Position numbers and translations under genes: made by a program
Notes under the pieces: generated by a model
The model's input: only the letters and a program-made list of their open reading frames with translations
Told to the model about the DNA's origin: nothing
Databases searched by the model: none
Source: Desulfobacteraceae bacterium
Lineage (GTDB): Bacteria > Desulfobacterota > DSM-4660 > Desulfatiglandales > Desulfatiglandaceae
DNA length: 40,182 bases
NCBI GenBank assembly: GCA_030613055.1
Contig: JAUWMR010000035.1
Span: 1-40,182, forward strand
Direction of reading: 5' to 3'
Shown: piece after piece, positions 1 to 40,182 of the stretch
Numbering within the stretch: the stretch's first letter is position 1
How the letters are laid out: every line of letters starts with the position of its first letter

Positions 1-53
1 CATAATATATTATAATAATATAACATAAAATTGTGTAAAGTGGGGATAAAAAA

Positions 54-347
54 ATGGGAAATGTCCAGGCCGTTATAGATTTACCGGAAAAGCTATACCT
101 TTCCCTTTCTGCCTCTGGGTTGACTAAGGAAAAAATAGCTAGAGAATCAAGGAAGCTTTTCGCACTGAAATGTTTCAAGGAAAAAGTTCTTTCATTGGGG
201 AGGGCGTCTGAACTCTCAGGTCTTTCTAAATGGGATTTCATAGAGTATCTTAGCGATAATGGTGTTCCGGTTGTCGATTATGATCAGGATGAAATGAAAC
301 GGGAGTTTGAAACCGCTGATAACCTTTCCGAAAGGCTCAAAAAATGA
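54..347 (+). CDS. UPF0175 family antitoxin-like protein
   Basis: A 97-residue protein of the UPF0175 type, a small family usually found directly upstream of PIN-domain toxins and taken to be their antitoxin. An N-terminal strand with a DLPEKL motif (about residues 9-14) is followed by a helical segment with KEKIARESRKLFALK, and the middle carries LGRASELSGLSKWDFIEYL (about 47-65), a helix-turn-helix-like signature typical of the family. GGGGA lies just upstream of the ATG, in very AT-rich DNA that could hold the promoter. The stop codon overlaps the next start by four bases (ATGA), so the two genes are probably translationally coupled. Family assignment comes from sequence pattern; the antitoxin role is inferred from the family and the neighbour. 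Confidence 0.85.
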   Translation: MGNVQAVIDLPEKLYLSLSASGLTKEKIARESRKLFALKCFKEKVLSLGRASELSGLSKWDFIEYLSDNGVPVVDYDQDEMKREFETADNLSERLKK

Positions 348-829
348 TTGTTATCAGTGATTCCACAATCCTGATTGGGTTGGTAAAAATAGGGAAATTA
401 GACCTGCTCAAAGAAATCTTTTCTAAGGTTTATATCCCTGAAGAGGTCTTTAAGGAAGTAGTGGAAAGGGGCAAAGGAAAACCCGGGTCTAAAGTCATAA
501 AAGAAGCCGCCTGGATCGAGTCAAAGCCGGTTAAGGACAAAATACAGGTAGCTTTTCTGCTGGGTAGTCTTGAAAAGGGGGAGGCTGAAGTTCTTGTTCT
601 GGCCAGAGAACTGGAGGCCGATCTGATATTACTGGATGAGGAAAAGGCCAGAAAGAGTGCCGTCATCGCTGGTTTTGAAATAATGGGATTGCTTGGCCTG
701 TTCATTTTGGCCAAGAACCTCGGCCTAATTCATGAAGTTCGGCCTCTCGTTGATGAACTCATGATAAAGAAGTTCAGAATCAGTGATAAAATAATTGAGA
801 AAACATTAAAAAAGGCGGGTGAAGCGTAA
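344..829 (+). CDS. DUF3368 PIN-domain toxin (predicted ribonuclease)
   Basis: A 161-residue PIN-domain protein of the DUF3368 type, expected to be a metal-dependent RNase toxin. Acidic residues sit where PIN enzymes need them: Asp6 in VISDSTILIGL, a glutamate in the GEAEVLVLAREL motif near residue 79, and Asp/Glu in LILLDEEKARKSA near residue 98. Length is normal for the family. It starts inside the stop codon of the UPF0175 gene, the classic antitoxin-first arrangement. Toxicity is a family-level inference and is not visible in the sequence. Confidence 0.85.
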   Translation: MIVISDSTILIGLVKIGKLDLLKEIFSKVYIPEEVFKEVVERGKGKPGSKVIKEAAWIESKPVKDKIQVAFLLGSLEKGEAEVLVLARELEADLILLDEEKARKSAVIAGFEIMGLLGLFILAKNLGLIHEVRPLVDELMIKKFRISDKIIEKTLKKAGEA

Positions 830-1015
830 AATGGGGACAATCCTCGGGAGAAACCACCGTACTGGGGTGAAATCCGGTTTTGCATTTATTTAACTTGTAT
901 GACAATAACAAAAAACTATGGGGATATCTGCAATAAGGTCAGAAGGTAACAACATTACCAATCGCATAGTGGGGGTCATTATGCACATTTAAAAGTCCAT
1001 TCAGGAAGGAAAATT

Positions 1016-1603
1016 ATGGCTTTAGCTCAAAAAACAAAAAAGGGATTTACTTATGCTGATTACCTCACTTGGCCGGATGATGAACGGTGGGAACTGATTG
1101 ACGGCGAGGCGTATAATATGAGTCCTGCGCCGACCGTTAAACATCAGAAAATCACAGGCAATCTGTACATCTTACTCTCAAGCCATCCCGAGAAAAGAGC
1201 CGAATGTTTTGTTGGCATTGCCCCTACCGATGTAGTCTTGTCCGAATATGATGTGGTTCAGCCCGATGTTTTTGTTGTATGCGATGAAAAGAAAATCACA
1301 GAGGCCAATATCCAGGGTTCACCCGATCTGATCATCGAAGTTCTCTCCCCTGCCACTGCTCTGAAGGATAAACGAGAAAAGAAAAATCTGTATGAAAAAT
1401 ACGGGGTAAAAGAGTATATTATCGTTGATCCTGCCGCCCAATATGTTGAACGTTTCCTGCTTGAGGAAAGCGGTCTTTATGGAAAGGGCGGAATATTTGG
1501 GCCAAAAGAGGTTTTGCCCTTAGTTTCTCTCAAAGAAATAGAGATACCACTCTGGGAGATCTTTGAGGTAGAGGAGCCAAAGGATGAACAAATTAAAAGA
1601 TGA
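1016..1603 (+). CDS. Uma2 family (DUF820) PD-(D/E)XK nuclease-like protein
   Basis: A 195-residue Uma2/DUF820 protein with a restriction-endonuclease-like fold of unknown biological role. The family signature is clear: an N-terminal YADYLTWPDDERWELIDG segment (about 14-31), VQPDVFVV (about 82-89), PDLIIEVLSPAT (about 106-117), then a lysine-rich DKREKKNLYEKYGVKEYIIVDP block (about 120-141). The PD, E and K residues match the expected PD-(D/E)XK active site. GGAAGGAAAATT precedes the ATG, a good ribosome-binding site. The TGA stop falls exactly at the left edge of a short tandem repeat. No partner gene is evident, as is common for this family. Confidence 0.9.
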   Translation: MALAQKTKKGFTYADYLTWPDDERWELIDGEAYNMSPAPTVKHQKITGNLYILLSSHPEKRAECFVGIAPTDVVLSEYDVVQPDVFVVCDEKKITEANIQGSPDLIIEVLSPATALKDKREKKNLYEKYGVKEYIIVDPAAQYVERFLLEESGLYGKGGIFGPKEVLPLVSLKEIEIPLWEIFEVEEPKDEQIKR

Positions 1604-1653
1604 ACGTCCAACATCGAACGTCCAACATCGAACGTCCAACATCGAACGTCGAA
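1602..1653. repeat. 14-bp tandem repeat array, three units
   Basis: Three head-to-tail copies of GAACGTCCAACATC (1602-1615, 1616-1629, 1630-1643) and a partial fourth unit. The array overlaps the Uma2 stop codon and is followed by GTCGCTTCGCT. The reverse complement of the element at 12735-12859 shows the same unit and the same following motif, so the two belong to one dispersed repeat family. Chance translation gives a repetitive peptide that should not be called a gene. Confidence 0.9.
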
Positions 1654-1822
1654 TAATGATGTCGCTTCGCTATTTAAATTGTTTTAATAATCGAATAAAA
1701 AAAACATATTTGATGCCTACGAAGTCTTTATTCTTTGCGGCCGCAATGTTCTCATGCCCACCGGTGTACCCGAAAAAATTACCCAAGAGGATATATTACG
1801 AAAGTATTGCGTACAAATGGAA

Positions 1823-1868
1823 TGACCTGTAGTAATTAGACTGACCTGTAGTAATTAGACTGACCTGT
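1823..1868. repeat. 19-bp tandem duplication
   Basis: TGACCTGTAGTAATTAGAC occurs twice in direct succession (1823-1841, 1842-1860), followed by the first eight bases of a third unit (1861-1868). It looks like a slippage-type or target-site-type duplication. No function can be assigned. Confidence 0.85.
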
Positions 1869-2111
1869 TTGTTTTTTTTGAACTTTCCTTCGTTCCTTTT
1901 AACCACCTCGGTTATAAAGGACTTCCTCCTCGTTATTTTATTTTCCGAATTTCACCGCAAAATAATAGCTTGCGCCGTTACCACGCCGTGTGTGATTATG
2001 ATAGTATATTATATCTGTTTTCAAAAAAGGCCCTCAGATTTGTCTACTGACAGCCTACGCGCGTATATTATACCGTGTTGCAAAATTCGCTTGAGCTTAT
2101 ATCGAATATCC

Positions 2112-2142
2112 AGGGCAAGACAAAGAAAACTTGACTTGCCCT
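2112..2142 (+). promoter_or_regulatory. Inverted repeat upstream of the ATPase gene
   Basis: Perfect 8-bp arms AGGGCAAG (2112-2119) and CTTGCCCT (2135-2142) surround a 15-base A-rich loop about 95 bases before the proposed ATPase start. This could be an operator or a transcript hairpin. There is no U-tract to make it a good terminator. Regulatory function is a guess from position. Confidence 0.35.
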
Positions 2143-2237
2143 AAGGATATGATAATTTGCAGTAATTCAGCTATTTTTTAGACAGGACAACACTCCAAGG
2201 CGGGCAAGCAAGAATTGACATGATAAGGATGGTAACA

Positions 2238-4028
2238 ATGAGATTTCCTTACGGTGTGTGCGATTTTAATAAGGTCATAACAGAAAAATTGTTTTACTGC
2301 GACCGGACAGACCGTATCTCCACGATAGAGGATACAGGATATTTTCTTCTTTTTCTGCGTCCAAGAAGATTCGGCAAAAGCCTTTTGCTTTCCATGCTTG
2401 AAAACTATTATGACCTGGCCCGGAAAGACCGGTTTCAGGATATCTTTGGTCATCTCCTGATCGGTAAAAACCCCACCCCCTTGCACAATCAATACTTTAT
2501 TCTTAAATGGGATTTTTCCTGTGTTGATCCTTCAGGAAGCGCTAAAGATATTAAAAGAGCATTTCATGACCATATCAATTCCTGCATTAAGGCATTTGAG
2601 CTATATTATAAAGATTATTTGTTCTGTGATATTGAAGTAGATCCTCATAACGCCATCAATTCAATCAAATCCCTTCTGTCCATAACCCGCAAGTCCGGAC
2701 ATCCTGTTTATCTATTAATAGACGAATATGACAACTTTGCCAATGAAGTTATGATGGGAGTGCGCAGAAAAAAAGAGGACATTTACGAAGCGCTTGTGTA
2801 CGAGGAAGGACCGCTAAAGACACTGTTTAAAGCAGTCAAGGCATCGACAGACGGCTCAGGTTTTGACCGGAGCTTTATTACAGGTGTATCACCGGTTGCA
2901 ATGAGCGATATTACAAGCGGTTATAATATTGCAGAAAACATATATCTTAATCCGGTCTTTAATGATTTATGCGGCTTTCATGAAGCAGAAATAGAAAAAG
3001 CCCTAAAAACGATAGCAAAAAAATGCGGGTTTAAAGAAAAGGACGCTGCGGAAGCGCTTGACATCATGCGTACTTATTATAACGGATATGCATTTTCCGT
3101 GGATGCAAAAGAGCTTGTTTATAATGTTTATAATCCAACTCTGGCAATCTATTTTATGAAGGCATTCTCCAGCGCCTGCAAATATCCGAGAGAAATGCTC
3201 GATTCCAATCTTGCAGCAGACGAGGCAAAGCTTCAGTATATATCTCAGATACCAAAAGGAAGTCAGTTGCTTCTTGATTTGATGAAAAAGGATAATCATC
3301 TCGTTATCTCCAGGCTGGCTACCCGTTTCGGAATTCAACAGATGGTCACGGATCAGAGCAAAGATTTTGCTTTTATCGCCTCTTTTCTCTATTATTTTGG
3401 CATATTGACAATAGATAGCGAAACAGATGAAGGCGAATTAATCCTGAGAGTACCCAATTTGACAACACGGGGTCCTTATGTGGAACGGATACGACAAACA
3501 CTCCTGCCCGACCCGTCTGACAGAGATGACGGGGTTTTTGCCGCCAGGCAGCTTTATGCCAAAGGCGATATGGAGCCGCTTTGCGAGTTTGTTGAACAGA
3601 GATTTTTTAAAGTATTCCATAACCGCGACTACCGATGGGCCAATGAGCTCACTGTTAAAACAGCTTTTTTGACACTTCTTTATAATGACATTCTCTATAT
3701 TATCGATTCAGAAAAAGATATAAGCCGCACTTACGCTGATTTAATTATGATTATCCGGCCTGATATGAGACGGTTCAAAATCTTTGATATCCTCATTGAG
3801 TTCAAGTATGTAAGTCTTAAAGAAGCTGGTTTGACCGGCCAAAAGGCAAAGGAATTAAGCGCAGAAAAGCTGCAATCTATTCCTTTAATGCAAGCCAGGA
3901 TGGAAGAGGCAAAAAAGCAGGTCATCCAATACGGCAATGCGCTTGAGCAGAAGTACGATAACCTACGGCTTAAAAGGTATGCCGTAGTGTCACTCGGTTT
4001 TGAGAGATTGTGGTGGGTAGAAATATAG
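2238..4028 (+). CDS. AAA-ATPase-like protein with C-terminal PD-(D/E)XK nuclease domain (copy 1)
   Basis: A 596-residue protein of the AAA-ATPase-like/PDDEXK_9 (older DUF1703) type. The N-terminal half has the family opening FPYGVCDFNKV, a Walker A-like loop RPRRFGKSLLLSML (about 41-54) and a Walker B-like VYLLIDEYDN. The C-terminal quarter has ADLIMIIRP followed by FDILIEFKYV, the D...ExK pattern of a PD-(D/E)XK nuclease fold. The internal ATG at 2238 is preferred over 2220: AAGGA (2225-2229) sits eight bases before it, and the paralogue at 37527-39308 begins at the same position. Biological role is unknown; the family often occurs as many variable copies per genome. It stands alone, followed at once by a palindromic element. 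Confidence 0.88.
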   Translation: MRFPYGVCDFNKVITEKLFYCDRTDRISTIEDTGYFLLFLRPRRFGKSLLLSMLENYYDLARKDRFQDIFGHLLIGKNPTPLHNQYFILKWDFSCVDPSGSAKDIKRAFHDHINSCIKAFELYYKDYLFCDIEVDPHNAINSIKSLLSITRKSGHPVYLLIDEYDNFANEVMMGVRRKKEDIYEALVYEEGPLKTLFKAVKASTDGSGFDRSFITGVSPVAMSDITSGYNIAENIYLNPVFNDLCGFHEAEIEKALKTIAKKCGFKEKDAAEALDIMRTYYNGYAFSVDAKELVYNVYNPTLAIYFMKAFSSACKYPREMLDSNLAADEAKLQYISQIPKGSQLLLDLMKKDNHLVISRLATRFGIQQMVTDQSKDFAFIASFLYYFGILTIDSETDEGELILRVPNLTTRGPYVERIRQTLLPDPSDRDDGVFAARQLYAKGDMEPLCEFVEQRFFKVFHNRDYRWANELTVKTAFLTLLYNDILYIIDSEKDISRTYADLIMIIRPDMRRFKIFDILIEFKYVSLKEAGLTGQKAKELSAEKLQSIPLMQARMEEAKKQVIQYGNALEQKYDNLRLKRYAVVSLGFERLWWVEI

Positions 4029-4179
4029 GTAACCGTTCACGGAACGTCGAAATTAGAAAATAGAAACTGGAAATTTGGCCTTCATGCTTTTGCACTGTTC
4101 TTCCCAATTTCCAATTTCTATTTTAATCTCTCCCTAATTTCTACTTTCCAATTTCAAGTTTCAAGCCGTGAACGGCTAC
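4029..4179. repeat. 150-bp imperfect palindromic element
   Basis: The 14-base arms at 4029-4042 and 4166-4179 are inverted copies with one mismatch (GTAaCCGTTCACGG against GTAgCCGTTCACGG). Inside them lie further inverted, purine-rich stretches (GAAACTGGAAATTTGG near 4063 against CCAATTTCCAATTTC near 4106). It begins with the base after the ATPase stop codon, so a transcript could fold into a long hairpin and act as a terminator. The structure resembles a small non-autonomous or REP/BIME-like element; no transposase is present. Confidence 0.75.
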
Positions 4180-4187
4180 CCTTTTCT

Positions 4188-4595
4188 TTACTTTAATCGT
4201 CTGGTTAATCTGGTAAAAAACAATTCTCTTTCCAGCAGTCTCCAGATATAATCAGCTTCGACTGTCATAGCTTTTTGAATTTGCTTTCTTTTTTTCAATG
4301 CCTTCTTCAAACCTTTCAATGCATCCCATTTAGCTTTTATGAAATCTTTGCTTCGGCCGCGTGCTGTAAAAAAGAAAAAGGCTGCCGTGTCATAGATAAT
4401 GTGGGGAAAGATACTTTTAAGTATCAATCCGGCAGGCATATTCTTAATGTAAACCCACTCTAGATTTCGGTGGCTGTAGTAAACCGAGGTAGGAGAATCA
4501 TAAACAATGCTGCCGCTAGCCTTGTGGTACACGACTGCCTCCGGAACGTACAGACACTTATCCCCTTTTAACTGAGCTCTGAAACTAAGGTATCG
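4188..4595 (-). pseudogene. C-terminal remnant of a GT2 glycosyltransferase
   Basis: Reading on from the TGA of the upstream GT2 gene in the same frame gives LSFRAQLKGDKCLYVPEAVV, then YHKASGS and YYSHRNLEWVY. This is the hallmark tail of rhamnosyltransferase-like GT2 enzymes, whose acidic ED-DLSFR motif normally sits just before. The nucleotide-binding N-terminal half is missing. About 135 codons remain open to the stop at 4188. A GTG near 4532 could start a 114-residue product, but it would lack the catalytic domain. It is most likely the 3' end of a glycosyltransferase gene joined to another GT gene by deletion or recombination. Confidence 0.75.
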
Positions 4596-5408
4596 TCATA
4601 AAATTGCTTTGAGAATTCTCTTGTAGAAATACCTGAGAAAAGTAAAGGTATCGAAAAAGATGGCTTTGAAAAAGCCAATTTGTTCGTGTCTAATAAAAAT
4701 TTCCTCAATATATCCAGACAAGTTTCCCTGCATAGAAATACCGCTTCCACAGTTTGCAATTATTTTATTCACATAAATATGCTTTGCTTTTTGGAGGAAC
4801 AGCATCAAGTTGAGTTGATAATCTCCTGAAATGTGATACTGTTTTATGGATCGATCTCCTGATGTAGAGGCGCCGTAACGAAACTGTTCGAAAACATTAT
4901 GTCGATAAAATACGCCTTGATGGTGTATGGTATTTTTGAAATACATAGATTTACCAAACCGGCTCTGGAACAATCTTCCATCAGCGTAAATCACATTTCC
5001 CAAAAGCATAGCGATATCACCTGGTATGGCTCGATCCTTAAAAATTACCTTCAAAGTATCTCGGCTATCAAAAGCGTCGTCTACGCCCAAAAAATAAAGC
5101 CATTCTCCATCTGCCGCCTTAATTCCTTTATTCATGGCATCATATATGCCGGTGTCTGTTTCTGATATCCAGTAATCGATATCACCATCATTTTTTCTTA
5201 AGATATCTAATGTTCCGTCGCCTGACCCACCGTCTATGATGATATGTTCTTTATTGGAGTAAGTTTGACTTTTAACTTCTTTAATGGCCTCTTGCAGCTT
5301 ATTTTTTGCATTATAAGCAACTGTAATGATGCTGATTAAAGGTAAGTTGGGCTTGGATTTTTTGAGACACCCTCCCCTTTTTCTCCCTCCAGTTAGCTTC
5401 TTATTCAT
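4596..5408 (-). CDS. GT2 family glycosyltransferase (WfgS/WcaE-like)
   Basis: A 270-residue GT-A fold glycosyltransferase expected to move a sugar from a nucleotide-sugar donor during surface glycan assembly. The N-terminal LISIITVAYNAKNKLQEAI (about 24-42), IIIDGGSGDGTLDIL (about 55-69) and ISETDTGIYDAMNKGI (about 81-96) are typical. The metal-binding DXD region reads FLGVDDAF (about 106-113). A hydrophobic/basic tail ends in RYFYKRILKAIL. It has no transmembrane bundle. The gene lies 36 bases downstream of another GT2 gene on the same strand and is probably co-transcribed with it. Its stop codon abuts a GT remnant. The ATG at 5408 has no strong ribosome-binding site. Donor and acceptor cannot be told. 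Confidence 0.88.
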   Translation of the reverse strand: MNKKLTGGRKRGGCLKKSKPNLPLISIITVAYNAKNKLQEAIKEVKSQTYSNKEHIIIDGGSGDGTLDILRKNDGDIDYWISETDTGIYDAMNKGIKAADGEWLYFLGVDDAFDSRDTLKVIFKDRAIPGDIAMLLGNVIYADGRLFQSRFGKSMYFKNTIHHQGVFYRHNVFEQFRYGASTSGDRSIKQYHISGDYQLNLMLFLQKAKHIYVNKIIANCGSGISMQGNLSGYIEEIFIRHEQIGFFKAIFFDTFTFLRYFYKRILKAIL

Positions 5409-5444
5409 GCACTATTCCACTTGTACCAATTTCACCTTAAGCGA

Positions 5445-6569
5445 TCAGGTTAATTCAACAGAAAACCCCGACAATCTCCATTGATGTAATGTTAGGCATA
5501 CTATTGAAATTTTTCTGTAAGGCCCCTCCACCAGGGGCATCTCTACAAAAAGCAGACCTTCTTTAGCTAATACGATATACGTATAGATATCATTGATTGT
5601 TATACGATAAATTTTATCATTCGGTTCCACTTGGAGGCAAAGCCTTTTCCACTTCCGTTTATCGTACCAGGGCAGGTGAATCGTACCGCGGCCTTCCACT
5701 ACAGGTTCCCATCGGTGAAAGCCGTAATTTGTCTCGCAAGTATCATTTCTTGAATCCCGCATCTTATAAACACATTTCTTAAAACGTCTCAGGAGACTCA
5801 AAAGGTGAAGGGAGGTCTGCTCAGCTATCGTCTTCTTTTTCTTAAAAGTCAATCCATAATAGTAAGAACCCAGGCATGATAATGGCAAGACTTTCTTGCC
5901 ATATTTTCGTTCAATTCGATATATCTCTTTGTAACGTCTTTTGCCACCGCTCAATGTCTTTGTCTCGGGATAATATCTAACTGCTGCCAGCGCCTCATGG
6001 ATATATTTGAATTTTGCGCCGGCTAATGACAATCTACACCATAGGTCCCAGTCCATGGTGTATTGCAAAGTAGGATCTATTCCACCCACCATTTCATAAG
6101 CGGAGCGCCGCACGAAGCATGCCGGCTGGCAAATAAAACAGGTCCGCGTCAGGTCTTTTGCATTGAATTCCTGAATGGGCGGAAAGTATGAAAGGAAAAA
6201 ACCTTCAGGTGTGACATGTATGGCATCGCCATAGACAATATCCAATTCAGGGTCTTTTTCAAAACAAGCAGCTACCTTATCAAGGGCGCCCGGGAAGTAA
6301 TAATCGTCGGCGTTTAACCAGGCCACAATGTCGCCGGGGACTTTATCTTTTCCGTCTCTTATGGCAGCGGCCTGACCTTCATCAGGGGCAGAGCGTAAAT
6401 AGGTGATGATATCGGAATACTCTTCGACGACCTCATTGAAACTGTCTGTCGAGCCGCCATCCATAACGGCAAGTCTGAATGAAGCGGACTGGTATCGGAG
6501 ACTTTCCAAGGCAAAAGGCAGGAAATGACTCTGATTAAAGTTTGGAATTACAATTGCAAAGGTTAACAC
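5445..6569 (-). CDS. GT2 family glycosyltransferase with C-terminal extension
   Basis: A GT-A fold glycosyltransferase of about 374 residues. It opens with LTFAIVIPNFNQSHFLPFAL and has MDGGSTDSFNEVV, the donor-site SAPDEGQAAAIRDG and the metal motif WLNADDYY. YTMDWDLWCRLSLAG and the later KTLSGGKRRYKEI are typical of WfgS-like enzymes. After about residue 280 comes an extra segment rich in predicted strands (HRWEPVVEGRGTIHLPWYD onward), perhaps a glycan-binding or dimerisation module; that is inference. A GTG start at 6569 is preferred because AAAGG lies nine bases upstream and it clears the preceding gene, which ends at 6584. A TTG at 6605 is the alternative. Confidence 0.87.
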   Translation of the reverse strand: MLTFAIVIPNFNQSHFLPFALESLRYQSASFRLAVMDGGSTDSFNEVVEEYSDIITYLRSAPDEGQAAAIRDGKDKVPGDIVAWLNADDYYFPGALDKVAACFEKDPELDIVYGDAIHVTPEGFFLSYFPPIQEFNAKDLTRTCFICQPACFVRRSAYEMVGGIDPTLQYTMDWDLWCRLSLAGAKFKYIHEALAAVRYYPETKTLSGGKRRYKEIYRIERKYGKKVLPLSCLGSYYYGLTFKKKKTIAEQTSLHLLSLLRRFKKCVYKMRDSRNDTCETNYGFHRWEPVVEGRGTIHLPWYDKRKWKRLCLQVEPNDKIYRITINDIYTYIVLAKEGLLFVEMPLVEGPYRKISIVCLTLHQWRLSGFSVELT

Positions 6570-6583
6570 GAAATCGGACCTTT

Positions 6584-7999
6584 CTATTTCCCTCTGCGCT
6601 TGCAAAGAAATAATGTGCGCCCGTTGGGAAGCAATGTTTTGTCAATAAATTCGAAGGATTTTTCAAAACTCGAGTTAAACACCTCCAGATTGTACGGAAG
6701 GTGTTCATCGCCCCGATTCCTTAAGAGCTTTTGCACCATGGGATCGGTAGGAGGAACAAACTCCACCAGCACGTGATCTGCGAGACCTGCAAACCATTCT
6801 GCAATCAGCGAAAGTGGCACGCAGCAGGAAAACACAAGATGATGGATCAGCGCTAACGCCAATACCAGGTCTGCAGGGCCACGATCGCGCAAGCTTGACC
6901 GTTCATTACCATCCCATCCGAGACCCGGTGAAGGATTGGCAAGGTCCATGGTCAACGGCAGAATTCGTTTCGTTCCGTTGTCTCCGGAAACCCTTTGGTA
7001 AAGATATTCCGTACAGGCCGGATCTCCATCAATGCTCACCACGAATGCCCCCTCAGAGGCCGCAATAAACGAAAACTCACCAGTATTTCCCCCCAGATCC
7101 CACACAATATTGGGTTGTAGCCGCTGCACCACTCTACCCACATACTCGGATTTCCTGGACACGTCCTCGGCCTGGTAGGCTCGAATCTCCCCATACTCTT
7201 CCCATATCCTGGAAGAGCGTTTCCATTTTATACTTCCTACAGTGCGTTGCAGTGAACGCACCAGGCCAATCAAGCCGCGGTCATTGACTTTTGGCTTCTT
7301 GACCGATTTTGTTTTACCAATGTCTTCCTTTCGATCCGCCGTATCCTGAAACCGTGCATGAAGGGTCAGATGCATGAAAAGGCCCGGCCGATATCGCCTC
7401 CAAAATGGCAACATCTTTGTTGCCAAGTCTAATGGATAACCGTCTATGTAATTTCGCCACAATGAAAGCATGCGTATATCGCGATATGCGGCCATGGCAA
7501 GCGGGGCCAGAAAATGTGAGCAAAACTGTCCGTATGCAACCCACGGACTCTCTGCAATCCTCTGACCAATTGACAGGGTATCTATCAAGCACAGCCGATT
7601 GCCGTCATATTGCACATTAAAGGCGCTGGCATCACGCAGCCAGAAACCATGCGGCAGAAGCATTTCCATGGCATCAAGGTGGATTAGAGCGGCTTCTTTG
7701 AGCATGGAAAATGGCCACTCCCATGGATAGCTTATCATGGGCAGGCGGGGATGACACAGGCAGTAGACCGTCCCTTCGGGCGCCGGATCGCCCAAGTTCA
7801 CCTCATCGTGTCGGAGCAATAATCCGGCCTCAATAAGTTTATCATAGATCCCAGCATCCCGTGCCGCTTCAAAATCTTTGACTCCGGGTCCAAAGATGCT
7901 TCGATAAATCTTGCCGTCCCTGCTGAAAACATGCCCTGAAGGGTCTCTGAATGAGCGTGGATCCGAACCCATCTGAGTAACGTGCTCCACACTATTCAT
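6584..7999 (-). CDS. Two-domain SAM-dependent methyltransferase (NoeA-like)
   Basis: A protein of about 471 residues. The C-terminal half is a class I methyltransferase with motif I DLGGNTGEF (301-309), followed by an acidic VVSIDGDP strand end. The N-terminal half has DPSGHVFSRDGKIYR, ISYPWEWPFSMLKEAAL and LRDASAFNVQYDGNRLCLID, matching the first domain of proteins annotated as NoeA-like methyltransferases. The Asp123-x4-Asn128...Asp140 spacing recalls a protein-kinase-like catalytic loop. The ATG at 7999 overlaps the stop of the small upstream gene (ATGA). A later ATG at 7972, after GGAG, is also possible. It probably methylates a sugar or lipid-linked glycan, given the flanking glycosyltransferases. 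Confidence 0.82.
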   Translation of the reverse strand: MNSVEHVTQMGSDPRSFRDPSGHVFSRDGKIYRSIFGPGVKDFEAARDAGIYDKLIEAGLLLRHDEVNLGDPAPEGTVYCLCHPRLPMISYPWEWPFSMLKEAALIHLDAMEMLLPHGFWLRDASAFNVQYDGNRLCLIDTLSIGQRIAESPWVAYGQFCSHFLAPLAMAAYRDIRMLSLWRNYIDGYPLDLATKMLPFWRRYRPGLFMHLTLHARFQDTADRKEDIGKTKSVKKPKVNDRGLIGLVRSLQRTVGSIKWKRSSRIWEEYGEIRAYQAEDVSRKSEYVGRVVQRLQPNIVWDLGGNTGEFSFIAASEGAFVVSIDGDPACTEYLYQRVSGDNGTKRILPLTMDLANPSPGLGWDGNERSSLRDRGPADLVLALALIHHLVFSCCVPLSLIAEWFAGLADHVLVEFVPPTDPMVQKLLRNRGDEHLPYNLEVFNSSFEKSFEFIDKTLLPNGRTLFLCKRRGK

Positions 8000-8201
8000 C
8001 CTTTTTGCGGCCAAAAAGACGACCAAAAAATGATCGCAAGCGACGTCGAAATACGCCAATAGACACACTAACCGCTGCCACGGCGGCAATCGCCGCTTGA
8101 ACCAGCATACTGCCCGTCCCTGGATCAATATAGGCATGGGCTCTTTTTACGAGAACAAGTGCAAAAACTACACACAGCAAAATAACAATGAACTTTTTCA
8201 T
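7992..8201 (-). CDS. Small membrane or secreted protein with AYIDPGTGS motif
   Basis: A 69-residue protein with a hydrophobic N-terminal segment (KKFIVILLCVVFALVLVKRA) that could be a signal anchor, then AYIDPGTGSMLVQAAIAA, a second hydrophobic stretch, and a very basic tail (RRRLRSFFGRLFGRKKDE). GGGAGGGG at 8209-8216, seven bases before the ATG, fixes this start over an upstream in-frame ATG at 8240. The AYIDPGTGS signature recurs in tiny proteins within surface-polysaccharide clusters, but I know no assigned function. Its stop overlaps the methyltransferase start, so the two are likely coupled. Confidence 0.75.
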   Translation of the reverse strand: MKKFIVILLCVVFALVLVKRAHAYIDPGTGSMLVQAAIAAVAAVSVSIGVFRRRLRSFFGRLFGRKKDE

Positions 8202-8241
8202 TAGGATTCCCCTCCCTATGAACTGCAACAGCGAGCGCATT

Positions 8242-8270
8242 CCCCGTAGTCCCGCTTCAGCGGGACGGGG
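8242..8270 (-). terminator. GC-rich hairpin, possible terminator after gmd
   Basis: Arms TCCCGCT (8250-8256) and AGCGGGA (8259-8265) flank a two-base loop, extended by CCCCG/CGGGG (8242-8246, 8266-8270). It sits in the roughly 200-base gap between the gmd stop and the next gene on the minus strand, where a terminator or attenuator would be expected. No T-tract follows on either strand, so a simple Rho-independent terminator is not certain. It could instead be a dispersed palindromic repeat. Confidence 0.45.
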
Positions 8271-8398
8271 TTAGCGAGCGAATCAAAAAATTGACAGAAT
8301 TCCTTACAGTCGAAGATTCCCAGCAGCTTGCTGCGGGGTTCTTCAATTCATTTGGCTACCATTTGTCGGAACGGAAATTCCTCCCGATTTACACATCT

Positions 8399-9352
8399 CT
8401 ATCGATTACGAATCCTTTTCAATTCATCCTCCACCATCATCAGCGCCACATTTCGCATCTTGTATTTGGCTTTCCAGCACAGCTTCTGTTCCGCCTTCTT
8501 AGGATTCGCCATGGCCCTTAGGATGTCCGTTGGCCGGAAAAGCCCCCTGTCGGTTATGACATGGTCTTTCCAGTTCAAACCAAGGGTCGAGAACACTACC
8601 TCCACGAAATCCTCTAATCTATTGCTTTCGCCGGTAGCTATGATGTAGTCATCCGGATTATCCTGTTGAAGCATGAGCCACATGGCCTCCACATATTCCG
8701 GCGCCCAGCCCCAATCCCGTTCTACATCAATCCTTCCGAGCTGGAGCTTTTCTTTACTTCCGGCCGCAACGCGGCAGGCCGCGTTTACTATTTTCCTGGT
8801 CACGAACCTCTCAGCCCTGAGGGGTGATTCGTGGTTAAAAAGCAAACCAGAGCAGGCAAAAAGGCCATAGGCTTCCCGATAATTGGCAACCTGCCAAAAG
8901 GCCGCCGACTTTGCAACGGCGTAGGGACTCCTGGGTCTGAAAGGGGTTGACTCATCTGCCGGCAGGCCATCTGTGTTTCCGAAACATTCGCTGGACGCTG
9001 CGTTGTAAAGTCTGATAGGTTCCTCCAGGAATCTGACCGCCTCTAACAGATTCAGCGTAGCGATGCTGATGCTTTCAAAAGATTCCACCGGCTGGTTAAA
9101 GGAAAGCGCCACAGAACTCTGCCCGGCAAGATTGTAAACCTCATCAGGCCGGAACTTTTTGAGGACCTGAAGTACGCTTCTAAAGTCATTGAGAGATACC
9201 GATTCCACCTCCACTTCATCCCGTATCCCCAAACGAATCAGGTTGGAAAAGGAGCAGACCTGGGCATCCCTGGAGGAGCCTAAAATGCGGTACCCTTTGC
9301 TCAAGAGGAATTTGGCCAAATAAGCCCCATCCTGACCGGAGATACCAAAAAT
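8399..9352 (-). CDS. gmd: GDP-mannose 4,6-dehydratase, start codon unclear
   Basis: An extended short-chain dehydrogenase/reductase that converts GDP-mannose to GDP-4-keto-6-deoxymannose, the precursor of GDP-fucose or GDP-rhamnose type sugars. The NAD(P)-binding GISGQDG loop is present, as are the active-site NAASSECFG (Ser120, Ser121, Glu122 counted from 9352), YAVAK (Tyr144, Lys148), GRIDVERDWGWAPEYVEAM and the C-terminal RPTDILRAMANPKKA block. The first conventional start in this frame is a TTG at 9319, after the nucleotide-binding loop, which would make a dead enzyme. AGGAGG (9359-9364) lies six bases before an ATT at 9352, so a rare ATT start is proposed; a lost ATG is the alternative. 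Identity is strong, the start is weak. Confidence 0.82.
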   Translation of the reverse strand: MFGISGQDGAYLAKFLLSKGYRILGSSRDAQVCSFSNLIRLGIRDEVEVESVSLNDFRSVLQVLKKFRPDEVYNLAGQSSVALSFNQPVESFESISIATLNLLEAVRFLEEPIRLYNAASSECFGNTDGLPADESTPFRPRSPYAVAKSAAFWQVANYREAYGLFACSGLLFNHESPLRAERFVTRKIVNAACRVAAGSKEKLQLGRIDVERDWGWAPEYVEAMWLMLQQDNPDDYIIATGESNRLEDFVEVVFSTLGLNWKDHVITDRGLFRPTDILRAMANPKKAEQKLCWKAKYKMRNVALMMVEDELKRIRNR

Positions 9353-9399
9353 AAGCCCCCTCCTTCCGGAGTGTTCACCGTAAATGATGATAAGACCTC

Positions 9400-11877
9400 T
9401 TATTGCAACTCAAGTTTATCAACGGCAGCGGTACCGTTGCTGATTGTCATTGTGTGAAATGTTGTTTCTGATGATTGAGTTGTAAACGTGGAATTATATC
9501 CCCCCTTAACGATCAGATTTTTGTTCGTATTCAGGCTTACATCTTCCCCGTAGCTCCCGCCGGCTATCTTTATGGTAGAACCGGAGCTTGCAGCGTTGAC
9601 AGCCCCCTGTATCGTAGAATAGCAGGGTGTGTTACCATTGCATGTCCCATCCTGGCTTACATATATGAAGGGTGCAGCAAGAGGTAAGTAAAATCTAATT
9701 GCCAACGAGTCAGATAATGAGGCAGTATTATATGAGTATTGTGTTCCAGCGGAACCAGTAGCATTTTCAACGCCAATAGTTCCGCTTCTTCCATAATCAT
9801 AGGTCGAGCTACCAAAAACCACATCTTGATACTGAAAGACCATTTCATTAGTAGACTCATATAGTGTAACTTCAAAGGTGACAGCACCGCTCCTATACGA
9901 ATAGTGAGGGATTTCGTACCATTCTATGGTAAGTTTACGATTTGGGGAGGTACCTGAAAGGAGGTAGCAGATCGCCCCGCCACCAGGGGGATAGAGATCA
10001 TCCCAGAAAGGAGCAATGAAGTCATCTGGGTCGGTAGTGCTTGGGATAGGGTCATTTGAGTAATCAGTGCCGTCTGCACCAAAGGTGAGGTATCCATTTG
10101 AACTGACCTTCACAGATGAATAGGTATTTTCATAAAAGGTAAAATCAAATCCGATATTTATTGTCGCATAACTATCATCCCCTGTTATGCCAGTATCTGT
10201 TCCCACGGTTGCATCGATCCAGTCATAAGTTACTGTATCATCATAACTGTAAGAAATTATTACAGTTCCCGTAACAGTATCACTGCCGCTCGTAAACCCT
10301 GCCTTGCTTGCACTTACAGTTATCGTTACAGATCCCGAAGACCCAGGGGTCCAATCATTCGCATATATACCATCCCCACTACCGTTATCGTTGTGGTTTC
10401 CGTCATCATAAAGGGTAATGTCTGGATCGCCATTACTAAAACTTGCTGTAACCACTGCTTCTGTGACAGCAGGCCCACGCTCCTGAGTGACAGCAGCCTT
10501 TATCAGGGTAGAACTATCCATGGGCACCGCAAAATTACTTCCCGGATTCTCTATAATGACATTTATCTGAGTCTCCGAAGAGGTCAATGAGTTATAGGCG
10601 TTTATCCTTCCTTCTGTCAATATTTTCCCCGATAAGTCGGATAGTACATCTACATTATTTAGAATATTGTACTTGACCGCCAGGTTATCGAGGGCCGGAA
10701 ACTGGGAGAGAACAAGCCCTGCCAGCCCGGCAACATGCGGCGTTGCCATGGATGTGCCACTTTTACTTCCGTAGGAGTTGCCCGGAATCGAGCTCAATAT
10801 GCTTACACCGGGCGCTGCCAGGTCAACTGACGTCGCACCGTAGCAGGACCATGAGGCCAACTCGTCATCGTGGTCGGTGGCAGCTACTGCTATAATGTTG
10901 GGCACATCATAGCTTGATGGATAATGGGGATCCCCATCATTGTCGGTTCCAGCATTTCCAGCAGAAGCCACAAACAATATCCCCGCATCATGGGCCGCTG
11001 TGATAGCATCCTTCAGTGCCTGGGAAAAACCTCCTCCGCCCGAACTGTTACTCATTATATCGGCACCCATATTGGTTGCATACTCTATACAGCTAATCGC
11101 ATCTGCTGTCGAGCCACTACCGCCAGCGCTTAGAAACTTCAATGCCATTATCCTCACTGTCCAGTTTACTCCAACCACTCCGGTAGAGTTATTCCCAACT
11201 GCACCTATTGTGCCCGCACAGTGAGTTCCATGGCTGTGATCGTCAAAAGGATCATTATCATTATTGCAGAAATCCCAACCAAACACATCATCTACGAAAC
11301 CGTTGCCATCATTATCTATTCCGTCATCGGGTGTCTCTCCAGGATTAGTCCACATATTTGAGGACAGATCCTCGTGATTATAGTCAACCCCTGTGTCAAT
11401 TACTGCAATTACTACGTTACTACTGCCTGTCTGGATGTCCCACGCCTCTGGAGCATCTATGTCTGCATCAGTTATGCCCCCTGTCTGTCCGGTGTTATGC
11501 AGGCCCCATAACTCTGAGAACCTGGGGTCATCCGGTGTGCTATCGGCATAGACTATGTAGTTGGGCTCTGCGTACTCAACATTGGGATCTGCGCTGAACT
11601 TTTTAACTGCTTCTTCTACGGTCAGATGAGGAGGAATTTCTAGATGGTAAACACCTATAAAAGGGAATTCCTGAATCTCTACTCCTCCCAACTCTACATT
11701 ATATGCTTCCTGTAAGGCCGTTGGTATCCCTTGCTTATATTTTACCAAGAGCTCACCGGGAGCATAAGTAAGGCTCTTGCGTGCTTGGGTACTGTTGCCC
11801 GGATCCAGTTCAAAGGCCAATACTGGAGCAGCCAAAAAGCAGCTAGCCACCAAGATCAAAATCGCTATTTTTCTCAT
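9400..11877 (-). CDS. Secreted subtilisin-like serine protease (S8) with C-terminal beta domains
   Basis: An 825-residue exported protease. Signal peptide about 1-21; an inhibitor I9/fervidolysin-type propeptide (YAPGELLVKYK to AEPNYIVYA, about 38-111); S8 catalytic domain about 120-410 with Asp161 (VIDTGVDY), His216 (HSHGTHCAGT), Asn308 (ASAGNAG) and Ser376 (SGTSMATPHVAG). All catalytic residues are present. Beyond it are a beta-sandwich segment with a Ca-binding-looking DDGNHNDNGSGDGIY stretch, a NIDO-like region (VKVSSNGYLTFG) and the start of a right-handed beta-helix (YVSQDGTCNGN to the end) that stops early. GGAGGTGA precedes the ATG. The gene directly upstream encodes a separate propeptide-like lipoprotein. 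It probably processes or degrades surface proteins. Confidence 0.92.
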   Translation of the reverse strand: MRKIAILILVASCFLAAPVLAFELDPGNSTQARKSLTYAPGELLVKYKQGIPTALQEAYNVELGGVEIQEFPFIGVYHLEIPPHLTVEEAVKKFSADPNVEYAEPNYIVYADSTPDDPRFSELWGLHNTGQTGGITDADIDAPEAWDIQTGSSNVVIAVIDTGVDYNHEDLSSNMWTNPGETPDDGIDNDGNGFVDDVFGWDFCNNDNDPFDDHSHGTHCAGTIGAVGNNSTGVVGVNWTVRIMALKFLSAGGSGSTADAISCIEYATNMGADIMSNSSGGGGFSQALKDAITAAHDAGILFVASAGNAGTDNDGDPHYPSSYDVPNIIAVAATDHDDELASWSCYGATSVDLAAPGVSILSSIPGNSYGSKSGTSMATPHVAGLAGLVLSQFPALDNLAVKYNILNNVDVLSDLSGKILTEGRINAYNSLTSSETQINVIIENPGSNFAVPMDSSTLIKAAVTQERGPAVTEAVVTASFSNGDPDITLYDDGNHNDNGSGDGIYANDWTPGSSGSVTITVSASKAGFTSGSDTVTGTVIISYSYDDTVTYDWIDATVGTDTGITGDDSYATINIGFDFTFYENTYSSVKVSSNGYLTFGADGTDYSNDPIPSTTDPDDFIAPFWDDLYPPGGGAICYLLSGTSPNRKLTIEWYEIPHYSYRSGAVTFEVTLYESTNEMVFQYQDVVFGSSTYDYGRSGTIGVENATGSAGTQYSYNTASLSDSLAIRFYLPLAAPFIYVSQDGTCNGNTPCYSTIQGAVNAASSGSTIKIAGGSYGEDVSLNTNKNLIVKGGYNSTFTTQSSETTFHTMTISNGTAAVDKLELQ

Positions 11878-11896
11878 ATTGCTTCACCTCCAATCC

Positions 11897-12292
11897 TCAG
11901 TAAACAGTTACGACATAATTTGGTTCTGAGTACGCTACCTCTTGGAAATCGTGCAAACGTTCCATGATTCTCTCGACTGAGGAGCCGTCTAAAATCTTCA
12001 TCAGATATAGATTTGGCCTGGAAACTATCCGAATAGTCTCCAGGTGCAATTCCCTTTGTATGGCCTCTATGGTTCGCTCATCTGTTCCCTCCCTAAATTT
12101 GATGAGGATTTCTCCAGGCACATAGGCATGCCTTTCCTTACCCAAGGGGACTAATTTTTGATTCTTGGTACCTTGTATCTCTGTAACTTTAACATGATTG
12201 GCCAACTTCTCTTTCAATTCTCCATTCTGACCTACGCAGGAAATAGTGAAAAAGAAAACCATCAAACATGGAAGGCCAATTATATACCGCAT
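11897..12292 (-). CDS. Stand-alone protease-propeptide-like lipoprotein
   Basis: A 131-residue protein starting MRYIIGLPCLMVFFFTISC, a lipoprotein-type signal with the lipobox cysteine at 19. The rest is essentially a subtilase propeptide: YVPGEILIKFREGTDERTI (about 58-76) and EVAYSEPNYVV (about 118-128) align with YAPGELLVKYK and VEYAEPNYIVY in the protease encoded 19 bases downstream. There is no catalytic domain. Known I9-type domains fold or inhibit subtilases, so it may be a membrane-tethered chaperone or inhibitor of the next gene's product. Alternatively it is a relic of a duplicated protease. GGTGG lies just before this ATG; the in-frame ATG at 12319 lacks a ribosome-binding site. Confidence 0.75.
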   Translation of the reverse strand: MRYIIGLPCLMVFFFTISCVGQNGELKEKLANHVKVTEIQGTKNQKLVPLGKERHAYVPGEILIKFREGTDERTIEAIQRELHLETIRIVSRPNLYLMKILDGSSVERIMERLHDFQEVAYSEPNYVVTVY

Positions 12293-12353
12293 GATTCCAC
12301 CAGTGACGAACTCATTCATTTTGGCAATCTATTCTAAGTAAATTTTTTGATTT

Positions 12354-12403
12354 AAAAGACTCTACGTTCTAAAAGACTCTACGTTCTAAAAGACTAAAAG
12401 ACT
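12354..12403. repeat. 17-bp tandem repeat
   Basis: AAAAGACTCTACGTTCT occurs twice in succession (12354-12370, 12371-12387), followed by two copies of its first eight bases, AAAAGACT. Probably a slippage-type expansion. No function is visible. Confidence 0.85.
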
Positions 12404-12734
12404 TCGCGGCTCTTCGCTCTTATGCTGACCTCATCCTTTACTCTCTCAATAAATCCCCTATTAGCAATAGTTAAGATCCACATCTGACTTCTGATCTTTG
12501 ACCTGTGTACATGTACATTGCCGTTTCGACTTATCCATATGCACCTACTAAAATTGTTCTTTTTGCCCTCAAAAAAGTCAGTTTGAGGCCAATATTAGCC
12601 TGAATGTCAAAATCATCTACCACGCCTATAGGACGTGGTTTGATGAAGACCCCTCGAAGAGGTCTAAAAGCATCGCGATTCCTGCAGATTACAATCCAAT
12701 ATCTAAGGACGTAGCCGTCAAGCTAAAAGGCTAT

Positions 12735-12859
12735 GAACATCGAACATCGAACGTCCAACGTCGAATTTTGAATAAGGTATTCTGCCAATTTATAAACTGG
12801 CGGAGCGAAGCGATTTCATCATTCGATGTTCAACGTTCGATGTTCGATGTTGGACGTTC
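12735..12859. repeat. Long inverted repeat of GAACATC/GATGTTC units
   Basis: The left arm (12735-12765) is built from GAACATC and GAACGTCCAAC units. The right arm (12822-12859) is built from their reverse complements, giving an imperfect hairpin with a 56-base middle. The middle contains GGAGCGAAGCGATTTCATC, whose reverse complement resembles the sequence following the tandem array at 1602-1653. This is a dispersed, probably mobile or REP-like element with no coding content. Confidence 0.8.
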
Positions 12860-12920
12860 AAAAAACGCTTTACTCTGCCGTTCAATATTCTCGCCGGAAC
12901 GGTCAAACCTTTTAGGGTCG

Positions 12921-12937
12921 CTCGGGCATAGCCCGAG
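12921..12937 (-). terminator. Perfect 7-bp hairpin downstream of a small lipoprotein gene
   Basis: CTCGGGC (12921-12927) pairs with GCCCGAG (12931-12937) around a 3-base loop. It lies about 35 bases past the minus-strand stop at 12973 and could end that transcript. On the minus strand no T-run follows; the T-rich side (GTTTAATT) is on the plus strand. Either orientation is possible. Confidence 0.4.
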
Positions 12938-12972
12938 GTTTAATTAAAAGCAATTAGTCTTTGTAATATCAG

Positions 12973-13110
12973 TCAGTTAGCTTGGCCCGGGTATGCCTTA
13001 TATTCGCATGGGCCACCGACAACACGTCTCTCAGCAGGCTTATCCATTGCGCAACATGAAAATACCCAAAGAAAAAAGAGCAAAACCGTTAAAAGCAAGC
13101 TGCGCGACAT
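12973..13110 (-). CDS. Very short, possibly truncated lipoprotein
   Basis: A 45-residue product starting MSRSLLLTVLLFFLWVFSCC, a lipoprotein signal with a cysteine at 19 or 20, followed by RRVVGGPCEYKAYPGQAN and a stop. GGPCEYK-YPG reads like the start of a larger secreted lipoprotein domain, so the gene may be cut short. No continuing homologous frame was recognised downstream. GGTGA lies seven bases before this ATG; in-frame ATGs at 13152 and 13188 would put the signal peptide internally. Function unknown. Confidence 0.5.
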   Translation of the reverse strand: MSRSLLLTVLLFFLWVFSCCAMDKPAERRVVGGPCEYKAYPGQAN

Positions 13111-13275
13111 TCGGGAATCACCGGGCCTGGCCTGCTCTGGGGAATCGTTCATTTTACGTACGTGAGAGAAAATAGGCCTGCTCACCAAAACTCAAAAGAG
13201 GTTAAGAAAATACCACCCCCACCCCCACCTACCTTAGATAGGGCTGAGGGCCTGATTCAGCTTTTCAATAAGGGG

Positions 13276-13971
13276 CTAATCCCCTATTTCAATACTCTTA
13301 AAAGTGGCATCCGTATGCGGATGGTACCAAACACGGACGGTGTAAAGATGAATGTTTGGACGCAAGCAGGTGCCAATGTAATAAGCATAATCCGGGTATA
13401 CGACAGTTGGGTTGTCGATGGATGTGTCCGAAAAATCTCCAATAGAGGTACTCTGCCCCGAGGTACTTACGGTGGCCATAGTATCGACAGTTCCCGTATT
13501 TTTATTAACCCGGAATAACCTTAGACTTTGATCGGAGCTTCCGCTATTGTCTATTGCAGACATCCAAACTTGGTAGATGACAGCGCCTTCAGGCACATGG
13601 ACGGGGGTTGAGACGCAACAGTCTGATGAAAGCGTAGTGGTGATATAACCGCCATAAAAAGAGAAAAAAAAGCAATCGGGAAAAAAGCCATCGCTATGAA
13701 AGGCCGCTGCCGGTATACTCACGCACACAGTAGTATCACCAGCAGGCGAAGTAACCTCGCCACCAACAGGTGACCCTTCCACAGACATTTCTGCTGGCTC
13801 ACCCACGTCTAAGGTTTCAATGGATGAGTCATTACCTATTAGCTGTTTTCCGGCGTTGCCATAATCCGAAGAATCGGCGTGAGTCCCGCCAATCGCTAAA
13901 CTGACCATCCCTGTAATGGCAAAAACCAGGCCAACTACAAAAAACAATGTGACAAAATGCTTTGCTTTCAT
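13276..13971 (-). CDS. Secreted protein of unknown function
   Basis: A 231-residue exported protein. The N-terminus KHFVTLFFVVGLVFAITGMV is a Sec signal peptide, with cleavage likely around SLA-IGG (about 24-30). The mature part is rich in Ser, Thr and Gly with many predicted strands. It includes a cysteine pair in LSSDCCVSTPVHVPEGAVIY and a C-terminal YAYYIGTCLRPNIHLYTVRV strand pair, suggesting a jelly-roll-like fold; this is only impression. AAAGGAG precedes the ATG by seven bases. It sits downstream of the S74 gene on the same strand, so both may be made together. No enzyme motif is visible. Confidence 0.7.
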   Translation of the reverse strand: MKAKHFVTLFFVVGLVFAITGMVSLAIGGTHADSSDYGNAGKQLIGNDSSIETLDVGEPAEMSVEGSPVGGEVTSPAGDTTVCVSIPAAAFHSDGFFPDCFFFSFYGGYITTTLSSDCCVSTPVHVPEGAVIYQVWMSAIDNSGSSDQSLRLFRVNKNTGTVDTMATVSTSGQSTSIGDFSDTSIDNPTVVYPDYAYYIGTCLRPNIHLYTVRVWYHPHTDATFKSIEIGD

Positions 13972-14075
13972 AATTCACTCCTTTGTTGTGTGCTTACGGT
14001 AAATTAGGTTTCACTGCGCATAAGTCTGTAACGGGAGCAACTACAATGTATCATTCGCCCCTATTCCGGAACACC

Positions 14076-14885
14076 TCATCTGATAACCGGGCGAAACAGA
14101 TCAGTAGTCACCATTGCCACATCGTTTTTCAGTCTCAACTCTCTTTCAAGCTCATCCATTTTCTTAGACAGTTCGGCTATGGTCTTCTGCTGCTCCTGGA
14201 CCACTTTGGTTAACACAGCAACAACGTCCATTGAACTCATCCCTTTTTTGTCCTTTGTGGCGACAAGTTCCGGAACATCTTCTGCAATAAAACCCACATG
14301 TTGTTCATCTGAGCTACCCTTGTAATTGAATTTAACAGGATTGAGTCCTTTCAGGGTGTCCACAGCCTCATCAGTTGTAAGGTCTTTGATATCTTTCTTG
14401 TATTCCCTGCTGGATGCATTGGTCCAGACACCGCCTGTGGAGCAGTAGGCGCCGCTGGCCATGTGCAAAGGATGACTCGGACTACGTCCAAAGCCAACAT
14501 AGCCCGTTTCATTTACGTAAAATGACGCACCTGGCGCCCCTATATTAATAAAGATCGGCGATGCTTCATAGGCGCCGAACCCTTGTGCACGGCGCTGTAC
14601 TTGCATCCAGTTCTGATCAAGCACAAAAAAAGCGCTCTTATTCCCTGCTCCTGTTTCATCCAGCCAGAATCCTGGGTACGCCCCCTGAGCATAATAATAT
14701 TTGTCTGTATAAACAAGTCCATTGTCCTCCACAACAAAAGTTGTGCCCCCCCCAGAATCCTTCACAACCAGCCTGTCTGCGCTATAGGCCGAAATGGGAA
14801 GAATGACGAGCATAAATAAAGCTAATAAAACGGTTGATACACTCACAGGTAAAGCTCTTTGTCTGCCAAAACTAAACTTTTTCAT
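14076..14885 (-). CDS. Exported S74 (endosialidase chaperone) domain protein
   Basis: A 269-residue exported protein with a signal peptide (cleavage near Ala36, AYSA-DR). A beta-rich region (about 37-150) has repeated small strands such as LHMASGAYCSTGGVWTN. The C-terminal S74 intramolecular chaperone domain shows NASSREYKKDIKDL (157-170), LNPVKFNYKG and HVGFIAEDVPELV (196-208). It ends in a coiled coil (VVQEQQKTIAELSKKMDELE). S74 domains trimerise tail-fibre-like proteins and usually cleave themselves off before a conserved serine, here Ser158 or Ser159. A strong GAGGAGG ribosome-binding site precedes the ATG. Outside phages such proteins are taken as surface fibres; the function here is unknown. 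Confidence 0.87.
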   Translation of the reverse strand: MKKFSFGRQRALPVSVSTVLLALFMLVILPISAYSADRLVVKDSGGGTTFVVEDNGLVYTDKYYYAQGAYPGFWLDETGAGNKSAFFVLDQNWMQVQRRAQGFGAYEASPIFINIGAPGASFYVNETGYVGFGRSPSHPLHMASGAYCSTGGVWTNASSREYKKDIKDLTTDEAVDTLKGLNPVKFNYKGSSDEQHVGFIAEDVPELVATKDKKGMSSMDVVAVLTKVVQEQQKTIAELSKKMDELERELRLKNDVAMVTTDLFRPVIR

Positions 14886-14969
14886 GATTTCCTCCTCTTG
14901 CTTAAGCGTAACACTATTTTGCCCAAATTACGGTTATAATCGGATTAACTCCATCCCTGTACCGATTTA

Positions 14970-14998
14970 CCCTTAACATTGCCGTGAGTCACTGTCAA
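14970..14998 (-). promoter_or_regulatory. Candidate sigma-70 promoter for the S74 gene
   Basis: On the minus strand a perfect -35 TTGACA (14993-14998) is followed after 17 bases by TAAGGG (14970-14975), a weak -10. It lies about 85 bases before the S74 start codon, in the only sizeable gap between that gene and the sulfatase-like gene. The weak -10 keeps confidence low. Confidence 0.3.
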
Positions 14999-15037
14999 TA
15001 ATCAGCTTCTGGAATTCCGAGAAACAATCCACGGCAT

Positions 15038-17227
15038 TCATCTTTTAAGGCCGGCCTTGTTGAGAGTAATGGACTCAAACAAAACCGCAAGGGGTCTCTT
15101 TACCCGTTCATCTGGCTCATAGTACTCGGAAAACACAAAATCCACCACACTCACATCCGGCCTATGCTCGTCAGGCTCAATCACAATGCTGTGCTTCTCC
15201 CATTTCCACGCAGAACCAATTTCCCACATGCCAATCTCCTTGCCATCTACTTTAATAGTCACACGCTGGGGCTTGACGAACTTTAGTGTCTTTACATTTG
15301 CTGTCAAAACCACAACCTCATCTTTAGGTAGAGAAAGGAATATTGACGCAGAGTTTCCTAATGCCCAGTTAAATGTAAGCCCCTCTTTGGAATCCTTTTC
15401 GTCAGCGCTCCAGCCGTCGAGCAGAAACTCTGATGCGCTTGGAGTGCCAAAACCAATCTTTCTTGTCAAAAACGAACCGTGTAAAGAGGGTTGCAAATAT
15501 CTCAGGCCAATACTCCAGGAATCTCCATCGAACACGCTTCCTTTGATAAGGTATTCATGTAAAATAGGCAAGTATTCCGCCTGCCAATGCTCGTGTCGCC
15601 ACTTATAATGGTAATAGCTACGCTCACGATTTTCGTCGGGGTTGACTTGAAAAACCGAGTCGCCAGGAAAATCATCATTCAAAGCAAGAACTGAGCTAAT
15701 TGTTGCAGGAATATCAGTAAGCATCACCTGCGCGTTTGAAATCTTTAGTGGACCCTTGCTGTATGGCGGTTTAATGACCAGGAGAGGCAATGCATTTCCA
15801 ATCAAATTTGGTGGGCACCGACCTTTAATTTGTGGACCATAATTCCTCATTTTTTTTACAGGCAACCCAACGCCCGTATCAGCCTGCAAAATAATAAGAG
15901 AGGTATCATAAATTCCAAGAGATTTCAGCCGATCTAAGAAGCCAATAATATCATTAAGCGCGCATTTATCCTGAATTAGAAAATACTCTCGAGTGTAAGG
16001 GAGTACCTTACCTGAAAATTCACAATCTTCGTTCATTATATTGGGTGGATGTGTTGTTACTAAATGTATAAACTTGTAAACAGGCTTCTGTCTTTTCACA
16101 TCCATATTCGCCATCAAATCCTTTAAGAAGGCCTTGTGGCTCAATTGGATAAATCCTGAGCCTTTTTGGCTTCCGAATAGGCTTTGAATCATCCACAACT
16201 GATTGTTATAAATTAATTTCTTTATGAAATGAGGTGTAAGACGAAACAGTACCAAATCCATCATCAACGCTGAATTGGCTTTCTCATCCTGCCTTTTATC
16301 CTCTCCGTAAGCCATGGGGATGAAATATATGTTTGAGTAGAGTCCTTGAGCGTACATAGATGCAATATGCACAAGATCAACATCATACCCATTATCATAT
16401 AGCGTATTGACTATTGTCTTTCCGTTAAGTGTTCTCTTAACAAACTCCTTCATTGGAACGTGATTCCGATAATACTTACCGCTAAATGTTGCCGGGACAC
16501 TCATATATGTTGTGGCAAAGGCTCCGGTTGCTTCTCTAAAAAATGTGAACCCGTCCATTCCCGATTTATAATAGCTCGGATCTGTTGCGATAATCTCTTC
16601 AAAAAGATCAGACTGAAACGCATCTAACATGATGTGGATTACGTTTTTTCTTGATGAGAATTCGAAAAACTCTTTAGGCGCCGATACAAGTGCAGGAAGT
16701 TTCTTCTCCTTCCAAATCTCAGGCTTATGAATGGCAGAATAACTTAGCGTCACTAACTGTAAAGACAACAGAACAACACAAGCTAATCCTGCTATCTTGG
16801 AAACACGCCTGGAAAACACACAGGCTAAAACCAACAGAACGATCCACAATCCTCCATCTATCCAGCCCCGCCAAACATTTTGGGACCAGTCAATGCCCTG
16901 ACCGTCTAATAATCCGTATTTCCACACAAGGATATTTCCCTGTAGCCACAGCAATACCCCTACAGCAAAAAAAAGTGCAACATATAGAGATAGATACTTC
17001 TTTGACAAGGCTATGCTTATTCCAAGAAATATCAGGAGCATTATCATGCCTGGAACAGCATAATACTTCAGTATATCTATCAGGCTGATGTTGAATTCAG
17101 AGATATTTCCAGAGTAGATAGTGGCAGGGCCAAAAAGGAAAAGATTGCATATGATCAAAAGTGCCGGAGCCAATACGAATTTCACATTGGATTTGTTGGA
17201 CCACCAGGTTGATATTAGTTTTCTCAT
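15038..17227 (-). CDS. Membrane-anchored sulfatase/alkaline-phosphatase superfamily protein
   Basis: A 729-residue protein. Four or five hydrophobic segments (about 17-36, 55-72, 80-98, 125-140, 145-163) anchor it in the inner membrane. A periplasmic sulfatase-type domain starts at NVIHIMLDAFQSDLF (195-209), with metal ligand Asp202, a candidate nucleophile in ATTYMSVPATFSG (238-250) and HLVTTHPP (388-395). Where the superfamily normally has D-H-G it has QADTGVG (Asp450-Thr451-Gly452), so one metal-binding histidine appears replaced. A C-terminal beta-sandwich (about 600-725) follows. Relatives act on phosphoethanolamine, phosphoglycerol or sulfate groups of surface glycans. Substrate and activity are open. 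It lies 53 bases after a multidomain glycosyltransferase on the same strand. Confidence 0.82.
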   Translation of the reverse strand: MRKLISTWWSNKSNVKFVLAPALLIICNLFLFGPATIYSGNISEFNISLIDILKYYAVPGMIMLLIFLGISIALSKKYLSLYVALFFAVGVLLWLQGNILVWKYGLLDGQGIDWSQNVWRGWIDGGLWIVLLVLACVFSRRVSKIAGLACVVLLSLQLVTLSYSAIHKPEIWKEKKLPALVSAPKEFFEFSSRKNVIHIMLDAFQSDLFEEIIATDPSYYKSGMDGFTFFREATGAFATTYMSVPATFSGKYYRNHVPMKEFVKRTLNGKTIVNTLYDNGYDVDLVHIASMYAQGLYSNIYFIPMAYGEDKRQDEKANSALMMDLVLFRLTPHFIKKLIYNNQLWMIQSLFGSQKGSGFIQLSHKAFLKDLMANMDVKRQKPVYKFIHLVTTHPPNIMNEDCEFSGKVLPYTREYFLIQDKCALNDIIGFLDRLKSLGIYDTSLIILQADTGVGLPVKKMRNYGPQIKGRCPPNLIGNALPLLVIKPPYSKGPLKISNAQVMLTDIPATISSVLALNDDFPGDSVFQVNPDENRERSYYHYKWRHEHWQAEYLPILHEYLIKGSVFDGDSWSIGLRYLQPSLHGSFLTRKIGFGTPSASEFLLDGWSADEKDSKEGLTFNWALGNSASIFLSLPKDEVVVLTANVKTLKFVKPQRVTIKVDGKEIGMWEIGSAWKWEKHSIVIEPDEHRPDVSVVDFVFSEYYEPDERVKRPLAVLFESITLNKAGLKR

Positions 17228-17280
17228 ACCCTTATTTTATCGCCTTTCTTGATTTTTTTTGTCAGATGCTCATCATGGAT

Positions 17281-20200
17281 TTAAGCAACCCCTCCCCCGC
17301 TCCCATCTCGACGCAACGGCATGGCTCTCAGAGCATCCAGCCAACTATCCATACGGGGCAAAATCACATCCCACGCATAACGCTGCTTCACCCATTCGTT
17401 TCCCTGACGGGTGATCTCTTTTATTAGCTCTGGTTTTTCCAGTAGTCTCATCAAGGCTGCGGCCAGTTCTTTATCGTCATCGCCCAACAACAGGTGTTTT
17501 CCATCTTCCAGCTCCAGGCCCTCAATAGAAAGGGGCGTGCAAACCAATGGCATACCCGCGCTCAAAGCCTCCAGCACCTTGTATTTGGTGCCGGAACCTG
17601 CCAAAAGCGGCACGCATCCAACCGAAGCGCCTGCCAAATAGGGTCGAATATCCTCCACTCTTCCGGTGACCACGATCCGCTTTCCATCACTTTGTGCTTC
17701 TAATTTCGGTCCCGGCTGTTGACCAACAATCCAGAGCCGGGCCTCCGGGTATTTCTTCCACACTATCGGCATAATACCACGTATCAATCGCCATGCAGCC
17801 TGCTGGTTGGGCAAATAGGAGAAGCTGCCGGTGTACACGATCTCCGGCCTTTCAACAGGCTGTCGCTTAGTAAACGCAAAATATCCTGGATCCACACCAT
17901 TATCGATTACCACAACACGTTCTGGTGGAAAGCCATATTCATTCACAAAAATATCTTTGTCCAGATCACTAACAGCAATTATGCCATCATAAAAGGCCAG
18001 ATTTTCTTTTTCAAAACGCTCAGCACGCTTGGCCTCTAAGGCAAGTGCAAGTTTCGCCATGCCACCTTGCGAGACGGCAAAGCGACGCATCCTTACTGCC
18101 TCCGCATCATAGGATGCCATGATCAATCGTGTATCAATTTCAGGCATATTTAGCATCATCGCCACCGGGTTGCTTTGAGGGCTCACAAATAGGAAATCAG
18201 GTGGTTTTTGTGCAAGCCTTTCTTGCAGGGGCGCGAGGATATAAGTGGCAATCATATTGAACCCCAAGGCAGTGTCGTTATGATAACGACATCCTAACAC
18301 AGGAAGATTTTTCGACCGCAGAACACTCAGGATTTTGTGTTTAAGTTTTGTCCATAGTGATCTGCGACAGACCATCTCGGGTCTTGTGTTCTTAGGCGTA
18401 TGCAACTTGTCTACAACCGAAGATAGTATATCGTCTCTTGCATCCGAAATGCAGTCATACAAAGCAAAGAAATCGACGGCACTCCTTCTGATCAAGTGTC
18501 GAACTAATTGGAAATCGCGGATCTCACCTCCAGAGTATCCCGGATGACGCGGCCAGGTATAGGAGCAAAAGATCGTATTGTATTTTGAATCTGACTTGAC
18601 AGTATGGAGATGATACGTTTGTGAAGTTGATGGGGCACCTGATCTAGCAGGCAAGACTGATCCGTTACTGGACAGTTCCTTTGTTACGCAAGGTGATCCT
18701 TTATCCCCGCTTTGCTTAGGCGCAGAAAGATACTTCTTAAGCCTCTCAGGATTTCCGATACCGGTTAAAGCGGAAAACCCCACAATTGAGGCGATAACCC
18801 AGAATCGGAAGCCTCTGGAAAGCGACTTGAAATTGCGTCGCATATAGTTGGCAACAAAATCCTGGTAAACGACCCAAAACTCAGGGTAGCGAATAGAAGG
18901 CCACCAACCCCGACTGAAACGATACAATTCTATCTCAAACTTATTCCAATCACTGGTCTTGGCAGCCAAATGGATGCGGTAGAAGGCCATAGTTCTTTCG
19001 ATTTTCTTAACTTTTGCTGTTCCGGCAAAACGGAAAAACAATTCAAAGTCAAAAATGTATTGATATCTCTCGTTCAAATTGCCGCAAGAATCCAATAAAC
19101 TTTTTCTAAAGAAAACAGTGGGCTGGGGGACCGCATGGATATATCTCCAGTAGGCAGGTATACGTTCCTTTGACTGCATTTCGCCATAATAAAGAGCAGT
19201 TCGATATATTCCGTGATCAGCCAAAAACAGATGGTTATTCTCGTCAATGTAGAGGGCATTCGCCAAAATCATATCCAGTTCCGGATCTTCAGCAAAGGCC
19301 TTTCCCGCTTCCCAAAGTGCCTCATCGGCATACATATCATCAGCATTGAGCCAGGCTATAATCTCACCTTTAGCCCTCTTAAATCCTTTGTTTATAGCAT
19401 GGGCCGGACCCTTATCAGGCTCTGACATCCAGTAAGTCAACCTGTTTTTATAACGTTTCAGGATCTCCACACTTCCATCGTCAGAGCCCCCGTCAATAAC
19501 AATTGTCTCTAATTTAGGATAATTCTGGTTCAAAACGGTTAATAGGCTTTGCTCTAAAAATTGTGCCTGATTTAGTGATGGTGTGATGACGCTAATCGAT
19601 GGCAGAGTGGAAAAATCAGAGGAAACAGATTGACTGCCGGACCCGTTGCGCGCAAATGGCAGATATGTGCTATCTTGAGGATCCCCGGCTTCGGGAAACC
19701 CGTCGCTATTCCCACATTGCCGGGCAAATTGCTTTGAAATAACCCCTTGCAAAAATGCAATCCCATCATGTATCCCTTCGAGATACTCTTGCGGCAATTG
19801 GGATGCCGAAGAATGATCCGCATTTATGTCCACCAAAGTTTCAAGCAAATAAGCCAGGCTTCCTGGAGTCATCTCTTGCTCGCTGTGTTTTTCAACCATT
19901 TGAACAATTTCACTAGCTCGACTCATCTTCCCGCTACCGGTCTTTGTCTCTTCGTACTCACGGCTCACCGCTAAAAACTCATTGATGAGCACTGCCGGAT
20001 AACGGTCGGCAATCCGGATGACGATATCCCAATCCATACAGTAGTTGAGATCCGACATCAGTCCTCCTACGTCTTGCCATGCCTTTCGCAAGAAAAAGCT
20101 TGCAGGCTGCAAAATATAGTCCAGCCCATTAATCAAAGCATCCCTGTTGAGGGCCAGATGCCTGCGACAGAAAGGCGTGTAGCGCCCTTCACGCTGGTTA

Positions 20201-20859
20201 TACCGCAACCCATTGCCGATGTACAGGCCGCGATCTGGATAGGCAGAATATGCGCGGCCAACGGTCCACAGTGAATCTTTCCAGTAGAAATCGTCAGAAT
20301 TTAGCCAGGCTACCAACTCTCCTGTACAACGACCCACACCTTCGTTGATTGCTGCGGTCTGGCCCTTATCAGGCCGGCTCTGCCAGTAGGTCAACCGGTT
20401 TTCGTAGGACCGGATAATGTCCACGCTCTCGTCCGTAGACCCGCCATCCATGACGATCACTTCCAGACGCGGGTAGTTCTGACGAAATATGCTGTCTAAC
20501 GTTTCCCTCAGAAATCGTCCCTGGTTGAAGGACGGCACTATTATACTGATTAAGGGAAGTTTTTCACCCGATGCTTTCATACTCATATCTTTGATTTCTT
20601 GTGATGCTGTGAATACTCCTAATCTTTGGGAATCAGCACACTGCCTTGGAGAGGCATCATTCACGCCCTTCGTACTCATGCGTTTTTTAGTTCTTCTTCG
20701 ATGACGCAGTATTCCAACCAGCGAACCTGTGAAGATCTTTTCGTGTGCCTGAATAAGTTCCACAAGGGCAACACGGTCTGACTCAGATGCCTTGAGTTGC
20801 TTTCCAAGCTTATCCATATCTTTTAGACGGGCAGCCCCGGTCCAACTCAGACGCAACAC
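17281..20859 (-). CDS. Three-domain glycosyltransferase (GT2-GT2-GT4), probably the 3' part of a split gene
   Basis: A 1192-residue open frame. The first GT2 domain (about 102-330) has ISIIVPSFNQGRFLRETL, VMDGGSTDESVDII and metal motif WLNSDDFY (NSDD 187-190). The second (about 420-640) has ISVITPSLNQAQFLEQSL and WLNADDMY (NADD 505-508). The C-terminal GT4 domain (about 760-1180) has SYTWPRHPGYSGGEIRDFQL, IDNGVDPGYF and SGTKYKVLEALSAGMPLVCT. It should therefore add several sugars to one growing chain. The beginning (ARLKDMDKLGKQLKASESDR) is a piece of the coiled-coil repeat of the overlapping upstream gene in another frame, so there is probably no independent start. One extra G at 20835-20838 explains the split. 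Confidence 0.85.
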   Translation of the reverse strand: MLRLSWTGAARLKDMDKLGKQLKASESDRVALVELIQAHEKIFTGSLVGILRHRRRTKKRMSTKGVNDASPRQCADSQRLGVFTASQEIKDMSMKASGEKLPLISIIVPSFNQGRFLRETLDSIFRQNYPRLEVIVMDGGSTDESVDIIRSYENRLTYWQSRPDKGQTAAINEGVGRCTGELVAWLNSDDFYWKDSLWTVGRAYSAYPDRGLYIGNGLRYNQREGRYTPFCRRHLALNRDALINGLDYILQPASFFLRKAWQDVGGLMSDLNYCMDWDIVIRIADRYPAVLINEFLAVSREYEETKTGSGKMSRASEIVQMVEKHSEQEMTPGSLAYLLETLVDINADHSSASQLPQEYLEGIHDGIAFLQGVISKQFARQCGNSDGFPEAGDPQDSTYLPFARNGSGSQSVSSDFSTLPSISVITPSLNQAQFLEQSLLTVLNQNYPKLETIVIDGGSDDGSVEILKRYKNRLTYWMSEPDKGPAHAINKGFKRAKGEIIAWLNADDMYADEALWEAGKAFAEDPELDMILANALYIDENNHLFLADHGIYRTALYYGEMQSKERIPAYWRYIHAVPQPTVFFRKSLLDSCGNLNERYQYIFDFELFFRFAGTAKVKKIERTMAFYRIHLAAKTSDWNKFEIELYRFSRGWWPSIRYPEFWVVYQDFVANYMRRNFKSLSRGFRFWVIASIVGFSALTGIGNPERLKKYLSAPKQSGDKGSPCVTKELSSNGSVLPARSGAPSTSQTYHLHTVKSDSKYNTIFCSYTWPRHPGYSGGEIRDFQLVRHLIRRSAVDFFALYDCISDARDDILSSVVDKLHTPKNTRPEMVCRRSLWTKLKHKILSVLRSKNLPVLGCRYHNDTALGFNMIATYILAPLQERLAQKPPDFLFVSPQSNPVAMMLNMPEIDTRLIMASYDAEAVRMRRFAVSQGGMAKLALALEAKRAERFEKENLAFYDGIIAVSDLDKDIFVNEYGFPPERVVVIDNGVDPGYFAFTKRQPVERPEIVYTGSFSYLPNQQAAWRLIRGIMPIVWKKYPEARLWIVGQQPGPKLEAQSDGKRIVVTGRVEDIRPYLAGASVGCVPLLAGSGTKYKVLEALSAGMPLVCTPLSIEGLELEDGKHLLLGDDDKELAAALMRLLEKPELIKEITRQGNEWVKQRYAWDVILPRMDSWLDALRAMPLRRDGSGGGVA

Positions 20860-22531
20860 GGTCTGACTCAGATGCCTCCAGTTTCTCTCCCAATTGCTCG
20901 ATTACCTTCAGCCTCGCAGCACGGTCCGCTTCACTGGCCTCCAGTTTCTCTCCCAATTGCTCGATTACCTTCAACCTCGCAGTACGGTCGGCTTCACTGG
21001 CCTCTAATTTCTCTCCCAATTGCTTGATTACCTTCAACCTCGCAGCACGGTCGGCTTCACTGGCCTGCCATTGCTTTTGCACATAGCAGGAAAGCTCTTT
21101 GAGCGCCTTAAACAAAACCTGGTCATAGATATCCTTAAAGTGAAAACCCACACTAAGTTCAAGAGTAACAGATAAGGGCTCTCCCTTTAATGAAACTGGG
21201 ACTTCCCACACTCTGGAGGTATGATCTTCGAACGTAGATTGAACACCCGATGTGTGGTGCTCAATTAACTCCTGATACAGCTCCAAATAACGCTGCGCCT
21301 GGATCTCTAATTTGTATTGCTCTTCTATCTTCTTGCGACATTCCTTTCCCATCACCCCTCTCTTCTCAGAATTGAAGATAAGAGAGAGGATCGCCTTGCC
21401 CATTTGCCGGGTATCACCCATGGGGACGAGTTGACCTGTCACTCCATTTATCACCGCATCAGGCATACCACCCACATCAAAGGCGACTACAGGGGTGCCG
21501 CAACTCATAGCCTCTAACATCGTATTGGGCAGATTATCCTCCAGGGAAGGAAGAACAAATATGTCGGCGGCACAATAGGCTGTCATTATTTTCTCGTCCG
21601 AATCCAGGTATCCCAGAGCTTCTACGGGTATGCCCACTGCCTCAAGCTCGTCGCTGAGACGGCCAAAGCAAATCATCTTGATTTTGTCGCTTTTAACCAG
21701 GTTTTGAAACCGGGTATCCTTCAGGCAGTATTTAATAGCGGCCTTGAGTTCCCGAAACCCTTTTCTTCTTTCGTTGCTGTCTTCACCACCAAAGAGGAGG
21801 GTGATGGTCTCGGCCGAAATCCCTATACTTTCCTTGGCTTCTGATTTGGGCTGTGGAACAAAAACATCGGTTTCCAGGGAATTGGGAATGACCTCTACCC
21901 GAAGGTCTTTGAAAAGCCTGCTCTGCCTGGCGCACTCGGCCATCCATCGACTTGGCGTGACAATGGTTAAATTAGCATCTTCGAAAAATTTTAGTTTATC
22001 TTTTAAAACCGCTGCCGGCAGTCCGAACGGATCATCAGCCAACTGGGGGCATGGGGCACATCCATGACAATACTCTTCGCATCCGGCTGTATAGTGGCAA
22101 CCACCTGTAAAGGCCCACTGGTCATGCAGAGTCCACACCACTGGTTTGCCCAGGGCAAACAACTTGTGCAGAGTTAACGGGGACTGATACTGGGCCACCC
22201 AGTGCAAATTGATGATGTCGGCTGCCTGCACCATGGGTAAAGTCGAGAGATCATAACCGGGGTATGGAAGTGAAAAAAGGGTATTGCTTATGTCCGTCCG
22301 GTGCGAATTAATATAGTGTTGCTGAATTGCCATGCTGAGAAAGAATTCTTCTTCGACTTTTTCTGGCGGGTTTTCCGGGATTAGGCAAAAAACAGAATCG
22401 TCAGTTGAGGCTTTATACCTGACCAAGGTTCGACAATCCTGCCCGATCTGGAGCAGCCCCTTATGCAAACGATAGGCTGCACGGGCAGCCCCACCGGTGA
22501 TATCATATGTATCTATCTGTAATATCTTCAT
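20810..22531 (-). CDS. GT4 glycosyltransferase with coiled-coil repeat tail, probably the 5' part of a split gene
   Basis: A 573-residue GT4 (GT-B fold) glycosyltransferase. The acceptor-side domain opens with ILQIDTYDITGGAARAAYRL and has the Cys-rich GGCHYTAGCEEYCHGCAPCP. The donor domain has VTPSRWMAECAR, FGGEDSNERRKGF and LPSLEDNLPNTMLEAMSCG, ending near residue 400. After a linker come three tandem 21-residue heptad-like repeats of the form ASEADRAARLKVIEQLGEKLE. The frame then shifts and ends in ELDRGCPSKRYG. Removing one G from the GGGG run at 20835-20838 would restore the repeat and fuse it to the next ORF as a protein of 1749 residues. The start overlaps the preceding gene's stop by four bases (ATGA). 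Confidence 0.85.
   Translation of the reverse strand: MKILQIDTYDITGGAARAAYRLHKGLLQIGQDCRTLVRYKASTDDSVFCLIPENPPEKVEEEFFLSMAIQQHYINSHRTDISNTLFSLPYPGYDLSTLPMVQAADIINLHWVAQYQSPLTLHKLFALGKPVVWTLHDQWAFTGGCHYTAGCEEYCHGCAPCPQLADDPFGLPAAVLKDKLKFFEDANLTIVTPSRWMAECARQSRLFKDLRVEVIPNSLETDVFVPQPKSEAKESIGISAETITLLFGGEDSNERRKGFRELKAAIKYCLKDTRFQNLVKSDKIKMICFGRLSDELEAVGIPVEALGYLDSDEKIMTAYCAADIFVLPSLEDNLPNTMLEAMSCGTPVVAFDVGGMPDAVINGVTGQLVPMGDTRQMGKAILSLIFNSEKRGVMGKECRKKIEEQYKLEIQAQRYLELYQELIEHHTSGVQSTFEDHTSRVWEVPVSLKGEPLSVTLELSVGFHFKDIYDQVLFKALKELSCYVQKQWQASEADRAARLKVIKQLGEKLEASEADRTARLKVIEQLGEKLEASEADRAARLKVIEQLGEKLEASESDRVASELDRGCPSKRYG
20874..21062 (-). repeat. Coding tandem repeat, three 63-bp units
   Basis: Three head-to-tail 63-bp units (20874-20936, 20937-20999, 21000-21062) differ at only a few positions. 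Each encodes a 21-residue charged coiled-coil repeat. A more degenerate half unit continues across the frame switch toward 20811. Such near-identical units can expand or contract by recombination, changing linker length between glycosyltransferase modules. Confidence 0.9.
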
Positions 22532-23199
22532 ATGTTCAGGATACCTGTTCCGGGTTTGGGGTCACCGCTGCCTTTAAGAGTTTCAAGGAGATCATCTCCT
22601 TCGGTTTTTCTTCTACGTCTCCCTTCGGTCAGGATTTTGGATAGATTTTTGTCCCTTTTTATCAACCGAGCCAGTTCAACGGCTTTATTCTTCTCTGAAT
22701 CTGCCATGATCAAGAATAAATTTCGGATGTCCTCCTCATCTTGTGCACCCCCTGCCATTAATTTCATGGCTACCAAATAAGGCTTTGGGAATACCTGAAA
22801 AGGTCCCTTAGACGCTGAATTCATCTCCCGGAACCCTTCCAGTTCCCATTTGTAATTGGCTATCAGGATGTCGAGCTTTTTAAACCGTTTTTGCGAATCT
22901 GTTATTATGATCAGATCATGTCTTAAGGGATCAAACGGATCTTTTGATGCTTCGAATTCCTCGACCGCGAACCGCTTCCCCAGTTCTTGCCGCAAAAAAG
23001 ATGCCAATGTTTTGACAAGGTTATCAATGCGGTTTTCCGCATCTTCACAGAAAAGAAGAATATCCAGATCGAGAGTCGTTCTTGGAATACCATGCAGAAT
23101 GATCGCCTCTCCACCAATAATCGCTGCAAATCTGGGGATGCCCTTTTCTTGCGAAAAGCTATCGATGCATGTCGTGACGGTTTCTAATAAGTTTCTCAT
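22528..23199 (-). CDS. Nucleotidyltransferase of the AbiEii/MNT-like type
   Basis: A 223-residue predicted nucleotidyltransferase. The signature GGEAIILHGIPRTTLDLDIL (29-48) gives Gly29-Gly30 and the acidic pair Asp44/Asp46 of the polymerase-beta-like fold. KKLDILIANYKWE near residue 108 may supply the third acid. KPYLVAMKLMAGGAQDEEDI (about 139-158) is typical of AbiEii-type toxins and related sugar-locus nucleotidyltransferases. It overlaps the next glycosyltransferase gene by four bases and is itself overlapped by a small upstream gene, so all three are likely coupled. It may be the toxin half of a toxin-antitoxin pair, or an enzyme that modifies a molecule in glycan synthesis; the sequence does not decide. 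Confidence 0.8.
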   Translation of the reverse strand: MRNLLETVTTCIDSFSQEKGIPRFAAIIGGEAIILHGIPRTTLDLDILLFCEDAENRIDNLVKTLASFLRQELGKRFAVEEFEASKDPFDPLRHDLIIITDSQKRFKKLDILIANYKWELEGFREMNSASKGPFQVFPKPYLVAMKLMAGGAQDEEDIRNLFLIMADSEKNKAVELARLIKRDKNLSKILTEGRRRRKTEGDDLLETLKGSGDPKPGTGILNI

Positions 23200-23350
23200 A
23201 GGCTTCTTCTGGTGAGATGTTATGGATGCGGGCCATCCTTTCTAAGGTTTCATCCAATCGCCTTTCTGCCTCAGCTACCCTTTCCTCAGGGCTAAGTTCT
23301 AAAAACGCTGCAATCATTTCAAGCCACTTTTTTTCCATCAAATCTGACAT
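23159..23350 (-). CDS. Small helical protein upstream of the nucleotidyltransferase
   Basis: A 63-residue, highly charged, all-helical-looking protein (MEKKWLEMIAAFLELSPEER, then ERRLDETLERMARIHNISPE). GAGG sits ten bases before the ATG at 23350. An ATG at 23386 would add twelve residues without a ribosome-binding site. It overlaps the start of the nucleotidyltransferase gene by 41 bases, a spacing often seen for antitoxin-toxin pairs. I do not recognise the family. An antitoxin or accessory role is inferred from position only. Confidence 0.6.
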   Translation of the reverse strand: MSDLMEKKWLEMIAAFLELSPEERVAEAERRLDETLERMARIHNISPEEAYEKLIRNRHDMHR

Positions 23351-23391
23351 GAGAACACATCCTCTATGTTTTTGAGTTGGCATCATTCCAA

Positions 23392-24585
23392 CTATATCCC
23401 CTTCATAAATGGCATCATAAAGGAGATAAGCTGTGACGGCGCTTCACCCTGTAATGTGTGACTTGCATATACCTCTCCGTATATTCTTCCTAAAACATTA
23501 GCGGTAATCTGATCAAGTACCTCAAGCAATTCCTCTTTCAACGTTACCTTGTAGTTTTTTTTAATTGTAACCATAACATGCTGGATACCCTGTTTGGCTT
23601 GCTGTTCAATCATCTTTAGCTCAGGAGATTGAGGCCTGGAATTCTTGAAAAAATTGTCAAGAAAAAACCTTACCCTGTTTCTGAATGAATATTTTTTCAC
23701 AATATTGTCAATTACCTGAATCGATTTTTTTCCTTTATTGTCAGGCATTGTACTTTCTTCTAAAATATCTGATCCGAGTTTGTTAACAAATTGCCGTACT
23801 CCACCAGTCAAGGTCATCAGATCTCTGATCGTCAAGAATGACATGTCATGCGCTACGCGACGCATAATCTTTGCGCACCAGAACGAGTTTGCAATCTGGC
23901 GATTAAATCCGTATTCCGGTAGGCGATTATGGGAATGTTTTACCTTGATACCGGGTTGATATAAAACACTTCGGCCCTCAAGCATATTCTCAAGAGACCA
24001 CGCCAAGTCTTCGGCAAAATCCACTTCAGGGAAAGGGACATCCATGAGCGATTCTTTTCTATATATTGCGCATACGTTATCCAGAGCAATTGCCCTGTAA
24101 GCATCATGGTACGGCATTTTCCGGAAGGATTCAACGGAATCAAGACTCTGAAGAACTGGTTCCTGTCCCCTGAAGTCGCGGATACATTGGTTTTCAAAGC
24201 GGGCGTAAGGATTTGCATCATCATGTGGCGCCTGATCCGTATAAACGGCCGCAACCCCGGTTTCAATTAATGAGCGCTCCAAGTCTGAAAGCCATGTTTC
24301 GGAACAGGGGATAATATCCTGTACCGTGTAAACAACCTTATCGAACTTTGCAAGATAAAGGGCCTCATTTCTTGTCTTGGCATGATGAAATTCGCTTTTA
24401 TCAATTTTCTTTACGAGGGCTCCAGCTTTTTGTGCTAATTCCGGTGTTCCATCAGTTGATCCTGAATCAACAACAATCAGTTGAATTTTTCCAGAATAAT
24501 CTTGTTGATTAATCTTTTCAAGACATTTAGAAAAAATCGAACCCCCATTATACGTCGGTATAATAATACTTATTCCATCGTTCAT
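23392..24585 (-). CDS. GT2 family glycosyltransferase (rhamnosyltransferase-like)
   Basis: A 397-residue GT-A glycosyltransferase. It opens with ISIIIPTYNGGSIFSKCLEK and has VVDSGSTDGTPELAQ, the FHHAKTRNEA donor-site loop, and VVYTVQDIIPCSETWL, where VQD replaces the usual DXD as in several rhamnosyltransferase-like members. FAEDLAWSLENMLEG supplies the catalytic acid region. A roughly 150-residue C-terminal extension lacks a recognised domain. It follows the PIG-L/GT2 fusion gene by 18 bases and precedes the nucleotidyltransferase pair by 41 bases, so it is probably in the same operon. Donor sugar unknown. Confidence 0.87.
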   Translation of the reverse strand: MNDGISIIIPTYNGGSIFSKCLEKINQQDYSGKIQLIVVDSGSTDGTPELAQKAGALVKKIDKSEFHHAKTRNEALYLAKFDKVVYTVQDIIPCSETWLSDLERSLIETGVAAVYTDQAPHDDANPYARFENQCIRDFRGQEPVLQSLDSVESFRKMPYHDAYRAIALDNVCAIYRKESLMDVPFPEVDFAEDLAWSLENMLEGRSVLYQPGIKVKHSHNRLPEYGFNRQIANSFWCAKIMRRVAHDMSFLTIRDLMTLTGGVRQFVNKLGSDILEESTMPDNKGKKSIQVIDNIVKKYSFRNRVRFFLDNFFKNSRPQSPELKMIEQQAKQGIQHVMVTIKKNYKVTLKEELLEVLDQITANVLGRIYGEVYASHTLQGEAPSQLISFMMPFMKGI

Positions 24586-24603
24586 CTTCTAATCTGCCAT
24601 ATC

Positions 24604-26367
24604 CTAACCCCTGTGCCCCATCAGACCCTTTATCTTTCTGTAAGCCCTGTAAGCTAAGTGTCTCTGTATTCGTTCTAATGCCTCCTGGCACTCATAGTGG
24701 CGATTCTTTAAATCCTCGTTCTGATTCAAAAGATCATCACATTGCCCTTTCAGATTGGTCAGTTCTTCTTCCTTCTGAAGAGCCATCGCCTGATAGTTCC
24801 TTAAGGCCTGTTCCAGTTCCGACAGCTTCGTCTCCCCGTTCCGGGTATCACGCTTCAACCTGTCCAATGAACCGCCATTTAAAAAATTAACCCAGGCCTT
24901 ACCGGTCAAAAAGGGAAGGGCACGATCAAAAATCATAGCCCTGGCTTCGTCATACCGGTATTTCTGCCGGTGTGATTTCTCCATGTTCGTCACACCGTAA
25001 AATCTGTATTCAGCCGTGACCTTATCGATATGATGGAAGGTAAAGTGCCTGGATATCCTGACTAAGAAATCCCAATCTTCAAAAAGGACCATGTCGTCAC
25101 AAAAACTTTCCACACAGGAAAGAACATCTCTTGAAAAAAGAATGCTCATAAGAGGGATATAATTCTCAAACAGGAGACGATCAGGATCAAACTCAAAATT
25201 GAATATCAACTCCTCTTTTGTGCGGTTTTCAGGCATGTTTGGCGGGCCGTTGAAGTAGACGTTCAGCACGCTGGAATAGGCGACCTTTGCTTCTTTAGCA
25301 AGCAGATAAGAGAGAAGCGTGTCCACGTGGTTTGGATGAAACACATCATCATCATCCAGAAAATTCAAGTAAGAACCATGAGCCGCTTTCAATCCGCTGT
25401 TGGCGGCTGCCGATCTCCCCTGACTCCTCTCGTGACAGATATATGTTACAGGGATATCACCCGCCAGGGCGTTAACTACATCTCTAACGTCCTGGCCGCC
25501 GTCATTCACCACAACGATTTCCAAATTGGCGTAGGTCTGTTGAGCGATGGATTTCAGTGCATTTGCAAGTAAACTGGGCCGATCTTTCGTGCGCACGATG
25601 ACCGATACAAGCGGACCGGCCTCTCCCGGAGCTGGTTCAAGGCGGTGCAGATTCTGAAAAGGGATCGCATATAGACCCATCTTCCTGATAATGTCCGTTT
25701 CCCATAAAGAAAAACCTTCTGCATGGGTGACCCCTTCAGGCAAAGTCAAACTCCTGAACCTGTTGAGACCCAGAAATATATCTTTGTACGGCCTTTCACA
25801 AAGCTGGCTGGAATACGCGTTTCCGGCCAAAATCTTTTGGTTCAGAACACTGGTTATATCCACAAGACAGTTCACGCTCAAAGGTTGCCCCACCTCATAG
25901 AAGGCTACCTCAAATTTCATGTCACGCGTGCGAATAGCTTCATAAAGCAGGACAGCCGTCGCTCTGTGGTCAGGATGAAACTCCAGTGGAGAAGGAGCAT
26001 AAACCAGTTCAGGCTTGCATCTCTCTAACAAGTCGATCATCTTGGTCAGAACCCCACGTGATCCGGCAAGAGCCCTGTCCTCATATGCCCAAAATTCAAG
26101 ATCGGTTATTCCAAGGCATTTACAGGCTTTCCGGGCTTCCTCTTGCCTGATCTTTATGTAGGATTTTTTCTCCGCTTTTCCGGAAGTATCTCCCCTGGCC
26201 CCGTTGGTAAGGAAAACAACCTTCACCGGATCCCCGGCATTCGCATGAATGGCCAGACTGCCGCCGCAACCGATGGTTTCGTCATCAGGATGCGGAGCAA
26301 GAACAAGAACCCGTTTGCCGGTTAAATTCGCGGAATGAAATGGAATCAGCTTTTCCTCGCCAAGCAT
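24604..26367 (-). CDS. PIG-L family deacetylase fused to GT2 glycosyltransferase
   Basis: A 587-residue bifunctional protein. The N-terminal PIG-L/LmbE deacetylase (about 15-235) has the zinc motifs HPDDE (26-30) and HPDH (131-134), so it should remove N-acetyl groups from an amino sugar. A GT2 domain (about 252-480) has VSVIVRTKDRPSLLANAL, VVNDGG and the acidic LDDDDVF metal motif (338-341). A coiled coil (about 515-570, SELEQALRNYQAMALQKEEE) ends the protein. GAGGAGG precedes the ATG by five bases. Fusion suggests that deacetylation is linked to transfer of the same residue or chain. It is the first gene downstream of a gap with a pseudogene and a toxin-antitoxin pair, so it may have its own promoter. 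Confidence 0.9.
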   Translation of the reverse strand: MLGEEKLIPFHSANLTGKRVLVLAPHPDDETIGCGGSLAIHANAGDPVKVVFLTNGARGDTSGKAEKKSYIKIRQEEARKACKCLGITDLEFWAYEDRALAGSRGVLTKMIDLLERCKPELVYAPSPLEFHPDHRATAVLLYEAIRTRDMKFEVAFYEVGQPLSVNCLVDITSVLNQKILAGNAYSSQLCERPYKDIFLGLNRFRSLTLPEGVTHAEGFSLWETDIIRKMGLYAIPFQNLHRLEPAPGEAGPLVSVIVRTKDRPSLLANALKSIAQQTYANLEIVVVNDGGQDVRDVVNALAGDIPVTYICHERSQGRSAAANSGLKAAHGSYLNFLDDDDVFHPNHVDTLLSYLLAKEAKVAYSSVLNVYFNGPPNMPENRTKEELIFNFEFDPDRLLFENYIPLMSILFSRDVLSCVESFCDDMVLFEDWDFLVRISRHFTFHHIDKVTAEYRFYGVTNMEKSHRQKYRYDEARAMIFDRALPFLTGKAWVNFLNGGSLDRLKRDTRNGETKLSELEQALRNYQAMALQKEEELTNLKGQCDDLLNQNEDLKNRHYECQEALERIQRHLAYRAYRKIKGLMGHRG

Positions 26368-26412
26368 TAATGCCTCCTCTATGGATTTGTATCTTCTGTC
26401 TTTTTTGATTCA

Positions 26413-26541
26413 TTAAAAAAGATCACTGTCTCCCATTGTATAATACATATTATGTTCAAAAAATTGTGGGGAAAATGCGCTGTCAAATATCTTAAATGTA
26501 GGGGCCAAATTATCAGGCTCATTCATGACTTCAAATCCTAT
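26413..26541 (-). pseudogene. Orphan C-terminal fragment of a methyltransferase-GNAT paralogue
   Basis: The last 42 codons of a gene closely related to the intact one at 27733-29439. It reads GFEVMNEPDNLAPTFKIFD then SAFSPQFFEHNMYYTMGDSD and ends LF-stop, against GFEAMNQPDNLAPGFRIFD then SRFSVEFFEQNYYYTMGDSD in the intact copy. Similarity continues about a dozen bases past the stop and ends abruptly near 26541. It has no start codon or ribosome-binding site. The rest of the gap 26368-26744 shows nothing coding. A tandem duplicate of the gene has therefore been almost wholly deleted, with a toxin-antitoxin pair now between fragment and intact copy. Confidence 0.85.
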
Positions 26542-26744
26542 GTGCACAATGGGGGACGTTCGTTCCGAACGTTCCTAACTCCAATTTCACATCGTGGCGC
26601 TACATTGGGGGTCGGGCCACGCGAAATTTATGGATTAACGTTCCAAAAGTAGCCGTTTTGGGGCCTTAACCGGCCCATTTTTGCCCCAAAAAAGGCTTCC
26701 AATTCGTGACCTCCGGGCTCTGAGTGTTTGATAAAAGAAAGCGA

Positions 26745-27152
26745 TTAACCTATCAAAGGAGTATCGAAACCTGCTTGTCGAAAATGGTCATCAAAAGTCA
26801 AGGCATACCTTACTCGCCTTTTTTTCATAACTACAAATGAATAGCAATCAACGATTCCCCATGTCTTGTCTTTGCGACGCTTAAACAGCGAAAACGCTCT
26901 TGACATTCCCTCGGAAGCAAATGGAATAACCGTGGTGTTGCTGTCTGTCTGAATTTTTTCGATAACAGTCACGACCGTTTTACGGTACGGCGGCTTTGAT
27001 AGCGAATTAGCCAATTCAACCAAAATGAGATCCGTAGTTAAAAAAGGGCCGGGATATAATTCAGACGCTTCTATGGCGGCGGCGTGGAACCGATCCTTTT
27101 TCCTTATAAGGGCGATAAGATAGCCTGTATCAAGAAAAATAATGCGTTTCAT
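26745..27152 (-). CDS. VapC-like PIN-domain toxin
   Basis: A 135-residue PIN-domain protein, expected to cut RNA. The acidic residues are in place: Asp8 (IFLDTGYLIAL), Glu46 (DLILVELANSL), Asp101 (WGIVDCYSFVVM) and Asp120 or Asp121 (LTFDDHFRQAGF). Length is normal for VapC. The gene overlaps its presumed antitoxin by four bases (ATGA). The pair lies between a gene remnant and an intact relative of that remnant, which fits insertion or retention at a rearranged site. Confidence 0.85.
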   Translation of the reverse strand: MKRIIFLDTGYLIALIRKKDRFHAAAIEASELYPGPFLTTDLILVELANSLSKPPYRKTVVTVIEKIQTDSNTTVIPFASEGMSRAFSLFKRRKDKTWGIVDCYSFVVMKKRRVRYALTFDDHFRQAGFDTPLIG

Positions 27153-27370
27153 TTCTTAGGTGTTCCATATAGATAATGGTCATGCTGCTTCGCTAAATCG
27201 ACAGGAAAATCATCCTCAATCGCGCATTCTGCCAAATCTGAAAGAAGCGAAGACGGCTTCTGCCGGCTTTTCATCTCTTTTTTTTTCTTCCTTACGAATC
27301 CTTCCACTTCAACAAGCATGGAAGGCGGTAACTTAGCAATTTCGTTTTTCAGAGATTCTAATTTATTCAT
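27149..27370 (-). CDS. DUF2281-like antitoxin
   Basis: A 73-residue protein. The N-terminal KNEIAKLPPSMLVEVEGFV (about 8-26) is the helix pattern seen in DUF2281/VapB-like antitoxins, and the charged C-terminal half (CAIEDDFPVDLAKQHDHYLYG) would wrap the toxin. GGAGG lies close before the ATG. It is directly upstream of, and overlaps, the PIN toxin gene. A palindromic repeat lies about 60 bases upstream and the promoter must be between. Role inferred from family and pairing. Confidence 0.8.
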   Translation of the reverse strand: MNKLESLKNEIAKLPPSMLVEVEGFVRKKKKEMKSRQKPSSLLSDLAECAIEDDFPVDLAKQHDHYLYGTPKK

Positions 27371-27431
27371 TGTGACCTCCGTATGTGATAGGAAACATTG
27401 GTGCTTTTGTTGCTTTATTCATTTACCAAAC

Positions 27432-27568
27432 TTGATGATCTCGTAAAAAGTCGAAAAACGTCTTTTTTCGTCATTCCGGCGAAAGCCGGAATCCAGTTTA
27501 TTCAACCACTTACGAAGGCTCTGGACTCCGGTTTTCACTGGAGTGACGACTTTTTACGAGTTCATCAA
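27432..27568. repeat. 137-bp palindromic element with TCGTAAAAAGTCG ends
   Basis: 22-base inverted ends (27432-27453 and 27547-27568, one mismatch) containing TCGTAAAAAGTCG enclose an inner perfect hairpin ATTCCGGC-GAAA-GCCGGAAT (27473-27492). A back-to-back pair of the same ends occurs at 32844-32883. The shape is that of a small non-autonomous mobile or REP-like element. The rest of the gap 27371-27732 holds nothing coding. Confidence 0.8.
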
Positions 27569-27732
27569 ACTTAAGTTCATGCGTAATGGACGTTGTTACC
27601 TTCTGAACTTATGCCAGATATTCGCTTATGATTTCCGGATTGTCATACCGGTTAAACAGAAGCAAGACTCAATTGCTAATTGTAAATTTTACTCCAGCTA
27701 CTTCTGAGGTTAAAACCATCTTTTTTGATTCG

Positions 27733-29439
27733 TTAAAAGAGATCACTGTCTCCCATGGTATAGTAATAATTCTGTTCAAAGAACTCCACAGAAAATCTAC
27801 TGTCAAAAATTCTAAATCCAGGAGCCAGATTGTCAGGCTGATTCATGGCTTCAAATCCTGTATCCTGCAAAACAGTTGTCCACCAATCAGGTACTGGAGA
27901 AAACCATCCTTCAATCCTGATTATATCCTGATAAAAATGCTTAATTAGACAATCGAGCATGAAGTTAACGGCATGAACGTATTTTTTGTCAAACAGAGCA
28001 TCTCCCCATAACAATACGTTGCCTTTCGTCGAAAAGACACTCCAGCCCACAAGCCTCCCAAAGCGCTTAACTGCAAAAACCTTGTGAATATTATCAGGGC
28101 AATCAAGGTATCTCCATTTAAGATAAGAAGATTTTCTTTTTATAAGCATACCATAATCATTGCACACTTTTTCAAAAAATAGATCATATTCCAGGCTAAT
28201 ATCTGATACCCTTTCAACAGAGAAACCTGAGATGAGTCTTCTAATCGCACTTAGGGATTTTAGACTTGTTTTATTCAGGTCTATCACATGGTATGGAACA
28301 TGCGAGGTGTACTCGTGCTGCAGGAAACGTTCTCCAAATTTTCTGATGTTCCCGGTATTGTAGCCAATATTAAAAGGAACATTGTCAACGCGAAACTTAT
28401 TGTAAAAATATATCCCTGTCCTGGCTAATACGCTTGTTTTACCCAAACCAAGATTTCTAAAATCGGGATTGGTCATTGTGTCTGCGATGTGAAACGACAA
28501 AAAATCCTTAATGTCTCCGACTAAAGAACGGAATGGCACAGGATATCCACAGAAATGTCCTGCTAAAGCCCTATCCTCCGTGACTGCTTCGGCAATTTTG
28601 TGTGTGCCGAAAGGATTGTCCCTGAATTTCCAGCGCCAGTGTTCAATCGTTCTGTTAGTGTTGAAAACCTTATTGAACATTTCCAGGATATTCCCTTCGT
28701 CGCCATCACTATATGCTCGTATAAAAATTTTGTCCTTTTTGGCAATAATGATGTCGTATCCCATACTATTGTTGCCGTACCATTTTTCTTGCGATTTCCA
28801 ACCATTCAAAAAATATTCAAGCCTTTCAGCAGCGTCTTTTTTATCTACGGATGAAACTATTCGCTCAAAATTTTCCGTGAATCTTTGTATTACATTGTCA
28901 CATGTCTTTATGACATTTTTTCCTATTTTTTCATTACCGGTAATACGAAATCCGTTTTCAAAAAGTCCTGTGACAACGTCTTCAAAAAGATGAACTGCTG
29001 TTTCTTTTTTTATTGATTTATCCTGGCATATTTCATCTCCGACAATGACTAAGCCTTTAGGTTCTAAAAGAAACCTGGCTTTTTTAAAAACACCGTTCAA
29101 CGGATTGAGGTATTGAAGAGATTCCTGGAATAAAATGACATCATATTTTTTTGACATAAAATCAGAGTCGTTATTGTCAAGAAAGCCTGCTACATGAAAG
29201 TCTATGTTACCTTTACCGTAATTCTTTTTGGCATAATCGATCAATTCTTTTGAAGGAGCTATCGCAGTAACATGATAGCCCTTTTCCGACAGATTATATG
29301 CAGAAAATCCAAGTCCGCAGCCAACATCCAGTATTGTTGCTGGCGGATCAGGGAAATGGACAAACAGGCGCTCAAACATACGTTCCTGCGCTTCTTCCAG
29401 GGTTAGATTCGGGAAATTTTCATGTCTCCCACGATCCAT
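27733..29439 (-). CDS. Methyltransferase-GNAT acyltransferase fusion protein
   Basis: A protein of about 568 residues. The N-terminal class I SAM methyltransferase has motif I ILDVGCGLGFSAYNLSEKG (36-54) and a following KKYDVILFQESLQYL. After about residue 235 a GNAT-like domain starts (IFIRAYSDGDEGNILEMF), with the diagnostic NPDFRNLGLGKTSVLAR acyl-CoA loop and later LKWRYLDCPDNIHKVFAV. It probably methylates and acylates glycan sugars. The ATG at 29439 gives a 37-base overlap with the preceding gene. An upstream start at 29523 would overlap it by 121 bases, and the ATG at 29379 would avoid overlap. A fragment of a paralogue lies at 26413-26541. Confidence 0.82.
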   Translation of the reverse strand: MDRGRHENFPNLTLEEAQERMFERLFVHFPDPPATILDVGCGLGFSAYNLSEKGYHVTAIAPSKELIDYAKKNYGKGNIDFHVAGFLDNNDSDFMSKKYDVILFQESLQYLNPLNGVFKKARFLLEPKGLVIVGDEICQDKSIKKETAVHLFEDVVTGLFENGFRITGNEKIGKNVIKTCDNVIQRFTENFERIVSSVDKKDAAERLEYFLNGWKSQEKWYGNNSMGYDIIIAKKDKIFIRAYSDGDEGNILEMFNKVFNTNRTIEHWRWKFRDNPFGTHKIAEAVTEDRALAGHFCGYPVPFRSLVGDIKDFLSFHIADTMTNPDFRNLGLGKTSVLARTGIYFYNKFRVDNVPFNIGYNTGNIRKFGERFLQHEYTSHVPYHVIDLNKTSLKSLSAIRRLISGFSVERVSDISLEYDLFFEKVCNDYGMLIKRKSSYLKWRYLDCPDNIHKVFAVKRFGRLVGWSVFSTKGNVLLWGDALFDKKYVHAVNFMLDCLIKHFYQDIIRIEGWFSPVPDWWTTVLQDTGFEAMNQPDNLAPGFRIFDSRFSVEFFEQNYYYTMGDSDLF

Positions 29440-30536
29440 GACACCACTTGCGAGTACCTCCCAAGTTCCTTCGGGCTTCCCAGTCTCCCGAAATATTGTC
29501 CAGGAGCCAGCATAGCCCAGCAATCTTCCGGAAAATCCATGCAGGGACCCTTTCCAAACCGACCCGCGGAAGGCACAAAATCAGGATTAGGGCTCAGCTC
29601 AAAGAGCCAGCCCTTGCGCAGCTTTTCCGGTACCTCCAGGACAAAAGGGCTGGTGAAATCAGGTACTCTGAGTTGATTTTTGTCCGGCCGTGGAGGGGCC
29701 TTAAAATGATCCAGAATCTTTTTTACGCGAGATTTCCAACCCTTGCAATGTTTTTCCAAAAATATCCGGTGGGACCTGGCCATAAGCGCTCTTTTCTCCT
29801 GCCAGTTCTGTTGTCCGCACTGGTCATAGTGATGAATCACCTCAGCCCTGGGTTCGATGATAAGACTATAGCCTGCCTTTCTTAACCGGACAAAAAGATC
29901 TGTGTCTTCAAAATAGAGAAAGAACTGTGGATCAAACAGCCCGCCAGCCTTCCGGACAGCTTCCTGCTTCAAAAGAACGTGGCCGCCGGACAAGTTGTTT
30001 ACCTTTACCGGCTCATCAGCGCGCCATATCTTTATGGAATAACGCCGCCAGAAAGCGCTCACAATCCTGTCGATGTTTGCCCCGGGGCCCCATGCGCTCA
30101 AAACAGGCTTGAATATGAATAAATTCGGCGGATAGGATGGTGGAAGGTAAAACTTAGATCCTTCATCCCAGAAAATCCTTGGCCCGACAGCGGCAACCTT
30201 CTTATCAGATAACAGCGTCTTCTGCAAACGAGCCAGGCAACCAGGAAACAATCTGGCATCTGGATTGAGAAGAAGGATGAGTTCCCATGGAAACTCTTCA
30301 AAAGCATGATTGCAGGCGCGTCCAAAGCCAATATTTTCCGGGTTCACCCGTAACACCACGCCTGACGGGAGATTTAAACGTAATCTTTCTGCCTCATCCT
30401 TGTCCTCGCTATTATCTACTACCACCACATGCACCGGACCAATGGATACGGAATCGAGCACCGACTTAACTGCCCGCAAGGTCAGGCCTGCGACCTTGTA
30501 GTTGACTATGATGGCGAGAGTCCTTAAAGGAGCCAT
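29403..30536 (-). CDS. GT2 family glycosyltransferase (WbbL/rhamnosyltransferase-like)
   Basis: A 377-residue GT-A glycosyltransferase. LAIIVNYKVAGLTLRAVKS, VVVVDNSEDKDEAE, the ENIGFGRACNHAF donor loop and metal motif LLLNPDARLF (NPDA 91-94) are typical. LSGGHVLLKQEAVRKAGG, FFLYFEDTDLFVRL and IIEPRAEVIHHYDQCG complete the family signature, including the ED catalytic region. The last 80 residues, rich in Trp, Phe and Pro, form an extension of unknown role. GGAAG lies ten bases before the ATG. It shares the operon with the methyltransferase genes on both sides. Confidence 0.9.
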   Translation of the reverse strand: MAPLRTLAIIVNYKVAGLTLRAVKSVLDSVSIGPVHVVVVDNSEDKDEAERLRLNLPSGVVLRVNPENIGFGRACNHAFEEFPWELILLLNPDARLFPGCLARLQKTLLSDKKVAAVGPRIFWDEGSKFYLPPSYPPNLFIFKPVLSAWGPGANIDRIVSAFWRRYSIKIWRADEPVKVNNLSGGHVLLKQEAVRKAGGLFDPQFFLYFEDTDLFVRLRKAGYSLIIEPRAEVIHHYDQCGQQNWQEKRALMARSHRIFLEKHCKGWKSRVKKILDHFKAPPRPDKNQLRVPDFTSPFVLEVPEKLRKGWLFELSPNPDFVPSAGRFGKGPCMDFPEDCWAMLAPGQYFGRLGSPKELGRYSQVVSWIVGDMKISRI

Positions 30537-30582
30537 AAAAAGATTGCTTCCATGATCAGTAACGAAATCGTTAACCTGAGAC

Positions 30583-31461
30583 CTATAAAAGCTGTGATTC
30601 TTTCATCACAAGAAAATAGGATCGTGAATATTCTGCTTTTAATGCATACTCTTCTTCGATTTCAAACGTTCCAAAAACCTCCAAAATATGTTTAAAACCG
30701 TTATGGTATAATGTTTTTATTAGTGATTCATGTGTAGGCCAGAATGACCTATAGTTTGAAACAGCAGCCCAGATGCCTGCCTTTTCCGGACTGCCCTTGT
30801 CATCAAATTCATGAAACCATCGACCATTATATACCCTTGCATCATACTCAAATGTTTCTATATCTGATAGACTCTCTCTAAATTTACATGCTTTAAGTGA
30901 AGTCCTATCCGGAGCGAAATGTGTATCCAAAAACATCATACCAAAATCAGTGCACATCTCATGCAGCTTCTCTATGAATGAAAAAGGATTGTCAAGATGG
31001 TACAAGATACCACAGCACAATATTACATCGAATGTTCCCAAGCTCTGCTTACTTAGCTCCTTTACATCAGCATGCAAAAAGTGTAGGTTTGGAAGCCCAA
31101 AATATTCTTCAATTGCCTTACATTTACGGTAATTCGAATCTTGCCCCTCGACCCCAATAACATCCATCCCTTCACGAGCCATTTCAAACGAAATACCGCC
31201 TTCAAGGCAACCTAAATCAAGACATCTCAAACCTGACAAATCACTTTGCATTAATTGACGAACATTGTTCTTGATCGCTAACATCCTAACATCACTGCTG
31301 ATCAATGGCCTGTCATTCCCCATAGTACTGAGTGAATACGTTAACGGAATATTATGTGATGTCCATAATTCGTCTCTAATTCGGCCAAGCAGAACGCTGT
31401 CCGGATTTTTCATCTTTGATTCAATAATCCTTCTTATCCTCCTCGTTGACTTAAATAGCAT
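30583..31461 (-). CDS. Class I SAM-dependent methyltransferase
   Basis: A 292-residue methyltransferase. Motif I is CLDLGCLEGGISFEMAREG (80-98), followed by VIGVEGQDSNY and FDVILCCGILYHLDNPFSF, a good Rossmann-fold set. The ATG at 31461 follows the wzt stop codon by one base and has GAGGAG four to five bases upstream, so it is preferred over an in-frame start at 31515 inside wzt. Tight coupling to wzt suggests it may methylate the glycan end that Wzt recognises, as in methyl-terminated O antigens (WbdD-type systems). That link is inference; no kinase domain is present. Confidence 0.87.
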   Translation of the reverse strand: MLFKSTRRIRRIIESKMKNPDSVLLGRIRDELWTSHNIPLTYSLSTMGNDRPLISSDVRMLAIKNNVRQLMQSDLSGLRCLDLGCLEGGISFEMAREGMDVIGVEGQDSNYRKCKAIEEYFGLPNLHFLHADVKELSKQSLGTFDVILCCGILYHLDNPFSFIEKLHEMCTDFGMMFLDTHFAPDRTSLKACKFRESLSDIETFEYDARVYNGRWFHEFDDKGSPEKAGIWAAVSNYRSFWPTHESLIKTLYHNGFKHILEVFGTFEIEEEYALKAEYSRSYFLVMKESQLL

Positions 31462-31462
31462 A

Positions 31463-32674
31463 TCACTCCTCAGCTTCGGGAAATCGCCAGTGGTGTTCGA
31501 TCCATAGCATGCCAATCTCAGGGTGGTCGCTCTCTACCAGTAACGGTGCACTACTGAGTTCATGGATGAGCCTGAGGGCATGCTGATCGCCGACCTTCAC
31601 TTTTGCTCGATAGCTCCCTCCGACCAGGGGGATTGACGGAATGACAAGTTCCATAACCTGCTCACCGGCAAATTCAACCGGCTTCAGACCGGAAATCTTG
31701 GTCGTGGTTCCAAAAACCACCTGGCCATCCGGACGCTCAAACAGTATACTCAGATGACCTTTCAGGGGTGGACCAATACGCCGGGTCCTGATCTGAAATA
31801 TCACAGGTTGGAACTGCTTAACATATTCAAGCAGCCCTCCCTTATCATCCAGAAAGCGCATATCTTCAATCGTGATGTCCGGCGGAGAGGAACTTTCTAC
31901 AGGGGCAGGGTCGATTGCGGCATCGTCTTTCCCAGTTTTTCCCTCCAGATATGCCAGGTACTCGGAAATTACTTTTGAGGTCTTTCCTTGGCTGCGTGCC
32001 CGACCGTTACACAGCCATACGGCCTTGGCGCATAAGTCATTTATTAAATACATACTGTGGCTGCAGAAAACGATCGTTTTGCCTGCTTCCCTGAACTCCA
32101 TCATCCGATCTACACACTTTTGTTGGAATTCATGGTCCCCTACGCTCAAGGCCTCATCAATGATCAGAACATCAGGGTACACACTGACGGCAATAGAAAA
32201 GGCCAGACGCACATACATACCGCTGGAATAGGTTCTTACCGGCTGGCCAATAAAATCGCCAATATCTGCAAACCCAACAATATCGTCAAAACGGGCATCT
32301 ATTTCTTCATGTCTCAAACCGAGGATTGCGCAATTAATATATATATTTTGTCGTCCTGTAAATTCAGGATTAAACCCAGCCCCAAGTTCAAGAAGGGCGG
32401 ATATTCTTCCATTGATTTCAACGCTTCCTGATGTTGGTTGCAAGATGCCACATATAATTTGGAGCAGAGTTGATTTCCCACTTCCGTTTTGACCAATAAT
32501 GCCAAGCACTTCACCTCTCTTTACGTTGAACGAGACATTGGTCAGGGCGTTAAAGGGGTGGTGGTACTTTTTTCGGAAAGGGTTGAAGGTCTCTTTAACC
32601 CTATCGGCATGGCTGGTGTAAAGTTTATAGGTCTTAGTCAGATTTTTAATACTGATAACTATATCTTCACTCAT
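31463..32674 (-). CDS. wzt: O-antigen-type ABC exporter ATP-binding protein Wzt
   Basis: A 403-residue nucleotide-binding subunit of the polysaccharide ABC exporter. Walker A GQNGSGKST (61-69), signature YSSGM (149-153, the variant usual in Wzt/KpsT relatives), Walker B VLIIDEAL (169-176) and the H-loop His206 are all present. A C-terminal beta-sandwich (about 265-395) matches the Wzt carbohydrate-binding domain that recognises the modified chain end. The ATG at 32674 is used, giving MSEDIVISI; a TTG four codons upstream is also possible and no strong ribosome-binding site is seen. The partner permease lies about 1.4 kb upstream, separated by an inserted block, which is unusual because the pair is normally adjacent. 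Confidence 0.93.
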   Translation of the reverse strand: MSEDIVISIKNLTKTYKLYTSHADRVKETFNPFRKKYHHPFNALTNVSFNVKRGEVLGIIGQNGSGKSTLLQIICGILQPTSGSVEINGRISALLELGAGFNPEFTGRQNIYINCAILGLRHEEIDARFDDIVGFADIGDFIGQPVRTYSSGMYVRLAFSIAVSVYPDVLIIDEALSVGDHEFQQKCVDRMMEFREAGKTIVFCSHSMYLINDLCAKAVWLCNGRARSQGKTSKVISEYLAYLEGKTGKDDAAIDPAPVESSSPPDITIEDMRFLDDKGGLLEYVKQFQPVIFQIRTRRIGPPLKGHLSILFERPDGQVVFGTTTKISGLKPVEFAGEQVMELVIPSIPLVGGSYRAKVKVGDQHALRLIHELSSAPLLVESDHPEIGMLWIEHHWRFPEAEE

Positions 32675-32686
32675 AATTTGTTTCAA

Positions 32687-33288
32687 TTAGCCACCCCGGT
32701 TAAATACACTTCGCTCCTCATTGCATGAATTTAACTGGGCAGGCAGACCCACACAGACAGGCACAGACAAGTTCTTTCCCTTGGCCAACACTGGCCAGGG
32801 GAAAACCGTATGCCCGCCGGGCAGAAGAGTCAAACAGCTTCATCTTTTTACGAGTTCATCAAGTATGATCAATTCGTAAAAAGTCGGATTTCAAATTATT
32901 ATTGCTTATAACCTATTGATGTTATAGAATATAAACTCTATTTTTGTATCTATTCAGAGGGTATTATATTACCGCCCATTCGCTCCGCTCATTAGAGGCA
33001 CAGAGCACGCAGAGGATTTCATCTTTTTTTCAGAGCCTAAAAGCTTAACCCATTTAAGGGTTCGGTATTCGCATGAGCTGGGAGAAAACCAGGGTGAAAA
33101 GCAGGATCTGGAAAAGCGGATTGATCACATTCAACAAGAAGCTGATGGAAGAGCCTGCATATCGGTACTACAGGTCTCTCCAGGCATTCTTCCAGATAAA
33201 TTTACGACAATTCCGGATGCTGATTGATCATAAACGACAGTGTCCATGGTGGAAAATAGGCGACTCCGCAAGCGGTAGCCTATCAGCT
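32687..33288. other. Gap between wzt and the toxin-antitoxin-like module
   Basis: About 600 bases with no convincing gene. It holds a short hairpin (TGGCCA/TGGCCA, about 32796-32812), a palindromic repeat (32844-32883) and repeat-like sequence around 32985-33020. From about 33043 to 33230 a plus-strand frame reads YSHELGENQGEKQDLEKRID then HIQQEADGRACISVLQVSPG and stops. This looks protein-like, perhaps a decayed gene piece, but I cannot identify it. It has no start codon or ribosome-binding site. Confidence 0.5.
32844..32883. repeat. Back-to-back TACGA/TCGTA palindrome
   Basis: CTTTTTACGAGTTCATCAA (32844-32862) is followed three bases later by an inverted relative, TGATCAATTCGTAAAAAG. The first half is identical to the right end of the element at 27432-27568. 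It looks like two ends of that element joined, as after excision or in a solo palindrome. Confidence 0.75.
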
Positions 33289-33516
33289 TTAACGCTTACT
33301 AGCGTGCAATACTGTTAATCCAACGATAGTATCTTCTTCGTATCGTATAATTACATCATCATCGGTCAGTTCACTATCAGTGGCATGGCTCGGTTTTTTG
33401 AAATTTATGTACAACACATCTGCTTCCGCATCATAGGAAGACCACAGATAGCCTTGAGGAGCAAACCTAACCACTGGAATTAGCTTTAAATATTGTTCAA
33501 TTGCTACTTTGGCCAT
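33289..33516 (-). CDS. DUF2283 family small protein
   Basis: A 75-residue DUF2283 protein recognised by SSYDAEADVLYINFKKPS (about 26-43), SELTDDDVIIRYEED and IVGLTVLHAS near the end. The family's function is unknown, but it is repeatedly found next to small nuclease-like genes and is generally taken as an antitoxin or accessory. Its start overlaps the end of the preceding nuclease-like gene by 13 bases, so the two are likely coupled. Confidence 0.82.
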   Translation of the reverse strand: MAKVAIEQYLKLIPVVRFAPQGYLWSSYDAEADVLYINFKKPSHATDSELTDDDVIIRYEEDTIVGLTVLHASKR

Positions 33517-33809
33517 ATTTGATTCCTCCGATTGAGTGATTTTGTTTTGCTTGTTATAAAGGCTGTAATAATGAAACCGTCCTCTTCAAACTCCCGATAA
33601 ACTACTACAAGGTTCGTTCCTGGTGAGACCTCCCGCACAGCTAAAAGCTCATCAGCGCCACCTGCCAGTATCCGTGATGGGCATGATACTGTTTCCACAA
33701 CATCCAATCGCATTCCTGCCAATTCACAATGCTCTTCAACAATGTGAGTCCACCGTTCATCTGTAAGCCTAATAGGAATATTATTTTTTGACAAAACTTT
33801 TTCAATCAT
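33504..33809 (-). CDS. Putative BECR/PBECR-like nuclease toxin
   Basis: A 101-residue protein: IRLTDERWTHIVEEHCELAG (13-32), then AGGADELLAVREVSPGTNLV and VVYREFEEDGFIITAFITSK. This layout of an early His-containing helix and a paired-strand end rich in Thr, with charged residues between, resembles PBECR-type members of the Barnase-EndoU-ColicinE5/D-RelE fold. A toxin role is inferred. It starts three bases after a Phd-like antitoxin gene and overlaps a DUF2283 gene, a three-gene module. Length is complete for such small proteins. Family name given with moderate confidence. Confidence 0.65.
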   Translation of the reverse strand: MIEKVLSKNNIPIRLTDERWTHIVEEHCELAGMRLDVVETVSCPSRILAGGADELLAVREVSPGTNLVVVYREFEEDGFIITAFITSKTKSLNRRNQIWPK

Positions 33810-33812
33810 GCT

Positions 33813-33965
33813 TTATCTCTTTGTATTCTTTATAAGAAAGAAAAGAACGACAACAGGCTTGCCTCTTTTAGTAATTACAATATCTTCCGCATCTTCAGAA
33901 ACCTTTTTCACGATACTGGTAAAATCTCTCTTGCCTTCAACAATGGTCGCTTTTTGTGGGATCAT
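33813..33965 (-). CDS. Short Phd/YefM-like antitoxin
   Basis: A 50-residue protein: KATIVEGKRDFTSIVKKVSE then DIVITKRGKPVVVLFFL. This is the core of the Phd/YefM antitoxin fold, in which the VITKRGKPVVVL strand-turn is diagnostic. The usual C-terminal toxin-wrapping tail is nearly absent (it ends IKNTKR), so it is shorter than a typical family member. GGGAGG (33973-33978) lies seven bases before the ATG, a strong ribosome-binding site. It ends two bases before the nuclease-like gene, whose toxin role it supports. Confidence 0.75.
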   Translation of the reverse strand: MIPQKATIVEGKRDFTSIVKKVSEDAEDIVITKRGKPVVVLFFLIKNTKR

Positions 33966-33972
33966 AAAACCA

Positions 33973-33978
33973 CCTCCC
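33973..33978 (-). promoter_or_regulatory. Ribosome-binding site of the short Phd-like gene
   Basis: GGGAGG on the minus strand, seven bases before the ATG at 33965. This strong site is the main evidence that the 50-codon frame is a real gene. Confidence 0.7.
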
Positions 33979-33989
33979 GTGGTCCACTA

Positions 33990-34040
33990 TTATTTTATTA
34001 AGTGTACATTGTCAATGCTGATAACTATATCTTCATCCAT
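33990..34040 (-). pseudogene. Remnant of a wzt 5' end just downstream of wzm
   Basis: An ATG 25 bases after the wzm stop opens MDEDIVISIDNVHLIK and then stops. The first eleven codons match the start of intact wzt (MSEDIVISIKN), and the DNA GAAGATATAGTTATCAG is identical in both. This is exactly where wzt normally begins in a wzm-wzt pair. Similarity ends after about 36 bases. It is best read as the left-over start of wzt at the edge of an inserted block, or as a short duplication made on insertion. Confidence 0.75.
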
Positions 34041-34065
34041 ATTCTTTCTGTGTTGGTTTTTAGCC

Positions 34066-34869
34066 TTACAAAACATCGGCGAATTGTGATTTCAATTTCT
34101 TGAATATTAATGCGCCGCCCACAAATATTATTGTAGCCACTAACCAAAAATACAGGGTCTGATATGGGTGTTTCCAAAAGGGAGAAAAGTAGATAAAGGA
34201 CTCACGATATCCTTGAACTATATAAAACATGGGATTTAGTTTCAATATCACCTGAATCTTGGCTGGCATCATATTAATATCCCAAAATATAGGCGTTGCC
34301 CAAAAACCAATCTGAAGCACAACACCGACAATCTGTCCAATATCTCTGATAAAAACGTTTAATGCAGAAACAGCCCAGCCAAGTCCAATGGCCAGCACAA
34401 CCATGCATAACAAATAGTAAAGAAATTGAAAATAATAAAGACTAAAGGGCATCTTCTGAAAAAGAATCAATCCAATAAGAACAGAAAGGAATACTGAATG
34501 GGTAATTAGACATGAAACTAACTTTATTATAGGCAATATTTGCGAATGAAAGAGGGTTTTTTTAATCAGGTGGGCATTTGCGACAATAACCCCCGCGGAA
34601 CCATTGACGATATCAGCAAAAAGAAACCAGGCGGCCATACCTGCCGTGAGCCAGACAACAAATGGGACATCTTTCATAGGCTGAACCCTGAATCCTACGC
34701 TGAAGACGACCCAGAAAACAAAAATCATCACCATCGGTTGTATGAAGGTCCAGACAAAACCGAGCAAAGACCCTACATACTGAGTTGCTACCTCTCTTTT
34801 CGCCATGGATACAATCAGATGTTTTTGCAAAAATATCAATCTGATGAAGTAAAAAAAACTCTTTATCAT
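34066..34869 (-). CDS. wzm: O-antigen-type ABC exporter permease Wzm
   Basis: A 267-residue inner-membrane permease of the ABC-2 type that moves undecaprenyl-linked polysaccharide across the inner membrane. It starts MIKSFFYFIRLIFLQKHLIV, then has KREVATQYVGSLLGFVW, the amphipathic and first membrane-helix region of Wzm. About six hydrophobic segments follow, with FIRDIGQIVGVVLQIGFWAT and LNPMFYIVQGYRESFIY as family motifs. AAGGA lies ten bases before the ATG at 34869. An upstream in-frame ATG at 35079 would add 70 residues that match nothing and exceed the usual length. Its partner wzt is displaced downstream by an inserted module. Confidence 0.92.
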   Translation of the reverse strand: MIKSFFYFIRLIFLQKHLIVSMAKREVATQYVGSLLGFVWTFIQPMVMIFVFWVVFSVGFRVQPMKDVPFVVWLTAGMAAWFLFADIVNGSAGVIVANAHLIKKTLFHSQILPIIKLVSCLITHSVFLSVLIGLILFQKMPFSLYYFQFLYYLLCMVVLAIGLGWAVSALNVFIRDIGQIVGVVLQIGFWATPIFWDINMMPAKIQVILKLNPMFYIVQGYRESFIYFSPFWKHPYQTLYFWLVATIIFVGGALIFKKLKSQFADVL

Positions 34870-35106
34870 TTCACCGCAATCCTTTTTTAACCGCCTCAAC
34901 GCACTTACTGCACAATAATTTACCCCTTTTCTTTTTTCAAGAACTCTTATCATCTCTTTGAAAAAGCCGGGCAAATTTTTGTCTTGACAACATGGCGCCC
35001 CCTTACCTATAGCATCATTAATGAAACTCAAATGCCAAAAATTTGTCATCCCTGCAAAATGCTTTGAAAAAAAACTCACGGTTTACTACGTAGAAGTTGG
35101 TTGTAA

Positions 35107-36138
35107 ATGAGAATCACTTATGTAACTGCATCTACAGATCTGTGGGGAGGAATAGCTGTTGTTTTTCAACACTTGGAAATACTTGCTGAAGCAGGGCACG
35201 ATGCATTTCTTACAACACCTGCTGCCAAACCGGATTGGTATCCCCTTAAAGTGCCCATATATCCCATACAAAACCTGGATCCGATTCATATCCCCCATGC
35301 GGATATCATCGTGGCAACGTCATGGACGACCATAAAACCGGTCGTCGAATCAAAAAGAGGCATTCCGGTACACCTTTGTCAGGGCTACGAAGGTGATTGC
35401 AAAGAATTACATCTTCATAAGGCTGCCATTGATGAAGTCTATTCCAATAAAATTCCAAAGTTTACTGTTTCACCCCATTTAGATGAGTTTCTAATCGAGC
35501 GATTTGATGCCCAAACCTACTACATAGGTCAGATGGTAAACAGGAATATTTTTTACCCTTCACAAGGCCGCCGCAATGAGAAGAAAACCAGCCCTTTCCG
35601 GATCCTTGTTGTCGGGCCTTTTGAGGCAGATTGTAAAAACATACCTGCCACACTCAGGGGAGTCATACTTGCCAAGAAAAGACTTGAGGTTCCGCTTAAA
35701 CTCATAAGGGCCTCACAATTCCCGCTTTCTGATGAGGAACAGACCATAATAAAACCTGATGCGTACCACTTTCATGTGCCATATCACGAAATGGGTAAAA
35801 TTTACAGGGGTGCGGACCTTTTCATATCCATGTCAAAAGAGGCGGAAGGGTTCGGGCTCCCCGCCCTTGAGGCCATGGCAAGTGGGGTGCCTACAATCTT
35901 GAGCAGCATACCATCATATACAAACTTTGATGAAACCCGCAACCATTCATTATTTGTAAAGACTTCAGACCCCGAATCACTTGCAAATGCCATAGTAGAG
36001 ATATTTAATAACAGAACATTAAAGGAAAAACTTGTACACCAAGGGCTGATAGTGGCTGATAAATTCACCAAAAAGAATGTGTTAAACAGGCTAAACAGCT
36101 CATTTGAATCAATACTATACAGAGACAAGCTTGAATGA
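35107..36138 (+). CDS. GT4 family glycosyltransferase
   Basis: A 343-residue GT-B fold glycosyltransferase. The N-terminal domain starts RITYVTASTDLWGGIAVVFQ. The donor domain has FRILVVGPFEADCKNI and FISMSKEAEGFGLPALEAMASG (about 237-258), with the Glu-x7-Glu donor-binding pattern of GT4 enzymes. It is the only plus-strand gene in the polysaccharide region, divergent from wzm and convergent with a methyltransferase gene ending 3 bases past its stop. The promoter it needs must be shared with the short gap upstream (34870-35106), which also holds the wzm leader. No strong ribosome-binding site is seen. Confidence 0.88.
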   Translation: MRITYVTASTDLWGGIAVVFQHLEILAEAGHDAFLTTPAAKPDWYPLKVPIYPIQNLDPIHIPHADIIVATSWTTIKPVVESKRGIPVHLCQGYEGDCKELHLHKAAIDEVYSNKIPKFTVSPHLDEFLIERFDAQTYYIGQMVNRNIFYPSQGRRNEKKTSPFRILVVGPFEADCKNIPATLRGVILAKKRLEVPLKLIRASQFPLSDEEQTIIKPDAYHFHVPYHEMGKIYRGADLFISMSKEAEGFGLPALEAMASGVPTILSSIPSYTNFDETRNHSLFVKTSDPESLANAIVEIFNNRTLKEKLVHQGLIVADKFTKKNVLNRLNSSFESILYRDKLE

Positions 36139-36141
36139 AGA

Positions 36142-37335
36142 TTACACTCTTTCTGCTATTATTACAATCTCAGACGCCTTCAATTCTTCCACGTTTATTT
36201 CCGGCAAATCCTTCTTCAGTACACCAATAAATTCAGCGCCTTTAGCAGGGACTTCAAAGCCCTGAAAGTATATTTCTGTTATCCTGTATCCTCCATCCTC
36301 AAACAATTCCTTAAGGGACTCTCTTGTGAAAAACCTTATATGTGTCCCGGAGAGGATCGTGAAGGGCACATAGTCCCACCTCCCCTTCAACATCTCGTAA
36401 ACAATGGCCCAATTGGCTACATTGGGGACACTTGCTATAAAAAGCCCCCCGTTCTTTAAATGCTGCTTCAATCCACTAACTACCTTCCATGGATCGTTGA
36501 GATGCTCTAAGATATCACCGCAAAGAATACAATCAAATCTCCCTAAAATCTCTCTATCAATTATCTCCTCAATATCTCCATTTATGACATCGTCTAATCT
36601 GGCCTTAGCCATATTGACTAATTCAGTATCGCACTCAATACCGGTAACCACACACCTTTGCCGTTTCTTCAGCATCTGCCCAAAAAGACCGTTTGCACAA
36701 CCGATATCAAGTATATCTCTTGAATCTAAGGGAACATGGACTATAAGGTCTTCACGGGCACTTTCATAAAGATCTCCATAACGGTGGGCATAAACCCCTT
36801 TCGCAATACCATATGTTAGGTCTGCTTGCCTGATAACTTCAGGCAACCGGGTCAAACGGACGTCTTCCGGCAAACCTTCCAGCACTTCACGCCTGATGGC
36901 AAGACAGAAATCGTCTATTTCTTCAACCTCCACTGCCTTATCTCGAAACTGCTCGTAGATCTCCCTTTGCGCCCATCTGAATACCGATATTGTTTGATAA
37001 AAGAAAGGGGGCGGTTGAATCTGTTGCGATACCTTGCTCAGATTCGTGACAGGAGCGATTGCGGAGAGATCTTGTCGATCAACGGCTATCTTTGCCAGGA
37101 GATTGATACCCTCTTGTGTGATAAATAGATTACCATGAATCAAAATAAATACATCGTAACCTTGATATCCTATTACGTCACTGATTTTTAATGGGTCGTC
37201 TCTTTCTATCTCATACAGATCCAAGGTTCTATCGTCACCCTCGCATATGAGGTGCCTCAACGCCCTCATTGCCGTTTGCCCCTCAATGCCTTTAAAGCCA
37301 CCCTCTGTGATAATAAACACGGCTATTTTACCCAT
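36142..37335 (-). CDS. Methyltransferase with a GT2-like N-terminal remnant domain
   Basis: A 397-residue protein. The C-terminal class I SAM methyltransferase has ILDIGCANGLFGQMLKKRQ (208-226), FDCILCGDILEHLNDPWKVV and LFIASVPNVANWAIVYEML, and GTHIRFFTRESLKELFEDGG as in many O-antigen methyltransferases. The first 190 residues (VFIITEGGFKGIEGQTAM, SAIAPVTNLSKVSQQIQ, EIDDFCLAIRREVLEGL) look like a divergent GT2-type half without a nucleotide-binding motif. Such fusions are common in glycan clusters. The proteins are encoded tail to tail with the plus-strand GT4 gene. Substrate unknown. Confidence 0.83.
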   Translation of the reverse strand: MGKIAVFIITEGGFKGIEGQTAMRALRHLICEGDDRTLDLYEIERDDPLKISDVIGYQGYDVFILIHGNLFITQEGINLLAKIAVDRQDLSAIAPVTNLSKVSQQIQPPPFFYQTISVFRWAQREIYEQFRDKAVEVEEIDDFCLAIRREVLEGLPEDVRLTRLPEVIRQADLTYGIAKGVYAHRYGDLYESAREDLIVHVPLDSRDILDIGCANGLFGQMLKKRQRCVVTGIECDTELVNMAKARLDDVINGDIEEIIDREILGRFDCILCGDILEHLNDPWKVVSGLKQHLKNGGLFIASVPNVANWAIVYEMLKGRWDYVPFTILSGTHIRFFTRESLKELFEDGGYRITEIYFQGFEVPAKGAEFIGVLKKDLPEINVEELKASEIVIIAERV

Positions 37336-37445
37336 TAACTACACCCGTACCCACTCACGGTTTCTTCGTCCCGCTCTAAAACCTGTCCATCCTCAATGGA
37401 AAAACGTGACCAATGCTGTCATTGCGAGTCCGCAAGTCAACAGGG

Positions 37446-37520
37446 TTTATTCTGATAACTATTTACCCATAGGACATCCCAGATGCACATAAGTTCACAA
37501 AGTAACACCGTCCCCCTGTT
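37446..37520. repeat. 75-bp direct repeat, copy A (3' side of ATPase cassette)
   Basis: This 75-base block (beginning TTTATTCTGATAACTATTTA, ending GTCCCCCTGTT) recurs at 39485-39559 in the same orientation with a single difference (C at 37508, A at 39547). It lies six bases after the end of the AAA-ATPase-like gene, so the gene is bracketed by the two copies. Confidence 0.95.
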
Positions 37521-37526
37521 TATCCA

Positions 37527-39308
37527 CTAAATCTTTCTAAAACATACTCTTTCAAACCCCAGAGCCACCACCACAAATTTCTGTAATCTCAGATTTCCAT
37601 ATTGTTGTTCAAGTTTTTTTCCGTATTCTTTTACCTGTTTTTCACCATCTTTTATCTGCGTTGCAATCTCAGGAATCAGGCAAAGCTCATCATCAGTCAG
37701 TTCCGCTGCCTGGTCAGCGCTCATTCCAGCGTCCTTGAGCTTTACAAATTTAAACTCAATCAAAACATCAAATACTTTGCCATATCTCTTATCCGGCCTG
37801 ATTATCATGGTTAGATCGGCATATCGGCGGTCAATCTCAGTTTCAGAGTCCATAATATAGATAATATCGTTGTAAAGCAGGGTCAAAAAAGCGGTCTTTA
37901 ATGTCAGTTCATTTGCCCACCTGTAATCGCGGTTATGAAAAACCTTGAAATATCTTTCCTCCATGAACCTGCACAGAGGAGACATCTCTCCTTTTTGATA
38001 AACCAGTTTTGCAGCTTCCCTGCCATCATCTCTGTCTTCTGGTTCCGGCAGAAGCATTTTCTGAATCCGCTCCACATAAAGGCTTTTCATAACCAGGTTG
38101 GGAACTTTTAAGATCACCTGCAAATCTTCTGTGTCGCCTGCAATGGTCAGCACTCCAAAATAATAGAGAAAAGAGACCAGAAATGTATTATCCTTAGATT
38201 TGTCCGTCAACATATCTTTAATGCCAAAACGATCTTCAATATCTGATATGACAACTTGTTGATCTTTTTGCACCAGATTCATTAAAAGATCTCTTCCCCT
38301 GGAAATTTGAGCAATATACTCCAGCTTTGATTCATCCACGGCAAGGTTTGAATCCAGCATTTTTCTCGGATAGCTGCATGTTTTTTCAAACTGTTCAAAA
38401 AAATATAAGCAAAGAGTTGGATTGTAAATATGCTCATCTGCTGCATGGGAAAAAGTGTAACCATTGTAATAAGTCTGCATCAAATTTACAGCTTCCCGGA
38501 TCTTCTCCTTTTCAAAACCGCATTTATCAACAATCTCTTTGAGCACATCCTCAATTTCATTCTGCTTAAACCCGCACAGATCATTAAACTCAGGCTCAAA
38601 ATAAATATTTTTTGCAATATTATACCCGCTTGTAATATCGCTCATAACAACAGGCGAAACCCCTGTTATAAAGACTCTGTCAAACATGGAACCTGAAGTT
38701 GAGGATTTTACAGCCTTGAAAAAAGTTCTTAAGGGGCCTTCGTCATGCACAAGAGCTTCATATCTGCCTTCAGAGCGCTGAACTCCCATCATAACTGTAT
38801 TGGCAAAATTATCATATTCATCTATGAGCAGATAAACCGGGTATGGGGTCATGCTGACAGAGGTAATAAGAGCTTTCATCGAAAAAAAGGCATCTTCCCG
38901 ATCAATTTCGATATCCGGCAGATCAAATCCTTTGTATTTATAAAACTTATAAAAACCGCTAATGCATGCACTAATATGATTAAACAGAGACTTTTTCACA
39001 TCTTCAGCGCTTCCGGTGGGATCAACACAGGAAAAATCAAATTTCAGAATAAAATATGAATTGCGCAAATCTGTAGGATTCTTCCCGATTTTTAAATTAC
39101 CAAAAATTGACTCGAACTCATCCTTTTTTGCCACATCATAATAATTTTCCAGCATTGAAAGAACAAGGCTTTTGCCAAAACGTCTCGGGCGGATGAATAA
39201 TTGAAAATCTGATTTTTCAAGCAGAGGTATTTTATCTGTTCTGTCACAGTAATAATAGCCCCGAGTATTAACCTTTTTAAAGTCGGATATACCATAGGGA
39301 AATTTCAT
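37527..39308 (-). CDS. AAA-ATPase-like protein with C-terminal PD-(D/E)XK nuclease domain (copy 2)
   Basis: A 593-residue paralogue of the protein encoded at 2238-4028, similar along its whole length. It has FPYGISDFKKVNTRGYYYCD at the start, Walker A-like RPRRFGKSLVLSML, Walker B-like VYLLIDEYDN, the shared MSDITSGYNIAKNIYFEPEF region, and the C-terminal nuclease-type ADLTMIIRP and FDVLIEFKFV (D...ExK). The ATG at 39308 is chosen over 39344 because GGAGG (39316-39320) sits seven bases before it and the paralogue starts at the same residue. The gene is enclosed by 75-bp direct repeats (37446-37520, 39485-39559), which suggests it moves or is lost as a unit. Molecular role unknown. Confidence 0.88.
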   Translation of the reverse strand: MKFPYGISDFKKVNTRGYYYCDRTDKIPLLEKSDFQLFIRPRRFGKSLVLSMLENYYDVAKKDEFESIFGNLKIGKNPTDLRNSYFILKFDFSCVDPTGSAEDVKKSLFNHISACISGFYKFYKYKGFDLPDIEIDREDAFFSMKALITSVSMTPYPVYLLIDEYDNFANTVMMGVQRSEGRYEALVHDEGPLRTFFKAVKSSTSGSMFDRVFITGVSPVVMSDITSGYNIAKNIYFEPEFNDLCGFKQNEIEDVLKEIVDKCGFEKEKIREAVNLMQTYYNGYTFSHAADEHIYNPTLCLYFFEQFEKTCSYPRKMLDSNLAVDESKLEYIAQISRGRDLLMNLVQKDQQVVISDIEDRFGIKDMLTDKSKDNTFLVSFLYYFGVLTIAGDTEDLQVILKVPNLVMKSLYVERIQKMLLPEPEDRDDGREAAKLVYQKGEMSPLCRFMEERYFKVFHNRDYRWANELTLKTAFLTLLYNDIIYIMDSETEIDRRYADLTMIIRPDKRYGKVFDVLIEFKFVKLKDAGMSADQAAELTDDELCLIPEIATQIKDGEKQVKEYGKKLEQQYGNLRLQKFVVVALGFERVCFRKI

Positions 39309-39315
39309 TATTACC

Positions 39316-39320
39316 CCTCC
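39316..39320 (-). promoter_or_regulatory. Ribosome-binding site that fixes the ATPase start
   Basis: GGAGG on the minus strand, seven bases before the ATG at 39308. It argues for the shorter start and against the in-frame ATG at 39344, which has no such site. Confidence 0.7.
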
Positions 39321-39484
39321 TCCCATATCCTTATTTTTTTCCAAAATTGTTCATTCTCTTTCCCGCATAAAGAAGTTCCCAAGGTCGCCATCTTAATTTT
39401 TATTTTTAATTATTGAGAGTGGTAAGGGACATATCCCCATAGTTTATTCTATTGTAGAAAACCACGCCCTCTGGGGATGGATTC

Positions 39485-39559
39485 TTTATTCTGATAACTA
39501 TTTACCCATAGGACATCCCAGATGCACATAAGTTCACAAAGTAACAACGTCCCCCTGTT
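39485..39559. repeat. 75-bp direct repeat, copy B (5' side of ATPase cassette)
   Basis: Second copy of the block at 37446-37520, 2039 bases away, identical except for one base. It starts four bases after the stop of the BACON-repeat gene on the minus strand. The intervening 39345-39484 is AT-rich and must hold the ATPase promoter. No clear hexamers were identified there. Confidence 0.95.
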
Positions 39560-39563
39560 CGTA

Positions 39564-40182
39564 CTATGGCTGATATACGGTAAAAGTCTCTCCAGCAATG
39601 GTAATGGTGCCTGTCCGTGGACCTAAGCTACGGTGAAGGAACGAAACACTAAAAGTCACTGTTCCGTTTCCTGTTCCACTGTTACCTGAGCTTATATATA
39701 TCCACCTGTCATTACTTACAGCCGTCCACGAACAACCGGATTGCGTGGTTACGTTCACACTACCCCTCCCGCCAAATCTGTTAATATGTACACTGGTCGG
39801 GGCAATGGCATAGGTGCATACACCACCTCCGGCCTGATTTACGGTAAAAGTCTGTCCGGCAATGGTCATTGTGCCTGTACGCGCTGAACCTGTGTTTTCA
39901 TCAACCGAGTAATTGACTGTTCCACTTTCTGTTCCGCTGCCACCCGAGGTTACATGTATCCAGGCGTCATTACTCACAGCCGTCCACGGACAGCCGGATT
40001 GTGTGCTTACGTCCACGCTTCCCGCCCCGCCTGACAAGCTAAAATCTGCACTTGTCAGGTCAATGGCATAGGTGCATCCAGTGCCGGCCTGAATTACGGT
40101 AAAAATCTGTCCGGCAATGGTCATTGTGCCTGTACGCGCTGAACCTGTGTTTTCATCAACCGAGTAATTGACTGTTCCACTC
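39564..40182 (-). CDS. BACON-domain repeat protein, 5' end beyond the window
   Basis: The open frame runs off the right edge of the window, so only the last 205 or so codons are visible. They hold about two and a half tandem BACON-type (immunoglobulin-like) repeats of 85 residues. Each has GTMTIAGQTFTVNQAG, a CTYAI opening strand and TQSGCPWTAVSNDAWIHVTS. The DNA of successive repeats is nearly identical over 80 bases (39842-39925 and about 40097-40180), showing recent duplication. The final copy stops at FTVYQP, a normal end for such proteins. BACON domains usually sit in large secreted or surface proteins and may bind mucins or carbohydrates. The missing N-terminus prevents a firmer call. 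Confidence 0.82.
   Translation of the reverse strand, partial: SGTVNYSVDENTGSARTGTMTIAGQIFTVIQAGTGCTYAIDLTSADFSLSGGAGSVDVSTQSGCPWTAVSNDAWIHVTSGGSGTESGTVNYSVDENTGSARTGTMTIAGQTFTVNQAGGGVCTYAIAPTSVHINRFGGRGSVNVTTQSGCSWTAVSNDRWIYISSGNSGTGNGTVTFSVSFLHRSLGPRTGTITIAGETFTVYQP

Follow-up and report, generated by a model that had tools for sequence, protein, structure and literature searches.

The two 75-bp direct repeats that bracket a DUF1703-type ATPase-nuclease gene on balance probably represent a scar left by an insertion-duplication of the ordinary kind, in which the gene was carried along as a passenger. We favor such a scar over a self-moving cassette since similar duplications flank unrelated genes in the same genome. 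The stretch of DNA analyzed here, called the window, is the entire contig C57 (40182 bases), which belongs to a draft assembly of 97 contigs. The repeats and the genes of the family are located in the window as follows:

37446-37520, minus strand: left copy of the 75-bp direct repeat, found by repeat search, lying after the gene in gene orientation
37527-39308, minus strand: DUF1703-type gene encoding 593 amino acids with intact motifs, PF09820 and PF08011, ATG at 39308, stop at 37527
39451-39484, minus strand: 34-bp REP-like motif (GAATCCATCCCCAGAGGGCGTGG...) in the 176-bp leader, with AGAATAAA on both sides
39485-39559, minus strand: right copy of the 75-bp direct repeat, found by repeat search, lying before the gene in gene orientation
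2238-4028, plus strand: second DUF1703-type gene of the genome, 60-61% identical

The repeat search confirmed the description given in an earlier note, i.e., two blocks in the same orientation that differ at one base (74/75 bases identical, sole mismatch A/C, spacing 2039), the left copy being located 6 bases from the stop codon of the DUF1703 gene. On the upstream side, 176 bases separate the ATG from the right copy. That nothing else is present between the blocks holds true for genes, as they enclose a single intact one, but not for the leader, which contains the REP-like motif. The full 75-bp block occurs at two sites in the whole 4.26-Mb draft genome, both in the window, and the reversed-sequence control of the repeat core resulted in zero genome matches; a 75-nt match with a single mismatch can therefore not be due to chance. 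Apart from the window’s own genome, the full-length block was found in none of the 148 genomes searched. The repeat folds no better than shuffled sequences (z about +0.8 to +0.9), and its interpretation as an Rfam RNA, a terminator or a folded site was rejected as it shows neither a match nor a stable fold. The left copy extended by 7 bp carries 7-bp inverted ends (AACAGGG...CCCTGTT). Direct repeats of such length and similarity allow RecA-type loss or duplication, so that the suggestion of the earlier note that the roughly 2-kb unit can be lost or duplicated by homologous recombination is justified.

Comparable brackets were found around unrelated modules of the same genome. The control region encompassed 840 kb, i.e., 800 kb in stretches plus the window, and was searched for two-copy repeats of 35-400 bp with a spacing of 0.2-8 kb. 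This yielded 11 direct repeats versus 1 inverted repeat, several of the direct ones being internal to repetitive genes. Among 616 genes, 7 (the DUF1703 gene included) were flanked on each side, within 700 bp, by direct repeats of 45 bp or longer. One case is located in the window itself:

27719-27859, minus strand: tail of a methyltransferase gene (gene 27733-29523), comprising its last 42 codons and 14 bp
26399-26539, minus strand: second copy of this tail, 80% identical, beyond the antitoxin/PIN module
27149-27370 and 26745-27152: antitoxin-like gene and PIN toxin, the module between the two tails

The two 141-bp tails differ at all three codon positions (7, 6, and 14 differences at positions one, two, and three), a pattern that also fits decay after duplication. 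On contig C84 (173220-174540; L166), a HEPN-like gene is followed by a RelBE-like pair and by a diverged copy of the HEPN tail (names assigned by eye); the tail copies comprise the last 30 or so codons (91/100 bp, 77% identical) with an in-frame length difference of 9 nt. On the same contig, a tail fragment of an SDR-like gene recurs (49 bp, 92%) past two AcnX-like genes (names by eye). In-frame or coding-type divergence of such brackets is expected if donor and recipient alleles are compared, an argument that cannot be applied to the repeat of the DUF1703 gene, which is non-coding and 99% identical. Besides these cases, contig C54 contains at ~94100-99250 (L185) a row of MNT-HEPN-like pairs and HicAB-like genes that looks cassette-like, its modules being separated by near-identical repeats of 50-138 bp containing TTTTTCGTGCTTTCGTGTTTTCGTGATCC.

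For the DUF1703 gene, an insertion-duplication might have proceeded as follows. A small piece of DNA with the gene, its leader and a short region of homology to the target would have become integrated into the chromosome through recombination within this region, either via a single crossover of the circularized fragment or via homology-assisted illegitimate recombination, and the anchor stretch would thereby have been duplicated on both sides of the insert. The REP-like element may have been acquired later, on the inner side of one of the repeats, or may have arrived with the donor copy, and the present repeats could permit loss of the unit by RecA-type recombination. An anchor that is duplicated, in direct orientation and on both sides of the segment, is what we observe, while we infer that the segment is foreign, that a donor event took place, and in which direction and by which enzymes it proceeded.

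Several known systems resemble this layout. In an integron gene cassette, one gene likewise lies between direct repeats about as long as attC. However, the window proteins scanned include no integrase, and the repeat, which does not fold, does not recur beside other cassettes; an integron cassette was rejected for want of both the folded attC site and the integrase. Target duplications of the usual transposons are far shorter than the 75-bp repeats, and an insertion sequence or transposon was rejected due to the length of the repeats and the lack of a transposase domain; the scanned window proteins contain no transposase, recombinase, or integrase domain. In E. coli, a duplication was found in 56/60 clones, measuring 109-950 bp in the 14 sequenced ones, and these duplications were attributed to a single crossover of a partly degraded, re-circularized molecule (PMC3240628). 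As proposed for the window, a foreign segment lies there between direct copies of a short homologous stretch, whereas the duplication in the window measures 75 bp and its donor event is presumed. For Vibrio T6SS immunity-gene arrays with displaced gene ends, homology-facilitated illegitimate recombination was proposed (PMC5361080). In these arrays of Vibrio cholerae, the module is placed beside its anchor and displaced 3′ remnants of the resident gene are found downstream of it, an arrangement also seen for the PIN and RelBE modules described here; in contrast, the duplication around the DUF1703 gene involves intergenic sequence with hardly any difference between the copies.

The enclosed gene belongs to a widespread family. 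In a profile search its product matched AAA-ATPase_like PF09820 (155.4 bits versus a cut-off of 26.1, E 2e-45), followed by the PDDEXK_9 nuclease PF08011 (29 bits versus a cut-off of 25.5, E 1e-6), each above the curated cut-off, and this architecture is known as DUF1703 (Knizewski 2007; PMC1913061). The Walker A motif R40PRRFGKS47, the Walker B motif D163EYD166 and, in the nuclease domain, D498 and E518xK520 do not vary among the 20 homologs compared, so that the assignment of an ATPase-like and a nuclease domain in the earlier note was right. The listed TTG start at 39344 appears less likely than the ATG at 39308, since homology between the copies begins at or just before the ATG. PADLOC and NCBIfam returned no match for the protein, which thus carries no defence annotation; no solved relative was found in the PDB and no viral relative in IMG/VR, and all matches in gut phage records and in six plasmid records are less than 60% identical. 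The predicted structure is of low confidence (mean pLDDT 60). The family is distributed sporadically, with 3/85 genomes of the order containing a match at E 1e-50, and homologs in other draft genomes show 80-87% nucleotide identity. In the window’s genome, the second copy at 2238-4028 has no flanking direct repeats, and a third match on another contig is weak and partial.

The repeat itself extends beyond the DUF1703 gene in the form of its 25-nt core, which matches six places in the genome, namely both copies, contigs C1 and C40 and two sites in the window:

27588-27612, minus strand: isolated match to the 25-nt core, adjoining the antitoxin/PIN module and the methyltransferase gene
933-957, plus strand: degenerate match with 3 mismatches, between a DUF3368 gene and a Uma2 gene

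The core is thus found at three or four further places beyond the flanking pair, at least two of which lie beside unrelated genes. As judged from its core, the repeat is thus a member of a sparse intergenic family that is not confined to DUF1703 genes. The REP-like motif directly abuts the right repeat copy on its inner side, and none is present beside the left copy. Its core is dispersed over a dozen or so places in the window’s genome. The dispersed motif corresponds to TAAAGAATCCACGCCCAGAGGACGTGG (window 39451-39484; L143-L156), and an AATAAA-like sequence is found on both sides of several of its copies.

Flanking repeats were analyzed for those 35 family copies whose flanks were sufficiently long on either side, including the second copy of the window. 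A direct flanking repeat of at least 45 bp is present in 3/35 of them, i.e., the window copy, L080 and L125, and long, non-simple flanking repeats are present in two (the window gene and L080). The flanking repeat of L080, a distant family copy in another genome, is 81 bp long and 85% identical and is unrelated in sequence to the 75-bp repeat. It is present twice and spans the site where the end of a cupin-like gene overlaps the start of an aminotransferase-like gene (names by eye), and its copies differ at codon positions 1 and 3 and never at position 2 (by eye), a divergence that looks more like that of functional alleles than like decay of a fresh duplicate. The geometry of L080 and the window copy is alike, with the repeat 183 and 176 bp before the ATG and 14 and 6 bp after the stop, respectively. 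Three further repeats were discarded as marks of the family: the 57-bp flanking repeat of L125 is a simple, dispersed sequence, the 343-bp repeat beside two family copies in genome G209 is dispersed with ~40 substantial copies and is not gene-specific, and the 190-bp palindromic repeat near family copies in genome G468 is dispersed as well. Excluding the window copy, flanking repeats were found for 2/34 family copies versus 6/615 other genes, which is not significant (Fisher p = 0.06), one of the two being the simple sequence at L125; any link of the family to flanking repeats would be a weak one. The repeat was rejected as a family mark, the other copies having either no repeat or, as in L080, an unrelated one. 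A joined-flank search, performed at L080 only and representing a weak test, revealed no comparable empty site in the family, and neither a circular form nor a sister strain was found, nor a donor or an uninserted recipient among the relatives examined. With regard to copy arrangement, L091 (2314-4086 and 4123 on) and L099 (4411-6189 and 6223 on) contain DUF1703 genes in head-to-tail tandems with spacers of 30-36 bp. In G468, the contigs L095, L096, and L103 end at a nearly identical point within DUF1703 copies, which suggests stretches common to the copies of that genome.

These data partly support the cassette proposed in the earlier note: the layout permits loss of the unit by homologous recombination, while the gene is more likely a passenger within a recombination scar. 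Against the repeats being the ends of a mobile cassette, other family copies, including that at 2238-4028, lack them, their core occurs at sites without a DUF1703 gene and unrelated modules are bracketed similarly. Nor does the block flank other DUF1703-type genes, as its full form occurs only here in the genome, and the idea that the enclosed protein acts on its own repeats gains no support, nothing indicating that they are recognized by the gene product.

Homology between DUF1703 copies is tightly confined to the ORF. In the clade of the window copy (41 pairs) it comprises the ORF and a median of 12 bp upstream, in a complete genome that contains ten or more paralogs (27 pairs) the ORF and a median of 40 bp upstream, and downstream of the stop the median pair shares no homology at all. 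In contrast, the apparently orthologous pair L099/L107 shares a flank of 3.2 kb at 83% identity. Taken alone, ORF-tight homology could suggest the movement of bare genes. However, the nearest neighbor of DUF1703 copies switches between successive 200-bp segments, which argues that recombination between the paralogs is strong, and segments in G209 are mostly 90-98% identical compared to 78-93% for whole genes. Recombination of this kind would keep the ORFs alike and leave the flanks unrelated, so that transposition need not be assumed, even though some initial dispersal of the genes must have happened. In G209 (L114-L123), the paralogs are spread around a complete 1.8-Mb chromosome, and the nine compared are strong mosaics of one another. 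The family, including its expansion in Cardinium cCpun, shares the domain order and the RPRRFGKS, DEYD, and D/ExK motifs, and cCpun likewise contains many mosaic paralogs with spread by HGT, for which recombination among the paralogs was reported (PMC6387759). The window copy differs in being placed between 75-bp direct repeats, and the term “direct repeat” is absent from the text of that study.

Alternatives to an insertion-duplication scar have to be weighed against these observations. A local tandem duplication of repeat, leader, and gene, followed by deletion of the second gene with its 75-bp start left behind, is conceivable but unlikely: head-to-tail copies do exist in L091 and L099, yet these tandems repeat the ORF and a short leader and not the 75-bp intergenic block, and no remnant of a second gene is present beyond the left repeat copy. 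We regard it as rather improbable that two sparse intergenic repeats flank the gene by chance or that a composite unit moves by recombination between them. The core matches at C1, C40, and window positions 27588 and 933 (degenerate), with zero in the control, and the 7-bp inverted ends would agree with this, whereas the other members are far more diverged, matching in the core only compared to 99% over 75 bp for the flanking pair, and the folding behavior of the repeat speaks against it as well. Short-read assemblies usually break at repeats. A mis-join of two loci across the 75-bp repeat is nevertheless very unlikely; although the window represents one complete contig out of 97 and its end lies ~620 bases beyond the right copy, the two copies are distinguished by a one-base difference and by the sequences that flank them.

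Finally, the DUF1703 protein might introduce widely spaced nicks and insert its own gene, creating target duplications of 75-81 bp, a scenario to which we assign hardly any probability. The similar geometry of the window copy and L080, the ORF-tight homology with its short upstream extension and the sporadic distribution in the order speak in its favor. However, such duplications are missing at other family copies, the L080 repeats diverge in a coding-like way, the ORF-tight homology is explained by recombination and mosaicism of the paralogs, and unrelated modules have similar brackets. It is thus most improbable that DUF1703 ATPase-nucleases promote the dispersal of the genes encoding them in units the size of an ORF, with such duplications as an occasional result; if true, DUF1703 would represent a class of mobile genes without a transposase.

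As a summary, interpreting the repeats as an insertion-duplication scar removes a false lead, namely that of a cassette defined by its repeats. It directs attention to a more general pattern in this draft genome, where toxin-antitoxin modules and a DUF1703 gene have a gene on one side and, on the other, a short and frequently diverged repetition of the neighboring sequence. In the absence of a recombinase, scars of this type could serve to date and trace the acquisition of genes. Moreover, since DUF1703 paralogs show ORF-tight and mosaic homology in two separate lineages, the recombination behavior of this family becomes testable.
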